Assembly: GCA_003990705.1 (NCBI GenBank)
Contig: AP018318.1
Coordinates: 1,615,501-1,679,500, forward strand
Length of the DNA stretch: 64,000 bases
Direction of reading: 5' to 3'
From: Nostoc sp. HK-01
Lineage (GTDB): Bacteria > Cyanobacteriota > Cyanobacteriia > Cyanobacteriales > Nostocaceae
The position numbers were made by a program, and so were the translations under genes. A model generated the notes under the pieces. That model was not told the DNA's origin. It saw only the letters and a program-made list of their open reading frames with translations, and did no database searches. How positions within the stretch are numbered: position 1 is the first letter of the stretch; the number at the start of each line of letters is the position of its first letter. This document shows positions 1 through 64,000 of the stretch, piece by piece.

Positions 1-312
1 TTACACGGTTTGCAGACTATAGGCACTTACGAAACAAGCCGTGCTGATGCTAAAGTTGCCAACTTACAACAAGCTTATCAAGCTATGTTGACTACACAAC
101 AAGTTGAAACCGAGAAATTAACTATGTACCGTGCGGCAGCTGATGCGGCGCGATTGGCAGAATGGGAATTTCACAACGCTGTGATAGCAATGAAAGAAGT
201 TGTGCGCGGACAGTATGGTTCAGATAGTGACCAAGCGCAAGCTGTTGGATTAAAGAAAAAATCAGATCGCAAGCGTCCTGGTCGCAAAAAGTTGGCGGCG
301 TTAACTAATTAA
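1..312 (+). CDS. Small coiled-coil protein, 5' end outside window
   Basis: The frame is open from base 1 with no convincing start inside the window (first candidate is TTG at 10), so the N-terminus probably lies upstream. The visible 100 or so residues are helix-rich and charged, followed by VRGQYGSDSDQ and a basic tail (KKKSDRKRPGRKK). That tail matches the layout of the protein at 46973-47392, which has VRTRYGKDSLQ and then a basic, Ser/Thr-rich end, so the two look like distant members of one family. No enzymatic motif is visible. The basic tail might contact nucleic acid or membrane, but this is a guess. Function unknown. Confidence 0.6.
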   Translation, partial: LHGLQTIGTYETSRADAKVANLQQAYQAMLTTQQVETEKLTMYRAAADAARLAEWEFHNAVIAMKEVVRGQYGSDSDQAQAVGLKKKSDRKRPGRKKLAALTN

Positions 313-573
313 GTTAAAATAATTTTCATAATTTTGTGGGATGACAGTCTTGGGTATTTATAAGGCAGGCTTTTTGTCCTACTTTACAAGAGTCATCCCA
401 GATAAGTCACTAGTTTTATCTACTTTGGCTGATTTACAAATGTGGCTAAAAGCGCAAAGATGCGGAATTGCCCCAACTTCTGCTGTGGCTTATGAGTAAA
501 ATGGTGAAAGACCTGTCAGGAAATCGCCATTAGCCGATTCTTCACTGCCAAATAATCGTGATGTAAATAGCCG
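313..573. other. Intergenic region with long stem-loop (338-399)
   Basis: GGGATGAC at 338-345 pairs with GTCATCCC at 392-399. The stem continues inward (TCTTG with CAAGA) after a two-base bulge and encloses a loop of about 35 bases. It lies 26 bp after the stop codon of the preceding gene and could help end its transcript, but no T-run follows. The rest of the gap, up to the ATG at 574, shows no ORF that I can support. Confidence 0.45.
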
Positions 574-2844
574 ATGAGTTCCCCCCAACCTCCCCAAAAG
601 CCACAAACTATACTTGGTCAACTGACTCAAGCAGTACATACAATTCAAGCTAGGGTCGATTTTTCCAAGCTGGCGCTCAAGCCCAACGCCAAAGTACCGG
701 AACTTTGGGTACAGGATGCAGGGGCGGATAAGGCGGAGGTCTATCCATTGTTAGGCGATCGCTATATCCTAGGACGCAGTTCTAAATCTTGCGATATAGT
801 CGTTCGCAACCCAGTTGTCAGCCAAATTCATCTGTCTTTGTCGCGGGACTCTACCCAACGCAAACCCATTTTCGTGATTCGAGATGAAAACTCGACCAAT
901 GGTATTTATCTGGGGAAACGGCGGTTGCCTTCTTTAGAACTGCGACATGGCGATATTATCACTCTAGGCCCACCAGAACTGGCTGCATCAGTCCGATTAC
1001 AATATGTTGACCCGCCAGCATGGTATCTTAAAGCTGCAACCTGGGCAGGTTATGGCGTTGGTGGTGCAACTGCGTTGTTAGCATTAGTGATTGGTGTGGA
1101 ATGGCTGAAGTTTTCTGTTCGACCCTTACCCACAGCAACTCGCGCCCCAGTCATCGTTTACGCTCGTGATGGCTCAACTCCCTTACGTGAACCACGCACC
1201 ACAGCCCACGTAGACAAGAAACGCTTACAAGATTTTGGCCCTTATTTAGCTAACGCCGTAGTTGCTTCAGAAGATAGTCGTTACTACTGGCACGTTGGTG
1301 TAGACCCCTTGGGAATTTTGCGTGCGGTGTTAATTAATAGCCGCAGTGGAGATTTACAGCAAGGAGCCAGTACAGTTACCCAACAAGTCGCCCGCAGTTT
1401 GTTCCGCGATTATGTTGGTTCCCAAGACTCTCTCGGCCGCAAATTGCGTGAGGCAATTGTAGCTCTCAAGCTAGAAACGTTTTATAGCAAAGATGACATT
1501 TTGCTGACTTATTTAAATCGGGTGTTTTTGGGGGGAGACACTTCTGGTTTTGAAGATGCAGCACAGTTTTATTTTGAAAAGTCAGCGCAAGAACTAACTC
1601 TCGCAGAAGCCGCTACATTAGTGGGAATTCTGCCTGCTCCCAATGCTTTTGATTTTTGTGGCGATGGCCCCAATAAACTAGAAGCGGCTGATTATCGCAA
1701 TCGCGTAATTAAGCGAATGGTGGAAATAGGCAAAATCTCCCAAGAAGATGCAAACCGGGCGAGACGTTCCACAGTTCAAGTCAGCCCCAAAGTTTGCGAA
1801 CAGCAAGCCAAAACAATAGCACCCTATTTTTATAGTTATGTCTTTCAAGAACTGGAATCAATCTTGGGAGCAGGTGCAGCCAGAGAAGGCAACTACATCA
1901 TTGAAACTCAGTTAGATCAATCAATTCAATCTCAAGCGGAAGCCTCATTAAAAAATTCTGTGAGTAATGATGGCTCAAACTTTCGTTTTTCCCAAGGAGC
2001 GATCGTTACCTTAGACTCCAAAACAGGTAGTATTTTGGCAATGGTCGGCGGTACTGATTATCGCAAAAGCCAATTCAATCGTGCTGTCCAAGCCAAAAGA
2101 CAACCAGGTTCTACATTTAAAATCTTTGCTTACACAGCAGCCATTCAACAAGGAATATCACCTTACAAAACTTATTCTTGCGCCCCTTTTCCTTGGCAGG
2201 GTTTTACTTATAAACCTTGTCGTGCTGGTGCAGATGTCAGCTTAGATATTGCTACAGGTCTGGCTCTTTCCGAAAACCCCATTGCGCTTAGAGTCGCCCG
2301 CGAAGTCGGTTTGAATAAAGTTGTAGCAATGGCGCAGAAATTGGGGGTAAAGTCACAGCTTGATCCGGTTCCTGGTTTGGTATTGGGTCAAAGTGTGGTA
2401 AATGTTTTAGAAATGACAGGGGCGTTTGGCGCTATTGGCAATCAAGGTGTGTGGAATCCACCTCATGCTATTAGCCGAATTCTAGACAGTGGCGATTGTA
2501 AGGATCGTAAAGATTTAAAAAGCTGCCGTGTCATCTATTCTTTTGAGCAAGACCGCGAGGCTAACAAGCGAGTTCTCTCTACAGAGGTAGCCGATGAAAT
2601 GACTACCTTAATGCGGGGAGTAGTTTCTAGAGGTACTGGTCGTAGTGCAGCTATTGGTTTGGGAGAAGCTGGTAAAACAGGCACAACTGATAAAAACGTA
2701 GATTTATGGTTTATTGGCTTTATTCCTAGCCGCAGACTGGTGACAGGTGTCTGGTTAGGCAATGATAATAATTCCCCCACTTCTGGTAGCAGCGCCCAAG
2801 CGGCTCAACTGTGGGGGAGATATATGGGTAGAATTGCCAGGTAA
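574..2844 (+). CDS. Class A penicillin-binding protein with N-terminal FHA domain
   Basis: A 756-residue bifunctional peptidoglycan synthase. A cytoplasmic FHA domain (about residues 45-150: GRSSKSCDIVVRNP, then NSTNGIYL) precedes one membrane helix (about 160-180). The GT51 glycosyltransferase domain follows, with EDSRYYWHVG and GASTVTQQ, and then the transpeptidase domain, with the SxxK motif STFK, the SxN motif SEN and KTGTT. All catalytic motifs are intact. It should polymerise and crosslink peptidoglycan at the plasma membrane. FHA domains bind phosphothreonine, so activity or placement may respond to a Ser/Thr kinase; that is inference. It stands alone on its strand, with no cell-wall gene beside it. 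Confidence 0.93.
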   Translation: MSSPQPPQKPQTILGQLTQAVHTIQARVDFSKLALKPNAKVPELWVQDAGADKAEVYPLLGDRYILGRSSKSCDIVVRNPVVSQIHLSLSRDSTQRKPIFVIRDENSTNGIYLGKRRLPSLELRHGDIITLGPPELAASVRLQYVDPPAWYLKAATWAGYGVGGATALLALVIGVEWLKFSVRPLPTATRAPVIVYARDGSTPLREPRTTAHVDKKRLQDFGPYLANAVVASEDSRYYWHVGVDPLGILRAVLINSRSGDLQQGASTVTQQVARSLFRDYVGSQDSLGRKLREAIVALKLETFYSKDDILLTYLNRVFLGGDTSGFEDAAQFYFEKSAQELTLAEAATLVGILPAPNAFDFCGDGPNKLEAADYRNRVIKRMVEIGKISQEDANRARRSTVQVSPKVCEQQAKTIAPYFYSYVFQELESILGAGAAREGNYIIETQLDQSIQSQAEASLKNSVSNDGSNFRFSQGAIVTLDSKTGSILAMVGGTDYRKSQFNRAVQAKRQPGSTFKIFAYTAAIQQGISPYKTYSCAPFPWQGFTYKPCRAGADVSLDIATGLALSENPIALRVAREVGLNKVVAMAQKLGVKSQLDPVPGLVLGQSVVNVLEMTGAFGAIGNQGVWNPPHAISRILDSGDCKDRKDLKSCRVIYSFEQDREANKRVLSTEVADEMTTLMRGVVSRGTGRSAAIGLGEAGKTGTTDKNVDLWFIGFIPSRRLVTGVWLGNDNNSPTSGSSAQAAQLWGRYMGRIAR

Positions 2845-3441
2845 ATAGGTTGTTATTTGTCCTTTGTCATTGGTCAAAACCCAGAAGATAGAAGATAGAA
2901 GATAGAATTTCATACTTCATACTAGCCTGCGGCAAGCCGCTAAAAGCATCTACACACTTCATACTTTTCACTGAGTTCCTCTGCCCTTACAAAATCAAGC
3001 ATTAAGGCTTTAGTTTGTAATAGTTAAAATTAGCAACATTAAATTATTAAATACTGAAAATCATGAAATTTTGTTTCGGAAAAATGGGGTATACACAAAT
3101 TATCCTAGACTTTTAAAGTAATGAAATAATCAAAACTATACTTTGAGATTGAGCTTCTAAGCTGATGACAGCAAAACTTTGCTGTTATAAATTTTATGGC
3201 GTGTTTTTGGGCTGAAATCAAGCAATATACAGCAGATTGCAAATGAATGAGGTACAAATTTGAGCAACAAAGCTATATAGTAAGAAGCTTTCAAAGCTGT
3301 TCCCCGTTCCCTGTTGCCTGTTGCCTGTTCCCTACTGTAGAGATTTAATCAACCAAATTCATAGCATGTAATCAGATTTTTCAAGCGTTAGCTAACTCTA
3401 GTACTGAGTGAAATTATTTCACGTTTGCAACGTTAAAAAAC
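2845..3441. other. Long intergenic region with heptamer repeats
   Basis: No supportable gene in about 600 bp. It holds short tandem repeats of the cyanobacterial STRR type: AGAAGAT in series near 2884-2906, and a TTGCCTG/TTCCCTG series near 3300-3334. A small GCGGC/GCCGC hairpin lies at about 2929-2940. The remainder is AT-rich and presumably includes the promoter of the phosphofructokinase gene, but I cannot place a convincing -10/-35 pair. Confidence 0.5.
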
Positions 3442-4521
3442 ATGGGTAAAAGTAAGCGTATAGGCATTCTTACCAGTGGCGGAGATTGCTCTGGTTTGAA
3501 TGCAGTTATCAGAGCCGTTGTTCATTGTGCTAATGGTAAAGGTTGGGAAGTCTTAGGCATTCGGCAAGCAACTCTAGGATTAATGGCACAGCCGCCACAA
3601 GTTACTAAATTAGAAATCGACCAAGTTGATCCGTTATTAACCTCTGGTGGCACAATGTTAGGAACTACTAATAAAGGTGATCCTTTTGCTTTTCCTATGC
3701 CTGATGGTAGTTTATGCGATCGCTCATCAGAAATTATTGCAGGCTATCATCAATTAGATTTAGATGCGTTGATTGGCATTGGTGGGGATGGTAGTTTAGC
3801 AATTCTGCGTCGCCTTGCACAACAAGGCGGGATTAACTTAGTCGGTATCCCGAAGACTATTGATAATGATATCGGCATTACTGAACACGCCATTGGATTT
3901 GATACCGCTGTCAATATTGCTACAGAAGCACTGGATAAATTACATTTCACCGCCGCTTCTCATAGTCGAGTCATGATATTAGAAGTCATGGGTCGTGATG
4001 CCGGACACATCGCTTTAGCTGCGGGAATTGCCGGGGGTGCAGATGTGATTTTAATTCCCGAAATCCTCTACAGTATAGATGACATTTGCTACCACATTAA
4101 AAACCGTCAAGAGGAAGGCAAAAACTATTGTTTAATTATTGTCTCCGAAGCAGTGCGAACTCAAGAAGGCGAAATTCGCACCTTAACTAATCGTTTGGGT
4201 CAATCAAGATATGGCGGAATTGGGGAATATCTAGCCGATCAAATTAGCGATCGCATTGGTGCAGAAACACGAGTCACAGTCTTAGGACACATCCAACGCG
4301 GTGGTACAGCTTCACCTCTAGACCGATTAGTCGCCTCTGCTTTTGGCGTAGCCGCCGTCAATCTGATTGAGGAAGGTAAATACGATTACATGGTTGCTTG
4401 GCAAAATCGCCAAGTGATCACTGTACCAATAGAAGAAGCGATCGCTCAGTACAAAGCCGTCAACCCAGAAGATGCTTTGGTGAAAACGGCTCGTGGTTTA
4501 GGTATTTATTTAGGAGAATAG
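3442..4521 (+). CDS. pfkA: 6-phosphofructokinase
   Basis: Phosphorylates fructose 6-phosphate to the 1,6-bisphosphate in glycolysis. The 359-residue length is normal for the short bacterial form. Visible motifs are GILTSGGDCSGLNAVIR at the N-terminus, GIGGDGSL, the catalytic PKTIDNDI loop, MGRDAGHIAL and GHIQRGG. In GGDGS the residue that separates ATP from PPi enzymes is Gly, pointing to ATP. The residue before TIDND is Lys, as in PPi-dependent and group III enzymes, where classic ATP enzymes have Gly. This mixed signature suggests a group III ATP-PFK. No clear Shine-Dalgarno precedes the ATG at 3442. The gene converges on uvrB across a dispersed repeat. Confidence 0.93.
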   Translation: MGKSKRIGILTSGGDCSGLNAVIRAVVHCANGKGWEVLGIRQATLGLMAQPPQVTKLEIDQVDPLLTSGGTMLGTTNKGDPFAFPMPDGSLCDRSSEIIAGYHQLDLDALIGIGGDGSLAILRRLAQQGGINLVGIPKTIDNDIGITEHAIGFDTAVNIATEALDKLHFTAASHSRVMILEVMGRDAGHIALAAGIAGGADVILIPEILYSIDDICYHIKNRQEEGKNYCLIIVSEAVRTQEGEIRTLTNRLGQSRYGGIGEYLADQISDRIGAETRVTVLGHIQRGGTASPLDRLVASAFGVAAVNLIEEGKYDYMVAWQNRQVITVPIEEAIAQYKAVNPEDALVKTARGLGIYLGE

Positions 4522-4534
4522 TACTACCAGTCTA

Positions 4535-4645
4535 CTAGTACAACACGGCGGAAATAAACATACTATTCTAAATGGCGTAAAAGCCCAGAATACAACTCTT
4601 TTGACTTTTGACTTTTGACTTTTGACTTCCGCACAGCGGTACTAG
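4535..4645. repeat. CTAG-bounded dispersed repeat, copy A
   Basis: Begins CTAGTACAACACGGCGG and ends GGTACTAG. The core includes GGCGGAAATAAACA and a run of four TTTTGAC heptamers (about 4599-4627). It fills the gap between the convergent pfkA and uvrB genes. The terminal CTAG (4642-4645) supplies the TAG stop codon of uvrB on the minus strand. It is related to the copies at 10073, 37709 and 39383 but is the most diverged of the four. Confidence 0.6.
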
Positions 4646-6639
4646 TGTCCGATTAATTTATCTCGCAGATGTTTGATGCGATCGCGCAATTTTGCCGCTT
4701 CTTCAAATTCTAGTTTTTTGGAGGCATCTTTCATCTGTGCTTCTAGCTTGCCAATCAATCCGGGAATCTCTTCTAAAGGTAATTCGTCTATATGTTCATC
4801 TACAACTTTTAAGTCTGTAGCATTTAATCTACGAGATACATCTAAAAATGACAAAATGGCATTACTCGATTTTTTGACAATTGGTTGTGGTGTAATTCCA
4901 TGTATCCGGTTATATGCAGTTTGAATTCCACGTCTTCTGTCAGTTTCTTCAATGGCTCTAATCATGCTGTTGGTTAAATTATCAGCATATAAAATTGCTT
5001 GTCCATGAATGTGACGTGCGGCTCTACCAATAGTTTGAATTAAAGAGCGTTCAGCGCGCAAGAAACCTTCTTTATCAGCATCTAAAATTGCCACTAAAGA
5101 AACTTCTGGTAAATCTAAACCTTCCCGCAGCAAGTTTACCCCAACTAACACATCAAAATTGCCATCACGTAAATCTTGAATAATTTCAATCCGTTCAATC
5201 GAATTAATTTCTGAATGCAAATACCGCACCCGAACACTGTGGTCTTGCAAATATTCGGTCAAATCTTCCGCCATGCGTTTAGTTAACGTTGTAATCAACG
5301 TTCTTTCATGACGGTCAACTCTGTCTTTAATTTCTCCTAGCAAATCATCAATTTGTCCTTCGGTGGGACGCACAGAAATTTCTGGGTCAATTACACCAGT
5401 GGGACGGATTACTTGTTCAACTATGTGATTTTCAGAAATTTCTAATTCCCAATCTCCGGGTGTAGCGGAAACAAAAATACATTGGTTGACTTTTTGCCAA
5501 AATTCATCTGCTTTTAAAGGACGATTATCGGCGGCGCTGGGAAGACGAAATCCATGTTCAATTAAAACTTTTTTTCGAGCTTGGTCGCCGTTATACATAC
5601 CCCGAATTTGCGGCACAGTTACATGAGATTCATCAATTACTAATAGCCAATCTTTCGGGAAATAATCAATTAAACATTCTGGTGGTTCGCCTGCTTGTCG
5701 GCCTGCAAGGTGACGAGAATAGTTTTCGACACCGTTGCAGTAACCTACTTCCCGCAGCATTTCTAAGTCGTAACGAGTACGCTGATCTATGCGTTGTGCT
5801 TCTAATAATTTACCTGCTGTTTCTAATTCTAATTTTTGCTGTTTTAATTCAAAAGCAATATCGTCGCAAGCAACTTCTAATCGTTCTTCTGGGGTGACAA
5901 AGTGACGCGCTGGATAAATATTTACAGCATTCAAACTATTAATAATTTCGCCCGTCACAGGGTCAATATAGCGAATCGCATCAATTTCATCACCAAAAAA
6001 TTCGACCCGAATAATTCTATCTTCGTAGGCGGGGCCAATTTCTAAAACATCACCCCGCACACGAAAACGTCCCCGACCCATTTCTACATCGTTGCGGCTA
6101 TACTGCACAGATGCTAAATCACGCAAAACTTCCCGTTGATTGACTTCCATACCGATTTTTAAGGGTATGGCTGCTTTTAAGTATTCGGCGGGAATTCCTA
6201 AACCGTAAATACAGCTAATAGAAGCAACAACTATGACATCACGGCGTTCAAACAGCGATCGCGTCGCTGAATGACGCAACATATCAATTTCATCATTAAT
6301 CGCAGCTGTCTTTTCAATATAAGTATCTGTTACCGGAATATACGCTTCTGGTTGATAATAATCGTAGTAGCTGACAAAATACTCGACTGCATTTTGAGGA
6401 AAGAACTCACGTAACTCATTACAAAGTTGTGCAGCTAAAGTTTTGTTATGTGCCAAAACTAAAGTTGGTTTGCCAATTTTCTCAATTACTGCTGCTACTG
6501 TAAAGGTTTTGCCGGTTCCTGTGGCTCCCAGTAAGGTTTGGTAACGATTACCCGATTGGATACTGGAAACAAGTTGCGCGATCGCTTGTGGTTGATCGCC
6601 TGTAGGCGTAAAGGGAGCTTGAAGACAAAATTCTGTCAT
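4642..6639 (-). CDS. uvrB: Excinuclease ABC subunit B
   Basis: DNA-damage recognition helicase of nucleotide excision repair; it receives damaged DNA from UvrA and recruits UvrC. The 665-residue length is typical. Motifs in order: Walker [10 protein letters not shown] near residue 40, the beta-hairpin region [12 protein letters not shown] near 95, [10 protein letters not shown] near 340, helicase motifs V and VI ([27 protein letters not shown]), and a C-terminal UVR coiled-coil ([16 protein letters not shown]) that binds UvrC. The stop codon comes from the end of a dispersed repeat. I looked for a LexA-type operator upstream of the start and did not find one. Confidence 0.97.
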
Positions 6640-6887
6640 ACAGTTTGCTAGTAATACCCTATCTCATGGTAACGATATCACTCTGTGCCTGCGGAGCTAC
6701 AGAACCCAAGTGAATAAACAGAAATATTATTTTACAAATATTTATTCTTTCAATTTACTTATGTGTAAGTTTTGAAGATAATTATATCTATGCAAGGTTT
6801 TTTAAGGGTAAACTTTGATATATGGAAAAAATTTTATTTTTCCTTAAATATTGTCAAGGTCAATTAAGAACCCAGAGGTATTAGTTT

Positions 6888-7349
6888 ATGAGCATAAGCA
6901 GTACTGGCAAAGCAGCTAGTCCTCGTCAAAGACGTGCCAAGCTCAAAGGAGAAACAATGGTGGAAGTTGAAAATAATCAAGGTCAAGCTGTGGACAACGA
7001 TAACAATACTCAAAATACAGATAAATCTGAAACGCCTGGAACCCTCGCTATTGCTGGAATCAGACCTATCGCCAGCAGTGATTTACAAGTAGCTGAGACA
7101 GTCTCAATTGCAGGTCTACGTCCCATATCTGCCAGTAACTTAGAAATAGTAGGGACAATTGATGTGATGGGGATTCGTCCAATTGGTGCTAACCATATCC
7201 AAGTTTTTGACAGTATTAACCTTTCTGGTATGCGTCCAATTTCTTCCAGCGCATTGGTAATTTCTAACAGCTATTCTGTAATGGGGAATCGTCCAGTAGC
7301 TTCAAATATTATTGACGATTCTGAAATTCTTATGGGTTTTATCGACTAG
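6888..7349 (+). CDS. Protein of five 19-residue GxRP repeats
   Basis: Function not recognised. After a charged N-terminus, residues 52-146 are five consecutive repeats of exactly 19 residues, each with a hydrophobic strand, an invariant Gly-x-Arg-Pro, a Ser/Ala-rich turn and a second hydrophobic strand (for example TVSIAGLRPISASNLEIVG). This suggests a short beta-solenoid or an assembly-forming protein. No signal peptide or membrane helix is visible. Two starts are possible: ATG at 6888 has only weak AGAGG upstream, while ATG at 6957 (codon 24) has an excellent AAAGGAG five bases before it. A strong hairpin terminator follows at 7379. Confidence 0.8.
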   Translation: MSISSTGKAASPRQRRAKLKGETMVEVENNQGQAVDNDNNTQNTDKSETPGTLAIAGIRPIASSDLQVAETVSIAGLRPISASNLEIVGTIDVMGIRPIGANHIQVFDSINLSGMRPISSSALVISNSYSVMGNRPVASNIIDDSEILMGFID

Positions 7350-7378
7350 AATAAAAAAGCATTTTTAATCATCTTATC

Positions 7379-7411
7379 AACCCGACCTCTTCAAGAGACC
7401 GGGTTTTTTAA
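7379..7411 (+). terminator. Rho-independent terminator
   Basis: AACCCG pairs with CGGGTT and CTCTT with AAGAG, separated by a two-base mismatch, followed by TTTTTT. It lies 30 bp after the stop of the 19-residue-repeat gene. Confidence 0.85.
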
Positions 7412-7674
7412 TAATTTTAATCATAGCAAAATATTAATTTATATCAGCATACATTTAACTTAATTTAAAAGTTTATTGTTCATAACCCCAACTTCTTAAA
7501 GGAGTCTGGTTCATAATTTATTGTTAGTATCTCTCTTTTTATAGAGACCAATAATATATCCTGTGGTGGAAGGCTAGAGCAAAATATAAAGTTAAGTTGT
7601 AAAAGTAATCAACAAGAATTTCAAAGTTTATTCAAAGCTTTGAAGCTTAATTTATATAAGATTAGGAGACTAAG

Positions 7675-7857
7675 ATGAGCTTAGAAGATCGCGCAAAAGC
7701 TACTGCTAAAAATATTGAAGGTAAGGCACAAGAAGCCTTGGGTAATGTAACTGGTGATCCAGAAGATAAAACTGAAGGTAAAGCCAAACAAGCTGAAAGC
7801 GAAGTACGTCAAGGTATGGAAGATGTCAAAGATTCTGTAAAAAGAAAGCTTGACTAA
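7675..7857 (+). CDS. CsbD family stress protein
   Basis: A 60-residue, highly charged helical protein of the CsbD type: SLEDRAKATAKNIEGKAQEALGN followed by KTEGKAKQAES. The family is widespread, often induced by general stress (sigma-B regulated in Bacillus), and has no defined biochemical role. The start is supported by AGGAGACTAAG before the ATG. It sits in a run of small genes (6888-9202) on the same strand, but gaps of more than 250 bp on either side argue for its own promoter. Confidence 0.9.
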   Translation: MSLEDRAKATAKNIEGKAQEALGNVTGDPEDKTEGKAKQAESEVRQGMEDVKDSVKRKLD

Positions 7858-8158
7858 AATTAATTGTGTTTTGCAATTAACAAAAAGATAGAAACTAAAT
7901 AATTTTTCAATTTCTCTAACACATCTGAATAATTGAAAATTAGATGTTCAATTTTATCTTTTTGATAAAGCTAGGCTAACAGATAGCACAGAATTGAAAT
8001 GTAGAGGCGTTAACTATTTATTTCGTCTCTACCTTTCTGCTCTCCTTAGCTAGAGAAATAATTAATTGTGACATTATAAAACATCCTATTCCATTTCCCT
8101 AGCTAAGAATTACAAGTAATTTGACATATTGAAAAGGCTTTATTTTGGGAGTGAGATA

Positions 8159-8599
8159 ATGATACTGCTAGAGCAGATTCGGAAAATTGCGATCGCTGGG
8201 ATTTTAATTGTGGTGTTAACGGTAACTACCGCCTGTGGTGGCTCTACTTTAACTCAAGCTGACCGCACAACAAACCCGCCTGTAATTGGTCGAGATGTAA
8301 CTTACACCGAACTAGAGAGAGGTAATACTCCAGGGGGTCAAAATTTTGGTAACTGGGTGGTGCAAACATCCAAGGGATTAATTAAAGACGCTTACGTAAG
8401 AGATAACAATAAATTAGGTGTTGTAATTTCTCGTGACGTTCGTCCTAATGAAGTCCGGCCTTTAGCAAAGTCTTTAGTTCAAGGGTTTCGGAAAAATTTT
8501 CCTAATCAAGATTTAACTGTTTTAGTTTACAGTCCTGATAAAAAGTTAATTTTGACAACTCAATACGATATTCAGACCAATCAAGTGAAGTATAGCTAA
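8159..8599 (+). CDS. Small putative lipoprotein
   Basis: About 146 residues. I chose ATG 8159 because GGGAG lies seven bases upstream and a signal peptide starts at once: a basic start, a hydrophobic stretch (IAGILIVVLTV), then TTACGG, giving a plausible lipidated Cys near residue 27. The frame is open upstream to a TTG at 8129, which lacks a ribosome-binding site. The mature part is about 120 residues with no motif I can name. It is probably anchored at the plasma or outer membrane. Possible cotranscription with the next gene, 80 bp downstream. Confidence 0.72.
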   Translation: MILLEQIRKIAIAGILIVVLTVTTACGGSTLTQADRTTNPPVIGRDVTYTELERGNTPGGQNFGNWVVQTSKGLIKDAYVRDNNKLGVVISRDVRPNEVRPLAKSLVQGFRKNFPNQDLTVLVYSPDKKLILTTQYDIQTNQVKYS

Positions 8600-8680
8600 T
8601 TTGACTTTATACCTATAGGCTTTCGCTGCGATTAAAAACTAACAATTCTAGAATTGTGCCTGAATCAGGAGATAGAAAAA

Positions 8681-9202
8681 ATGTCAACTAGTGAAGAATA
8701 CAGACGGCAAGTAATGCAAGACTTAGCTCAAGGTGATGTGGAATCATTAAATGATCCATCAACTGACGCAGCTACTCAATACGACAATTTTGACGATTTT
8801 GCTCAACGGACAACGACAGATCAACGCCGTCAATTATTTGGTCGGTCGGTTAATCCACAGCAGATTCCCTCCAGTCAAATGGAGCCAGAATTACAAAAGG
8901 CGATCGCGCAAATCAAACCTAATGAACGAGATGATGTAGCTCGTGCTTTTTTCAAACACCTCAAAGGTAGAGGTTTAGACGATCGCCACTTAGAACAACA
9001 GTTAGGTCTGTCCACTCATCACCCCAACCGGATGAGTGCGGATGATGTCAGCAAACTTGCATCTTTTGCTTATCATAATCACCCAGATGTTTTCCGTGAA
9101 GTCCTGGCAGAGCAACCAGGTATTATCAAGTTCCTAAGCAACCCTGTCGTTGCTGCAATTGTAGGTATCGCAGCTGCTAAATGGTTAGGTAGCCATAAAT
9201 AA
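8681..9202 (+). CDS. Conserved-looking unknown protein with hydrophobic C-terminus
   Basis: About 173 residues from the ATG at 8681, chosen over an in-frame start at 8654 because CAGGAG precedes it. The first 80 residues are polar and probably disordered. Residues about 85-150 form a helical block (NERDDVARAFFKHLKGRGLD, then SADDVSKLASFAYHNHPDVF), and the C-terminus has a short hydrophobic helix (VVAAIVGIAAAKWLG) that could sit in a membrane. Not assigned to any family. A clean terminator follows 24 bp after the stop. Confidence 0.78.
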   Translation: MSTSEEYRRQVMQDLAQGDVESLNDPSTDAATQYDNFDDFAQRTTTDQRRQLFGRSVNPQQIPSSQMEPELQKAIAQIKPNERDDVARAFFKHLKGRGLDDRHLEQQLGLSTHHPNRMSADDVSKLASFAYHNHPDVFREVLAEQPGIIKFLSNPVVAAIVGIAAAKWLGSHK

Positions 9203-9225
9203 TTTTTCTGGAGAGTCAGACATTC

Positions 9226-9249
9226 AGGTGGGTAATACCACCTTTTTTT
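9226..9249 (+). terminator. Rho-independent terminator
   Basis: AGGTGG, loop GTAATA, CCACCT, then seven T. It is placed directly after the gene ending at 9202. Confidence 0.9.
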
Positions 9250-9683
9250 ATGGCTAAATAACAATTTAGTTGAAAGAAAATAACTTTTCTATTGGGCAAT
9301 ACAATATCTTTATTTTATAAAATATAAAAAATTGAAACCGTAAAGCTAAAATAAAAAACATTGCAAATTTTTAACATGAATTGATTTTAGCAAAATCAAA
9401 AATTAGCCTATTTCTTTTGATATATACCCATTAACTATAATCAAAACTCTCGGCAGAGATATAATAAATTTTCTTTTGCTAAATATATAATTAGAATCTT
9501 AAAAATCAGAGATAGTATTACAAGTTATCTCATAAAATATATATAGACCTAGTTTAGGTTTATGCAGGCAATTGTAATGCAAAATACATTCTTTTTAAGA
9601 TTATTTAAACTCGAATTCTCAGTTTTGAGAATTTTCCTTTAACAATATCCCGCTACGCTATCACAAATATATATAGTAATATT
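9250..9683. other. AT-rich intergenic region
   Basis: Very AT-rich, with no ORF, strong hairpin or repeat that I can support. It presumably holds the promoter of the gene at 9684. Confidence 0.4.
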
Positions 9684-10076
9684 ATGTTTGTTAAAACAGA
9701 AATAAACAAAACAATAGAAATCAATAATTCTTATTTAAGCCGTGGTGAAGTTCAACAAGAGAAAACACAACCTCAAGGCTTAAACATTCCATCTGCAACT
9801 TTATATTTAAGTCCTATTGGTCTTCTTTTTAGTTGGATAATTTTTTTCCTAGTATTACGGAAAATCCAGAGGTTTCTGGATAATAAAATGGTATTTAGTG
9901 TCAAGAGATTACATCAAGTTCCTTGTAAAAATTGCCGATTTTATTCTAATAACCATTACCTTAAATGTGCAGTGCAGCCTTCTATTGTACTTACTGATGA
10001 AGCTAAAAACTGCTCTGAGTTTTCTGCCAAACAAGATAAGTTATCTGAAAAACAATTTTTTCACAGAAGAGACTAA
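9684..10076 (+). CDS. Small membrane protein with four-cysteine motif
   Basis: 130 residues. A polar N-terminus, one membrane helix (about residues 45-65, PIGLLFSWIIFFLVLRKI), then a cytosolic or lumenal tail with PCKNCRFYSNNHYLKCAVQP and, further on, EAKNCSEF. The spacing C-x2-C-x9-C-x16-C could bind a metal or an Fe-S cluster or form disulfides. I recall similar Cys-rich tails in small cyanobacterial proteins but cannot name the family. The TAA stop lies inside the first bases of the dispersed repeat that follows. Confidence 0.72.
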   Translation: MFVKTEINKTIEINNSYLSRGEVQQEKTQPQGLNIPSATLYLSPIGLLFSWIIFFLVLRKIQRFLDNKMVFSVKRLHQVPCKNCRFYSNNHYLKCAVQPSIVLTDEAKNCSEFSAKQDKLSEKQFFHRRD

Positions 10077-10265
10077 TATAGGTCGGCGTAAATAAACAGA
10101 CTCTCTGGAATTGTTAAAAGGCTTGTGGTGTCACTATTCTTTCTTTTTCCTTTTGACTCCTTCAGAATGACCCTGCTGCCTCGCTAACGCCACTTGCTTC
10201 TCCTAATCGGAGAAGCAATCGGTCTTCTCGGCGTAAGCGCAATTTCTACCAACTTGTACTACTAA
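10073..10265. repeat. CTAG-type dispersed repeat, copy B (enlarged)
   Basis: Starts CTAATATAGGTCGGCG and shares GTAAATAAACAGAC, TCTGGAATTG, AAAAGGCTTGTGGT and the pyrimidine-rich TTCTTTCTTTTTCC block with the copies at 37709 and 39383. An extra block of about 80 bp, including the perfect hairpin TTGCTTCTCC/GGAGAAGCAA (10194-10218), sits before the TTGTACTACTAA end. The left end supplies the TAA stop of the preceding gene. CTAA occurs at both outer edges. Confidence 0.65.
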
Positions 10266-10303
10266 TTTATCGCAAAGTGCGGTTTTCAGAATCCACTGTA
10301 CTG

Positions 10304-10403
10304 ATACCATTTCACGAAAAAAATGATACAAATCTATGAGTTTTTCATTCTTTCCCCCTGCCCCCTGCGGTCTATTTGTATCAAACTTAAAGTGAAACGG
10401 TAT
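10304..10403. repeat. 100-bp palindromic element
   Basis: ATACCATTTCAC (10304-10315) is matched by GTGAAACGGTAT (10392-10403) with one mismatch. Inside it TGATACAAAT is matched by ATTTGTATCA. The centre is T- and C-rich. The size and terminal inverted repeats are like a small non-autonomous element. There is no coding capacity and I saw no second copy in the window. Confidence 0.65.
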
Positions 10404-10920
10404 GAGATGATGCGCTTAATACCTGCAAGATAAACTGTATAAGATAATGATCAATAGTCAGTGTTAACCCTTGCACTTACGTTTGTAAGTAAAGTCACAA
10501 TTAATAGATATTGATTAAGAACAGACAGGAGAAAAGCTACTGCTTTCTGGAAAAATTTTAGAAGTACTGCAAAAGCCAAGAATAGTCAGACAAGCAGCAG
10601 AGACGCAAATAAAAGAATTGGCATAAAAAGTTGTGATGGCTAAGTATTGACCCTGATACTATTTAGATGTACCGAACTTTATACTACAGAAGTGATGTTT
10701 CTAACTTCATAATTAATCACTTACTCACAATAGAGGTACACTGACTGATATTAATAAAGTCTTCTTGCTAAAGGCAGAGGGAGACAAATTTTAAAGATTT
10801 TATTTGGCAACTTGTCTTTTTACTCATAAAATCAAAGACAAGCTAAAGTTCCGTAGAACAGAAGCCTAAGTATGCCCGTCTTGAATCAATCAGGGTTAAA
10901 AAGCTATCACGAAAACTCAA
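10404..10920. other. Intergenic region
   Basis: About 500 bp without a supportable gene. A short frame near 10553-10626 reads like protein (LEVLQKPRIVRQAAETQIKELA) but has no start and could be a remnant. The rest is probably the upstream region of the gene at 10921. Confidence 0.35.
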
Positions 10921-11844
10921 ATGCTAGAAATGGTAGATCGGATAAATGATATTGCTTGGCAAGCTCACCAGGGTAGCGTTGCAGCAATTATTCAATTATT
11001 AAACGAAAAGTTAGCCCAATCTGGTGTCAGAACCAGAGCTATTTTTGCTGATGGAGTCTTACAACTTCTCTGTGAAGCATCGAAAATAGAGCAACTAGAA
11101 CAATCGACCGTAGTAGAACAAATCCAAAAAATTCTGGAGTCGATCGCACCACGGAATATTCACCGAGTCAATATTAATAGCCGTATTGTTAGGGAAGAAC
11201 AGTTACTGTGGCTAAAAGAAATTTATAGCGATCGCGAAAATCAATTACTGTGGTCACAAGAAATTACTTTAGCGCAACCACATGTAGTCAAACAGTTACT
11301 TCAAGATTTCACTGGTGCGACAACTCAACTAGCACAATCAGCGCGGCTCAAAACTCAATCTTCTCGTACTTCTGTACTCACCAACAGAGACAAGTATCGA
11401 TATTTACCCAAAACTAGAATCCCAACAGCCTTAAGTTTGGGCTTTCTGTTGTTATTAGGCTGGGTCGTATATGCTCAGTTAGGTGATAAACTCAAAATTT
11501 TAGTTCAACTAGAAACATCCAAACCCGTTAGCACAGCTAAAGCCAACGAACGTAAACCAGCAGCACCAGTCAGTATTGCTAAAAATAATCTTGGCGACAC
11601 TGATGAAGAAAGTGATCCTTTTGGGTCGGCTGTACGAATTGCCAACCAAGCTACCATTAATGGTAAAACTGCTACAACTTCAATTCAATGGTTAGATTTA
11701 GCTGCCAAGTGGCAACGAGCATCTGATTTAATGGCAGCAGTACCACAAAATCATACTCGCTATCGAGAAGCTCAGATTCGTACTGAACTATATAGGAAGT
11801 ATAGCGAAGCTGCTCAAAAAGAAGCTCAGAAAAGCCCCACTTAA
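10921..11844 (+). CDS. Membrane-anchored unknown protein
   Basis: 307 residues, not assigned. Residues 1-95 form an alpha/beta-looking domain (IAWQAHQGSVAAIIQLLNEKLAQ, then VNINSRIV) of a type I have seen at the N-terminus of several cyanobacterial proteins. One membrane helix follows at about 165-185 (SLGFLLLLGWVVYAQL), and then a low-complexity linker. The C-terminal helical segment (WLDLAAKWQRASDLMAAVP...YREAQIRTELYRKYSEAA) resembles the helical repeats that follow such anchors. Topology is probably cytoplasmic N-terminus with a periplasmic or lumenal C-terminus. Start could be codon 1 or the Met at codon 4; no good ribosome-binding site favours either. Confidence 0.72.
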   Translation: MLEMVDRINDIAWQAHQGSVAAIIQLLNEKLAQSGVRTRAIFADGVLQLLCEASKIEQLEQSTVVEQIQKILESIAPRNIHRVNINSRIVREEQLLWLKEIYSDRENQLLWSQEITLAQPHVVKQLLQDFTGATTQLAQSARLKTQSSRTSVLTNRDKYRYLPKTRIPTALSLGFLLLLGWVVYAQLGDKLKILVQLETSKPVSTAKANERKPAAPVSIAKNNLGDTDEESDPFGSAVRIANQATINGKTATTSIQWLDLAAKWQRASDLMAAVPQNHTRYREAQIRTELYRKYSEAAQKEAQKSPT

Positions 11845-12039
11845 GCTAAAATCCTTTGTTAATAACGATAACTCTGATTTTTTATCTCAAAAATGTAACA
11901 AATACTACCAAAATATTAGCATTTGATAGACCTAGAACAAATATACCTTTTCATGATTTGACATATTTTTGTAATCAAAATGTCATTTCGATCAGGCAAA
12001 CTGAATTTATTCAGATAAAACAAGGTGTAAGTGTGACTC

Positions 12040-12061
12040 GGCGGTCTTTCCGCCTTTTTTT
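12040..12061 (+). terminator. Rho-independent terminator
   Basis: GGCGG, loop TCTTT, CCGCC, then seven T. It lies about 195 bp after the gene ending at 11844, with no convincing gene between. Confidence 0.75.
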
Positions 12062-12168
12062 ATTTTAGGGCAGTTTTTCGTGCGATCGCATTTTTGCCAA
12101 CCCATCGAAACATCAGTGACATACTTATCGGCGATAGTACTAAAACCAGAGATACACATCTATCTGCC

Positions 12169-12197
12169 AAGGCTGGGACTGTTCCCCTAGCCTTTCT
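12169..12197 (+). terminator. Hairpin, possible second terminator
   Basis: AAGGCT and GGGA pair with TCCC and AGCCTT around a short loop, followed by TTCTTAT. It could end a transcript from upstream, or be the remains of a removed unit. Confidence 0.5.
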
Positions 12198-12973
12198 TAT
12201 AAAATAAAGTTTTTTATTTTAAATATTAATCTCAAAAATATCAATCCGTAGGTATTGGCACGATTAGTCATAAATTAACAAAATATTTTTGTATTTCCAA
12301 ATACAAAACATCCATTAATTATACATTTTCTCTAGCTAAAATGCCTCAGTAATAAAATAAAAAAATCAGTAGTTCATATTAACAAGATGTCATTAAAAAA
12401 ACTAAAATAAAAACAAGCATAAATTACTAATATCTACTAGTTTTATATTCTGGGAATTTCTTGAAAACTTTACTGATTATTGAAAAAAAATTTGTAATTA
12501 TTTTCTAGGATGGTAGGAGTATACTATGTGTGTTACTATCAAGCCGAATTCATGAACATATAATTTTTATTTTTTATTCATGATTACCATCGCAGCAGAA
12601 TCTCAAAACTGGCTGCAAGTAAGCCGTTACATTAATCGCGGAAGTGTTTATTTATTCGCTCCAATGCTTAACTTTAATGTGATGGCTGAAGTTGGAGACA
12701 CTCCCCCCTGATTAGATGTGAATTTACTTGCTTAAAAATTATTCCTATTAGGCAATATCATTAAAGGCATACAACTACAAAAGCTCACATTTGCCATCAT
12801 CTATGGCTGATAATTTTATGTGAGTAAGTTGCATTATTAATTATGCAACTAGCTATATTATGCCTTAATAATAGCATTTTCTCTATGTACCAGTAGATCG
12901 CTACACTTTTTGGTACAGAAGTTTTTCATGTCATCATCAACCTCAAAAACTACAATCATTAGTAGTCAAAATC
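12198..12973. other. Long AT-rich intergenic region with one short ORF
   Basis: Nearly 780 bp before the GT8 gene. The only protein-like stretch is ATG 12580 to TGA 12711 (43 codons: ITIAAESQNWLQVSRYINRG, then SVYLFAPMLNFNVMAEV), without a clear ribosome-binding site. It may be a small gene or a remnant. The rest is AT-rich with no strong structure. Confidence 0.35.
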
Positions 12974-13915
12974 ATGCTGGTTAATTTAACTTCTCAACCC
13001 ATTTTCCTAGTTTGTGCTGCTGATAATAACTATGCAATGCCCTTAGCCGTGACAGTTCGTTCAGCCTTAGCAAATCTAAAGAGTAAGCGTAAAATATCAC
13101 TATTAATTATTGATGGGGGAATTAGTAAATCTAACAAGAAAAAGATTATTAAATCATTCAGCCCAGAACAAATAGATATTTATTGGGTACAGCCAGATAA
13201 TAAAATTTTTGAAAATTTAGTCTTATCAAGGCATCTCACAATTAGCTGTTATTATCGATTACTGATTACAGAATTTTTACCCCAAGAAGTTAATAAGGCA
13301 ATTTATCTAGATAGCGATATGGTTGTAACAGGAGATTTAGAAGAATTATGGAATATTGATATTGCAGACAACTATGTACTAGCTGTTCAGGATGACGTGC
13401 AACTATATATATCAATGTCTACAGGATTGAGAAATTATCAAGACCACGGATTATCTCCAGATCGTAAATATTTTAATTCTGGGCTGTTAGTTATCAATTT
13501 GGAGAAATGGCGAACTGAAAATATCGGATTAAAAGTTATCAGTTATCTCAGAGAGAATATAGAATATGCCCCTGATGATCAAGATGGGTTAAACGCAGTT
13601 ATGGCTGGAAAATGGGGAGAACTTCATCCAAAATGGAATCAAATGCCTAGAGTCTATAATTATTTATCATCAGAAGATAGCCCCTATCCAGAAGATATAT
13701 ATCAAGAAATGTTGCATAATCCTGGCATCATTCATTTTACCAACGCACCTAAACCTTGGTATTCAGGATTACGCACTCAATGTCAACATCCAAAAAAACA
13801 TTTATTTTTTCAATATCTTGATATGACATCTTGGAAAGGATGGCGAGATACTTATTGGAGACGATTGGGGAGAAAAATGGGTAAGCTCACCTTACTCAAT
13901 ACCTCAAAATTATAA
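12974..13915 (+). CDS. Family 8 glycosyltransferase
   Basis: 313 residues with the hallmarks of GT8 retaining glycosyltransferases, which transfer hexoses from nucleotide sugars to lipopolysaccharide or glycan acceptors. Visible are the N-terminal nucleotide-binding strand (PIFLVCAADNNYAMPLAVTVRSAL), the metal-binding DxD in IYLDSDMVVTGDLEELW near residue 113, FNSGLLVINLEKWR, DQDGLNAVM, and the C-terminal IIHFTNAPKPW. No signal peptide, so cytosolic. It is the first of several glycosyltransferase-like genes between 13 and 24 kb. The acceptor cannot be read from sequence. It converges on the GT41-like gene. Confidence 0.9.
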   Translation: MLVNLTSQPIFLVCAADNNYAMPLAVTVRSALANLKSKRKISLLIIDGGISKSNKKKIIKSFSPEQIDIYWVQPDNKIFENLVLSRHLTISCYYRLLITEFLPQEVNKAIYLDSDMVVTGDLEELWNIDIADNYVLAVQDDVQLYISMSTGLRNYQDHGLSPDRKYFNSGLLVINLEKWRTENIGLKVISYLRENIEYAPDDQDGLNAVMAGKWGELHPKWNQMPRVYNYLSSEDSPYPEDIYQEMLHNPGIIHFTNAPKPWYSGLRTQCQHPKKHLFFQYLDMTSWKGWRDTYWRRLGRKMGKLTLLNTSKL

Positions 13916-14048
13916 GTCTAATATTTTACATTATTCTTACTCCTAGGTTGGTCAATATCCACAATACTAAAAATTAGAGTTTGACCTAATTTTTAGTATT
14001 GCTCACCTGACTTTCATCACCATCAAACAGAGGAGTGCAAAATTTAAT

Positions 14049-16289
14049 TTATACTTGTTCTGTAGTCACACAAGTAGTTGTATAATTCTGCCACATTTGC
14101 TCATAAGCTTTTTCAATTTCACGAGCAAATTGCTTACCATTCCACAAAGGTGAAGTTTTTCTTGATTGTCTCAGCTTCCACGCAATTTGTTGTCGTAAAG
14201 CCGCATCTTTGCCTAAACGTATACCCCACTCTACATACTCTTCATCAGTCCAAGCTATACCTTCAGAAATACCAGCATTCATCATCATAGTGTAGCTGTT
14301 ACGTGCCGCAAATTGCTCACCCACTCGCGTCACCATCGGGATGCACATCCACAGAGTTTCTAAAGTAGTTGTCGCTCCATTGTAAGGATAAGTATCTAAA
14401 ACTATATCAGCAATATCTAAATTAGCTCGGTGAACACCTTCTGTCGGAGCATCTGGTAAAAATCGTAATCTTGCATAATCTACTTCTTCTTCTGCTGCTA
14501 TTTGGGCAAAGAATTTTTGAGTTGATTCTTCATCAGCCAAACCTTTAATTAAGAAATAGCTATTTGGAACTTCTTTGATAATTTTTAACTGCAATCTTGT
14601 AATATCTGGATGTCTCTTAAATCCCCTTTGACCAGAGAAATAAACAACTGCGTCACCAGGAATATCTAATTCATCTCGACGGACTTTAGGCACATTTACT
14701 TCAAAACCATCCACTGCTATATAGGTTTGAGGTAAACGCCAAATTTTTTCCTGATAGTGTTCCTGTGCAGATTCTGAAAGAACGTAGGGATCAGCAATAA
14801 AATAATCTATCGATGGACTACCCGAAGCATCCCAGCCTAACCATGTCACCTGAACTGGTGCTGGTTTGAAGGTCATCACTTCACAAGTTATATCCAGTGT
14901 GATGCTATCCAAGTCGATTAAAATATCAATTTCATCTTGATAAATTTCTTCTGCTAGTGACCAAACATTATAGGATTTGAATACCTTATCCATTTGGTTA
15001 ATATACCACTGGTGCAAGATATCAGATACATTATCACTATTAACAAAATAACCATTAATATCAAACTTATCCCGGTCATGATATTGCAATAACCATCGTG
15101 CCAACCAGCCTACAGAATGACTTTTGAAACAATGGGAAATATAACCTATTTTTAGTTTTTTCTGAGATATTCTTTGTTTCTTTCTTTCTAAATGTCCTTG
15201 AGCATATTTTTCTACTTGTGCTTGGGCATAAATATTATGATTTTCTTGGCATATTTGCAGTATTTTCTTCTGCACCGACCTATTTTTTGCTATATTGTCT
15301 TCTATATAAAATGCAAAATAATTAGAATTTAAAAGTATAGATACATCCATTGGTGTCAAATCTTGAGGATTTGCAGCTATGAGTTCTGCTAATAAATCTT
15401 GCTGCCTTTGATTGACAGAATAAGACTCTTGCCACTGACCACCAGCACTCATCAAACCCCTTAATATCTGACGGTTTGCAAAAATCTTTTCTGGTAATCT
15501 CTCCACCAAAGAATAAAAAGTTTTTGCTGTTTCTATACCTAATTCATAGTCAGCAGAATTTTGATAAAAACTAGCTAAATGACCTAAAACTCCTGGACTA
15601 TTTTTATCTAGACGTAAATAAATTTCGCATAACTGCACTGCTATTTTTGGTTGCTGACGCGAGTAAGCAATGTCTACAGCAGCGGCTATAAAGATATTCA
15701 TTAAAGCTTGAGGATTTTCTGTAAAATGTAGCGAACAAGCTTCAAAGAATTCTATGGTAGAAGGATATAGTTGTGTATAGTGTAAAACACTACCTATGGT
15801 TTTACCTAGAATTTCTAAATTGATGTCTGTTTTTGTAGTGGCATTAATAATTTCAAATATATTTAGTTCGCTTAATGTTTCCTCTGTATAAGTTTCAAGC
15901 TTAATATATAGATGAATTAGATGCAGGAGGTTGTGAATATTATCGGGATCAATTTGCCTAATGTTTTGCCGAATTTTTTCGCAAACATCATATTTTTCTA
16001 GCTTCTCTTGACGTTCGGCTTCTGTCTCTAAAATTTCTAATAATTCAGCATTCCAAACATTGACTTGTTCTGCTTCTCCTTCCATCATTGCCATGAACCA
16101 AGTCGTTTGTGCTTCTACTTCTTGTTCTTGTAAGAGGAAGATTAATCCTAAATGCCAATAGTTAGATTTAATCTCTGGGTTTGCAGAAATTGCTTGTTCA
16201 TAGAGGTTAGCTGCTTGAATGTAATTTTCATTCAGAAAGTACTCATTGGCACGCTGATGTAAGCTGGGGGAAGTATTTAGGGCAATCAT
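14049..16289 (-). CDS. TPR protein with SPINDLY/OGT-type (GT41) glycosyltransferase domain
   Basis: 746 residues. The N-terminal half is helical TPR-like repeats (for example YIQAANLYEQAISANPEIKSNYWHLG near residue 20). The C-terminal half, from about residue 375, is the GT41 catalytic region: KLKIGYISHCFKSHSVGWL, DILIDLDSITLD, PAPVQVTWLGW, VYFSGQRGFKRHPDI, and DIVLDTYPYNGATTTLETLWMCIPMVTR. The family attaches GlcNAc or fucose to Ser/Thr of proteins in eukaryotes, and similar bacterial proteins are thought to glycosylate proteins. No signal peptide. Target unknown; the pilin gene just upstream on the same strand is a speculative candidate. Confidence 0.88.
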   Translation of the reverse strand: MIALNTSPSLHQRANEYFLNENYIQAANLYEQAISANPEIKSNYWHLGLIFLLQEQEVEAQTTWFMAMMEGEAEQVNVWNAELLEILETEAERQEKLEKYDVCEKIRQNIRQIDPDNIHNLLHLIHLYIKLETYTEETLSELNIFEIINATTKTDINLEILGKTIGSVLHYTQLYPSTIEFFEACSLHFTENPQALMNIFIAAAVDIAYSRQQPKIAVQLCEIYLRLDKNSPGVLGHLASFYQNSADYELGIETAKTFYSLVERLPEKIFANRQILRGLMSAGGQWQESYSVNQRQQDLLAELIAANPQDLTPMDVSILLNSNYFAFYIEDNIAKNRSVQKKILQICQENHNIYAQAQVEKYAQGHLERKKQRISQKKLKIGYISHCFKSHSVGWLARWLLQYHDRDKFDINGYFVNSDNVSDILHQWYINQMDKVFKSYNVWSLAEEIYQDEIDILIDLDSITLDITCEVMTFKPAPVQVTWLGWDASGSPSIDYFIADPYVLSESAQEHYQEKIWRLPQTYIAVDGFEVNVPKVRRDELDIPGDAVVYFSGQRGFKRHPDITRLQLKIIKEVPNSYFLIKGLADEESTQKFFAQIAAEEEVDYARLRFLPDAPTEGVHRANLDIADIVLDTYPYNGATTTLETLWMCIPMVTRVGEQFAARNSYTMMMNAGISEGIAWTDEEYVEWGIRLGKDAALRQQIAWKLRQSRKTSPLWNGKQFAREIEKAYEQMWQNYTTTCVTTEQV

Positions 16290-16458
16290 AAGTCAACAGT
16301 TTTGAATCTGAATAGAAGAGACAAGAGATAGGAAATTATGAATTTTTGCACAGATATCTCAAGCAATTAAATATGCCTTATCCAGAAACCTTGTAGAGAT
16401 TTAGTAATGCTATTTTCTACATTATTTCTGAACATATCTAATGAAAAAATTGCAGAAA

Positions 16459-16486
16459 TTGGGTAATGTGCTAACACACTACCCAA
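16459..16486 (-). terminator. Hairpin downstream of pilin gene
   Basis: TTGGGTA and TACCCAA form the stem, extended through TGTG/CACA after one unpaired base. On the minus strand it is followed by a T-rich stretch. A smaller CCTAG/CTAGG hairpin lies at about 16513-16530, immediately after the pilin stop. Confidence 0.55.
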
Positions 16487-16546
16487 CGGAGGAATAACTT
16501 TATGTGAAATTGCCTAGTAAGATGACTAGGAAAAATTTTAAGTTTT

Positions 16547-17074
16547 TTATCTAGCTAAGGAAGCGAAGTTGTTCTGACAGCCGGTAGAGCTTGTAGCCAG
16601 GGTGGGAGCCGTTGTCGTAGGGTTGGGTGATTCACAAGCTATTGCGACTGTGAGTGCTTCAGATGTAGCAGCACTACCTAGTGTTGTACCTACTACACCG
16701 TAATAAGATTTCAGCGCAGGTTTAACAGGTTGTGCGTTAAATTGGGTAAGAGTACTGGTACCGATAATAACGTAAGAATAGTTATCTGATTGAGTCTTAA
16801 TACCTACTTGCAACTGAGAAATACTGGTAGCAAAACCTTGGTATTCTAAGTAGTAAGCTTGTTGAGAACGGTTAACTGTACCAATGTAGTTTCTCGCTTC
16901 TGACTGTTTGGCTTTGTTAACTTGACCGAGCAAAGAAGGTAGCGCGATCGCTGCCAATACACCAATAATAATTACTACAACTAGCAGTTCAATTAAGGTA
17001 AAACCTTCTTCTTGTTTCTTCTTGCGGTTGTTGAGGTACTGTAGATACTTAGCTTGTAATTCTGGCTTGAGCAT
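16547..17074 (-). CDS. Type IV pilin-like protein
   Basis: 175 residues. A long basic leader of 24 residues ends in Gly, followed by FTLIELLVVVIIIGVLAAIALPSL, the class of prepilin cut by PilD before Phe, with the conserved Glu at mature position 5. The mature part has the usual alpha-beta roll pattern (AKQSEARNYIGTVNRSQQAYYLEYQGFAT) and two Cys (CESPNP and TGCQNN) that could form the C-terminal disulfide. Cyanobacterial PilA-type pilins serve motility or adhesion; this could be the major pilin or a minor one. AGGAG lies nine bases before the ATG. The upstream 300 bp are shared with divergent NTRC. Confidence 0.92.
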   Translation of the reverse strand: MLKPELQAKYLQYLNNRKKKQEEGFTLIELLVVVIIIGVLAAIALPSLLGQVNKAKQSEARNYIGTVNRSQQAYYLEYQGFATSISQLQVGIKTQSDNYSYVIIGTSTLTQFNAQPVKPALKSYYGVVGTTLGSAATSEALTVAIACESPNPTTTAPTLATSSTGCQNNFASLAR

Positions 17075-17370
17075 GGGGTTTCTCCTGAAAGTTCGGGGTA
17101 CGAACGTTGATTGGTGAGTTCTAGTTGTAACTTACCCACTTGTAATCTCCGATCTATCATCTCTAGTAAAAATCTTTCTTATTCTGGTGGCATCCCCGTT
17201 AAATTACGGTCTGGAAGACGGAAGTAGTGATTAGAGGCGTAGATTTTTGATAATCATGCTTGAAAGAGGATAAGGGGACATAGGCAGTGATTACCCGTCT
17301 AAAATCCAAAATGGTATGAGGGTTTGATTCCACTCACTTTATTTGCTATGCTATATTAAACGTAGTCGTT

Positions 17371-18759
17371 ATGAGTTCAGTTAAGTTTATGACTAACCCG
17401 ACTGTAGAAAATGTGGTGATTATCGGTTCTGGGCCAGCAGGATACACCGCTGCCATCTATGCGGGACGAGCTAACCTGAAACCTGTTGTTTTTGAAGGTT
17501 TCCAAGCTGGAGGGTTGCCGGGTGGGCAACTGATGACAACGACGGAAGTAGAGAACTTTCCGGGGTTTCCTCAAGGCATTACTGGGCCGGAACTGATGGA
17601 TCGGATGAAGGCACAGGCAGAGCGTTGGGGGGCTGAGTTATATACTGAGGATGTGATATCTGTTGATTTAAGTCAGCGTCCGTTTACAGTCCGTTCTGAA
17701 GAAAGAGAAGTTAAAGCCCACAGTTTAATTATTGCCACTGGAGCCACAGCAAGGCGCTTGGGTTTAGATAGCGAACATTTATTTTGGAGTCGGGGAATTT
17801 CTGCTTGTGCGATTTGCGATGGTGCAACACCAATTTTCCACGGCGCAGAGTTGGCGGTAATTGGGGCTGGTGATTCAGCAGCAGAAGAATCTATTTATCT
17901 GACTAAATACGGTTCCAAGGTAAATCTGTTGGTGCGGTCTGATAAGATGCGGGCTTCTAAAGCTATGCAAGACCGAGTTTTGAGTAACCCGAAAATCCAG
18001 GTGCATTGGAATACAGAAGTTGTGGATGTGTTCGGTAACGGACACATGGATGGGGTGAAAGTTCGCAATAATCAAACTGGTGCAGAAAGCCAAATTCATG
18101 CCAAGGGTTTATTTTATGCGATCGGTCACAAGCCTAATACCTCTTTATTTCAGGGACAACTAGATCTAGATGAGGTGGGTTACATCGTCACCAAAGACGG
18201 TTCTGTAGAAACTAGTGTAGAAGGCGTTTATGCGGCTGGTGACGTACAAGACCATGAATATCGACAAGCAATTACAGCTGCGGGTACAGGTTGTATGTCC
18301 GCATTGTTGGCAGAACGTTGGTTATCTTCTAATGGTTTGATTCAAGAGTTCCATCAAGAGCCAACAATTAATAATGAGTTAGAGCATGAGCCAGTACAGC
18401 AAAAAACTGAAGCTGAACAAGAAGCAGGGTTTAATTTAAACGCAACTCGCCATGAAGGTGGTTATGCTTTAAGGAAATTATTCCACGAAAGCGATCGCCT
18501 GCTGATTGTCAAATACGTCGCGCCAGGTTGCGGCCCTTGTCATACCCTCAAACCCATACTCAATAAAGTAGTGGATGAATTCGATGGCAAAATTCACTTT
18601 GTGGAAATTGACATTGATAAAGACCGGGAGATTGCCGAAAACGCAGGGGTAACAGGTACACCAACAGTGCAATTCTTCAAGGACAAAGAACTGGTGAAGG
18701 AAGTCAAAGGCGTGAAGCAAAAGAGCGAGTACCGCCTGTTGATTGAAAGCAATCTTTAA
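17371..18759 (+). CDS. trxB: NADPH-thioredoxin reductase / thioredoxin fusion (NTRC)
   Basis: 462 residues. Residues about 10-325 are a thioredoxin reductase: FAD site [16 protein letters not shown], redox-active CAIC, NADPH site [15 protein letters not shown], and AAGDVQD. A thioredoxin domain occupies about 365-462 with the active site [12 protein letters not shown]. This fusion is the NTRC of chloroplasts and many cyanobacteria; it uses NADPH to reduce 2-Cys peroxiredoxin and other targets, supporting peroxide defence in darkness. Both CxxC sites are intact. Start is ATG 17371 or ATG 17389; neither has a strong ribosome-binding site. It is unrelated to the nitrogen regulator NtrC. Confidence 0.95.
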
Positions 18760-18767
18760 GTTATTTC

Positions 18768-18841
18768 CATAGAATTCAGGAGTCAGAAGTCAGAATAAAT
18801 TTCTCCTGAATTCTATATTCTGACTTCTGGATTATTCTATG
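18768..18841. repeat. Interlocked inverted repeats after NTRC
   Basis: GAATTCAGGAG (18772-18782) pairs with CTCCTGAATTC (18803-18813). AGAAGTCAGAATA (18785-18797) pairs with TATTCTGACTTCT (18816-18828). CATAGAAT at the left edge is also matched by ATTCTATG at the right edge. The two main stems overlap, so they are alternatives or a pseudoknot. The region is built from AGTCAGA-type heptamers. Confidence 0.7.
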
Positions 18842-18882
18842 TACAATGGTCAGCGTATCTTGCTTGATGCAGGCGATCGCAC

Positions 18883-19779
18883 ATGACCATCACTAAACGT
18901 CAGCTGCCAACATTTTTACGGTTTGCTAAAAGTTCTAACCTTTCCCAGAAGTTAATGATTATTGGGTTAGCCATCACCCTGTTTTTTATCTTTTTGGCAT
19001 TTTTTGCCCCTGTGTTGCAGGCTTGGGGATGGCTACAAAACCCCAAAGATTTTCTTGCTAACCCCATTCAAGAAGCACCATCAGCTAAACATTGGTTCGG
19101 CACTAGCCGTTTGGGTCATGATGTCTTTTCTCGTACCTTGTTTGGCGCACAAGCTGCTTTACAAGTGGTAATTTTAGCTACCGCGCTGAGTATGATTATT
19201 GGCGTGCCATTGGGGATGCTGAGTGGCTATCTTGGCGGTAGGTTAGATAAGCTGTTGCTGTTCCTCATGGATAGCATTTACACCTTACCAGGATTATTAC
19301 TGTCTGTAACCCTGGCGTTTGTTGTAGGCAGAGGTATTTTTAATGCCGCGATCGCAATTAGTATTGCTTACATCCCCCAATATTATCGAGTGGTTCGCAA
19401 CCATACCGTGAGTGTCAAAACCGAAGTATTTATCGAAGCAGCACAAGCAATGGGCGCTTCTACTTGGATTGTGCTATCTCGCTATTTATTTTTCAACGTC
19501 ATTCAGAGCGTACCTGTATTATTTACCCTCAACGCCGCCGATGCAATTTTAGTATTAGGCGGTTTAGGCTTTTTGGGTCTGGGGCTGCCAGAAGAAGTGC
19601 CAGAATGGGGACATGACCTAAAACAAGCCCTCGAAGCCCTCCCCACAGGTGTTTGGTGGACAACCTTGTTTCCTGGTTTAGCAATGACATTCATGGTGGT
19701 AGGGTTATCCCTACTTGGTGAGGGGTTAAATGAATTTGTCAATCCCCGTTTGCGGGGAGAAAATGGGATTCGTAAATAG
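18883..19779 (+). CDS. ABC transporter permease, DppC/OppC type
   Basis: 298 residues with five to six membrane helices; the inner-membrane permease of an oligopeptide/nickel-type ABC importer. The N-terminal OppC-like segment (LMIIGLAITLFFIFLAFFAPVL), WFGTSRLGHDVFSRTLFGA, and the EAA loop (EAAQAMGASTWIVLSRYLFFNV) that docks to the ATPase are all present. No binding protein, ATPase or partner permease lies nearby, so the rest of the transporter must be elsewhere, which is common in cyanobacteria. Substrate cannot be told. HIP1 sites are present in the gene. Confidence 0.9.
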   Translation: MTITKRQLPTFLRFAKSSNLSQKLMIIGLAITLFFIFLAFFAPVLQAWGWLQNPKDFLANPIQEAPSAKHWFGTSRLGHDVFSRTLFGAQAALQVVILATALSMIIGVPLGMLSGYLGGRLDKLLLFLMDSIYTLPGLLLSVTLAFVVGRGIFNAAIAISIAYIPQYYRVVRNHTVSVKTEVFIEAAQAMGASTWIVLSRYLFFNVIQSVPVLFTLNAADAILVLGGLGFLGLGLPEEVPEWGHDLKQALEALPTGVWWTTLFPGLAMTFMVVGLSLLGEGLNEFVNPRLRGENGIRK

Positions 19780-19783
19780 TCAT

Positions 19784-19851
19784 TTATCAATGGTCAATAG
19801 TCAATGGATAAAGTTAATATTCTTGACTATGGACTTTTGACTTTTGACCAA
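19784..19851. repeat. Heptamer short tandem repeats (STRR)
   Basis: TCAATGGTCAATAGTCAATGG at 19787-19807 and a GACTATGGACTTTTGAC series at about 19824-19849. They lie between the permease and the small gene downstream and overlap the longest reading of that gene. Confidence 0.65.
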
Positions 19852-19878
19852 ATTAGTAATTTATATAGAGAGATTTGT

Positions 19879-20079
19879 GTGAAAGATAACCTTTCTTTAA
19901 TTGCTGCCGCTGCTGGTGGGTTTATGCTATCTATGGCTTTGACTGGTATTCTGCGTGGTACACCAGTCATGGTTTTGCAAGGGCAGTCACAGGCTAATAA
20001 TTACCCAGTGGTAAATTTACAGGTTGCTTCTGTACGTTCTGATGAAAAAGTTGATTACAACTTAGAAGAACATAAGTAA
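19879..20079 (+). CDS. Small single-helix protein
   Basis: 66 residues from GTG 19879. The frame stays open to ATG 19804, but those extra codons are made of STRR heptamers, so I prefer the later start. A hydrophobic helix near the N-terminus (LIAAAAGGFMLSMALTGILRG) is followed by a short polar tail. Probably a membrane-bound or secreted small protein. It is 103 bp after the permease and 16 bp before the TPR-glycosyltransferase gene, so it may be cotranscribed with the latter. Function unknown. Confidence 0.55.
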   Translation: MKDNLSLIAAAAGGFMLSMALTGILRGTPVMVLQGQSQANNYPVVNLQVASVRSDEKVDYNLEEHK

Positions 20080-20095
20080 GCTGTAGCTGTAAGTA

Positions 20096-21541
20096 ATGAA
20101 TAATATTTCTGACAGTTTAGCGATCGCCATTCTTCATCAACAAGCGGGTCGCTTCTTTGAGGCTGAACAAATATATACCCAAACTCTGCAAGAGCAACCA
20201 AATCAGGTTGATGCTTTGTATTTATCGGGTACACTTGCCCATCAGTTAGGTGACACAGAAAAAGCGATCGCTTTTTACCGTCAAACTTTGGTCATTAATC
20301 CAGCCTTGGCCTCAGTTCACAGCAATCTTGGTATTGCTTTGAAACAGCAGGGTTTATGGAAAGAGGCAATTCAACATTATCAGGAAGCGATCGCCCTACA
20401 GCCTCACTCTGCTCAATTTCATTACAACTTGGGTCTAGTTTTTCAAGAACTAGGTAACTTAGAGTCCGCTAAAGATTCCTATCGCCAAGCGACTATTCTT
20501 CAGCCAAATTATCCCTTAGCCTACAATAACTTAGGTCTAGTGCTGCTCCACTTAGGAGAGATAGAAGCAGCCATTACCTGCTATAAAACAGCAATTCAAT
20601 TACAGCCAGATTTAGCCGAAGCCCACCAGAATTTAGCCGAAGCACTATTATTAAACGGAGATTTTGATCTTGGCTTGGCAGCTTATGAATGGCGCTGGCG
20701 AATGTTTACACCTGAACAACTACCCAACTTTGCCACACCGCAGTGGGATGGCGCTCCCTTAGATGGTAAAACTATCTTGCTGTATGCAGAACAAGGGCTA
20801 GGTGATACATTTCAGTTTATTCGCTATGCTGACTTAGTGCGCGATCGCGGTGGTCGAGTGATCGTAGCTTGTCTATTTGCTCAAGTGGAATTACTCAAAA
20901 CTGTTCCTGGTGTAGAAAAAGTTTTGGCGCTGGATGAAGAATTACCAGAGTTCCATACTCAAGCACCCTTGATGAGCTTACCTTATCTTTTGGGGACAAC
21001 TATCGAAACAATTCCGGCAAAAATACCTTATATATTTGCGTCTAAATCTCATAATTTTCAGTTAGCAGCCTCACCAGAAACTAAACTCAAAGTTGGCATT
21101 GTTTGGGCTGGTAATCCTGGAAATCGGAATGACAGTAGACGTACCTCTGGGCTACAGCCATTTTTACCATTGTTCAAAATACCAGCAGTCGAGTTTTATA
21201 GCCTTCAGGTGGGTAAAAGTTCTCAAGACTTAGCGCAACTACCTGCTGATATTAAAATTCAGGATTTGAGCAGTTATTTGCATAACTTTAATGATACAGC
21301 TGCGGCGATCACTCAATTAGATTTAGTCTTAACAATAGATACTTCAGTTGCCCACTTAGCCGGCGCACTGGGTAAACCAACCTGGGTAGTTTTGCCTTTT
21401 ATTCCTGACTGGCGATGGTTATTGCACCGAGATGACAGTCCTTGGTATCCGACAATGCGACTGTTTCGCCAAGAATCTGTGGGTGACTGGTCTGGAGTAT
21501 TTGCCAAGGTAGGGCAGAAAATTATGAAATATGAAGTGTAA
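20096..21541 (+). CDS. TPR protein with GT9-like glycosyltransferase domain
   Basis: 481 residues. Residues about 1-195 are five to six TPR units (LAYNNLGLVLLHLGEIEAAITCYKTAIQLQPDLAEAHQNLAEALL at about 145-185). After a linker (YEWRWRMF...WDG) comes a Rossmann-like region: GKTILLYAEQGLGDTFQFIRYADLV, VGIVWAGNPGNRND, and LDLVLTIDTSVAHLAGALGKPTWVVLP. The last stretch matches the C-terminal sugar-nucleotide half of heptosyltransferase-like GT9 enzymes. Such proteins are plentiful in filamentous cyanobacteria; acceptors are unknown. Sixteen bases separate it from the small gene upstream. Confidence 0.88.
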   Translation: MNNISDSLAIAILHQQAGRFFEAEQIYTQTLQEQPNQVDALYLSGTLAHQLGDTEKAIAFYRQTLVINPALASVHSNLGIALKQQGLWKEAIQHYQEAIALQPHSAQFHYNLGLVFQELGNLESAKDSYRQATILQPNYPLAYNNLGLVLLHLGEIEAAITCYKTAIQLQPDLAEAHQNLAEALLLNGDFDLGLAAYEWRWRMFTPEQLPNFATPQWDGAPLDGKTILLYAEQGLGDTFQFIRYADLVRDRGGRVIVACLFAQVELLKTVPGVEKVLALDEELPEFHTQAPLMSLPYLLGTTIETIPAKIPYIFASKSHNFQLAASPETKLKVGIVWAGNPGNRNDSRRTSGLQPFLPLFKIPAVEFYSLQVGKSSQDLAQLPADIKIQDLSSYLHNFNDTAAAITQLDLVLTIDTSVAHLAGALGKPTWVVLPFIPDWRWLLHRDDSPWYPTMRLFRQESVGDWSGVFAKVGQKIMKYEV

Positions 21542-21589
21542 AATATAGAGTTTTAGACTTCGTACTTGCCCTGTTTTGGATGTGCAATT

Positions 21590-22486
21590 GTGGATCAACC
21601 AGAAGTAATTGGGATTGATATTGGGGGAACAGCAATTAAGTTGGGGCGGTTTAGCCAAGATGGTACGTGCTTAAAATGTTTAACTGTGGAGACTCCCCAA
21701 CCAGCTACACCAGAAGCCGTTTTAGCGGTGATAGTAGATGCGATCGCCCAAATTGACCCTGATAATCAAACTATAGCTATTGGTGTAGGTATGCCTGGCC
21801 CTGCGGATGCGTCTGGACGTATTGCCAAAATCGCGATCAACTTACCTGGATGGCAAGATGTACCTTTAGCTGAATGGTTAGAAATTAAAACAGGCAAAAC
21901 CACAGTTATTGCTAACGATGCTAACTGTGCGGGAGTAGGAGAAGCTTGGTTAGGTGCGGGGCGCAACTTGCAAAATTTTATTCTGTTGACCTTGGGAACA
22001 GGAGTTGGTGGCGCAATTATCCTGGATGGTAAACTGTTTATCGGACATCAAGGAGCAGCTGGAGAATTAGGTTTAATTAGCTTCAACCCTGAAGGGCCGA
22101 TGTGTAATAGTGGCAACCAAGGCTCGTTAGAACAATATGCCTCAATTATTGCCATTCGTCGCCGTACGGGAAAAGAACCCGACCAATTAGGTGCTTTAGC
22201 CCAAGCTGGAGATGCTGAGGCTTTAGCCTTTTGGCAAGAATATGGTAGAGATTTAGGTATTGGTTTAGTTAGTTTAATTTATGTTTTAACACCACAAGCG
22301 ATCGTTATTGGTGGCGGGGTTAGTGCTAGTTTTGAATTTTTCTTACCAGCCGCCAAGGTAGAAATTGATCGACGAGTTATGTATACTTCCCGCACAGGGT
22401 TACAAATTTTGCCAGCCCAATTGGGCAATTCTGCGGGAATGGTAGGTGCTGCCAAATTAGCATGGCAGAAAATTGCTGCTGAGTAA
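21590..22486 (+). CDS. ROK-family sugar kinase, probable glucokinase
   Basis: About 298 residues from GTG 21590; the open frame starts at a TTG at 21566. ATP-binding GIDIGGTAIKLG and the ROK signature (NDANCAGVGEAWLGAG, LTLGTGVGGAIILDGKL, GHQGAAGELG) mark a ROK kinase, most likely phosphorylating glucose. The usual zinc cluster CxCGxxGC reads CNSGNQGS here, leaving only its first Cys, so zinc binding is probably lost. The gene lies 48 bp after the TPR-glycosyltransferase and its 3' end overlaps the convergent GT9 gene by 30 bp. A role in sugar supply to the neighbouring transferases is only suggested by position. Confidence 0.87.
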   Translation: MDQPEVIGIDIGGTAIKLGRFSQDGTCLKCLTVETPQPATPEAVLAVIVDAIAQIDPDNQTIAIGVGMPGPADASGRIAKIAINLPGWQDVPLAEWLEIKTGKTTVIANDANCAGVGEAWLGAGRNLQNFILLTLGTGVGGAIILDGKLFIGHQGAAGELGLISFNPEGPMCNSGNQGSLEQYASIIAIRRRTGKEPDQLGALAQAGDAEALAFWQEYGRDLGIGLVSLIYVLTPQAIVIGGGVSASFEFFLPAAKVEIDRRVMYTSRTGLQILPAQLGNSAGMVGAAKLAWQKIAAE

Positions 22487-23593
22487 AAGACCTTGAAGTT
22501 GATTAATCACCGACTCAGGAGAAAGATACGCCATACAAGGCTGATTATCTAATAAACACTCTTTATTTTTAAAAGAATTCTCCTGACATAAAGTACATTT
22601 AAAATCTGAAATAGTCAGTTTTACGTGTGGTTGCCGAGATGCCCACAACCTAATAGGGCTTGCACCATCACCATCAGCATCATTGCCAAAAACTGCCAAT
22701 GTTGGACAACCTACAGCAGCAGCAATATGCAGAGGCCCGGAATCTACAGAAATACATACTTTTGTGCGGCGAAAAGCACCTGCTAGTTCAATTAAAGAAG
22801 TTTTTCCTCGCAGATCAATAATACTTGTTGTCTCCAACAAATATTCTTCAGTATGACCAGCATTATACAAAGTTTGCTGCTCTTGGGGATGGCTACCAAT
22901 TAAGCCAATTGTTAATCCTTGAGATTCACACCAGTTGATAACTTGTTGCCAATAATATACAGACCACATTTTTGCCGGACGTGTAGCTGTGACATGAATT
23001 AATACATCAGGTACTAAAAAAGGTGGTTCTTGACTGGGTAATTCCAATTTATAAAAATCAGTTTCTATATATGCAACTCGACAGAATATTTCGCTGATAT
23101 AGTTGCTTTTGAGGATATCTTGATGTCTTTGTAAAAACTCTCGGCTATTCCAATCTTTATCTAGTAATATTTTGTGTATTGGATGATTTTCTACTTTGAG
23201 TTTGTCACGGAAATCTAAAGATAAAGCAACTCCCGCGATGTAAGTAGGACGGATAGCACTAATCATGACTAAATTGATTTCACTAAATCCATCACAATTA
23301 ATTGCTAAATCATAAGTTCCTGCTATTTGTTGACGTTCTCTTACTGCTTGTGATAAAGCATCTAAAAAATCTGGCCGCTGTGTATACAGTGAAAAACGCC
23401 AATCAATATAGGGACAATGAATTTCAAAATCTTTGGTAGTTTCACTGCCAAAAAAATCTAGTGTGCAATCAGGATATTTCTCTTTTAGCCCTCTCAATAG
23501 CGGTGTAGTAACAACAAAGTTTCCCACTTTAGTAGAAGAAAACACAGCAATGTGAGGTTTAGCGCATAGAGATTGATTTGTGAAAATCTGCAT
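22457..23593 (-). CDS. Family 9 glycosyltransferase (heptosyltransferase-like)
   Basis: 378 residues. N-terminal IAVFSSTKVGNFVVTTPLLRGLKEKYP and C-terminal RTKVCISVDSGPLHIAAAVGCPTLAVFG are the two halves of the GT-B fold of GT9, enzymes that add heptose or related sugars to lipopolysaccharide or other glycans. TRPAKMWSVYYWQQVI and DLRGKTSLIELAGAF are further family positions. A Cys-rich tail (FKCTLC, KECLL, QPCMAYL) is also seen in many family members. Cytosolic, no signal peptide. Overlaps the ROK kinase gene tail to tail. Confidence 0.88.
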   Translation of the reverse strand: MQIFTNQSLCAKPHIAVFSSTKVGNFVVTTPLLRGLKEKYPDCTLDFFGSETTKDFEIHCPYIDWRFSLYTQRPDFLDALSQAVRERQQIAGTYDLAINCDGFSEINLVMISAIRPTYIAGVALSLDFRDKLKVENHPIHKILLDKDWNSREFLQRHQDILKSNYISEIFCRVAYIETDFYKLELPSQEPPFLVPDVLIHVTATRPAKMWSVYYWQQVINWCESQGLTIGLIGSHPQEQQTLYNAGHTEEYLLETTSIIDLRGKTSLIELAGAFRRTKVCISVDSGPLHIAAAVGCPTLAVFGNDADGDGASPIRLWASRQPHVKLTISDFKCTLCQENSFKNKECLLDNQPCMAYLSPESVINQLQGLLLSSNFLPC

Positions 23594-24163
23594 CTCGTGG
23601 ATACTGGCTCAATTTATACCAAAAACGAAATTTTTCTCCAACACCTTGGCAGTTGTTTGAGAGATTGTCAAGAGCCAGGAAATGCCTTCCTCAAAACGAC
23701 ATATAGCGTTTCTAGTTAGAGTGAGATATATTTCATTATTTAATGCTTGCTTGACATATCAAGTTTTCTTGAAATATTCTTACCAACAAATGAGCTTTTT
23801 TAAAAATGTCAGGTGCAAATGTTCTCAGCAAAAGAATCTACTCAGGTTTACCAAAATTGCTGGCGCATTGCTGGCGAGAGGCTTTAGCAGAAGCAATAGG
23901 AACCTTTATTTTGGTATTTGCAGGTACTGGTGCAGTGATGGTGAACAGCATCAGTCAAAATGCTTTGACACATCTGGGTATTAGTTGTGTGTTTGGTGCT
24001 GTGGTGGCGGCGTTAATTTATGCGTTGGGACATTTAAGCGGCGCACATTTCAACCCAGCGGTGACACTGGCTTTTTGGACGAGTGGTTTTTTACCTAAAC
24101 GGCGATTGTTGCCTTATATTTTGGCACAATTAGGAGGAGCGATCGCTGCCTCAGTTTTACTAG

Positions 24164-25258
24164 AGAACTCTTGCATAAATATTTTCTGGTATGATGAAGG
24201 GTTATTTTTCTTTACGTTAGAAAAGTAAAAATAGCCACAATTTATAGAGTTTTTAATACTAGCTATTGCTGGGAAATTTTTACTTAAAAAGTTGATATTA
24301 CAAACTAATTCAGCAATTATCTATTTGCTGAATTAAGAGGATTAATTCTGATTTATTTAAGCTTTTAAATCTAATTCATGATTGTAGATTCCGGCAATCA
24401 AATTAGACCTTAAACCAAATCTGCGATGACGATTACGATATTGGTTAGATAAAATATTGAAAATCTTTAGACGACGATTAACGTGTTCGACAACGATTCT
24501 TAATCGATTCAGTTCTCGGTTATATTCCTTCTGTTCTTTAGCTAACTTTTTTCCTTTTGGTTTCTTAATCGGTGTTTCACTTAATTTATGAATTTTGGCA
24601 ATCCCTTGATACCCTTTATCCGCTATTACTTTTAGTAATTCACCGAACCTTACACCACTGGTTTTAAATAGTCGAAAATCATGAATTCTTCACTTACCAT
24701 GACCTATACAGATGATTTGACTGTTTTTTTGGTGAATAACTAATTGGGTTTTTAAAGTATGTTCTCCGGTTTTACCACTGAAAAATTTCTTTTGACCTCT
24801 TTTTGGTCTTTCAATTGGGCTTTCAGTCACATCCATCACAACTAAATCTTCTTGTGATGGCATCTTTAATAGTTCTTTCTTTCCTGGTAGACTAAACTTT
24901 CTTGAACTAATTAGAATGTTTTCAATTTTATATACTGTTCGACATACTGCGGATTATGAAAGTCCCCAATCTAATCCAATATGATAATAAGTGCGGTATT
25001 CTCTCCAATATTGAATAACCATTAAAATTTGGTCTTCAATAATTAATTTAGGACGACGACCAGATTTCTTTTTCTTTTTTTCATCAGCTTTAACTACATC
25101 AACCATAAAATCAAAGGTTTTACGGCTTACTCCAGTCATGCGCTTAAATTTTCTCGCAGTAAGCTGTTTAGCTTTCTCTATTTTCACTGCTCTTCAAATT
25201 CTTAATCGAAAATTTCCAAGCCTTTTATCATACCACAAAACACTTTTGCAAGAGTTCT
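24164..25258. mobile_element. Decayed IS5-family-type insertion sequence in the aquaporin gene
   Basis: Imperfect inverted ends: AGAACTCTTGCA at 24164 and TGCAAGAGTTCT ending at 25258, with the match continuing through TGGTATGAT for about 37 bases. It carries one transposase reading frame on the minus strand with two internal stops. No clean target duplication is visible; CTA occurs at both edges if the ends are moved by two or three bases. Size, a single HTH-plus-DDE transposase and end structure fit the IS5 family broadly (IS1031-like). The exact group needs ISfinder. Confidence 0.85.
24357..25187 (-). pseudogene. IS transposase with two in-frame stop codons
   Basis: One continuous frame of 277 codons, ATG 25187 to TAA 24357, interrupted by TAA at 24954-24956 and by a TGA within GHGK*RIHDF near 24690. 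The N-terminus has a helix-turn-helix (ARKFKRMTGVSRKTFDFMVD). The DDE pieces are VVMDVTESPIERPK, VIADKGYQG and RIVVEHVNRRLK. There is no frameshift, so decay is by point mutation only. The element cannot transpose by itself unless both stops are suppressed. Confidence 0.88.
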
Positions 25259-25665
25259 AAGTAATTAGTTTAGGAAAAGTTGGTAATTTAGGTGCAACTT
25301 TACCGTTGAATGGGAATTGGTTGCAGTCTTTAGTATTAGAGTTTGTGCTGACTTTTATTTTGATGTTGGTTATTTTCGGTTCAGGATTAGATAGACGCGC
25401 ACATATTGGTTTTGCAGGGTTAGCAATTGGTTTAACTGTAGGGGTAGAAGCTGCATTTATGGGGCCAATTACTGGTGCAAGTATGAATCCCGCGCGTTCC
25501 TTTGCGCCAGCATTTGTCGGCGGAATTTGGCAACATCACTGGGTTTATTGGATAGCACCAATTTTAGGAGCGCAATTAGCAGTGGTAGTTTATCGGCAAC
25601 TTTCCAATAACTTTCAAGATTGTCAGAAATCCTAATTCTGACTCTCGAATTATGCTGTATGTCTG

Positions 25666-26118
25666 TTACTCAGGTAAATACTCATCATTGGTTACATCTA
25701 GGATTTTGTAGGGACATACACTGGGAAAAGATTCTATTGGTAAACCAGTTTCAGCTTTTGCTTGCTTAATAGCTTGTGCATAACATTCTGCAAAAATGCC
25801 GTCAATATAAGATTTAAGACTAGGCGATTCATGTAGCGCTTCATTTACACGTCTACGATGTTCAATGATGCTTGCTTCCCAGCTACCGCTTCTGTGTTCA
25901 GGCTGAAATTGCCATTTGAGTAAATGCAGCAAAATCACAATCAGATTACTTTTGAGGCTGCGACGCTCACTCCTTCCCATGTCCGCAATTTCTTCAATGA
26001 GATTTTTCCAGTCCACATTTGCATAGTCCTGACTTTGCAATTTTTTTACAGTTGCTTCTATCCATTGCAAGTAGTCGATCTCATATGAGGTTTGAGAATG
26101 AACCTTGAGGGAAGACAT
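25666..26118 (-). CDS. DUF29 family protein
   Basis: 150 residues matching the DUF29 pattern: YEIDYLQWIEATVKKLQSQDYANVDWKNLIEEIADMGRSERRSLKSNL, then LLHLLKWQFQPE, SW, RR, and Y...ARAQA-like YAQAIKQAKAETGLP near the end. DUF29 proteins are abundant and multicopy in filamentous cyanobacteria; no function is established. No signal peptide or membrane segment. The short gap to the broken aquaporin gene (30 bp, tail to tail) shows no terminator. Confidence 0.9.
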   Translation of the reverse strand: MSSLKVHSQTSYEIDYLQWIEATVKKLQSQDYANVDWKNLIEEIADMGRSERRSLKSNLIVILLHLLKWQFQPEHRSGSWEASIIEHRRRVNEALHESPSLKSYIDGIFAECYAQAIKQAKAETGLPIESFPSVCPYKILDVTNDEYLPE

Positions 26119-26336
26119 GGCGTTTTTTGTAGGGGATAGTTAGACTCACATCTTGCATAATTATAGTTTGTACAGGTGCGATCACTGCCTCTAATACCAA
26201 TTCTCTTGGCAAACTCTAACGCAGGCAAGAGCCTGTTCTGAGGTGTCATAGGCTGTGTGAGTACCACACCTGAAGATATTGCTTATTTTATAATTTAAGT
26301 TAATATAAAAATGTAACACTTTTATATTCATATAAA

Positions 26337-26927
26337 ATGATGCCAGTTGTTAGAATACCTGATCCCATTTACAAGCGTCTTCAAGCGATCGCTGTTCCAT
26401 TTGAAGATACACCTGTTACCGTCATAGAAAAGCTTCTAGATGAATATGAGGCGCGTCAGCAGTTACAGAAAATGCCTCAAGCAGAAGATTGTGAGACTGA
26501 AAATGTTATTTCTGTCAATTTAGCAGCAGAAAATTATCATATTCTCAATCCTGATAGTCCTGACCACTTGCACCATACTAGAGTTTTACAGGCTTATTTA
26601 AATAACCAGCAAATTAAGAAACCGAACTGGAATAAAATTGTAGATAAAGTACACGAACTCGCTATTCATCAAGGGATGTCTGTAGACGAGTTAATCAAAG
26701 TTACCCTTTGCCGTATTGTTCAAGGCGAGAAACACGATTCTGGGTTTCATTATTTGCCCGATGTGAATATTTCAGTACAAGGGGTAGATGCAAACCTAGC
26801 ATGGCGTAACACGTTCCATCTACTCAAGACTTTGAAAATACCAGTTGAAATATACTTTGAGTGGCGCAATAAAGAAGGGGCTGCATATCCTGGTGAAAAG
26901 GGCAAGCTCATTTGGAGTCATCAATAA
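26337..26927 (+). CDS. Putative DNA-binding protein with ribbon-helix-helix-like N-terminus
   Basis: 196 residues. The N-terminus, VVRIPDPIYKRLQAIAVPFEDTPVTVIEKLLDEYE, has the strand-helix-helix spacing of ribbon-helix-helix regulators. The middle is polar. The C-terminal 110 residues are an unassigned domain (WNKIVDKVHELAIHQGMSVDELIKVT, then ISVQGVDANLAWRNTFHLLKTLKIPVEIYFEWRN). Such N-termini are common in small cyanobacterial regulators and antitoxin-like proteins, but no toxin partner overlaps it. The start could be Met 1 or Met 2. Followed 3 bp later by a hairpin. Confidence 0.68.
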   Translation: MMPVVRIPDPIYKRLQAIAVPFEDTPVTVIEKLLDEYEARQQLQKMPQAEDCETENVISVNLAAENYHILNPDSPDHLHHTRVLQAYLNNQQIKKPNWNKIVDKVHELAIHQGMSVDELIKVTLCRIVQGEKHDSGFHYLPDVNISVQGVDANLAWRNTFHLLKTLKIPVEIYFEWRNKEGAAYPGEKGKLIWSHQ

Positions 26928-26929
26928 AA

Positions 26930-26966
26930 GTTACACTTATAAATAAAAAATTTATGAGTCTGTAAC
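26930..26966 (+). terminator. AT-rich hairpin after the RHH-like gene
   Basis: GTTACA pairs with TGTAAC and ATAAAT with ATTTAT around an A-rich loop. No strong T-run follows, so it may be a weak terminator or an mRNA-stabilising end. Confidence 0.5.
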
Positions 26967-26991
26967 ATAAATATAAAAATAATAAGAAAAT

Positions 26992-27198
26992 ATGAAAAAT
27001 GAACCAACTGCTGAAAGACAACCAACAGCAGAACAGCTACAGTCTTTATATAGGGTTTTGTAACAACTCATAAATGTGATGTTTCAGCCAATTCACCTGA
27101 TGCGTTTGGATGAAAGGTCGCTTAATATATTTATCCTAGCGGGAAAGAATGAACAGATAGAATTTGAAATTTTACCGAATGGTAGAATAGAGCCATAA
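26992..27198 (+). pseudogene. Small DUF6888-like gene with a nonsense codon
   Basis: One 69-codon frame from ATG 26992 to TAA 27198, interrupted at codon 24 by TAA (27061-27063), where CAA would restore it. The reading around the stop (QLQSLYRVL*QLINVMFQPIHLMRLDE, then RSLNIFILAGKNEQIEFEILPNG) matches the small cyanobacterial family I recall as DUF6888, usually followed by a DUF6887 gene, as here. Both pieces look conserved, so the stop is recent or a sequencing error. The family name is from memory. Confidence 0.68.
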
Positions 27199-27270
27199 CA
27201 AAAACAAACAACTTTGGGCTAGTATAGCTGCTATACCAGCTATACTAGGGGTTGTGGGTAGAATAAGACA

Positions 27271-27471
27271 ATGAAAAGAGCAAACTACGCCGCAATGAGT
27301 GATCAAGAGCTAAAACGTTACTTGCTCAACCACAGAGAATATCAGGAAGCGTTTTATGTTTATATGGATAGAAGAAAAGCTCGTCATCGAGACACTGCTA
27401 TTGAGCTAGATGATCCAGCTTGGGAAGAAAAGATAATAGCTTTGATTCATAAACAATTAGGTTCTAGTTAA
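27271..27471 (+). CDS. Small DUF6887-like protein
   Basis: 66 residues: ANYAAMSDQELKRYLLNHREYQEAFYVYMDRRKAR, then ELDDPAWEEKIIALIHKQL. Mostly helical and charged. I recall this pattern as DUF6887, which occurs next to DUF6888 genes in many cyanobacteria. The linkage suggests that the two proteins act together, perhaps toxin-antitoxin-like, but no activity is known to me. Here the partner just upstream is broken by a stop codon. A bidirectional terminator separates it from sdhA. Confidence 0.75.
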   Translation: MKRANYAAMSDQELKRYLLNHREYQEAFYVYMDRRKARHRDTAIELDDPAWEEKIIALIHKQLGSS

Positions 27472-27476
27472 TGCTT

Positions 27477-27513
27477 AATCGAGGTGGACAATATGTTGAA
27501 AGTCACCTCGATT
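27477..27513. terminator. Bidirectional terminator between convergent genes
   Basis: AATCGAGGTG and CACCTCGATT form a perfect 10-bp stem around a 17-base loop, between the 66-residue gene and sdhA. Confidence 0.75.
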
Positions 27514-27523
27514 TACCGTTTAC

Positions 27524-29251
27524 TTAATATTTCCTCTCTTTTGGCTCAAACATATTAATCACCACGGGACGATATTGAATATCAATCCCTGCGGGTGAAT
27601 AGTAAGCCATTGTATGTCTGAGAAAATTAACATCATCGCGCTGGGGGAAGTCTTCGCGGAAGTGTGCGCCGCGGCTTTCTTGGCGGTTTAAGGCTGATGC
27701 TAAAATGGTTTGTCCGACTACCATTAAGCTTCGCAGTTCTAAAGCCTCTACAAGTTCGGTATTCCAACAACTACCTTTGTCGTCTAAGAAAACTTGAGAA
27801 TATTTTTGCTGGATTTCGGTAATTTTTTCCCAACCTTCACTCATTAATTCTTGCGTGCGAAAAACGCCGCAAAATTCGGTCATGGTATCTTGAAAGGCTT
27901 GACGAACTTGGTTAATGCGATACTGTCCTGGCTGTTCTAGTAAGGCTTGAATTTCTTGCTGGGCTTCTTTGATGTAACGTTGCTCATCTATAGTAGGTAA
28001 TTTACGTTTTTGTACATATTGAGCGATCGCCGCCCCAGTTCGTTTACCATAAACTACACATTCTAATAAAGAATTACTGCCTAAACGATTTGCGCCGTGA
28101 ACGGAAACACAAGAGGTTTCTCCAGCCGCAAAGAAACCTTCAACGAAACTATTATCGCTACTACGGACTTGACCATCAGTATTCACAGGTATACCACCCA
28201 TACAATAATGAATTGTCGGGCGGACTGGCATTGGTTGAGTCACAGCATCAACACCGACTAAGCGGTGGGCTTCTTCCCAACAAAAGGGAACGCGACTCAT
28301 AATTTTTTCTTTACCCAAATGGCGCAAGTCCAGATAGACAAAGGGGCCGCCAGCACTACCATCAAGATTTACACCACGCCCAGCACGAATTTCGTAAGCG
28401 ATCGCTCTTGAGGTAATATCACGGGGGGCTAATTCCATCCTACTGGGTGCATAAGTCGCCATAAAGCGATCGCCTTCAGAATTAATGAGATACGCCCCTT
28501 CTCCCCGGACTGCTTCAGAAATCAGCACCCCCACTGGATACAAACCTGTCGGGTGGAACTGTACAAACTCCATATCTTGTAGGGGTAAACCTGCGATCGC
28601 CGTCATCGCCAGACCATCGCCAGTGGAGGCGTAATCATTAGATGTGGTGTTATAAACGCGACCATAACCCCCCGTGGCAAACATAACCGCTTTTGCCCTA
28701 ACCACCTCAATCTGCCCATCTAATAGGTGATACATCACCACACCCTTCGCCTGACCTTCTTCCAAAACCAGGCGCATTACGTACCACTCTTGATAAATCT
28801 GCACACCGTAACGCCGCAAATTATTTACCAATTCGTGGAGAATTGCATGACCAGTTTTATCAGCTGCGTAGCAAGTGCGATTGTGAGAATGTCCACCAAA
28901 AGCCCGTTGTGCAATCCGTCCATCAGGTAAACGCGAGAACAAAACACCCAGATGTTCGAGGTCAATTACCACATCTGGCGCTTCTTTGGCAAGAATGGCT
29001 ACTGCATCTTGGTCTGCTAAGTAGTCAGAGCCTTTAACAGTATCAAAAGCGTGTGCTTCCCAAGAATCTTGAGAATCAACATTTTTTAATGATGCAGCCA
29101 TCCCACCTTGAGCTGCAACCGAGTGAGAACGGATGGGGTGAGTTTTAGCTACTACAGCAACATTTAAACTAGGGTCAGTACGGGCAATTTCCACAGCCGC
29201 ACGACATCCTGCTAATCCTCCCCCGACAATAATTACATCATGTTCCAGCAT
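27524..29251 (-). CDS. sdhA: Succinate dehydrogenase / fumarate reductase flavoprotein subunit
   Basis: 575 residues. FAD-binding [20 protein letters not shown], the segment [15 protein letters not shown] with the His that covalently holds [26 protein letters not shown] at the substrate site, [15 protein letters not shown], and [13 protein letters not shown] near the C-terminus are all present. It oxidises succinate to fumarate with a separate Fe-S subunit and feeds electrons to the thylakoid quinone pool. No sdhB or membrane subunit is adjacent, which is usual in cyanobacteria. L-aspartate oxidase is a related alternative, but the length and motifs favour SdhA. Confidence 0.93.
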
Positions 29252-29303
29252 AAACTAGCCCCCGACTGCAAAAAGCTGCTGTTCTATTGTAGAGATGCGA
29301 TTC

Positions 29304-29334
29304 ACAAAAAAATTCCCCGTCTGCTGACAGGGAA
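29304..29334 (-). terminator. Rho-independent terminator for the 29385 gene
   Basis: On the minus strand TTCCC-GTC, loop AGCA, GAC-GGGAA, then seven T. It begins about 50 bp after the stop at 29385. Confidence 0.82.
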
Positions 29335-29384
29335 GTTAATTAATGCAAAATTAACCATGATTAAAATCTACTACTCCCTACTAT

Positions 29385-29702
29385 TCAACTAGTAGCTTGG
29401 ATAGGTTGTTGTTGAGAGACATTACCAGGGATAGGTGCAGTCTTAGTTCCCCGTTCTATAGCAACTAGTTCAATATGATTTAACAATGTAGTTACAAAAG
29501 CAAACAGCAAGAAGGGTAGCGATAGCAGAACAATGAGACCTACTGTTGCTAAGGCATATACTGGTCGTTTCGCACCCATCAGTGCCAAAGCTGATGCCAA
29601 ACTAAGCGTAATTGTAATTAGCCAAACAATAATTTGACCATAAATATCTCCAAAGGTCAGGGTGCAGACAAACCGATAGTTTTTTATATCATTCATGTTC
29701 AT
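29385..29702 (-). CDS. Small two-helix membrane protein
   Basis: 105 residues with two membrane helices (about 24-43, IIVWLITITLSLASALALMG, and 47-72, PVYALATVGLIVLLSLPFLLFAFVTTLL) and a polar Gln-rich tail. GAGG precedes the ATG. No motif or family recognised. It sits downstream of tRNA-Phe on the same strand but is separated from it by a terminator. Confidence 0.68.
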   Translation of the reverse strand: MNMNDIKNYRFVCTLTFGDIYGQIIVWLITITLSLASALALMGAKRPVYALATVGLIVLLSLPFLLFAFVTTLLNHIELVAIERGTKTAPIPGNVSQQQPIQATS

Positions 29703-29973
29703 TACAGTTGCCTCAAGTCTCTCCTATAGGTTCTACGTTAGAGCCATGTTTGACTACAAAACAATTTCTAAATATTTTTGCAATGTTTGTAATATCACTT
29801 CACAATTTGATTTTTTTATTACAAATATATTTGATTGAGATAACACCAATTCTTGATGAAGCTGCGCTCAATAAGGCCTAAAGGATCGAGTCTAAAATAG
29901 TCAATCATCCCTAGCGTAAATTTTTTTAAGATTTAGACTTTTTGCTTGATTAATCAGGCTTTATAAAGCAAAA
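29703..29973. other. Intergenic region upstream of the 29385 gene
   Basis: AT-rich with no supportable ORF; it presumably carries the promoter for the small membrane protein gene. Confidence 0.35.
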
Positions 29974-30004
29974 AAGTCCTTTAAATTATAAATTTAAAGG
30001 ACTT
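29974..30004 (-). terminator. Terminator of tRNA-Phe
   Basis: Perfect 14-bp stem AAGTCCTTTAAATT/AATTTAAAGGACTT with a three-base loop. On the minus strand it is followed by a T-run. It starts nine bases after the tRNA. Confidence 0.88.
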
Positions 30005-30012
30005 CTATAATA

Positions 30013-30085
<73 letters not shown>

Positions 30086-30165
30086 GCGGGCTTTGTTTTT
30101 GCGCCACGATTTATAAATTTAGCAAACAAAAAAGGATTCTGCAAGGGGTAATCAAAAAAAATAAA

Positions 30166-31008
30166 TTAAGCTGTTTTCCACCCTAGCTTGATCACAACAA
30201 ACACAGCTATGAATAGCAGAAACTGAACAAGCACAATGCTAGGGCCAGAAGCCAGGTTGAAAATACCTGACACCAGAATGCCGACAATGCTGCTAGTCGA
30301 ACCGACTATCACAGACATCAACAAAAAATGGCTAAACTGCTGACTCATTAGCTTGGCTGTAGCCGCAGGTATCACTAAAAAGGCGTTAACTAATAAAACT
30401 CCCACGGCTTTAATTGCCACAGCAACGGCTAGAGAGAGCAGCACTACAAAGGCATAACGATATAATTCCACGGGAATGCCTTGAACTTTGGCAACATCAG
30501 GATTCAGGGTTAGCAAAATTTGCTGGCGCAGAGTCGATAATAAAAATATCGTGCCTCCTATAAGTACCAACAGCGTTAAAGCTAAATCTGTAGCGTCAAT
30601 AGCGAGAATATCGCCAAAAAGCACAGCCATTAAGTTACCGCGATATCCCTGAATCAAGCTAGAGAGAATTACGCCGATCGCTAATGCACCAGAAAGAACT
30701 ATACTCAGTACGCTATCGCTGCCTAAATCGGTTTTATCTACGAAGTAAAGAACGATAACGCCAAAAACTAAGGTAAAAGGCAACAGCATCCAAGTAGGAT
30801 TTAACTGTAGCAACACACCCAAGGCTACTCCAACTAAAGCTGCATGACCAACTGCATGGCTAAAAAATGATAATTGACGTAAAGTCACAAAGCACCCAAG
30901 TAAACCTCCAAGTATCCCCATTAACACAGCACCAATCAGCGCTCGTTGCATGAAGGGGAATTGTAGTAAACTCACCAAATCTTGACTACTGGTAATGGCT
31001 AATATCAT
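30166..31008 (-). CDS. Metal ABC transporter permease, ZnuB/MntB type
   Basis: 280 residues and about eight membrane helices: RALIGAVLMGILGGLLGCFVTLRQLSFFSHAVGHAALVGVALG with the conserved His pair, then DVAKVQGIPVELYRYAFVVLLSLAVAVAIKAVGVLLVNAFLVIPAATA. It belongs to the cluster 9 permeases that import Zn2+ or Mn2+. No znuA- or znuC-like gene lies beside it; the next gene upstream is divergent. It may work with components coded elsewhere or be a second permease. No Zur-like operator found by eye. Confidence 0.9.
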   Translation of the reverse strand: MILAITSSQDLVSLLQFPFMQRALIGAVLMGILGGLLGCFVTLRQLSFFSHAVGHAALVGVALGVLLQLNPTWMLLPFTLVFGVIVLYFVDKTDLGSDSVLSIVLSGALAIGVILSSLIQGYRGNLMAVLFGDILAIDATDLALTLLVLIGGTIFLLSTLRQQILLTLNPDVAKVQGIPVELYRYAFVVLLSLAVAVAIKAVGVLLVNAFLVIPAATAKLMSQQFSHFLLMSVIVGSTSSIVGILVSGIFNLASGPSIVLVQFLLFIAVFVVIKLGWKTA

Positions 31009-31290
31009 GTCTGAGTAAATTCTGATAATTAATCTAGTAACGCAACAATTATCTGGTGTTCCACTTCGTTACACCCAACTTACTAATTGATTCTGCATTC
31101 TGATTTCAGGACGTTTAAACAGGATACAGCATTTACTGATATTCCCAGAGTCTCTATCCCCAGGAGTATGAAACTTTGTTGATTGGTAGATTAGGTGCAA
31201 GTGATAGGTTAGGTGACTGTTGAATCATCTAAAATGACAAGTGAGCATCTTAAGCGATCGCCCAAATAAAGTTGCAATCTATCTGCTGTT

Positions 31291-32631
31291 TTGATCACTA
31301 TGACTGAGCAACCGAATACTGATTTGCCATCAGCAGATTCTCAATCTACCAATGAACCGTCTGAAGATACAACAACTCAGTCGGCGAATGATGCTTGGCA
31401 AAATCGCATTGCAGGTGTCTGGAAAAAAGCCACAACTAGCTTGATGCAGTTTTTACCTGTGGAGCAAGTATCGCAGACTGTGGTTGAATGGTATAGTATC
31501 AGCGAAGCTCAAATTGCAGAAATTTTAGAAGCTGTCCGTGCTGAATTGCCAACTACCGAAGCTTTGTTAATTGGTAAGCCCCAAGCTGGCAAAAGTTCGA
31601 TTGTGCGGGGACTAACTGGAGTTTCCACAGAGATTATTGGCCAAGGATTTCGCCCTCATACGCAGCACACCGAACGCTACGCCTATCCTTCAAATGATTT
31701 ACCGTTGCTGATTTTTACCGATACGGTAGGACTGGGAGATGTTAACCAAGAAACTCAGGTAATTATTCAAGAGTTGCTTGGTGATTTGCAAAAATCTAGT
31801 CGTGGTGCGCGGGTGTTAATTCTCACCGTTAAGATTAATGATTTTGCAACTGATACGTTGCGACAAATCGCCCACAAACTACGTCAGCAATATCCCGATA
31901 TTCCCTGTTTGCTGGCGGTGACTTGCTTACATGAAGTTTATCCTCCGGATGCAGCAGATCATCCAACTTATCCACCAGAATATGCAGAAGTTCAACGCGC
32001 CTTTGCGGAAATTCAACAAGCTTTTAGCGGATTATACGATCGCGCTGTGTTGATTGACTTCACTTTAGAAGAAGATGGTTACAATCCTGTATTTTACGGT
32101 TTAGAAGAGTTTCGCGATAATTTAGCAGAATTATTACCAGAAGCCGAAGCCCGTGCAATTAATCAGTTATTAGCCCAGGGAGTGGGTAAACAAATTGGTA
32201 ATATCTACCGAGATGCGGGACGGCGGTATATGTTGACCTTTTCCGTGATGGCTGCAACCTTGGCTGCTATACCTTTACCCTTTGCAACCATGCCTGTATT
32301 AACAGCATTGCAAGTATCGATGGTAGGACTGTTAGGTAAATTATACGGGCAAACTATCACACCATCCCAAGCAGGGGGAATTGTGAGTGCGATCGCCGGC
32401 GGATTTTTAGCCCAAGCAGTCGGGAGGGAATTAGTTAAATTTATCCCAGGTTTTGGCAGTGCGATCGCGGCTTCTTGGGCGGCGGCTTATACTTGGTCTT
32501 TAGGGGAAGCTGCTTGTGTGTATTTTGGTGATGTGATGGGTGGAAAAAAACCTGATCCGCAAAAAATTCAATCTGTGATGCAAGCAGAGTTTCAAGCGGC
32601 GAAAGAACGATTTAAGGGAATTAAACGTTAA
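31291..32631 (+). CDS. Membrane-associated GTPase with C-terminal hydrophobic domain
   Basis: 446 residues. An acidic, Ser/Thr-rich N-terminus, then a G domain from about residue 90: P-loop IGKPQAGKSS, switch region VSTEIIGQGFRPHTQHTERY and G3 LLIFTDTVGLGD. The expected G4 NKxD is not obvious; the strand LLAVTCLHEVYPPD ends instead in TCLHE. The C-terminal 130 residues have two or three hydrophobic helices (LTFSVMAATLAAIPLPFATMPVL, and GFGSAIAASWAAAYTWSLG) like DUF697-type GTPases. Probably a stress or membrane-trafficking G protein. Its 3' end overlaps the convergent carboxypeptidase gene by four bases. Confidence 0.82.
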   Translation: MITMTEQPNTDLPSADSQSTNEPSEDTTTQSANDAWQNRIAGVWKKATTSLMQFLPVEQVSQTVVEWYSISEAQIAEILEAVRAELPTTEALLIGKPQAGKSSIVRGLTGVSTEIIGQGFRPHTQHTERYAYPSNDLPLLIFTDTVGLGDVNQETQVIIQELLGDLQKSSRGARVLILTVKINDFATDTLRQIAHKLRQQYPDIPCLLAVTCLHEVYPPDAADHPTYPPEYAEVQRAFAEIQQAFSGLYDRAVLIDFTLEEDGYNPVFYGLEEFRDNLAELLPEAEARAINQLLAQGVGKQIGNIYRDAGRRYMLTFSVMAATLAAIPLPFATMPVLTALQVSMVGLLGKLYGQTITPSQAGGIVSAIAGGFLAQAVGRELVKFIPGFGSAIAASWAAAYTWSLGEAACVYFGDVMGGKKPDPQKIQSVMQAEFQAAKERFKGIKR

Positions 32632-33641
32632 GAAACAGCCGACTCCAGCATTTTAATTGTTCCAGCATCGGCATCTATTTCGACATTCAAACCAATGGGT
32701 AATGTAAATTTATCTTTGATATGACCAATCATTGAACCATACCAAGCCGGAATTTTTAAGGGAATTATATGGTCACGTAATACTTGAGTTAATTTAAAAG
32801 ATGGTTCATCGCCAAGGCTACAATCAGTACATCTGCCAAAAATAAAGCCGGAAATTTGATTGAGAATTCCAGCGTTTTTTAGCTGAGTTAACATGCGGTC
32901 TATGCGGTAAACATCTTCTCTAACATCTTCCACAAATAAAATGCTTTTGTACCAAGCAGGTAGATAAGGTGAACCCACCATTGCGGCGAGAACTGACAAG
33001 TTACCACCTATGAGTTTACCTGTGGCTTTTCCCGATGAAATAGTCTCAAATTGGACATCTTCGGTTTGGAGATTTTGCATTGTTACTGCTTCGCCATCAA
33101 ATAAGATGCGCTTGGCGTAATTTGTTGTAAAGTCATTCCAGGTAGATGTGGCATTTGCGCCATGAAAAGTAATGACTCGACTACGAGCATAAATCGCTAA
33201 CACTAAAGCAGTGATATCGCTGAATCCCATAATAATTTTGGGATGAGAGCGAATTTGGGCATAGTTGAGTAATGGTAAAATGCGATTGCAACCCCAACCA
33301 CCGCGCATAGTCAAAATAGCTGTGACGGAATTATCTGCAAACATCATGTTTACATCCTGTGCGCGGTTAACATCTGTCCCAGCTAAATAACCGTACCTGT
33401 CTAAGAGATGGTTTCCTAATTTAATTTTTAAGCCTAATTGGGTGAGCGATCGCTGGGCGTTAGCTAAATCTTCTGCGTCAATGACACCAGCCGGCGAAAC
33501 TAGTCCTACTGTGTCTCCTGGTTGTAGTCTAGGTGGTTTGAGGATGGTACTTGGCGACAGCTTACCTTGAGCTTGAACTAGAGGTAGCTGCGCTGCTAAG
33601 GTTGTCAAACCACAGGTTGTAATAAATGTGCGTCGTTTCAA
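32628..33641 (-). CDS. LD-carboxypeptidase (peptidase family S66)
   Basis: 337 residues. The N-terminus MKRRTFITTCGLTTLAAQLPLVQAQ has a twin-arginine-like RRTF and a signal peptide, so export is likely. S66 features: LQPGDTVGLVSPAG, MRGGWGCNRILPLLNY, IIMGFSDITALVLAIY with the nucleophilic Ser, LIGGNLSVLAAMVGSPY, EDVREDVYRIDRML, FGRCTDC, and GSMIGHIKDKFTLPIGL with the catalytic His. LdcA-type enzymes remove D-Ala from muropeptides in recycling; MccF relatives cleave microcin. Periplasmic location favours the wall role. Confidence 0.9.
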   Translation of the reverse strand: MKRRTFITTCGLTTLAAQLPLVQAQGKLSPSTILKPPRLQPGDTVGLVSPAGVIDAEDLANAQRSLTQLGLKIKLGNHLLDRYGYLAGTDVNRAQDVNMMFADNSVTAILTMRGGWGCNRILPLLNYAQIRSHPKIIMGFSDITALVLAIYARSRVITFHGANATSTWNDFTTNYAKRILFDGEAVTMQNLQTEDVQFETISSGKATGKLIGGNLSVLAAMVGSPYLPAWYKSILFVEDVREDVYRIDRMLTQLKNAGILNQISGFIFGRCTDCSLGDEPSFKLTQVLRDHIIPLKIPAWYGSMIGHIKDKFTLPIGLNVEIDADAGTIKMLESAVS

Positions 33642-33714
33642 AATTGGGTTGGGGAGTAGGAAAAAACTTGATTATACTGGGTTCTTCATTTCAGACTTCA
33701 TTTCCTACTTTTTC

Positions 33715-34101
33715 TTAACCGCGCAATTGCGCTACCAAGAGATTAGGGTTCCAATAAGCGCGGGTTGTTTGAATTTTTCCGTCTTTGTTAATCTCAAAAA
33801 TTGTGATTCCCTCAAAGCTGACTGATTTACCTGTCTTACTAACTCCTTCCATTGTCCACTTGACGGCTGCTTCAGTACCAGCTACAAAAATATGTTCAGT
33901 TGTCGCGGCTAATTTTGTAAATACAGCTTGCAATTGCCCGATAAACTGGTGATAATCTTCTTGAATTTTGACTGGAGGTTCACCAACCGGATCATGACTC
34001 ACCGCATCTTCCGCAAAATTCTCTATCCAGCCTTCTGGATTCATTGCAGTAATGTTGGTAAAGTAGGCAGCAATAACTGTTTCAATGGCGGTGCTTGGCA
34101 T
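33715..34101 (-). CDS. SnoaL/NTF2-like protein
   Basis: About 128 residues from ATG 34101; the frame is open to a TTG at 34128 that I discount. The alpha+beta cone fold of SnoaL and ketosteroid-isomerase-like proteins is suggested by IETVIAAYFTNITAMNPEGWIENFAEDAVSHDPVG, VFTKLAATTEHIFVAGTEAAVKWTMEG, and ITIFEINKDGKIQTTRAYWNP. These domains bind small hydrophobic ligands or act as isomerases; the substrate cannot be inferred. No signal peptide. Confidence 0.82.
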   Translation of the reverse strand: MPSTAIETVIAAYFTNITAMNPEGWIENFAEDAVSHDPVGEPPVKIQEDYHQFIGQLQAVFTKLAATTEHIFVAGTEAAVKWTMEGVSKTGKSVSFEGITIFEINKDGKIQTTRAYWNPNLLVAQLRG

Positions 34102-34272
34102 GACTGAGTTTTCTGAATGGAGGAACAACCGGATATAGATTATACAACCTATTATTTGCTGAACTCTAGCGATGGATTAAACAGCAACATTCAGCCAAGT
34201 AAATTGCTAAATTAAATAAAGTCTGAAGTCTGAAATGTTAAATTTCATCCTCCTGCCTTATACTACAACTCT

Positions 34273-36501
34273 GTGATTAGTGGAATATTACAATATCTGC
34301 GAACTGCATTAACCCAAAATCAAGATTATCGTGACACCTTGACCAAGATTCACTGGTGGCGAATGGTTGTGGTAACAAGTGTGGGGGTCACAACTTTGGT
34401 GTGGGGAATGCGGGAACTGAAATGGTTGCAACCTTGGGAGTTAAAAGCTTATGACCAAATGTTGCGATCGCGTCCTTCAGAATCACCCGATCCTCGGCTT
34501 TTACTGGTTAAAATCACAGAAGAGGATTTGGCGCAAGTCAAATGGCCGTTATCTGATGCCATAATCAATCAATTATTAACAAAACTTGAGTCTGATCAAC
34601 CGCGTGTTATTGGTCTGAATCTCTACCGCCAAAATCAAACCAATCTGGCGGCTGGTATTACTAATAAAAATAACATTATTACTACTTGTTTATTAAGCAG
34701 CAAAGATAGATCAGAAATTCCTCCTCCACCGAATTTTCCTGGAGATAATATTAGCTATAACGATTTAATTCCTGATAATCAAGAAGACCAAATTGTGCGC
34801 CGGAGTTTGTTATTTGCCGAGCCTAGTAATAATAGTAAATGTGCAACACAATTTTCATTTGCGGCTTTAATTGCCATTAGTTATTTAGAAAAACAAGGGA
34901 TAAATGTAGATTTTACCGAAAAACACAATTTTCATCTTGGTAAAATTACTTTTTCAACTCTCACACCTAATTCTGGTGGCTATATCGGCTTAGATGCTGC
35001 TGGTTATCAAATATTATTAAATTACCGCCATCCTCATCGCCTCACACAAGAAGTCACTCTTTCACAAGTTCTCAACGGTCAAGTTAATCCCAACTGGATT
35101 AAAGACAAGTTAGTAATTATTGGCACTACAGCCGCTAGTGTTCATCCTGGCGTGTATACTCCCTACAGTGCTTCTCCAGACCATCCAGCTAGAACATCAA
35201 CTGTATTTATTCATGCACAAATAGCCAGTCAAATTCTTAGTACCGTTTTGGATGGTAGACCATTGATTTGGTACTGGCCTGATTGGCTGGAAGTAACATG
35301 GGTCTTGGCTTGGTCATTACTGGGTAGTCTTTTAGGCTGGCGGCTGCGACATCCTGTTATGCTGCTAGTGGTGGGATGTCTAACCCTAGCTGGTTTAGTG
35401 GCAATTTGTGTTGGTTTATTTCTCTTAGCTGGCTGGATACCGCTGATTCCCCCGGCGATCGCATTTTTGTTTAGTAGTGTGGGGATGCTGGTCTATAGTA
35501 CATACCGCACTCAACAGCAAACAAAGTTAATTATTCAGCAAGTTGAACAACAACAAGAAGCGATCGCTCAATTAAGTATTCTCTTAAAAGAAACTACCGC
35601 TGCAACAGAAGCAACAAAAATTCGTGACCAACATATTCACTCTGCGTCAATAATTTATCAACCAGAAAAAAGAACCGGTGATTTACTTTTGGGTGGACGC
35701 TACCACATATCAAGAGTTCTGGGGGCTGGGGGATTTGGTCGCACTTATTTAGCACAAGATACTCAGCGTCCTGGTAATCCAACTTGTGTTGTGAAACAAT
35801 TAATGCCAGCACGTCGAGATACAAAATTTTTAGAAGTAGCCCGCAGATTATTTAATACAGAAGCAGAAATTTTAGAAGCCTTGGGGAAACATCCCCAAAT
35901 CCCGGCGCTGCTGGCTTATTTTGAAGACCAGCAAGAGTTTTATTTAGTAGAAGAGTATATTCCTGGGCATACTTTACACGAAGAATTAGCACCTGTACAC
36001 GGTGCAAAAAATGAAACTTTTGTAATTGAGATGCTCAAAAGTGTATTAGAAGTTTTAGCATTTGTCCATGAGCATCGAGTAATTCATCGAGACATTAAAC
36101 CTCATAATATTATTAGAAGTAATCAAGATAATCGCTTAGTTTTAATTGATTTTGGTGCAGTTAAATTAATGCACCCACCAACTAGCGAACAAACAGAATT
36201 AGCCACAGTTGCTATTGGTACACGGGGCTATGCACCACCAGAACAATTTGCCGGACATCCGCGCTTATCTAGTGATATTTATGCTTTGGGGATGATGGGA
36301 ATTCAAGCAATGACTGGTATCTTACCTCAAGAATTACAACCAGATCCAGAGACAGGCAATGTTATGTGGCAACACACAGTACAAGTAAGTGCAGAACTGG
36401 GGATGATTTTAGATAAAATGGTGCGTTATCATTTTAGCGATCGCTATCAATCAGCCGCCGCCGTTCTCCAAGACTTAAATCAGATTAGCGATAAGAAATA
36501 A
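34273..36501 (+). CDS. CHASE2-domain Ser/Thr protein kinase
   Basis: 742 residues starting at GTG. One N-terminal helix (residues 28-45) and an extracytoplasmic CHASE2 sensor domain (about 55-330: YDQMLRSRPSESPDPRLLLVKI, then KDKLVIIGTTAASVHPGVYTPYS) precede three membrane helices (335-410) and a short coiled coil. The Hanks-type kinase domain starts at about 470: RVLGAGGFGRTYLAQD, catalytic-loop VIHRDIKPHNII, DFGAVKL and GTRGYAPPEQFAG. All catalytic residues are present. It is a receptor-like kinase at the plasma membrane; ligand and targets are unknown. FHA proteins in this window (574, 44611) are conceivable phosphothreonine readers. Confidence 0.93.
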   Translation: MISGILQYLRTALTQNQDYRDTLTKIHWWRMVVVTSVGVTTLVWGMRELKWLQPWELKAYDQMLRSRPSESPDPRLLLVKITEEDLAQVKWPLSDAIINQLLTKLESDQPRVIGLNLYRQNQTNLAAGITNKNNIITTCLLSSKDRSEIPPPPNFPGDNISYNDLIPDNQEDQIVRRSLLFAEPSNNSKCATQFSFAALIAISYLEKQGINVDFTEKHNFHLGKITFSTLTPNSGGYIGLDAAGYQILLNYRHPHRLTQEVTLSQVLNGQVNPNWIKDKLVIIGTTAASVHPGVYTPYSASPDHPARTSTVFIHAQIASQILSTVLDGRPLIWYWPDWLEVTWVLAWSLLGSLLGWRLRHPVMLLVVGCLTLAGLVAICVGLFLLAGWIPLIPPAIAFLFSSVGMLVYSTYRTQQQTKLIIQQVEQQQEAIAQLSILLKETTAATEATKIRDQHIHSASIIYQPEKRTGDLLLGGRYHISRVLGAGGFGRTYLAQDTQRPGNPTCVVKQLMPARRDTKFLEVARRLFNTEAEILEALGKHPQIPALLAYFEDQQEFYLVEEYIPGHTLHEELAPVHGAKNETFVIEMLKSVLEVLAFVHEHRVIHRDIKPHNIIRSNQDNRLVLIDFGAVKLMHPPTSEQTELATVAIGTRGYAPPEQFAGHPRLSSDIYALGMMGIQAMTGILPQELQPDPETGNVMWQHTVQVSAELGMILDKMVRYHFSDRYQSAAAVLQDLNQISDKK

Positions 36502-36547
36502 AAGCACACAGATAAACTCTCTATAACTCTCTGCGCCTTTGCATGAC

Positions 36548-36590
36548 GGACACTTTGCTCAAGTCGGGAAACTCGCCCACGCAAGTGTCC
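36548..36590. repeat. Stem-loop after the CHASE2-kinase gene
   Basis: GGACACTT and AAGTGTCC are matched, continuing into GC/GC after a one-base bulge, with a loop of about 23 bases. It lies in a spacer whose wording (CTCTGCGCCTTTGC, CCTCTGCGTGAG) resembles common dispersed Nostoc intergenic sequence. Confidence 0.5.
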
Positions 36591-36674
36591 TCCTCTGCGT
36601 GAGGCAAAAAAATCTTGTTTTGCTACCTTATTTTTGAATTAATATTATTTGGTTATATCTAAATTAAATTCAGT

Positions 36675-37712
36675 ATGAATCTAGAACAAGAAACTAAAAT
36701 TGCAGGTATCTATGAAGTGTGTATTGGTGTTCCAGACCCAATTTTTGCCATACAATATTGGGAACAATTTGGTTATCGCATTGGACAAGTTGGTCAATTA
36801 CCTGCGGCGACAGCCCATCAATTATATGGAGTAAATTCTGGATTACGTTCCATTCGCCTATATCATCAAAATGCAGATCATGGGTTAATTCGGTTGATGG
36901 TTTGGCAAAATCCCACTAATCAAGGTTTGGGGTTAGCATCAATGAAAACAAAAGGAAATCGTTGGGCGACTACCCTAACTTCTGATATTTTAACTATTTT
37001 AAATCATGCCGAAGAAGCCAAAATGGCTGGTTTTACAGTGCGATATAGCATTCCCTATTGGGAAGTTATTTATAACAAAGAACGCAAAAGTCGTCCTTTT
37101 ATTGACCCAAGCGTAGGGGTGCGAGAAATGTTATTACTGCAACCTTTAGCGCGACAAGTTTTATTTCAAAGATTTGGTTACACAATACCTCATTACGGAA
37201 ACATTAACGCAGCATCTGTATTGAAAACTAGTCAATTTACTCATATTGGAATTGTCGTTCAAGATGATAGCAAAACTAGCCTGAAGTTTTATGAGGACAT
37301 TTTAGGTTTGTTGCGAGTGCGAGATGATGTCGAAACTAGCTATGAATCTTCACCCGCAGGACGAGATTTATTTGACCTCCAACCAGGAGAAAAATTTATA
37401 GTGACGACTTTTGATGATCCGCGTTCGTCTCAGACTGATATGATGGCGGCGCGGAGTGGCAGACTTTATGTAATTCGCTTCCCGGAGGCGATAAACTTAG
37501 AATCGCGGTTTGAAGCCGCACAACCAGGAAGTTTAGGGATGTCGCTGTATACTTATCGGGTGCAGGGAATCGAAGAATATGGCGATCGCATCAAGTCTAG
37601 TCAAGTGCTAAACTTTACTAACATTATCGAAAACGAGTTTCGAGAAAAAAGTTTCTCTTTTACCGCACCAGATGGCTATTTCTGGAACCTGGTCGAAACA
37701 GGTTTCAACTAG
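36675..37712 (+). CDS. VOC-family protein with two glyoxalase-like modules
   Basis: 345 residues. The N-terminal module (GIYEVCIGVPDPIFAIQYWEQFGYRIGQVG) and the C-terminal module from about residue 190 (FTHIGIVVQDDSKTSLKFYEDILGLLRVRDD, then FTAPDGYFWNLVE) each have the beta-alpha-beta3 pattern of the vicinal oxygen chelate superfamily. Possible roles are dioxygenase, glyoxalase or ligand binding; the metal-ligand set is not clear enough to choose. The TAG stop (37710-37712) lies in the CTAG that begins the dispersed repeat copy following it. Confidence 0.82.
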   Translation: MNLEQETKIAGIYEVCIGVPDPIFAIQYWEQFGYRIGQVGQLPAATAHQLYGVNSGLRSIRLYHQNADHGLIRLMVWQNPTNQGLGLASMKTKGNRWATTLTSDILTILNHAEEAKMAGFTVRYSIPYWEVIYNKERKSRPFIDPSVGVREMLLLQPLARQVLFQRFGYTIPHYGNINAASVLKTSQFTHIGIVVQDDSKTSLKFYEDILGLLRVRDDVETSYESSPAGRDLFDLQPGEKFIVTTFDDPRSSQTDMMAARSGRLYVIRFPEAINLESRFEAAQPGSLGMSLYTYRVQGIEEYGDRIKSSQVLNFTNIIENEFREKSFSFTAPDGYFWNLVETGFN

Positions 37713-37836
37713 CATAGATCGACCGACGTAAATAAATAGACCACACTCAGTAACCATCTGGAATTACGAAAAGGCTTGTGGTATCACTATTCTTTCTTTT
37801 TCCTTTTGACTTTTTACTTTTACCTTGTTGTACTAG
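37709..37836. repeat. CTAG-bounded dispersed repeat, copy C
   Basis: CTAG at 37709-37712 and again at 37833-37836. The core has GACGTAAATAAATAGACC, CATCTGGAATTACG, AAAAGGCTTGTGGTATCACTA, TTCTTTCTTTTTCC and TTGTTGTACTAG. The left CTAG gives the stop of the VOC gene. The right 17 bases encode the last residues and stop of the convergent methyltransferase gene. Same orientation as copy D at 39383. Confidence 0.78.
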
Positions 37837-38264
37837 CAACTGGTTTTTCAAATATCATCAAATGCTGCTGGGGTAATAAGTTTTTTGTCTCGCGCCAAAC
37901 TAAACCAACAGCCTGCATTTCTTTCCGTACCTGGTTTTGCGTCATCTTGTGCAGACGTTTAATCATAATTAAGGGATTTTCCCCGCGGTACTCTACCAGT
38001 ACCACCCTACCCCCCGGTTTTAAGGCTTTGACAATTCCTTGCATCACTTCGTAAGGATATGCAAATTCATGATAAGCATCCACCATTAAAGCCAAATTAA
38101 CACTTGCATCAGGCAGGTTAGGATTATCAATCGTTGCTAAAATTGGCTTAACATTAGTAATTTTTTTCTCTTGTTTATAAGCTTGAATAATCTCTAACAT
38201 TTCTGGCTGAATATCTACAGCCAACACCTTTCCTTGAGGTAATAAAGGTGCAATCAAAAAACTC

Positions 38265-39018
38265 GGCGTTGCATAATAGAGGGATGAATTGAGGTAATCT
38301 ACTGTGCAATGTCCATACTGTGAGTCTACGGAAATTAGAAAGAATGGAAAACGGAGAGGTAAACAAAATCACATCTGTACTAACTGCGATCGCCAATTTA
38401 TTGATGTGTACGATCCGCCAAAAGGATACTCAGAGGAACTTAAACAAGAATGTTTAAAAATGTATCTTAATGGGATGGGTTTTCGTGGGATTGAACGTGT
38501 TAAAGGTGTACATCATACTACTATAATCTCTTGGGTAAAACAAAGAGGAGAAAAGCTGCCAGACGTACCCCAAGAAGATGCTGTACCAGAAGTTGGAGAA
38601 CTAGATGAATTAGAGACATTCATAGGTTCAAAAAAAACAAAATCTGGTTGTGGACAGCAGTAAATCACTTTACTCAAGGTATTTTAGCCTGGGTCTTAGG
38701 AGACCATAGTGCGGAAACATTCGAGCCATTATGGGAAATTGTGAAACAGTGGGAAAGCTATTTTTATGTGACCGATGGCTGGAAAGTTTACCCCAGTTTT
38801 ATACCAGATGGAGACCAAATTGTGAGTAAAACATATATGACGCGAGTAGAAAATGAAAATACCCGATTACGTCATTATCTTGCACGCCTTCACAGAAAAA
38901 CTTTATGCTATTCCAAATCAGAACAAATGCTGAGACACTCAATTAAATTATTACTTCATTATTTGAAGTATCAAATTGTACCTATATAAATTAATTCATC
39001 CCTTTATTCAGCAACGCC
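38265..39018 (+). mobile_element. IS1-family insertion sequence (754 bp)
   Basis: Inverted ends GGCGTTGCATAATAG.../...ATTCAGCAACGCC; on the outward-reading strands these are GGCGTTGC followed by A or TG and a shared AGGGATGAATT. The GG-x-G-x-TGCTG start resembles classical IS1. Direct repeats AAAACTC at 38258-38264 and 39019-39025 are the target duplication. It carries insA- and insB'-like frames joined through a run of eight A. Element and ends look intact, so it may be active. Confidence 0.95.
38304..38989 (+). CDS. IS1-family transposase InsAB' (programmed -1 frameshift)
   Basis: InsA-like part 38304-38663: zinc ribbon CPYCESTEIRKNGKRRGKQNHICTNC, then a helix-turn-helix (GIERVKGVHHTTIISWVKQ). 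InsB'-like part to 38989: WTAVNHFTQGILAWVLGDHSAETFEPLW, then FYVTDGWKVYPSFIP, ENENTRLRHYLARLHRKTLCYSKSEQML, the DDE-type catalytic region of IS1. The frames overlap at eight consecutive A (38630-38637) followed by C, a slippery site where a -1 shift gives the continuous transposase. Without the shift only the DNA-binding InsA repressor is made. Confidence 0.93.
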
Positions 39019-39382
39019 AAAACTCAAATAACCTGTACCAGCACCAATATCTGCAACTACGTCATTTGGTTTTAAATCTAACGCGCCAACTATCTTGCTT
39101 GGCTGTTCTTCTAACTCGCGACTAGGACGTTCCAGCCAGCCTGCGCCTGTGTGTCCCATCACTTGAGCAATTTCTCGCCCCATATAATATTTACCAATAC
39201 CATCGGGACTATGGTTAACTTTTTGTTCATAAACTGTATTTGAGGAAGTAGTTGTCATTTCTGGTTTATTTGCAGTCAAAAACCAGAAACTCGCAACTAT
39301 CAGAATAATGCCAATAATTGCTAAAAAACTAAACTTACGAATTTGATTCATCGTTAACTAGTATTTGCTCACTAAAAAAATA

Positions 39383-39490
39383 CTAGTACAGGTCGGCGTA
39401 AATAAACAGACCATCTGGAATTGCTAAAAGGCTTGTAGTATTACTATTCTTTCTTTCTTTTTCCTTTTGACTTTTGACTTGTTGTACTAG
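39383..39490. repeat. CTAG-bounded dispersed repeat, copy D (reference copy, 108 bp)
   Basis: CTAGTACAGGTCGGCG at the left and TTGTTGTACTAG at the right, so CTAG flanks short inverted ends TACA/TGTA. The core holds GTAAATAAACAGACCATC, GGAATTGCTAAAAGGCTTGT, TTCTTTCTTTCTTTTTCC and a TTTTGAC heptamer run. The right CTAG (39487-39490) supplies the TAG stop of the histidine kinase gene on the minus strand. Confidence 0.82.
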
Positions 39491-41475
39491 CGGATTGGAA
39501 TTGTAATCACAAATTCTGTACCCCTGTCTGGTAGAGAAATACATTGTAATGACCCACGATGTTTTTCTGTAACTATCTGGTAACTAATTGATAAGCCTAG
39601 ACCGGTTCCTTTACCAATTGGTTTAGTAGTAAAAAACGGATCAAATAAACGACTTTGTACTTTTTGGGGAATTCCTGTCCCATTATCAGCAATATGAATG
39701 CAGATATTTTCATTTTCACATTCAGAAGAAATGCGAATTATTGGCTGTTGACAGAGCTTTTTTTCCCAAGCTTCATCTAAAGCATCAATTGCATTTGCCA
39801 AGATATTCATAAATACTTGATTTAATTGACCTGCAAAACATTTGATATGCGGCATTTCGCAATACTCTTTAATTACTTGAATTTCTGGGCGATGAGTTTG
39901 AGCTTTAAGGCGGTGCTTCAAAATTAACAAAGTACTATCTATGCCGTCATGCACATTAGCAGTTTTAAATTCAGCTTCATCTAAACGCGAGAAAATTCGC
40001 AGAGAAAGAACAATTTGATGAATACGTTCAGCACCTACTTTCATGGAAGTCAAGATTTTAGGCAAGTCTTGGATAATATATTCAATCTCAACTTCTTTCA
40101 TGACATCTTGAATATTAGAATCTGGATTAGGGTAATACTTTTGATAAAGTTGAATTAGTTGCAGTATATCTTTCACATAATTTTCGGCATATTCAACATT
40201 ACCATAAATAAAAGTTACCGGATTATTAATTTCATGAGCTACACCAGCAACTAACTGTCCTAAAGAAGACATTTTTTCAGTTTGAATCAATTGAGATTGA
40301 GTTTGCTTAAGCTCATTTAGAGTATTTTTTAAGTCAAGATTTTTTTGCTCAACTTCTTTAGTCCTTTCTTTGATTTTCTGCTCTAAATTTTGGTTATATG
40401 CTTCTAATTTAGCTTTTGCTTGATACTGTTCTGTTAAAAGTTGTTTTACTTGTTGAATTAACTGATTTAAAGAAATAGCTAGAACACCAACTTCATCTTC
40501 AGTAGTGACAGGCGCTTGTAAATCAAAATTAGCATCTTTTGTCACTTTTTTGGCAATCTGCGTTACAGCTTGCAAAGGGCGGGTAATTTTGTTGCCAATT
40601 AAATATCCTATGAATGTAACAATTGTACCTCCCAATAAAAACAAAAGATATAGCCGTAGCCAAAGTGAAGATTGAGTTTTTTCTAATTGCAATATTGGAT
40701 AAAGTATAGTTGTAATTAAAGATTGACTTGCTCCTTTAAATACAATACTTTTAGCAAAATATGCTTGTTGTTGAATTGATGTTTTAATGGTGGACGAATT
40801 AGGCGAAGGCGGCTGCCATTTTGTTTCTTTAATATCTGATAGCGTTGATGCAATAATTGTGTCTTTTTTTGTTGTAACTATGTCTTTGGAGGAACCAACA
40901 GCAATTTGTTTTAAAAATGACTCATCTACTAAATTACCCATAATAATTCCACCTACAATTTTTATAGAAGATTTGATTGGGTGAATTACTACTTGTAAAA
41001 TTTGTAGACTATCTTCTACATCAATAAAATCAATAAAGCTACCACCGCTCTTAGCAATGTTAGTAATAGATTTATCAAGTAATTTAGATGTAACTAAACT
41101 AGATTTTCTTGTATCCAATAAAGTATTGCCATTAGTATTAACTACTTTTATCCAATCTAAATTCAAAGTAGTTCTAATAGGGAGTAAATCTTGTAGAAGT
41201 TTTTGTTTATCTTTTTGTTCAATTGCTAAGGTAATTGTCTCACGCCCAGCAATCAAATTTACTTGTGTTTCCAAATCTTCCTGTTCATGTTGAAAATCTT
41301 GGTAAACTCTTTCTGCAAAACTTGCGACTTCTTGGCGAATGTTCTGCTCAAGACTATCAGTAAACCAATGTCCAATGATGGATAAACACAATATAAATAT
41401 GCTCAAAAATATAGCTAGAGATGAAAAAACTATTTTTTGGCTGAGATTAAAGCGTAAGCGAAATTTTCTTCGCAT
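39487..41475 (-). CDS. Sensor histidine kinase
   Basis: 662 residues from ATG 41475 (the frame is open to 41559, but that part overlaps the preceding gene). A membrane helix near residue 15-40 and a second near 270-290 enclose a periplasmic sensor domain of about 225 residues. Then come HAMP (ITRPLQAVTQIAKKV), a long coiled coil, the H box HEINNPVTFIYG, N box NILANAIDAL, G1 DNGTGIP, F box FDPFFTTK and G2 GKGTGLGLS. It autophosphorylates and would signal to an unlinked regulator. It follows the broken binding-protein gene by 16 bp, so the two probably formed one operon. Confidence 0.92.
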   Translation of the reverse strand: MRRKFRLRFNLSQKIVFSSLAIFLSIFILCLSIIGHWFTDSLEQNIRQEVASFAERVYQDFQHEQEDLETQVNLIAGRETITLAIEQKDKQKLLQDLLPIRTTLNLDWIKVVNTNGNTLLDTRKSSLVTSKLLDKSITNIAKSGGSFIDFIDVEDSLQILQVVIHPIKSSIKIVGGIIMGNLVDESFLKQIAVGSSKDIVTTKKDTIIASTLSDIKETKWQPPSPNSSTIKTSIQQQAYFAKSIVFKGASQSLITTILYPILQLEKTQSSLWLRLYLLFLLGGTIVTFIGYLIGNKITRPLQAVTQIAKKVTKDANFDLQAPVTTEDEVGVLAISLNQLIQQVKQLLTEQYQAKAKLEAYNQNLEQKIKERTKEVEQKNLDLKNTLNELKQTQSQLIQTEKMSSLGQLVAGVAHEINNPVTFIYGNVEYAENYVKDILQLIQLYQKYYPNPDSNIQDVMKEVEIEYIIQDLPKILTSMKVGAERIHQIVLSLRIFSRLDEAEFKTANVHDGIDSTLLILKHRLKAQTHRPEIQVIKEYCEMPHIKCFAGQLNQVFMNILANAIDALDEAWEKKLCQQPIIRISSECENENICIHIADNGTGIPQKVQSRLFDPFFTTKPIGKGTGLGLSISYQIVTEKHRGSLQCISLPDRGTEFVITIPIR

Positions 41476-41874
41476 GGCGGTGATGATGAATTTAATTGCT
41501 AGGAATAAAGCTTTTATCTTGCAGTAGTTTATGACCTTCAGAGCTAAAGATAAAATCAATAAATTTTTGAGTGGTAGGTGTAGGTGCTTTCTGCCAAATA
41601 ACTCCTAGATGACGCACCATTTGGTATTTACCATTAGTAAAATTATCTTTGTTTGGCTCAATACCATTTAGTTTAAGGCGATTGACTGGTAATTGATTAA
41701 TTGCAGAATAAGCTAAAGAAAAAGCACCAATTGAATAGGGAGTGCTTTGTAAAGTATCAATTAGCTCTCCTTCTTTATTTAAAATGACAGCTTTAGTAGT
41801 GCTTTTATCTTGACCTAAATAGTATTTTCGCAGTAATTTTTTAGCAGACTCATCTTCTGGTCTATCCAAAACTA

Positions 41875-42821
41875 GGGTGTGTTTTAAAACTAAAACTATA
41901 GCCAAAGAATGATAGAAGCAAGCGTCAACATTGCAAGATAGTTATCAGCTTTCTTCTCATAGCGTGTAGCAATCCGACGAAATTGCTTCAAACGGTTGAA
42001 ACATCGCTCGACCCGATTTCTTTGGCGATAAATAGATTTATCAAACTTACCGCGTCTGCGTTCGTTCGACCTACGTGGAATGGTTAAGCGAATGCCACGT
42101 CGCTGCAAATAGCGACGAATATTACCACTGCTGTAACCTTTATCACCGACTAATCGCTTTGGGCGTAAGCGAGGACGACCAACACCTGGGCGTTTGACCG
42201 CGCCTTGTGCCATTAGTTGCTCAAATACCACTGCTTCATGACGTTCACCAACAGTCAGCAAAAATGTAATAGGTTTGCCATTACCATCGCAACGCAGATG
42301 AATCTTGGTGCTAAAACCACCTTTAGAACGTCCCAAAGCCTCTCTTTGTTGTACCTGTTCAATTACAGATAACTCACTTTCGGGGTCTAGCTCCCCCTTT
42401 TTGCTCCGGCCGAATGTTGGTGGGCACGGATAACGCTACCATCTACATAATGTACTTCCCAATCCAGTTGCCCCGAAGCATCAGCTTGTTGTTGCAAGGA
42501 CTGTAGAATCTTTTGCCAGATGCCACTTCTACGCCAACGGTAAAATCTACCTGCGACTGTCTCCCACTCTCCATAACGTTCTGGGAGGTCGCGCCACGGC
42601 GCTCCGGTTCGTAAAATCCACAACATACCGTTAATCATTGTGCGGTGGTCTTTGCTCGGACGGCCTGTTTTTGGTTTTTGAGCGGGAAGCAGCGGCATCA
42701 GGAGCTTCCATTGTCGCTCTGTCAAGTCGCCCCGACTTTGCGGTGGAAGGATCATAGATAAATGTTAACTTCGTTAATTTTTAGTATTCTCAACCATTTT
42801 ACCGAGTTTTAAAACACGCCC
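41875..42821 (-). mobile_element. IS5-family (IS427-group-like) insertion sequence, 947 bp
   Basis: Inverted ends GGGTGTGTTTTAAAACT (41875) and its partner AGTTTTAAAACACGCCC (ending 42821), one mismatch in 17. TA is duplicated at 41873-41874 and 42822-42823. It carries two transposase frames needing a -1 shift, both on the minus strand. The host gene rejoins exactly after removal. Both frames are uninterrupted, so the element may still be active. Confidence 0.93.
41896..42755 (-). CDS. IS5-family transposase (two frames, -1 frameshift)
   Basis: First frame 42755-42387: DLTERQWKLLMPLLPAQKPKTGRPSKDHRTMINGMLWILRTGAPWRDLPERYG, then VHYVDGSVIRAHQHSAGAK with the first catalytic Asp. Second frame to 41896: GRSKGGFSTKIHLRCDGNGKPI, LVGDKGYSSGNIRR with the second Asp, and YRQRNRVERCFNRLKQFRRIATRYEK with the Glu. 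At the junction AAAAAGGGGG (about 42395-42410), a -1 slip continues KKGELDPESE into the second frame. This arrangement is standard for IS427-like elements. Confidence 0.92.
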
Positions 42822-43313
42822 TACAATTTGTGCATTGGGGCCGCCTAATTCTTGCCAGTTAGTAATTTTTCCGGCGTAGATTGACTTTAACTGATTAGTT
42901 GTTAAATTAGTTACACCTTTAACGCTGTTGTGTGTAAAAACAACGAGTAAATCTTGAGCTAATTCACGGTATTGAATTTTACCGTTATCTTCTTCTGGCT
43001 TTAGCTTGTGACTGCTACCTGCAATATCGACGATATCATTTTTAAGTGCCGCGATCGCACCTTCTGATTGACTGTGAGAGATAAACTCTACTTTGGCTGT
43101 TTTATTTTGAGCTTGATAAGCTTCTGTTAATACTTTTAAAACTGTGATAGATGAACTAGAACCAGCAATTTTGATGGGTGGCTGGGTTTGTACATCATTT
43201 TGACTAGTAGTTTGACTAGAATTGTTTGTGGTTGTTGATTTGATAGCGTTACAACTACAGAGTCCTAGCACGACTAATCCTAAGATAACTCGCGCAGTAA
43301 TAATTTTCATCAT

Positions 43314-43631
43314 GAGTCAGCAAATACCCAAAATAATTCTCAGTTTATAATACCCAAATACTTAGGCGAAATAACAGCCTATCAAGGTGAAATTACGGGG
43401 TAAATAATTAATTATTTCAACAGTAATACTTGTAAATATTGATAAGTTTTGTATCACTACTAATACCAAGATTTTGTTAGTGTGTTTGTGCTGGCGATCG
43501 CACTATTTTTATACAAACAAATAAAATCACGAAGTTTAAATTTACTGGCGCATTCTGCAAACACCCTATAAAATCAGACTCAATCTTTATGTTGATATCA
43601 ATTATTGCTATTACCTAGCAGGAAAATTACT
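43314..43631. other. Divergent intergenic region
   Basis: Upstream of both the broken binding-protein gene (minus) and the secreted-protein gene (plus). AT-rich. I looked for a Pho-box-like direct repeat of CTTAACC and did not see one. No ORF. Confidence 0.4.
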
Positions 43632-44513
43632 ATGCAAAAAATTAATAAATATGTGTTTTTAAGTTTAACTGCTGTTGGTTTATCAGTAGGTTATTCCAAT
43701 TTATTTGCTACAGAAACTCATGTTCAAACAGTACCGAATCTGGATAAACAATTATTGGCACAGTCTCAAACAATTCCTTCTGTCTATGAATATTTGGCTA
43801 AAAATAACCCCGAAAGTTACAACTTTTTGAAAAAGCAACTAGACAAATCTATTGAAGATGCTAAAAAACCAAGTGCAGATAAAGTTGTTAATAACCTTTG
43901 GGCATTATCCACTACTAACCCCAAAATTAAAACCAGAGAACGCGACGGTAAAACAGAATTTTTGATGGTGAGTTGGCTGTATACCTCAAATCCCAGTACA
44001 GATTGGGCAGTAGGGACAAAAGAAATTAGCCGTCAAACATGGTTAACAGTATTTCCTCAAGCGCAAGAATTTTGCCAAAGCTGCAAAGGAACAGGCATAA
44101 ATTTGCCAGGAAAAGTGATGCTGGCGTTGAGATTACAGCAGTATTTAGGTTTAGTTTTAAATAAATATGCTAATAAAACCCACTTTGTCGAAATGTGGGT
44201 GAAAGCAGAAGACTTGAGTAGACCATGTATTGACCCAGAAATTAATGATTCTAGTTGTAATGTTTTACCTGTACCTGTACCTAAAAGTAATTTAACTCTG
44301 CATAATATTTATCAAAACTCTTTTGAGAATAAAGACAAAGAATATTATCCTTGGACTGGTTTAGGTTATACCTACGATTGGGGTAATTCTCAAAAGCCTC
44401 ATGTTGGCGCTAGTGAGTTTCTGATCAACGGTACTAAAGATAAACCAGTTACAGTAGAAGTTGCTGCTGTGAAAGAAACGCTAGAATATTGTAATAATAA
44501 ACATTTAAAATAA
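43632..44513 (+). CDS. Secreted protein of unknown function
   Basis: 293 residues from ATG 43632; the frame is open from TTG 43605, but CAGGAAAA lies before the ATG and a signal peptide begins there (KINKYVFLSLTAVGLSVGYSNLFA). The mature protein has a helical N-terminal part (VYEYLAKNNPESYNFLKKQLDKSIEDAK), FLMVSWLYTS, a Cys pair CQSCKG and four further Cys, and a C-terminal GLGYTYDWGNSQKPHVGASEFLI. The Cys pairs suggest disulfides in an oxidising compartment. No family recognised. Followed by a very strong terminator. Confidence 0.75.
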   Translation: MQKINKYVFLSLTAVGLSVGYSNLFATETHVQTVPNLDKQLLAQSQTIPSVYEYLAKNNPESYNFLKKQLDKSIEDAKKPSADKVVNNLWALSTTNPKIKTRERDGKTEFLMVSWLYTSNPSTDWAVGTKEISRQTWLTVFPQAQEFCQSCKGTGINLPGKVMLALRLQQYLGLVLNKYANKTHFVEMWVKAEDLSRPCIDPEINDSSCNVLPVPVPKSNLTLHNIYQNSFENKDKEYYPWTGLGYTYDWGNSQKPHVGASEFLINGTKDKPVTVEVAAVKETLEYCNNKHLK

Positions 44514-44549
44514 AAACTAATATTTAGTCGATAACAATCGAGGAAATCA

Positions 44550-44580
44550 GATACCCGACTTCTTCAAGAAGTCGGGTATC
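44550..44580. terminator. Perfect bidirectional terminator
   Basis: GATACCCGACTTCTT and AAGAAGTCGGGTATC form a 15-bp perfect palindrome around a single C, followed by TTGTTGTT. It separates the secreted-protein gene from the convergent cyclase gene. Confidence 0.92.
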
Positions 44581-44610
44581 TTGTTGTTATGAAATTTGAA
44601 GGCAATAATA

Positions 44611-46227
44611 TTAACTCATATTTGTTTGATAAACCTTCACTAATCTATCAATACCTTTAAACCGATGATCTCCCATTTCTTGAAAATCTGAGGAATCTGT
44701 CAGCATGTGATAAGTAGCTTCACTAATCACACATTCCCCAGGGGGACAAACGGCTTCCATCCGCGCTGCTAAGTTAATCGTAGCGCCTAATGCGGTGTAG
44801 TCTACCCGTTGCGAACTGCCGACATCACCAACAACAGCCTTACCACTATTAATTGCAATGCGTAATTGTAGAGGTTCTTCCCAAAAGCCTTTGGCGTTTA
44901 GTCTTTGCAGACGTGTGAGCATTCCTTTAGCGGCGGCTGTGGTGCGGTCTGCATGATCTACCAGCGGTTCGGGAGCGCCGAAAAATGCCATAATACAATC
45001 GCCAATATATTTATCTAAAGTGCCGCCGTAGCCAAATACTTCTTGCAGCATCTCTTCAAATAAATTATTTAATAATTGGGCGATCGCTTTTGGTGTTAAT
45101 CTCTCTGAAAGTGCTGTAAACCCGACTAAATCGGCAAATAAAATACTAATCTCGCTTTCTGTTGTCGGTAAACGTCCATCTGGTAAACCACCCACAGAAA
45201 TTAACTGCTGCACAACTGCGGGAGAATGATAACGTTCTAGGCGATGACGAATTACTTCTTCTGTTTTGAGTTTTTCTACTAATAACCAACGCTGCACACT
45301 CGAAGCCACCAAATTTGCTAAAGCCGAAAAAAAGCTGAGTTCTTCTTCACCATCATCTGCCCAGTGATAAGAAGAAAGATGGGCATCTGCATACAGAACA
45401 CCAACAACTTTATTTTCATCCCACAAAGGTACGGCCATTGCACTGCGAATACCTTTGACTAAAATACTATGTTCCCCAGCAAATCGTTCATCTTTGTGAG
45501 TATCCGCAGTTTGAATTGCCACTTTTTCTTCAAATACTTTTTGACAAATACTGCGACTAATCCAGCTACCATCAGCTGCTAAATATTTTTGTTCATAAGT
45601 ATTTCTCGTACCAGCATTGACTAACTCTAAATGATTGCAACTATTCACATCAATTAATAAAGCCAAGCGGTCAATACTGTCGAGATAACGAAAAACTACT
45701 TGTTGTACTTGAGAAAAAATTTCTTCTATTGATGCAGCTGCACACAAATTTTTAGCAATATCTACTAAGTCTTTTAGGCGAGCAATGCTTTTATTTTTAG
45801 TAGTAATATCATCATCGTGACTATCAGCTGCTATCCACTGCTGTTGCAACTGTTCAACATTACGTAAAATCGTTCTTTGTTCCGCACTATCAGAAACTGC
45901 TGCGTGTTGAATTTTCACCTGCATTGCCGGATTTACCAACAATACTACTAAGCTGACATTTCCTAGCCAAATAATATCGCCGTGTTGTAAATCTCTCGTT
46001 TCAGTTACAAAACTTTGATTTACTTGTGTGCCATTTTTACTGCCTAAATCCTCAATAGCCCACGCACCATTAGCTTTTTTTCGTAAAAGTGCATGTTTTC
46101 GGGAAACTCCACCAAAAGGTAAGTACAGGTCACATTCTGGTAAACGACCAATAGTGAATTCATCTTGATTCACAGTTACTGTTGTTTCTGTTTCTCCCTG
46201 TTGTAGGCGCAGTGTGAGTTCAGTCAT
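44611..46227 (-). CDS. Adenylate cyclase with FHA and GAF domains
   Basis: 538 residues. FHA domain at about 1-100 (FTIGRLPECDLYLPFGGVSRKHALL, then DLGSKNGTQVN), GAF domain at about 165-315 (SICQKVFEEKVAIQTADTHKDERF, then SAMAVPLWDENKVVGVLYAD), and a class III cyclase domain from about 355: metal Asp in ILFADLVGFT, Lys and the second Asp in LDKYIGDCIMAFFG, and VDYTALGATINLAARME. The adenine-binding pair Lys/Thr is the class IIIb form, for which bicarbonate stimulation has been reported in cyanobacteria. No membrane helix, so soluble. The FHA may link it to Ser/Thr kinases and the GAF to a small ligand. Confidence 0.93.
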   Translation of the reverse strand: MTELTLRLQQGETETTVTVNQDEFTIGRLPECDLYLPFGGVSRKHALLRKKANGAWAIEDLGSKNGTQVNQSFVTETRDLQHGDIIWLGNVSLVVLLVNPAMQVKIQHAAVSDSAEQRTILRNVEQLQQQWIAADSHDDDITTKNKSIARLKDLVDIAKNLCAAASIEEIFSQVQQVVFRYLDSIDRLALLIDVNSCNHLELVNAGTRNTYEQKYLAADGSWISRSICQKVFEEKVAIQTADTHKDERFAGEHSILVKGIRSAMAVPLWDENKVVGVLYADAHLSSYHWADDGEEELSFFSALANLVASSVQRWLLVEKLKTEEVIRHRLERYHSPAVVQQLISVGGLPDGRLPTTESEISILFADLVGFTALSERLTPKAIAQLLNNLFEEMLQEVFGYGGTLDKYIGDCIMAFFGAPEPLVDHADRTTAAAKGMLTRLQRLNAKGFWEEPLQLRIAINSGKAVVGDVGSSQRVDYTALGATINLAARMEAVCPPGECVISEATYHMLTDSSDFQEMGDHRFKGIDRLVKVYQTNMS

Positions 46228-46540
46228 GAGTATGATTTGTTTATCCTGGAAGCTAGGGAAACATCTTTAACGTAAAGGATACCCAGGATAAATCCTTTAC
46301 CTTATCTTTATGGCACTGATAATGACATTCCGACAACTGTTTACAGTAAATTAAATAGAATTTGTGTATTGCGTGTAAGCCCAGCCCGTTAGAGACATTG
46401 CTTTTATATGACAACCCACTACTAACTTTGGTATTTTCATCATCTCCTGGGTAGTGGTAAAAAGTACCCGAAAAGCGATCGCATTTCTGGATTAGTAATT
46501 TGTGTTGTTGTAGAATCTGAGCCACTATCGTCTATTTAGG

Positions 46541-46771
46541 TACTTCAATACGATATTTGGGTACTTTAATACGATATTTGGGTACTTCAATACGATATTT
46601 GAGTACTTCAATATGATATTTGGGTACTTCAATATGATATTTGGGTACTTCAATATGATATTTGGGTACTTCAATACGATATTCGGGTACTCCAATACGA
46701 TATTCGGGTACTTCAATATGATATTCAGATACTCCAATACGATATTCGGATACTTCAATACGATATTTAAG
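46541..46771. repeat. 21-bp minisatellite, 11 copies
   Basis: Eleven head-to-tail copies of a 21-base unit whose commonest form is TACTTCAATACGATATTTGGG, with single-base variants (C or T at several positions, a few G/A). The array ends exactly at 46771. The unit contains no stop in one frame of either strand, so both strands show spurious ORFs (YFNTIFG or YPNIVLK repeats). There is no spacer variation, so it is not a CRISPR. Confidence 0.95.
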
Positions 46772-46972
46772 AACTCAACAGCAAAAAAACATAAATTTTA
46801 TACTTTTAATTATAATATTTTTCAGTATAATTAGTGAATAAATATTAGATTTTACTGTAACTATACTTTAGTTTTAGTTGTTATTGCTCAGGTCAAGAAA
46901 GATAGCAGATAGCTAGAGTAAAAATATAAGTTTGCATCAATTTTTACAGGATATTCAGTAGAAAAGGTATAT

Positions 46973-47392
46973 ATGGCAAGATTAAAACGTGGTTCTACAA
47001 TATTAGATAAAGCAACGCGACGAATTGCTGGGATGCGATCGATTAGCGAAACGTTGGAATTTGGTGATGGGTTGAGTTTGACGGAGTATGAAAGGCGAAT
47101 TCAAACCTTACAAACAAAGTTGTCAAACTACAATACGATGCTCTCTACTTTAGATGAAGCGATGGGGCAGATTCAATTACTAGAGCAAGATTTAAGCAGC
47201 TATTCTGAAAAAATGTTAATGAGTGTCAGAACGCGCTATGGCAAAGACAGTTTGCAATATGTGCAAGCAGGTGGAAAGCTGCGCCAACAAAGTAAGCGTG
47301 CATCAACAACTGCACCGACTACAACGATGATGGCGCTAAATGTAGAGAACTCAACAATGAATGGTAAGAGTACAAAGACAACAGTGAATTAA
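46973..47392 (+). CDS. Small coiled-coil protein, relative of the window's first gene
   Basis: 139 residues. A basic N-terminus (ARLKRGSTILDKATRRIAGMRSI), a long helix with heptad character (LSLTEYERRIQTLQTKLSNYNTMLSTLDEAMGQIQLLEQDLSSYSEKML), then VRTRYGKDSLQYVQAGGKLRQQSKR and a Ser/Thr-rich tail. The last conserved block is shared with the partial gene at 1-312. No known function. It stands alone, with about 200 bp of minisatellite and spacer upstream and a palindrome downstream. Confidence 0.72.
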   Translation: MARLKRGSTILDKATRRIAGMRSISETLEFGDGLSLTEYERRIQTLQTKLSNYNTMLSTLDEAMGQIQLLEQDLSSYSEKMLMSVRTRYGKDSLQYVQAGGKLRQQSKRASTTAPTTTMMALNVENSTMNGKSTKTTVN

Positions 47393-47441
47393 CTTGAGTT
47401 TAATAAACTATCTCTTCAAGCTGTAAACCTGCGATTTACAC

Positions 47442-47508
47442 ACAAGTTATTGAATTACCCCACCTTAACCCTTGGAAAAGGGGGATTAAGGGGGGTAATT
47501 TAACTTGT
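47442..47508. repeat. 67-bp imperfect palindrome
   Basis: ACAAGTTA (47442-47449) pairs with TAACTTGT (47501-47508), AATTACC with GGTAATT, and CCTTAA with TTAAGG, with a TTGGAAAA loop. Wording of this kind (CCCCACCTTAACCC / GGGGGATTAAGG) is a frequent dispersed palindrome in cyanobacterial intergenic DNA. It may end the transcript of the 46973 gene. Confidence 0.7.
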
Positions 47509-47667
47509 ATGTACATGGCAAGCCTCCTTTTTTAAGAGTCGTCAACGCCGTGGTGTTAGCGAAGCGCCACTCACAAACCTTGACTAACAGTTGCGATCGC
47601 TCATATTGAGTCAAAATTTGAGATGCGATCGCATGAGTGTAAACTGTGCATAAAGTTAGTTGGCTGC

Positions 47668-48552
47668 TTATAAGTTAGGTGGTAATTCTAAAGGAATTGT
47701 CCCTAATAAACCCTTGCGATAATCTGTAAAAAGTTGTCTCGCTGCGCGTTCCACATCACCGTTATAACGATGTTCTGCTAAAGCTTCTAAATAAGATTCT
47801 CCTGTGTAGGGTGTGGAGTCGAGTCCATAGCGTAACTGTAGCGGTGATTCTGGTAACAAATGATTTGCAGTAATATGAATTTCGTTCAGAAAATCTACTA
47901 GTGCGGATGCTACGAGTTGATTATCGTAAGATGCTTGACCGATATCATCGCAGATTGCTAATTTCAAAGCTGCGTCTTGGTTTTCTAAGCGAGAAGGAAT
48001 GACACCAGGTGCATCGAGTAATTGTAACTGGTCAGATATCCGTACCCAACGCAAGCTACGTGTTACCCCTGGGCGCGCTGCACTTTCTACCACGCGCCGT
48101 CCCAAAAGGCGATTAATTAAAGCTGATTTGCCAACGTTAGGAAAACCAATCACCACAGCCCGCACAGGACGAGGTAACATTCCGCGATCGCATCTTTTTT
48201 TATTTAGTTCGACTCCGGCCGCTTGGGCGGCTTTCGCAATAGCTGTGACACCTTGACCCTGTTGAGCGTTGGTAAAATAAGGTATTTCCCCTTGACTTCT
48301 AAACCAATCTGTCCAGAGCGATCGCACTTGGGGGGTAATCATATCTAAGCGGTTCAATACCAAAATCCGCGTTTTATTTCCTACCCATTCACCTATTTGC
48401 GGGTGGTGCGTCGCCAAAGGAATCCGCGCATCTCGGACTTCTAATACCACATCTACCAGTTTTAGCTGTTCTTTGAGGTTTTTTTCTGCCTTGGCAATAT
48501 GACCCGGATACCATTGGATCAGGTTTAATTTGTAGTTGTTCGTAATAGCCAT
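47668..48552 (-). CDS. Ribosome biogenesis GTPase, RbgA/YlqF type
   Basis: 294 residues with the circularly permuted GTPase order: G4 LVLNRLD (about residue 65) comes before G1 GFPNVGKSALIN (about 135) and G3 DAPG. The N-terminal IQWYPGHIAKAEKNLKEQLKLVDVVLEVRDARIPLATHHPQI is the RbgA signature. A helical C-terminal domain follows. The protein assists late assembly of the 50S subunit in the cytoplasm. Upstream are the VOC gene on the same strand and tandem heptamers. Confidence 0.93.
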   Translation of the reverse strand: MAITNNYKLNLIQWYPGHIAKAEKNLKEQLKLVDVVLEVRDARIPLATHHPQIGEWVGNKTRILVLNRLDMITPQVRSLWTDWFRSQGEIPYFTNAQQGQGVTAIAKAAQAAGVELNKKRCDRGMLPRPVRAVVIGFPNVGKSALINRLLGRRVVESAARPGVTRSLRWVRISDQLQLLDAPGVIPSRLENQDAALKLAICDDIGQASYDNQLVASALVDFLNEIHITANHLLPESPLQLRYGLDSTPYTGESYLEALAEHRYNGDVERAARQLFTDYRKGLLGTIPLELPPNL

Positions 48553-48560
48553 AGAAAAAA

Positions 48561-48626
48561 GTGTGAAGTATGAAGTATGAAATTTTGTCTTTTGACAAAG
48601 AACAATTGACTATTGACTATTGACTC
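48561..48626. repeat. Heptamer short tandem repeats (STRR)
   Basis: TGAAGTATGAAGTATGA near 48565-48580 and TTGACTATTGACTATTGACT near 48605-48624. The second series contains the TAG stop of the VOC gene at 48610. Confidence 0.7.
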
Positions 48627-48996
48627 CCTTATCTTGATGCAGAATTAGACGATTACCGTCAGGATCGTAGGCATAAATCTCTCGTCCGTGGGAAGCAATA
48701 GATATTTCGCCGGGTGGAGGATAACCTAAATTTGTGAGATGAGCGATCGCCGCTTCTAAATTACTCACCTCTAAGCACAAACTTATTTTACTTTTAGTTG
48801 AGTTTTCAAATTCTAACTCGTGACTTTGTTTCGGTTGAAAAATCCCCAATTGCAAACCCATCAATTGAAACTCTGCATAAACATTGGGAATCAAATTACT
48901 AGGCTTTTCACTTAAAACTTGAGTATAGAAATTGACTAAACTTTCTAGATTAACTGTGGCGATCGCCACGAATACTTCAGTATATCGCAAAACCAT
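48610..48996 (-). CDS. VOC-family (glyoxalase/bleomycin resistance-like) protein
   Basis: 128 residues, a single VOC unit: YTEVFVAIATVNLESLVNFYTQVLSEKP at the N-terminus, KISLCLEVSNLEAAIAHLTNLGYPPPGE, and the typical ending GREIYAYDPDGNRLILHQ. Members bind metal and small molecules as lyases, dioxygenases or drug-binding proteins; the role here cannot be told. The last codons and stop come from a TTGACTA heptamer array, so the extreme C-terminus (GVNSQ) is repeat-derived. Confidence 0.85.
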   Translation of the reverse strand: MVLRYTEVFVAIATVNLESLVNFYTQVLSEKPSNLIPNVYAEFQLMGLQLGIFQPKQSHELEFENSTKSKISLCLEVSNLEAAIAHLTNLGYPPPGEISIASHGREIYAYDPDGNRLILHQDKGVNSQ

Positions 48997-49134
48997 TACT
49001 TTGCTGTAGCTAATTGATGTTGCAAATCATTTCTCGATAAATTGATCAGCCATTAATATCAAAAATTCAAGTTTGGGCAAGAGTTATTAAAAATATACTC
49101 TCACCCATATCTATCACTTTTATGAATTCAAAAT

Positions 49135-50070
49135 TTAAGACATAGCAGACTTAGCTTGATGAATAGCATTCAGCCAAGGTTTGATATTATCTCCATCTGT
49201 GTGCATATTCCATCGTCTACCACCCCGTTTAAAGGGATAAACATTGTTTTCTACAGCCCAAATTAAATCATCTAAATGTTGAATAAAGTTGTCACCATGT
49301 TCTACTGGATGAATTGCCCAAGTACCAGTACTCATCGACCAACGCTCAAAACCTTTAACTTTAAAAGTATGTGTAAATGAATTCTCTAATGGCTCTCCAG
49401 TATCCTTTTGTACTAGTGGCAATACATTCTTTTCTAACCGTTGGCGGTCTAAGAGAAAATATCGTGTAGAAACGTTACGAGCTTTATTCCATAATTGCTG
49501 CTGTTTAGATTTTAAAGGACGACCGATTAATTTTTCTATAAAATTTTGAGCTTGTGGAGGGCCACCTTCGCAAGTGGCAATCACTACAGATGGGTTTGCT
49601 TGCAACATTTCAATCGCTTCATCTATCCAAGACTTTCTTGCTGCATCCTGGCAAAAAAGCACATCGGAATCTACATGCAGAATATAATCAGCAGTACACT
49701 GTTCCAAAGCAAACAGATATTGGTAAATTGGCGCTCCATCAAAATCCTTGACATCTATATCTTCACGTCCAAAATATTTTTTTAATACTGACTTTTGAGA
49801 GTTTTCATCCCAAGGTATTTCATCTACTCGATTAATAACACCCTCTGTTCGCAGTTGCTCTAATTTTGTTCTTAATTCGTCTATTTGCCCTGTTTGACGT
49901 TCTAGGTATTTACCAGATGGCTTACCAGGATCTAGTGCTACCAGCCTTTCGCAAAAAGGATAATCCAGAGAACGCATCATACTCCGGAGTATTTTATCGA
50001 TGAATGGGGTATCCACAACGCACGCATTTACAGTAAAGCTAACTTTAGGCTTTTGACCAAGCGTGTTCAT
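49135..50070 (-). CDS. Glycosyltransferase-like protein with DxD motif
   Basis: 311 residues from ATG 50070, preceded by AGGAC; the frame is open to TTG 50097. The N-terminal half resembles a GT-A fold: KVSFTVNACVVDTPFIDKILRSMMRSLDYPF, then ALEQCTADYILHVDSDVLFCQD with DSD as the metal-binding DxD. The C-terminal half (RYFLLDRQRL, RWSMSTGTWAIHPVEHGDNF) is unassigned. Cytosolic. Probably transfers a sugar to an unknown acceptor. Not in an obvious operon. Confidence 0.78.
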   Translation of the reverse strand: MNTLGQKPKVSFTVNACVVDTPFIDKILRSMMRSLDYPFCERLVALDPGKPSGKYLERQTGQIDELRTKLEQLRTEGVINRVDEIPWDENSQKSVLKKYFGREDIDVKDFDGAPIYQYLFALEQCTADYILHVDSDVLFCQDAARKSWIDEAIEMLQANPSVVIATCEGGPPQAQNFIEKLIGRPLKSKQQQLWNKARNVSTRYFLLDRQRLEKNVLPLVQKDTGEPLENSFTHTFKVKGFERWSMSTGTWAIHPVEHGDNFIQHLDDLIWAVENNVYPFKRGGRRWNMHTDGDNIKPWLNAIHQAKSAMS

Positions 50071-50141
50071 ATTTAAATGTCCTAGTTTATCTGACAAGAT
50101 TACGTAAAAATCAAGTAAAAATTGTGATTTTTACGAGCATA

Positions 50142-50981
50142 TCATGTCCCCATAATTCTCTGCCATCCAGTATAAATATTGAAGCGTGTTCCCCGTAAAA
50201 ATCCTACTAAAGTAATACCAAACTCTTCAGCGACAGATACCGCTAAACTGCTAGGCGCAGATACAGAACAAACAATTGGCACTCCAGCAACTACAGATTT
50301 TTGCAGTAGCTCAAAACTAGAACGCCCACTCACCATGACAATATGATGATTGAATGGTAACTCTTCACTTAGTACAGCCTTACCAATCAACTTATCTAAC
50401 GCATTGTGACGGCCAACATCTTCTTGTAAGTTCAACATTGTTCCTTCAGCATCAAATACCGCCGCCGCGTGTAACCCTCCAGTTGCGCTGAAGATACCTT
50501 GATGCGATCGCAACTGCTCAGATAAACTGTAAATAATCTCAGACTTAACTGTTAAATCAGAAGTAATTTTGGCACAACCCCGCAACTGCAAAGCTGCAAT
50601 ACTAGCTTTACCACAAACTCCGCAGGCGCTATTGATATAAAAGTGACGTTCTAAAGGCTGTAAATCTGGATTTAACCCTGGCTTTAGTTGCACATTAATA
50701 ATGTTATGACGCTGCTCACCATCTATAGATTCATCTGTGCAGTAGCTCATCTTTTGGATATCTTGTTTACTATTAATCACGCCTTCACTAAAGAGAAAGC
50801 CAGCTACTAATTCAAAATCTGCGCCGGGAGTTCGCATTGTAATAGCTACTGTCCGCGACGGTGATATCAAACGAATTTCTAAAGGTTCTTCGGTAGTTAA
50901 TTGGTCTTGTCGCAAGCGTTTTTTACCATTTTCGACTACCCAAACTTGCGCTTTAGTTTTGCTTTGATGAGGGAATTTCAT
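50142..50981 (-). CDS. fdhD: Formate dehydrogenase accessory sulfurtransferase FdhD
   Basis: 279 residues. FdhD passes sulfur from IscS-type desulfurases to the molybdenum cofactor of formate dehydrogenase. Family features: EEPLEIRL, MRTPGADFELVAGFLFSEGVI, the CxxC sulfur-transfer site SACGVCGKAS, LHAAAVFDAEGTMLNLQEDVGRHNALDKLIG, and MVSGRSSFELLQKSVVAGVPIVCSVSAPSSLAV. No formate dehydrogenase gene lies in the window; the target may be another molybdoenzyme. The gene stands alone, about 70 bp upstream of the glycosyltransferase on the same strand. Confidence 0.95.
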   Translation of the reverse strand: MKFPHQSKTKAQVWVVENGKKRLRQDQLTTEEPLEIRLISPSRTVAITMRTPGADFELVAGFLFSEGVINSKQDIQKMSYCTDESIDGEQRHNIINVQLKPGLNPDLQPLERHFYINSACGVCGKASIAALQLRGCAKITSDLTVKSEIIYSLSEQLRSHQGIFSATGGLHAAAVFDAEGTMLNLQEDVGRHNALDKLIGKAVLSEELPFNHHIVMVSGRSSFELLQKSVVAGVPIVCSVSAPSSLAVSVAEEFGITLVGFLRGTRFNIYTGWQRIMGT

Positions 50982-51249
50982 TAATTACGGTAATAAACAC
51001 ACTACTTAGTTATATTTATGCGCGATGTCTACGACGGGTTCTACCTACGCATATTAATCGTCAACGCAGCTAGAGCGATCGCTTAGTTGCAATGTCTGAT
51101 AAATTCTTTAAAATGCAAAGCTAAACCTGTATTTGTCATATTCTTTTTTTAAACTTGTATAAGCAATACTATAAAAATCTGATTTATTAACCAAGGTAAT
51201 CAGAAGAGATAAGTATTTATCTCTAAATTGGCTACGAGGTAATATTAAA

Positions 51250-51636
51250 ATGCCCAAATGGAAAGTGGTAACGGAATTTTCTTTTAATAGCGCTCACTAC
51301 ATTAAAGATTACGATGGCCCCTGTGGTCGGATGCACGGTCATAATTACGAAGTCCGCATCGAAGCCATCTCAACACAACTGCATTCTTCACAATTTTGTC
51401 CACATCCAGTTATGGTAGCTGATTTTAGAACTTTACGTTGGGCAAAACAAGATGCTACTAAAGGAGGGCTTGACCACTGCATTTTAAATGAAGTTATGCC
51501 TCCTGAATATGAGACTACTGCTGAAATGATCGCTAAGTACATTTACGATGAAACCAAGAAGCGATTACCGCCAAATGTACAATTAAAAGTTAATGTTTCT
51601 GAAACACCTAATAGTTGGGTGGAGTATGAAGAATAA
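51250..51636 (+). CDS. queD: 6-carboxy-5,6,7,8-tetrahydropterin synthase
   Basis: 128 residues. QueD converts dihydroneopterin triphosphate to 6-carboxytetrahydropterin in queuosine (preQ0) synthesis. Zinc His residues are in FNSAHYI and GRMHGHNYEV, the catalytic Cys lies in GPCGRMHGH, and LDHCILNE and PTAE-like YETTAEMIAKYI complete the set, along with the C-terminal VSETPNSWVEYEE. Related PTPS enzymes are an alternative, but the CxxxHGH form is typical of QueD. I saw no preQ1 riboswitch upstream. Confidence 0.93.
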   Translation: MPKWKVVTEFSFNSAHYIKDYDGPCGRMHGHNYEVRIEAISTQLHSSQFCPHPVMVADFRTLRWAKQDATKGGLDHCILNEVMPPEYETTAEMIAKYIYDETKKRLPPNVQLKVNVSETPNSWVEYEE

Positions 51637-51660
51637 TAATTTGTCAATTTGTCAGTAAAA

Positions 51661-51699
51661 ATATTGATTGTTGGGATTAGCCATTCCAACAATTAATAT
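51661..51699 (+). terminator. Terminator of queD
   Basis: ATATT and ATTGTTGG pair with CCAACAAT and AATAT around an 11-base loop, followed by GTTTTGTTTC. It starts 25 bp after the stop. Confidence 0.78.
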
Positions 51700-52074
51700 G
51701 TTTTGTTTCATGGCTCAGAATGAGTGAGAGAGTAGTTTCCAGCCCCTTCCACTCTTTTTGACTAGATAAAAATTATAATTATTGATCTAGTTTTGGCACT
51801 ATTTTTGTTCATTAAATACATTTTTAAACTATAAATAATTAAGATACTTCTTTGGATAGATGGCATTAATAAATTAGTATAGATATACAAACTTAGTATT
51901 AGTAACTTTTTATTAACAAATAAATGCAATAGTTCATTTCTGAAAGTTCATAAAGTTATAAATCACATTATTAATTTTTTAATAATACTTGTCTCAGCTT
52001 GTACATTCATGCCATAAGTTAACGTCGAAATTGTGTAATCTAAAAACAGCTAGGCTAATCTTCAATGAGGTCTG
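51700..52074. other. AT-rich intergenic region
   Basis: No ORF or strong repeat. It presumably contains the promoter of the small gene at 52075. Confidence 0.4.
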
Positions 52075-52290
52075 ATGACTCCTAATATTCTGCGTCAGCT
52101 TTGGTCTGTGGTTGAAACCGCCCAAACCATGACCCTCTTACAGCTGGATGATTCTAGCTTGGTGCAATGGTTGGTAAAACAAACCACAACACAAGTTTTC
52201 TTAGATTCCCATGAGATTGATTCTCTTGGCGACTATATTCAATCCCGGCTAAGTCTGATACGCGATATCGCTTATGATCGACACTGCTAA
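52075..52290 (+). CDS. Small helical protein of unknown function
   Basis: 71 residues: ILRQLWSVVETAQTMTLLQLDDSSLVQWLVKQ, then LDSHEIDSLGDYIQSRLSLIRDIA. Helix-rich, acidic, no membrane segment. It is preceded by GAGG nine bases before the ATG. It reads like a conserved small cyanobacterial protein, but I cannot name it. Tandem heptamers follow directly, before the convergent ribD. Confidence 0.7.
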   Translation: MTPNILRQLWSVVETAQTMTLLQLDDSSLVQWLVKQTTTQVFLDSHEIDSLGDYIQSRLSLIRDIAYDRHC

Positions 52291-52293
52291 GAA

Positions 52294-52348
52294 GTCAACA
52301 GTCAATAGTCCAGAGTAAAACCATTGACCATTGACCATTGACTATTGA
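52294..52348. repeat. Heptamer short tandem repeats (STRR)
   Basis: GTCAACAGTCAATAGTC, then CCATTGACCATTGACCATTGACTATTGA. The last units contain the TAG stop codon of ribD on the minus strand. Confidence 0.72.
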
Positions 52349-53568
52349 GGCAAATAACCTTCCACTAAGCAATCGGAACCAACCACACGCCAACGAACAC
52401 GTTCTAAGGGCAATGCTTCCGTCATAGTAGTCAAACCTAAATCACCGACAGGTGTAGGCGCATGGCTACCACCAATAATTTTAGGAGCAATAAAGGCCAT
52501 AACTTTTTGTACGGCTCCTTGAGCGATCGCACTTGCAGCTAAATTACCGCCACATTCCCACAGAACACTGCAAAAACCCCGTTCATATAAATGACTCATT
52601 GCTTGTTCAGGTGTTAGCGCTGGTAATTCCACAACTTCCACGCCGTGTTTAAGCAACATTTTTTGTAAATCAGGGTTGGCTCCAACTTCTGTTAACACCA
52701 ACGTTGGCGCTTCTTGGGTATCCCACAAACGAGCGTTTTCGGGCAAATTGAGTTGACGACTCATCACCACCCGTAAAGGATTATGCGCCCCCACTTGGTG
52801 GCTAGTTAAAAAAGGATTGTCTTGTCGGACTGTATTACCACCAACAATGATGGCATCACAAGCCGCCCGTAGTTGATGTACTTCACTGCGGGCGGCTTGA
52901 TTTGTCACCCACGCGCTATGACCAGCAGTAGTGGCAATTTTGCCATCTAAAGTCATGGCATATTTCAAAATACCAAAAGGTTTTTTATATAAAATACGAT
53001 GTACAAAAGCTTCATTTAGCTGCTGACAGGCTTCATTCTCTACCCCAACTAACACCTCGACACCAGCAGCGCGTAAACGAGCAATTCCACCTCCAGCCAC
53101 CAAAGGATTAGGATCAACCATACCCACTACCACCTTAGCCACATCAGCCTCTATCAACCCTTCCGAACAAGGCGGAGTGCGGCCATAGTGATTACAAGGT
53201 TCGAGGTTCACATAAACTGTCGCACCACGAGCGCCAACGCCTGCGGCTCTCAAAGCAAAAACTTCGGCATGAGGTTCACCCGCACGGGGATGAAACCCTT
53301 CGCCCAAAATCTCGCCATCTTTGACTACAACCGCCCCCACCAGCGGATTAGGCGAAGTGCGCCCCAAAGCACGGCGGGCAAGTTCCAAGCATCGCTGCAT
53401 CATGCGGGAGTCAAAGTCAGCTTCACTGCTCATACTGTTCTGCGTTTGAGAATTGAATACCAAAGGCGTTGGCGCAGCCTCTCCAGCGGAGAATTGCACT
53501 ATCAACCCATCTTTTTGAGTGTAATTTAGTGATGTATCTACCTGAGCAACAACTGGGGAATTATCCAT
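52342..53568 (-). CDS. ribD: Riboflavin biosynthesis protein RibD (deaminase/reductase)
   Basis: 408 residues. The N-terminal pyrimidine deaminase has zinc ligands in GEPHAEVFAL and NLEPCNHYGRTPPC; the C-terminal reductase has YAMTLDGKIAT, AIIVGGNTVRQDNP and LWECGGNLAASAI. It carries out the second and third steps of riboflavin synthesis from GTP-derived pyrimidine. About 50 residues precede the deaminase, more than usual; ATG 53433 (MSSEADF) is an alternative start, and neither has a clear ribosome-binding site. The stop lies in heptamer repeats. Confidence 0.95.
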   Translation of the reverse strand: MDNSPVVAQVDTSLNYTQKDGLIVQFSAGEAAPTPLVFNSQTQNSMSSEADFDSRMMQRCLELARRALGRTSPNPLVGAVVVKDGEILGEGFHPRAGEPHAEVFALRAAGVGARGATVYVNLEPCNHYGRTPPCSEGLIEADVAKVVVGMVDPNPLVAGGGIARLRAAGVEVLVGVENEACQQLNEAFVHRILYKKPFGILKYAMTLDGKIATTAGHSAWVTNQAARSEVHQLRAACDAIIVGGNTVRQDNPFLTSHQVGAHNPLRVVMSRQLNLPENARLWDTQEAPTLVLTEVGANPDLQKMLLKHGVEVVELPALTPEQAMSHLYERGFCSVLWECGGNLAASAIAQGAVQKVMAFIAPKIIGGSHAPTPVGDLGLTTMTEALPLERVRWRVVGSDCLVEGYLPQ

Positions 53569-53718
53569 AAATTTTGGGCAAGAATTTCAATATTCTGCAC
53601 GTTACCGACTTGGCTTGATACCTCAACAGTAATATCCCAGAGCTACTGTTCGCTGTCGGGGTGCATACTTAAATACTATTGCACCGAAACTATTGACCGT
53701 TGACCCATGACATCAACT

Positions 53719-53762
53719 AAAAAGAGTGAGGATTTAGGGTCTGTAACCATAATTCCTCACTC
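53719..53762 (-). terminator. Terminator of the mreBCD operon
   Basis: GAGTGAGGA and TCCTCACTC form a 9-bp stem with a 21-base loop, followed on the minus strand by TTTTT. It lies about 35 bp beyond the mreD stop. Confidence 0.82.
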
Positions 53763-53796
53763 CCAAAATTTAAACTCAAAATTATTTCCTCTGTAA

Positions 53797-54411
53797 CTAT
53801 TGCTCGATTGCTTTGCGCTTTTGCCACCAAAGATTGAGGGGATAGTAAACTACAGGAGCCCAAAGACTACTGAGAATCGCTGAGGCTAGAGCAACCCGTT
53901 GGTAATAAGCCCAGATGTATTCTACTTTGCGATCGCCAGTCAAACTCAACTGCAAACCGAAAATCGATTCTGTCAAAATTGCCATTAAAAAGACAATTAA
54001 AGCGATGGAAATAAAGTCTTCCTGAATAAATCGCTGCTTCTGTACTAATCCAGTCAGCAGTCCCACTAAACCCAAAGTTAAAGCATGAGTCGGGTCTGGT
54101 GATGTCATAGCATCTTGCAGTAGCCCTAAAACGATCCCTGCTACTGCTCCTTCCCAAACAGAGCGTTTTACACTCCAGGCAACTACCCAAATTAACAGCC
54201 AATTAGGCCCAATGCCCAACAATTCTGTACCAGGAAAGCGCGTTGGCAATAACAGCAAACATAACAGTACAGACCCAACCGTTACAGACAAATCTAACAG
54301 TTGAACTACACGCGGATGCCAACGGGCGATCGGTTTGCGATAAGCTTTAGATTTTCGCTCCGCAGCTTTGGGCTTTTTTTGTCTACTACCATTAAATGAA
54401 GGTATCTTCAT
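53797..54411 (-). CDS. mreD: Rod shape-determining protein MreD
   Basis: About 204 residues from ATG 54411, which overlaps the mreC stop by one base (TAATG); the longer open frame to 54510 runs through mreC and is discounted. After a basic N-terminus there are five to six membrane helices (VVQLLDLSVTVGSVLLCLLLLP, LLGIGPNWLLIWVVAWSV, GAVAGIVLGLLQDAM). MreD is the membrane partner of MreC and RodA/PBP2 in lateral wall growth. It is translationally coupled to mreC. Confidence 0.92.
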   Translation of the reverse strand: MKIPSFNGSRQKKPKAAERKSKAYRKPIARWHPRVVQLLDLSVTVGSVLLCLLLLPTRFPGTELLGIGPNWLLIWVVAWSVKRSVWEGAVAGIVLGLLQDAMTSPDPTHALTLGLVGLLTGLVQKQRFIQEDFISIALIVFLMAILTESIFGLQLSLTGDRKVEYIWAYYQRVALASAILSSLWAPVVYYPLNLWWQKRKAIEQ

Positions 54412-55247
54412 TATTTTGATTTTCGCAGTTGTTGATTTGCCTGTTCTTGCTGTGCCGACTCTGGGTTTTCCTGTTGTTGGTTTGTTGGTTTTGGATAAAC
54501 AGCAACCCAATCTAATGACCTAATGGGCGGAAAAAGTTCAACTTTCGCCACAGATGCCGGCAGTTTCTTTAAATCTAAAGATTTAATTCGTCCTACTGCC
54601 AAACCAGATGGGAATTTTTGGCTGTAAGTTGAAGTTGAAACTAAATCTCCTACCTTGACATTCGGAACTTTTTCGTAAAATTCCAACACAGCTTCCGCTG
54701 AAGAATCGCCCCGCAAAACTCCCTTAGCTGAGGTGCGGCTAATTGTCACACCCACTTGACTTTTCAGGTCACTAATGAGTAAAACGCGGCTAGTGTTAGG
54801 GGTGACAGTATCTACTAAACCTACTAATCCACCCTCAGCCTTGACAATAAACCCTTCTTGAATCCCAGAATTTGAGCCACGATTGAGTGTAACTTGTTGC
54901 CACCAATGATCCGCACTACGTCCTACTACCCGCGCTGGCAAGGGACGTGATGCAGGTGGCTCAGTCTGCACATAACCTAATAAATGCTGTAACTGTTGAT
55001 TTTGGCTTTCCAGTTCTTGGATGCGTGTTTGCATTTCCATAAACTGGGCATCTTTGAGGCGTTCCTCCAAACGTTCTGCGGGAGTTTGCCCAGATTGCAA
55101 AATCTGTAAAGGACGCGTCACTACTTGGTAAACTTCCAGCAGCATTGCTCCTTGAGTCTGTCGTAATATCCAAGCACCACCTAGTACCAGGGCCAGCGAA
55201 GCAATCTGTAACCCTTTACTACCCCACCAACGACGTACAGTAACCAT
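54411..55247 (-). CDS. mreC: Rod shape-determining protein MreC
   Basis: 278 residues. One N-terminal membrane helix (GLQIASLALVLGGAWILRQT), then a coiled coil (ERLEERLKDAQFMEMQTRIQELESQNQQLQHLL), then the periplasmic beta domains (ARVVGRSADHWWQQVTLNRGSNSGIQEGF, LISDLKSQVGVTISRTSAKGVL). MreC links MreB to the wall-synthesis enzymes outside the membrane. The tail is Gln/Asn-rich. It is 94 bp after mreB and overlaps mreD by one base, so this is an operon. Confidence 0.94.
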   Translation of the reverse strand: MVTVRRWWGSKGLQIASLALVLGGAWILRQTQGAMLLEVYQVVTRPLQILQSGQTPAERLEERLKDAQFMEMQTRIQELESQNQQLQHLLGYVQTEPPASRPLPARVVGRSADHWWQQVTLNRGSNSGIQEGFIVKAEGGLVGLVDTVTPNTSRVLLISDLKSQVGVTISRTSAKGVLRGDSSAEAVLEFYEKVPNVKVGDLVSTSTYSQKFPSGLAVGRIKSLDLKKLPASVAKVELFPPIRSLDWVAVYPKPTNQQQENPESAQQEQANQQLRKSK

Positions 55248-55341
55248 TTATACCTGTTTCTATATTTTGCTAGATATCGGATTCTATTTATATGAAACCC
55301 AAATCCAAGGCAAATAGAACCCAATATCCCATATTTTTTTC

Positions 55342-56385
55342 CTACATATTTCGAGAACGGGCGCTGAAGACTCTTTCCAACTGTTTAAAGTTCTCTAATA
55401 CACGACCTGTTCCTAACACAACACAGCTAAGAGGATCAGCCGCAATGTGAGTCACAATCCCGGTTTCATGACTGATCAGGGTGTCTATGCCTTTGAGCAA
55501 AGCCCCACCGCCAGCCAGCATAATACCACGATCGATGATGTCAGATGCTAGTTCTGGTGGGGTTCTTTCTAGTGTCCGCTTCACTGCTTCGACAATGATC
55601 GATAACGGTTCCAACATGCTTTCGCGGATTTCTGGACTTTTAATAGTGACAGTTCGCGGTAAACCAGACAGTAAATGTAAACCTCTAACTTCCATCATGG
55701 TTTCATTATCTTCGTTGGTGGGATAGGCAGAACCAAGACGAATTTTGATATCTTCCGCAGTTCGTTCACCAATGACCAAGTTATGCACCTTCTTCATATA
55801 TTGGGTAATAGATTCAGTAAGTTCATCTCCTGCAATACGGACTGATTCACTGATAACAGTACCCTGGAGACTTAACACAGCAACTTCTGTTGTGCCACCA
55901 CCAATATCGATAATCATGTTACCAGTGGGTTCGGCAACTGGTAGTCCGGCTCCAATGGCTGCTGCTACTGGCTCATCGATTAAATATACTTCTCTAGCCC
56001 CAGCTTGAACTGCGGCATCCATAACTGCTCGTCTTTCTACTCCGGTAACACCACTGGGAATGCCAATGACAATCCGAGGTAAAATCAGCGATCGCCCCTC
56101 ATTAACTCGCTGAATAAAGCTTTTTAGCATTAACTCGGCTGTATCAAAATCAGCGATTACCCCATCACGCAAGGGACGCAAGGCAATCACGTTTTCCGGT
56201 GTGCGACCAAGCATTTTTTTGGCATCTTCACCTACTGCTAGTGCGACCTTTTCAATTTGGTCGATCGCTACTACAGAAGGTTCTTGCAGTACAATGCCTT
56301 TACCAGATACATAAACAAGGGTATTAGCAGTACCGAGGTCGATACCCATATCCCATGATGAGCGAAAGTTCCTAAACAGCCCCAC
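55342..56385 (-). CDS. mreB: Cell-shape actin homologue MreB
   Basis: 347 residues. MreB forms membrane-bound filaments that direct lateral peptidoglycan synthesis. Actin-fold motifs: phosphate 1 MGIDLGTANTLVYVSGKGIV, connect 1 PSGVTGVERRAVMDA, phosphate 2 MIIDIGGGTTEVAVLS, and adenosine loop GIMLAGGGALLKGID. First gene of mreBCD. In filamentous cyanobacteria it sets cell dimensions and is not essential in Anabaena, as I recall. The divergent ssb lies 338 bp away. Confidence 0.97.
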   Translation of the reverse strand: MGLFRNFRSSWDMGIDLGTANTLVYVSGKGIVLQEPSVVAIDQIEKVALAVGEDAKKMLGRTPENVIALRPLRDGVIADFDTAELMLKSFIQRVNEGRSLILPRIVIGIPSGVTGVERRAVMDAAVQAGAREVYLIDEPVAAAIGAGLPVAEPTGNMIIDIGGGTTEVAVLSLQGTVISESVRIAGDELTESITQYMKKVHNLVIGERTAEDIKIRLGSAYPTNEDNETMMEVRGLHLLSGLPRTVTIKSPEIRESMLEPLSIIVEAVKRTLERTPPELASDIIDRGIMLAGGGALLKGIDTLISHETGIVTHIAADPLSCVVLGTGRVLENFKQLERVFSARSRNM

Positions 56386-56695
56386 GCTTCTCTACGCCCC
56401 CTATTTGCAATAATTTTTGACTATAAAAAAATGTTAGATTGAATCGTGCTGGATTCTATTACGTTTTTGATCATCAGTCTAGTAAAAATGGCCATTTTTT
56501 GATTTAGTTTTGACCATACTTACTAAATTGGATACATTCACGTTTTCGATATTCTCAGACCAACTCAGTATATCCGTACAGTTTTTTAGTTTTCCCAAAG
56601 TAATAGCTCAAATTTATATACCTTGCAAGGTTGTTAACTTTTTAACACATTTTCAGTAAGTTCATAATTGGCTATTATGGGAATCAAGATACATG
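56386..56695. other. Divergent promoter region between mreB and ssb
   Basis: AT-rich, 310 bp. A TATTAT at 56673-56678 is a plausible -10 for ssb, directly upstream of the LexA-like palindrome. I found no clear -35 for either gene. Confidence 0.4.
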
Positions 56696-56709
56696 AGTAC
56701 GGACGTACT
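56696..56709 (+). promoter_or_regulatory. LexA-box-like palindrome before ssb
   Basis: AGTACGGACGTACT is an AGTAC-N4-GTACT palindrome, differing at one position from the cyanobacterial LexA consensus as I remember it (RGTACNNNDGTWCB; the D position is C here). It lies 14 bases before the ATG and 17 bases after a TATTAT -10-like box, where a bound repressor would block initiation. Confidence 0.55.
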
Positions 56710-56723
56710 AAAAGGTAAAGCAC

Positions 56724-57086
56724 ATGACTATTAATATAGTTCACCTCATTGGTCGTGTAGGTGGCGACCCAGACATGAAGTATTTTGATTCTGGTAAGGT
56801 TAAGTGTAGATTAACACTGGCAGTAAACAGAAGAACACGCAATAGTGATGAGCCGGATTGGTTCAATTTAGAATTATGGGGCAAGACGGCCGAAATTGCT
56901 GGTACTTATGTACGAAAAGGTAAACAAATTGCTGTTAAAGGTTCTTTAAAGTTTGACACTTGGAACGATCGCCAAACAGGAGCCAGCCGTTCTACACCGG
57001 TTATTCTCGTAGATCAGCTAGATTTATTAGGTTCTAAGCAAGATAGCGACGGTGCTATGAACGATATGTCTCCAGAGAATTTTTAA
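56724..57086 (+). CDS. ssb: Single-stranded DNA-binding protein, short form without acidic tail
   Basis: 120 residues: one OB fold (INIVHLIGRVGGDPDMKYFDSGKVKCRLTLAVNRR, then WFNLELWGKTAEIAGTYVRKGKQIAVKGSLKFDTW, and ILVDQLDLLG). The protein stops about ten residues after the fold (GAMNDMSPENF), so the disordered linker and the acidic C-terminal tip that recruits replication partners are missing. Naturally truncated SSBs of this kind are described in Anabaena PCC 7120. It can bind ssDNA but may not recruit partners. AAAAGG precedes the ATG. Confidence 0.93.
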   Translation: MTINIVHLIGRVGGDPDMKYFDSGKVKCRLTLAVNRRTRNSDEPDWFNLELWGKTAEIAGTYVRKGKQIAVKGSLKFDTWNDRQTGASRSTPVILVDQLDLLGSKQDSDGAMNDMSPENF

Positions 57087-57095
57087 TTGATTAAT

Positions 57096-57216
57096 GGTCA
57101 ATGGTCAACGGTCAAGGGTCAATAGTTAACCTAACTGGGTAATTTAAAAAATGCTAACCAGACGTTTAACCGTTGACGGTTGATCCTCAACCATTGACAT
57201 TGGACTATGGACTTTT
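57096..57216. repeat. Heptamer short tandem repeats (STRR)
   Basis: GGTCAATGGTCAACGGTCAA, GGGTCAATAG, and after a gap CCGTTGACGGTTGATCC, then CCATTGACATTGGACTATGGAC and TTTTGACTAATAAC. They fill the gap between ssb and the convergent SIMPL gene and adjoin the stop of the latter (57219). Confidence 0.72.
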
Positions 57217-57218
57217 GA

Positions 57219-57962
57219 CTAATAACTAATTTGCAACGTCACCGATGCTTCTACTTCCTGTTCGCCACCAACCACAGGCGTAGAAACGTCTTCGGCAACT
57301 TTCGCGGCTTGGGCGCGTAAAAATACAGGTGGTGGGGGAGCGCTGGCGTTATTAACCTGAATAGTGACTATTTCTTTAGATTTCAGTCCTAAAGCACTAA
57401 AAACAGCATCAGCTTGCTGTTGAGCATCTTGAGTCGCTTCTTTTAATGCTACTTGACGAGCAGCAGCGATCGCTTCATCACTAGCAATAAAACTAACACC
57501 GTTAATTTGCGTTGCCCCAGCTTTCACCGCGTCGTCTAACAATGTCCCAGCTTTTTCGGTAACGATGCGAAAACTCACAGTATTACTAGCAGCGTAACCA
57601 GTAATTCGTTGCACATTATTGGTGTAACTGTAAACAGGGTTGAGGCGAATACCTGTAGTTTCCAGTTTCTCTACATTGCGGCTTTTGAGCAAAGCAACTA
57701 CAGCCGATGACCTCTTCGCAGCTTCTTGCTGTACTTCTTGGGCAGTTTTACCTTGAATTTCTACGCCTAAATTAACTAGAGACAAAGTAGTAGGAATTGA
57801 TTCCATCCCACGTCCACTAACAGTCAAAGTCCGCCATAACTTTTCTTTTTCCTGGGCTGACGCAGGTAAAACCAACGTTACGAATAACAGTAAAGCTAAG
57901 GGTAGAGATTGCCAAAACTTTGCAGCACGAAACTGAGAACCAGACAAAGCGGCTCTAGACAT
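57219..57962 (-). CDS. SIMPL domain (DUF541) exported protein
   Basis: About 247 residues from ATG 57962, chosen because GAGGAG precedes it; the open frame extends to 58019. A signal peptide (FWQSLPLALLLFVTLVLPASAQ) is followed by the SIMPL domain: LTVSGRGMESIPTTLSLVNLGVEIQGKTAQEVQQEAAKRSSAVVALLKS, TTGIRLNPVYSYTNN, ITGYAASNTVSFRI, and ATQINGVSFIASDE. Close relatives are periplasmic proteins with unclear function, some linked to oxidative stress; the name comes from a signalling adaptor. Convergent with ssb across a heptamer array. Confidence 0.9.
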   Translation of the reverse strand: MSRAALSGSQFRAAKFWQSLPLALLLFVTLVLPASAQEKEKLWRTLTVSGRGMESIPTTLSLVNLGVEIQGKTAQEVQQEAAKRSSAVVALLKSRNVEKLETTGIRLNPVYSYTNNVQRITGYAASNTVSFRIVTEKAGTLLDDAVKAGATQINGVSFIASDEAIAAARQVALKEATQDAQQQADAVFSALGLKSKEIVTIQVNNASAPPPPVFLRAQAAKVAEDVSTPVVGGEQEVEASVTLQISY

Positions 57963-58170
57963 AAACTTGCACTCCTCTGAAAAATATACAGATGCTAATA
58001 AGTAAACTGCATCCAGCAATCATCCGTTAACTGTTCAGTATTAATAGTTAACAGTCAGTTCGCTCGATACGATTTGTATGTTCTTACTGTGACATTAGCG
58101 TAGTCAAAAACAGGTATTGTTACATTTTTGGAAACTAAAAAATCACAGTAAAATTTCTGGAGATTTTGTT

Positions 58171-58584
58171 ATGGCGTATTGGCTGCTGAAAACTGAACCG
58201 GATAAATACTCTTATGCTGATTTAGAACGAGACGGCACTACAGTATGGGACGGAGTTACAAATGCTCTCGCCCTCAAGCATATCCGCACAATGCTTCCTG
58301 GCGATTTAGCTTGGATTTATCACACAGGTAAAGAACGACAAATCACCGGTTTAGCAGAGATAGTCACTCAGCCTTACCCTGATCCAGCCCTCAATGATGT
58401 CAAACTGGTAGTTGTCAAGGTGCAAGCAGTCCGCCCAGTCACTCAGCCTGTTACTCTAGCCCAAATCAAACAGGACGACAAATTTACAGACTTTGACTTA
58501 TTGCGACTCCCCAGATTATCTGTTGTCCCAGTATCTGAAGTTCATTGGCAACATCTCATCAAACTAACAACCAGCGAAACTTAA
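58171..58584 (+). CDS. EVE domain protein
   Basis: 137 residues from ATG 58171 (GGAGATTTTGTT precedes it; the frame is open to 58117). The sequence AYWLLKTEPDKYSYADLERDGTTVWDGVTNALALKHIRTMLPGDLAWIYHTGKERQITGLAEI is characteristic of EVE domains, a PUA-like fold that recognises modified bases (such as 5-methyl- or hydroxymethylcytosine) in DNA or RNA. Stand-alone EVE proteins like this are widespread and their cellular role is not settled; some are associated with restriction of modified DNA. No nuclease gene is adjacent. Confidence 0.93.
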   Translation: MAYWLLKTEPDKYSYADLERDGTTVWDGVTNALALKHIRTMLPGDLAWIYHTGKERQITGLAEIVTQPYPDPALNDVKLVVVKVQAVRPVTQPVTLAQIKQDDKFTDFDLLRLPRLSVVPVSEVHWQHLIKLTTSET

Positions 58585-58897
58585 ACTCACAGCAGGGAAT
58601 GGGGAACAAGGTGTAAAAACTCTTGGTATATAACTCTGTTCTACAAATTTTTACCTCATTCACCTGCATCTGAATACTATTAGGCGTTGGCAAAAAGTGT
58701 TAATTGAGTATTTTGAACTACGAATTAAGAAGAAAGGTTAAAGATTTAAGTGGATACACTGTTATTATCTGATTTCGGTAAGTTGCATAATAAGCGCAAC
58801 TATCTATATAAGAATTTTTTAGTCGGATTCCGCACAGAGCATTCGCATAATTTGCTCAACACTGGATTAACAAAATACTATTTAGTGGAATAGATCC
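58585..58897. other. Intergenic region upstream of the Fe-S membrane protein
   Basis: About 310 bp with no supportable ORF, strong hairpin or recognised operator. Confidence 0.4.
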
Positions 58898-60196
58898 ATG
58901 CTCTTCCGCATACCTGAACGTTGGATGCACTGGGTGCGCTGTCTGTTAACTTTTGCATGGCTCGTAATCATTGCTTCGCTATTGTACGACCCCTTGACTC
59001 ACGTACAGACCAAACTAAATCAGACTTCGCCCCCAGTACAACTTGCTAATAGCTGTATTCACGTACAGGGTAAATGCTTTTCAGGACGATCTTATTCTCT
59101 GGGAACAACCCTGATGTGGGGAGTGATTATACCTGCGTCGATTTTTGTTCTACTTGTTTTTGGACATGAACTGTGGCGACGCATTTGCCCCCTCTCATTT
59201 CTGTCACAGATTCCCCGTGGCTTGGGTTGGCAGCGTCAATCTCAATGGAAGCGCTCTAAAACAGGAAAACAACACTACAAGTTAGCAAAAGTCAATTCAA
59301 AATCCTGGTTAGGTAAAAATTATGCTTACCTACAGTTCGGATTGTTATTTATTGGACTATGTGGCCGGATTTTATTTTTTGATGCCGATCGCCTAGTTTT
59401 GGCATTATGGTTGTTGCTGACTATTGCTTTTGCTATTACTATTGGCTATCTCTATAGCGGGAAGACATGGTGTAATTATTTCTGCCCAATGGCTCCCGTA
59501 GAAAAGATTTATAGTCAACCCAGTGGGTTATTCAGCAGTAAAGCTCACATGAGCCAGTCGATGTGCCGTATTGTTTTGCCAGAGGGTAAAGAACAGAGTG
59601 CCTGTGTTGCCTGTCAAAACTTTTGTATTGATATTGATGCTGAACGTGCTTATTGGGAAGACCTAAAAAAGCCGCAAGAAGCTTTTGTGCGTTATGGCTA
59701 CGGCGGTTTAGTCATTGGTTTCTTTGTTTATTACTACCTTTATGCGGGCAATTGGGAATATTATTTTTCTGGAGCTTGGATACGGCAATCTCACCAGATG
59801 GCAACAATATTGAGTCCTGGACTTTATTTGTTTGGACACCAAATTAATCTACCCAAATTAATTACTGTGCCAATGATATTGGGAGGATTTACAGCGATCG
59901 CTTATATTTTAGGACGCTTTGCTGAAAAACAAGCCAAAGTCTACAGTCGTCGCCACAATCTCTATTTGTCTTCAGATATAATTCGCCATCGAATTTTTAC
60001 TATTTATACCTTTGGGATTTTTAATTTCTTTTTTATTTTTGCTGGCCGTCCTCTCATTTTATTACTGCCACTGTGGATGCAGTATATTTACAATTCACTA
60101 TTACTTCTATTAAGTACACTTTGGTTCTACAAAACTTTGCCGCGCAGTCCTCATCTTTATTTTCATGAAAGTAATACCAAGCCTTTCTCAAGTTAA
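58898..60196 (+). CDS. Polytopic Fe-S membrane protein, NapH/NosR-like
   Basis: 432 residues with about eight membrane helices. Cys-Pro motifs RRICPLSFLSQ (about residue 97) and WCNYFCPMAPVEKIYS (about 200) are of the CxxxCP type seen in NapH/NosR/CcoG-like proteins. Then comes CVACQNFCIDID (about 246), a ferredoxin-like 4Fe-4S ligand set; only one cluster's worth of Cys is obvious. It could pass electrons between quinones and a cluster at the membrane. Similar cyanobacterial proteins often carry regulatory C-terminal domains; this one ends after a last pair of helices. Partner enzyme not visible. The antiporter gene starts 57 bp downstream on the same strand. Confidence 0.75.
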   Translation: MLFRIPERWMHWVRCLLTFAWLVIIASLLYDPLTHVQTKLNQTSPPVQLANSCIHVQGKCFSGRSYSLGTTLMWGVIIPASIFVLLVFGHELWRRICPLSFLSQIPRGLGWQRQSQWKRSKTGKQHYKLAKVNSKSWLGKNYAYLQFGLLFIGLCGRILFFDADRLVLALWLLLTIAFAITIGYLYSGKTWCNYFCPMAPVEKIYSQPSGLFSSKAHMSQSMCRIVLPEGKEQSACVACQNFCIDIDAERAYWEDLKKPQEAFVRYGYGGLVIGFFVYYYLYAGNWEYYFSGAWIRQSHQMATILSPGLYLFGHQINLPKLITVPMILGGFTAIAYILGRFAEKQAKVYSRRHNLYLSSDIIRHRIFTIYTFGIFNFFFIFAGRPLILLLPLWMQYIYNSLLLLLSTLWFYKTLPRSPHLYFHESNTKPFSS

Positions 60197-60253
60197 TCAA
60201 CAGCCTCTGTCCAGAAAAGAGTAAAAATAAAGAGAAGGATTTTCGCGGAAACC

Positions 60254-61630
60254 ATGCAGTTTTTAGATGCAATCAACTTTTCTTTTCCTCTGCTGGCAAG
60301 CACAACAGAAGCCGCAGACAGTTCTATGGTAGTAGCGGCTGTGCTGCTGAGTTTAGTGGTAATTTACTTCGCCAGCAAAGTTGGTGGGGAGTTATCAAAC
60401 CGCATCGGTTTACCACCTGTCTTAGGCGAACTTGTCGGCGGTGTCGTCGTAGGTGTTTCGGTTCTGCACCTGTTGGTGTTCCCCGAAGGTGGCGCAGACA
60501 GTTCTAATTCGTTAATCATGGCCTTTCTGCAAACTACTGCTGGTCTGACTCCAGAAGCAGCACCCCAGGTATTTGCCGCCCAATCAGAAGTTATTTCTGT
60601 GCTATCAGAATTGGGTGTGATTATCTTGCTGTTTGAAATTGGTTTGGAGTCTAACTTAAAAGACTTAATGGCAGTGGGTATCCAAGCAACTATTGTGGCA
60701 GTGGTAGGTGTAGTAGTACCTTTTGCTGCTGGGACTGTAGGTTTGATGACTTTATTTGGTATTGGTGCTGTACCAGCAATTTTTGCCGGTGCAGCTTTGA
60801 CAGCTACAAGTATTGGAATTACCTCTAAAGTTTTGTCAGAAATTGGTAAGCTGAATTCCAAAGAAGGACAAATTATTCTCGGTGCAGCGGTGATTGACGA
60901 CGTACTGGGGATTATTGTCTTAGCGGTAGTTGCCAGCCTCGCCAAAGATGGTGCAGTGGATGTAGGTAAAGTCATTTACCTCATTATTTGTGCCACAGCA
61001 TTTCTGTTAGGTGCGATCGTTCTGGGTAATGTTTTCAATAAAACATTTGTGGCGATCGCTAATCAACTCAAAACCCGCGGTGAATTAGTCATTCCTGCCT
61101 TTATTTTCGCCTTTGTGATGGCATATCTGGCTGCCATCATTCAATTAGAAGCAATTTTGGGCGCTTTTGCCGCTGGTTTAGTCTTGGAAGAAACTGATAA
61201 GCGTAAAGAACTGCAAAAGCAAGTGATTCCTGTAGCTGATTTGATGGTGCCAATTTTCTTTGTCACAGTTGGCGCAAAAACTGATTTGGGAGTGCTAAAC
61301 CCTGCCATTCCCAGCAACCGCGAAGGCTTAATTATGGCTATTTTCCTGATTACAGTAGCCATTCTTGGTAAAGTTATTACAGGTTTGAGCGTCTTTGGTC
61401 AACCCCAAATCAATCGTTTAGCGATCGGTGTGGGTATGATTCCTCGTGGTGAAGTCGGATTAGTATTTGCTGGTGTTGGCGCTGCTAGTGGCGCTCTCTC
61501 GAAACCATTGGGGGCGGCAATTATTATGATGGTTATCCTCACAACTTTTTTAGCTCCGCCTTTATTACGTTTCGTATTTCCCGATTCCAGCAAAGTGGCC
61601 ACTGAATCTGAGCAACTAATTAAAGATTAA
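60254..61630 (+). CDS. Cation/proton antiporter, CPA2 family (NhaS3-like)
   Basis: 458 residues, about 12 helices. Core features are LPPVLGELVGGVVVGVSVL, the broken-helix segment FEIGLESNLKDLM, and the ion-binding pair Asp-Asp in ILGAAVIDDVLGIIVLAVV, which indicates electrogenic Na+(or K+)/H+ exchange of the NapA/NhaS3 type. It ends shortly after the membrane domain, without a TrkA-N domain. The closest match from memory is Synechocystis NhaS3, located in thylakoids and needed for ion homeostasis. The 57-bp gap to the Fe-S protein gene suggests possible cotranscription. Confidence 0.9.
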   Translation: MQFLDAINFSFPLLASTTEAADSSMVVAAVLLSLVVIYFASKVGGELSNRIGLPPVLGELVGGVVVGVSVLHLLVFPEGGADSSNSLIMAFLQTTAGLTPEAAPQVFAAQSEVISVLSELGVIILLFEIGLESNLKDLMAVGIQATIVAVVGVVVPFAAGTVGLMTLFGIGAVPAIFAGAALTATSIGITSKVLSEIGKLNSKEGQIILGAAVIDDVLGIIVLAVVASLAKDGAVDVGKVIYLIICATAFLLGAIVLGNVFNKTFVAIANQLKTRGELVIPAFIFAFVMAYLAAIIQLEAILGAFAAGLVLEETDKRKELQKQVIPVADLMVPIFFVTVGAKTDLGVLNPAIPSNREGLIMAIFLITVAILGKVITGLSVFGQPQINRLAIGVGMIPRGEVGLVFAGVGAASGALSKPLGAAIIMMVILTTFLAPPLLRFVFPDSSKVATESEQLIKD

Positions 61631-62236
61631 AACTGAGGGATTGGGGGCTAGGCAGAAACAAGGTTGAAATAAAATTATCTACTTCCGTGTTTTCTTCGTC
61701 TCCAATCCCTTCATTAATTACAGGAAACTTCTGTCTCTTGATCTGCGTCCTCTGATATCGTTGTTTCTCAATCATTTTGACTATTGATTATTATCTTTGA
61801 GAAAACAATTTGTTCCCAATATTACCTAATTACAAATCCTCATCTAAATATGTTTTTAGTCGCTAAAAACTAGTAATTGTCAATATTGCAACAACATCTT
61901 TTAAAACAAGTTGAAATTTGTAACTGAGAAAATTGCTTGTCTATCAACAAAACACACAAAATAAAATTTATAAGGAAGTCAAAAATTAACCACAATTGAC
62001 TAAAATCAGATAATTCTGGTTATATTTGTGTTGCCTCTCATATTCGCTATTATCGCTGGAGAGTACAGCAATATTAAAATTACAGACTATGTAAGCAGTT
62101 GAAAATTTACACCATTAATTGTTTCTTTAACCCAAAAAAAGCCAAAGTCAAATCTCAAAGTTTCTGTAACGGAAGAATAACTTACCCAAATTTTTGAGAT
62201 ATTGACTTCCATGAATGCGAATCAGGAGAAAGGATT
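61631..62236. other. Intergenic region
   Basis: About 600 bp, AT-rich. AGGGATTGG near 61637 is matched by CCAATCCCT at 61702-61710 (loop over 50 bases), a weak candidate structure after the antiporter gene. No ORF that I can support. The promoter of the amidase gene should lie here. Confidence 0.4.
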
Positions 62237-64000
62237 GTGAAATTACACTGGTTACTACCCGGTACGGTTGGGATGATCTGCTTACTGTCTTCGCCAGCTT
62301 TGGCGGCCAGACTGGAGTCCTGGCGGTTTGATGCCAAGCAAAACCGTCTGGAATTTAATACTTCTGGGGGTGTCCAACCCAAAGCACAACTCATTTTCAA
62401 TCCCACACGCCTGGTTATTGATTTACCAGACACAACCTTTGGCAGACCACAGTTAACACAACCTGTAGGTGGGGCAGTTCGGGCTATCCGTGTTGGTCAG
62501 TTTGAACCCCAAACAGCCCGCATAGTCGTAGAACTGGCTCCTGGTTATACTCTTGACCCTCAAGGGATAAAATTTGTTGGGGTAACTGCCAGTCGGTGGA
62601 CAGTACAATTGCCTAGACCAAGACTAGAACCTGTAAACTCTTCCGCAAATAATGTTTACAACGTAGTCACCACTCTTGACTCAGACACAAGACCACCGTT
62701 ACCGAGAGTTGTCAGTAGCACACAAAGCACAACTCAAATCGACAGTTTACAAGTGACAGGAGATGGTTTTTTTGTTCGGACAAATGGTGGTAATCCCCAA
62801 GTGAGAGTAAATCGTAGCCGCGATCGCTCTACGATTTTTATGGATATCTCTGGCGCAACTCTATCAGCAAGTTTGGCGCAGCGAGACCTCAGCGTTAACA
62901 GGCATGGTGTGAGCCGTGTAGAATTCACCCAACTGCAAACTAGTCCACCCGCAGTCCGTATGACTTTACGGGTAGAGAAAAATAGCCCTGACTGGCGAGC
63001 AACTAGAAGTGGTAGTACTGGATTGGTAGTTCTGCCTAATCGGTTTGCTACATTACCCGGAAATAACTCTAACAACTCTTCTGATAACCAACCAGAATTT
63101 TCTCCCCCTAATCGCCGAATTGTTACTGATGAAGCAGCAACAATTCAAGCAGTTGAACTGTCTGATGATGGTAAGCAACTACTCATTAGAGCCAACCAAA
63201 CTATAAATGCTAGGGGTGGATGGGACAGAACCTCTGGTTTGTATCGCATCACCATTAATAATGCTAAATTAGCGCCTCGAATTAAAGGCCCGACTTTTAA
63301 CGCCAATAGTCCAATTCTGCGGGTACGCCTGCAAACGCCAGATGCTGACACGGTAGTGATTTTAGTTCAACCTGCGGCTGGAGTACAAGTTGGGCAAATT
63401 AACCAAAACGACGACCAAGTAACACTACAATTACAAGGTTCTCGCCGAGTCGTGGCACTTCCAGGTACACTGCCTTTTCCTTCAGGACAAAGTCAATTAC
63501 CAGATCCTAATGAAAATCCCCGTTCCATACCGCAGCCAGGAACACGCCCCTTACCCAGAGGAAAGGTAGTAGTTGTCATTGACCCAGGACACGGTGGCAA
63601 AGATTCCGGAGCCATTGGGATTGGTGGCATTCGGGAAAAGGATATTATTCTCCCCATCGGGAGAAAGGTAGCTGACATTCTTCAGCAAAACGGTGTGCAG
63701 GTAATTATGACGCGGAGTTCTGACTATTTTGTGACTCTTCCAGGAAGAGTACAGTTGGCAGAAAGAGCTAATGCTGATGTATTCGTCAGTATCCACGCTA
63801 ATTCCGCAGGTGCAGGTCGTCCAGATGTCAGTGGTTTAGAGACTTATTATTATGACAGTGGTTTGGGTCTAGCTCGTGTTGTCCATAGCAGCATTTTGCA
63901 AAGTCTGAATGTGAGAGATCGGGGAGTGCGCCGAGCCAGATTTTTTGTCCTGAGAAAAAGTTCTATGCCTTCGATTCTTGTTGAAACAGGTTATTTAACT
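62237..64000 (+). CDS. amiC: N-acetylmuramoyl-L-alanine amidase with AMIN domains, 3' end outside window
   Basis: Starts at GTG 62237 after CAGGAGAAAGG and is still open at base 64000 (588 codons seen). A signal peptide (HWLLPGTVGMICLLSSPALA), a first AMIN domain (about 25-130: RLVIDLPDTTFG, IRVGQFEPQTARIVVEL), a second at about 165-260 and possibly a third, then the Amidase_3 domain from about 440: zinc ligands in IDPGHGGKDSG, GIREKD and FVSIHANS, and catalytic Glu in SILVETGYLT. Such enzymes cut the wall at septa; AmiC homologues in Anabaena/Nostoc drill the nanopores used for cell-cell communication. About 40 residues are probably missing. Confidence 0.94.
   Translation, partial: MKLHWLLPGTVGMICLLSSPALAARLESWRFDAKQNRLEFNTSGGVQPKAQLIFNPTRLVIDLPDTTFGRPQLTQPVGGAVRAIRVGQFEPQTARIVVELAPGYTLDPQGIKFVGVTASRWTVQLPRPRLEPVNSSANNVYNVVTTLDSDTRPPLPRVVSSTQSTTQIDSLQVTGDGFFVRTNGGNPQVRVNRSRDRSTIFMDISGATLSASLAQRDLSVNRHGVSRVEFTQLQTSPPAVRMTLRVEKNSPDWRATRSGSTGLVVLPNRFATLPGNNSNNSSDNQPEFSPPNRRIVTDEAATIQAVELSDDGKQLLIRANQTINARGGWDRTSGLYRITINNAKLAPRIKGPTFNANSPILRVRLQTPDADTVVILVQPAAGVQVGQINQNDDQVTLQLQGSRRVVALPGTLPFPSGQSQLPDPNENPRSIPQPGTRPLPRGKVVVVIDPGHGGKDSGAIGIGGIREKDIILPIGRKVADILQQNGVQVIMTRSSDYFVTLPGRVQLAERANADVFVSIHANSAGAGRPDVSGLETYYYDSGLGLARVVHSSILQSLNVRDRGVRRARFFVLRKSSMPSILVETGYLT

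Follow-up and report, generated by a model that had tools for sequence, protein, structure and literature searches.

IS630 of Shigella, ISY100 of Synechocystis and the IS630-Tc1-mariner group to which they belong use a DDE transposase and duplicate TA upon insertion, according to the available text of PMC2170065, where the title of a cited study (Tenzen and Ohtsubo 1991) also points to a preference of IS630 for the TA of 5'-CTAG-3'. Small repeats related to such transposons are known as well. In Streptococcus pneumoniae, the accessible parts of two reports describe RUP as a 107-bp repeat associated with IS630-Spn1, with a TA target and IS630-like terminal repeats (PMC2229807), that is found in excess between convergent genes (PMC3049150). 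BOX, another repeat of this species, is stated there to supply the stop codon of 36 genes with no clear truncation (PMC3049150), and the ends of GTAG-tagged REPs often provide the TAG stop of flanking genes (PMC3733652, in the text available). Small gene-end repeats that supply stop codons are thus already published. In cyanobacteria, the MITE Nezha has been proposed to be mobilised by ISNpu3-like elements (as summarised in PMC3049150), and PMC3542288 reports 147 complete or partial type II MITEs of 77-541 bp in Anabaena sp. 90, 132 of them intergenic, with no matching IS.

The window considered here, i.e., the whole stretch of 64,000 nucleotides that was analysed, corresponds to C1:1615501-1679500 of the 7.52-Mb genome of Nostoc sp. 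HK-01 (G000). It carries four related repeats, at 4535-4645, 10073-10265, 37709-37836 and 39383-39490, exactly where a sequence-only reading had placed them. This is not a chance likeness, because blastn of the 39383 copy against G000 yields 45 matches that correspond, by eye, to 21 elements and two end fragments, the rest covering a T/C-rich heptamer only. The same reading had attributed a common core to all four repeats, and TACA and TGTA just inside a flanking CTAG to three. Strictly, the latter applies to the 39383 repeat alone (the 4535 repeat reads TACA...GGTA and the 37709 repeat CATA...TGTA), and 4535-4645 lacks the AAAAGGCTTGTGGT core and falls in a diverged subfamily, with an HMM E value of 2.9e-11, where those of the three remaining repeats lie between 1e-21 and 3e-30.

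The reference copy, GTACAGG...TTGTAC, spans 102 bp (39386-39487, forward strand) between TA duplications at 39384-39385 and 39488-39489 and is matched by the HMM over its full length. The copy at 37712-37833 (forward strand; TA duplications at 37710-37711 and 37834-37835) contains a short insert, ACACTCAGTAACC, and has exact empty sites in relatives. The diverged copy, of subfamily 2, lies at 4538-4642 on the forward strand (GTACAACACGGCGGAAATAAAC...GCACAGCGGTAC, with TA at 4536-4537 and 4643-4644); subfamily-2 matches are also present at other sites in G000, G004, G007 and G010. Finally, the copy at 10076-10259 (forward strand) has CTAA on its left, a mutated left end (TA followed by ATATAGG) and GTACTACTAA at its right end, and another repeat nested inside interrupts it from about 10157. 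This second repeat, CTCCTTCAGA...GCTAACGCCACTTGCTTCTCC, occupies 10157-10250 of the window and similarly replaces or interrupts the right half of MITE copies at L008, L015 and L028. An insert like ACACTTCGACTACGCTCAGTGA lies near the GACC/CATCTGGAATTG junction in four further copies (L010, L012, L013 and L016) and could itself be a tiny mobile repeat. Elsewhere in the window, 46491-46817 is an array with a 21-base unit, present in 11 overlapping register copies.

The family is well represented in the genus. At E 1e-6, matches were obtained in 17 of 31 genomes, namely 11 of 11 of the genus, six of eight others of the family and none of 12 from other families, with one to 29 matches per genome in the genus, the weakest of which may cover the heptamer only; G000 itself holds about 20 copies. 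On plasmids, one MITE-like match was found, on pANACY.02 of Anabaena cylindrica PCC 7122. Anatomy was described from seven genomes of the genus, among whose listed matches (the best ~28 scored per genome) 139 were considered; 117 have both ends, and the 22 partial copies were excluded from the end and site counts. The full copies have a median length of 111 bp including CTAG (range 97-142), a mean pairwise identity of 82%, reaching 99% for the closest same-genome pairs (G000, G004 and G006), and a consensus that starts with CTAGTACAGGTCGGCGTAAATAAACAGACC and ends with CTTGTTGTACTAG. As expected of a MITE, these many copies of like length (117 full) contain no transposase gene; the proposal of a small non-autonomous transposon is supported.

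CTAG is present on both sides of 80 of the 117 full copies, and the target is best written N-TA-N. The sequence-only reading had favoured an IS5-type MITE duplicating a 4-bp YTAR, which fits most of the non-CTAG targets, and the 80 CTAG/CTAG copies are compatible with either model. Duplication of a non-CTAG target of 4 bp, however, requires a concerted, complementary pair of tetramers, and no such pair exists among the 117 copies. Instead, each tetramer of a copy varies on its own, for the most part in its outer base (CTAG/TTAG in 10 copies, TTAG/CTAG in four, ATAG/CTAG in four): the outer C is absent from 30 of 234 ends, the nearly fixed inner G from eight. The element with the same ends, moreover, is of IS630 type by NCBIfam and Pfam, not IS5. 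Duplication of YTAR was consequently rejected, and an IS5-type origin is highly improbable. As the outer base varies alone and never in concert, the duplication comprises only TA, which leaves GTAC...GTAC as the element. The target-site duplication, seen in the 117 full copies and at empty sites, is TA, as in IS630/Tc1-mariner, and CTAG is the preferred target; the idea of a YTAR-like, mostly CTAG target therefore stands, and that of its duplication does not. Away from stops, the empty site of L128 is one CTAG, and those of L336 and L094, both exact, read CCAG and CTGG, respectively, not CTAG, which indicates that mutation blurs the target.

The ends were also compared with those of IS elements. 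A DDE_3 transposase search of the genus gave 123 matches, and ends were checked at 30 of them. At one, L164 in G007, ends of the MITE family border the transposase, in a broken element of about 1.5 kb with CTAG outside both ends. Its transposase scores 107.5 bits for DDE_3 and 106.4 bits for NF033545, and, of 80 family genomes, 13 contain relatives of the fragment. The left end of the MITE is identical to that of L164 at 28 of 30 bases, the right end at only 19 of 30, so that the terminal repeats are shared with an IS630-family element mainly on the left; the same asymmetry is seen across IS ends, with 21 to 25 of 27-30 bases for the left end (G050, G054 and G034) and a weaker likeness, 13 to 19 of 27-30, for the right. 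Better preserved relatives exist outside the genus. In G054, which belongs to another genus, there are 15 matches, 14 over the full query, four of these in a 418-codon open frame; an intact transposase of 400 aa from this genome, with like ends, scores 196 bits for NF033545 (IS630 cut-off 100) and 114 bits for DDE_3. G050 has eight copies, whose open frames span 238 to 272 codons. Depending on border choice, these related Nostocales IS measure 1,318 to 1,328 bp (~1.33 kb), and their ends read roughly GTACAG...CGGCGKAAATAAA. Annotated transposase relatives are also found on plasmids of Nostoc edaphicum, Brasilonema and Calothrix.

Within the genus, the broken G007 copy, which belongs to another species than the window, is the one trace of a parent: no intact one was found among the 30 of 123 DDE_3 matches checked, and G007 alone gave a close transposase match. 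G000 has no transposase match at E 1e-20 (best 1.4e-9), and no close relative was found in G004 or G006 either, the three genomes whose MITE copies are up to 99% alike. Since G000 lacks a close transposase relative, mobilisation is deduced from the ends. Taken together, these likenesses suggest that the repeats are type-I MITEs derived from an IS630-family transposon.

All four repeats of the window contact a gene end, as had been noted from the letters alone: the terminal tetramers contain the stops of uvrB, the gene at 9684, the VOC gene and the histidine kinase gene. The clearest case is the VOC/glyoxalase gene (36675-37712, forward strand), whose TAG lies at 37710-37712. In G001, G002, G007 and Nostoc sp. 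LEGE 06077, the empty site reads AACTAG, with a single CTAG whose TAG is already the VOC stop; the stop thus predates the insertion. The same holds more broadly, since exact empty sites in which the in-frame stop already exists were found for eight distinct genes: VOC, L337, L302, L123, L316, L118, L305/L291 (L291 being the orthologue of L305) and L144. In each of these eight cases, the element-free relative has one NTAN, whose TA is part of the same existing stop. Landing on TAG or TAA stops without harm to the gene, as the sequence-only reading had proposed, is hence borne out. For L090 (both copies), L333, L314, L109, L304, L284, uvrB, the histidine kinase and window 10073, the search returned no exact empty site.

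A wider comparison of gene ends, covering 17 of 19 (L117 was left out, 60 of the listed orthologue places were taken, and the search gave no match for L295 and L322), found the same-codon ending in 82 of 94 comparisons at stop-coincident sites, some of them redundant. The 12 comparisons lacking such a stop are those of L284 (0/3) and L133 (0/2) and some of those at L090, L314 and window 10073 (G007, G010 and G005). L133 was discarded as a stop-coincident gene, as it has an exact empty site, yet its relatives have no in-frame gene there; the status of L295, L284 and L314, all short ORFs, as genes is also doubtful.

At other gene ends of the window, the history is more intricate. The uvrB gene (4642-6639, reverse strand) ends with TAG at 4642-4644, and the same codon is TAA or TAG in relatives. 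The TAG of the histidine kinase gene (39487-41559, reverse strand) lies at 39487-39489, its TA coming from the target and its G from the element; this stop is TAA (CTAA) in three element-free relatives and TAG in G000, G008 and G001. For both genes, a TAA-to-TAG step at insertion is inferred, the far flank being rearranged or non-syntenic. Such a change is likewise unproved at L302 and L123, where the relatives have CTAA, because the far flank of the filled copy reads CTAG or CTAT. At the histidine kinase stop, G008 has the same MITE copy as G000. In G001 (L221/L243), the very codon occupied by the MITE in G000 and G008 carries another element, CTAGTACAATAAGGAGTG...TTTTCGTACTAG, whose ends are TAGTA. 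A similar situation is met at the 130-aa gene at 9684, whose TAA (10074-10076, forward strand) has its last base inside the element end. Five orthologous loci were compared. In G008 and G001, the corresponding codon is a stop within CTAG, with another element end there; G005 shares the tetramer, but lacks a frame of 60 codons that ends in a stop; and in G007 (CCAG) and G010 (CGAG) there is no stop at that codon. By eye, the end in G008, G001 and G005 resembles subfamily 2. These re-used stops could reflect either recurrent insertion or exchange of elements.

A further end observation of the sequence-only reading, a methyltransferase whose end is read from a repeat, was also confirmed. This gene (37820-38257, reverse strand), convergent with VOC, enters the 37709 copy in frame f1, so that 37820-37836 (reverse strand) supplies its last residues, and stops at a TAA 14 bases past the outer C; its G008 orthologue has the same element-encoded ending. 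The 145-aa protein is the 3' part of a gene that spans 252 codons in G008 and is cut here by an IS1-type element (DDE_Tnp_IS1). This element, at 38265-39018 of the window and with ends GGCGTTGC.., has ten other copies in G000 with 99-100% identity.

Stops could alternatively be created by truncation, an element landing in the last codons so that its own TAG ends the gene. In nine of the 117 copies a gene does run into the element, as the methyltransferase does, and a same-codon stop is absent at L284 and in two relatives of window 10073. However, an in-frame TAG cannot exist inside a gene at a CTAG target, and unfilled relatives of eight distinct genes end at the same codon. On the strength of these same-codon ends, truncation was rejected as the main source of stops, a role for which we consider it very improbable.

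How often copies coincide with stops was assessed by calling genes in one and the same way, with a simple greedy ORF rule, around the copies and in the control, the null CTAGs being drawn from the same genome stretches as the copies. A gene stop lies exactly at an element end in 21 of 117 full copies (an initial count, which defined genes less strictly and included L133, gave 25 of 139 matches). With orthologous sites counted once and those of the window set aside, 16 of 102 sites are at stops, versus 53 of 1,352 CTAGs that could take an insertion without gene disruption (odds ratio 4.6, P 9e-6), in line with the enrichment anticipated; the figures are 13 of 102 versus 46 of 1,497 at a 100-codon threshold and 10 of 102 versus 38 of 1,755 at 150 codons, and counts at 70 codons may include L133. 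The copies are also abundant in convergent gaps (38 of 117, versus 158 of 1,251 for the control) and scarce in divergent ones (18 of 117 versus 458 of 1,251). When only sites with a gene 3' end no more than 100 bp away are compared, the excess at stops drops to about 2-fold (P 0.023, 0.042 and 0.13 at the three thresholds, not significant at 150 codons), so that coincidence with stops mainly reflects a bias towards 3' ends. Of the 17 matches that G000 has outside the window, two coincide with a stop, one of them at a gene that is not credible, which makes the window's four of four a lucky draw. The gene-end niche that had been suggested thus survives as an excess at stops, with the window itself atypical, 16 of 102 sites elsewhere, and mostly a general bias towards 3' ends.

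Three features probably account jointly for this pattern. A transposase of this IS630 clade would cut the MITE out and paste it into TA. Both element ends begin with G, such that a TA followed by A or G becomes a TAG stop, whichever the strand; this first base, by rebuilding the stop, is the reason why the element would be tolerated at gene ends. Finally, insertions at stops or just downstream of genes would survive, while those in genes or promoters would be purged by selection. The stop pattern points to TA targeting, a healing terminal base and survivorship, not to a separate targeting system, and we assign a probability of about 0.86 to this reading, namely an IS630-derived MITE whose TA targeting, healing G and survivorship explain the stops.

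Survivorship is the likely cause of the bias because related IS copies do interrupt reading frames. In G050 and G054, 21 of 22 IS copies have resolved ends, all 21 with CTAG on both sides. Once the flanks are joined, an open frame longer than 150 codons is seen to be split at six of the 21 sites, 30 codons or more before its end. At three sites, the break in a long open frame falls no further than 10 codons from its end, and none of the 21 copies coincides with the stop of a frame that has a start codon; the sample is small and from other genera, and open frames were taken as such, not as verified genes. These figures also bear on the possibility that the insertion machinery itself prefers stops or gene 3' ends, for instance via transcription or supercoiling at terminators. 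Such a preference would fit the strong enrichment at stops and in convergent gaps, the presence of different elements at the same stop in different species (histidine kinase and window 10073) and the three IS copies within 10 codons of a long frame's end, but copies deep in open frames, together with 0 of 21 at a stop, argue against it as far as few copies from other genera allow, and we regard it as unlikely.

The 3'-end position could alternatively mean that the repeat is a part useful to the host, such as a transcription terminator or a structured RNA. One folded subfamily-2 copy is indeed more stable than its shuffles (z -3.2 and -3.1), whereas two folded copies of subfamily 1 are no better than theirs (z -0.5, -1.5, 1.8 and 0.4). 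Rfam matches nothing in the window but a tRNA, a terminator-like site is absent from the two copies within the scanned stretch, and orthologous sites exist without the element. Because subfamily 1 folds about as well as its shuffles, with no Rfam match and no terminator-like site, this role was rejected and appears quite unlikely.

The preferred reading, an IS630-derived MITE healing the stops at which it lands, offers a base-level account, with empty sites, of a small transposon inserted exactly on stop codons with the protein unchanged; it predicts that TA-inserting elements starting with G or A are found at stops more often than those starting with C or T. A literature search that included pieces of the element returned no paper on this MITE, and none using empty sites to show that a TA-inserting element rebuilds its stop; an earlier description of the family, for instance in work on Nezha, on PCC 7120 IS or on small cyanobacterial repeats, is possible. 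More speculatively, stops could be a general safe harbour for purine-ended TA-inserting elements, as TA followed by either purine would always give back a stop on both strands, with survivorship favouring G or A as first base and the same stop being re-used. We hold this to be a doubtful generalisation, which, if true, would cover the re-use of the histidine kinase and window 10073 stops by different elements.

Among the systems described above, GTAG-tagged REPs share the provision of stops, but are short palindromes linked to RAYT tyrosine transposases in the available text of PMC3733652, unlike the IS630-like Nostoc MITE, which is about 111 bp long with GTAC ends and IS630-type repeats and not a 20-40 bp palindrome tagged GTAG. 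BOX likewise supplies stops, but is tied to ISSpn2, and the part of PMC3049150 considered compares orthologues with no exact empty site at a stop. By description only, Nezha may belong to the same family as the Nostoc MITE, and the Anabaena sp. 90 MITEs, also cyanobacterial, differ in having no matching IS. With the IS630 family, as presented in the accessible text, the Nostoc repeat has TA duplication and CTAG preference in common, differing as a non-autonomous derivative. RUP is the nearest analogue by form: its host is unrelated, and landing on stop codons is not mentioned in the available parts of PMC2229807 and PMC3049150, but the two repeats are alike in size, TA target, IS630-like ends and excess in convergent gaps.
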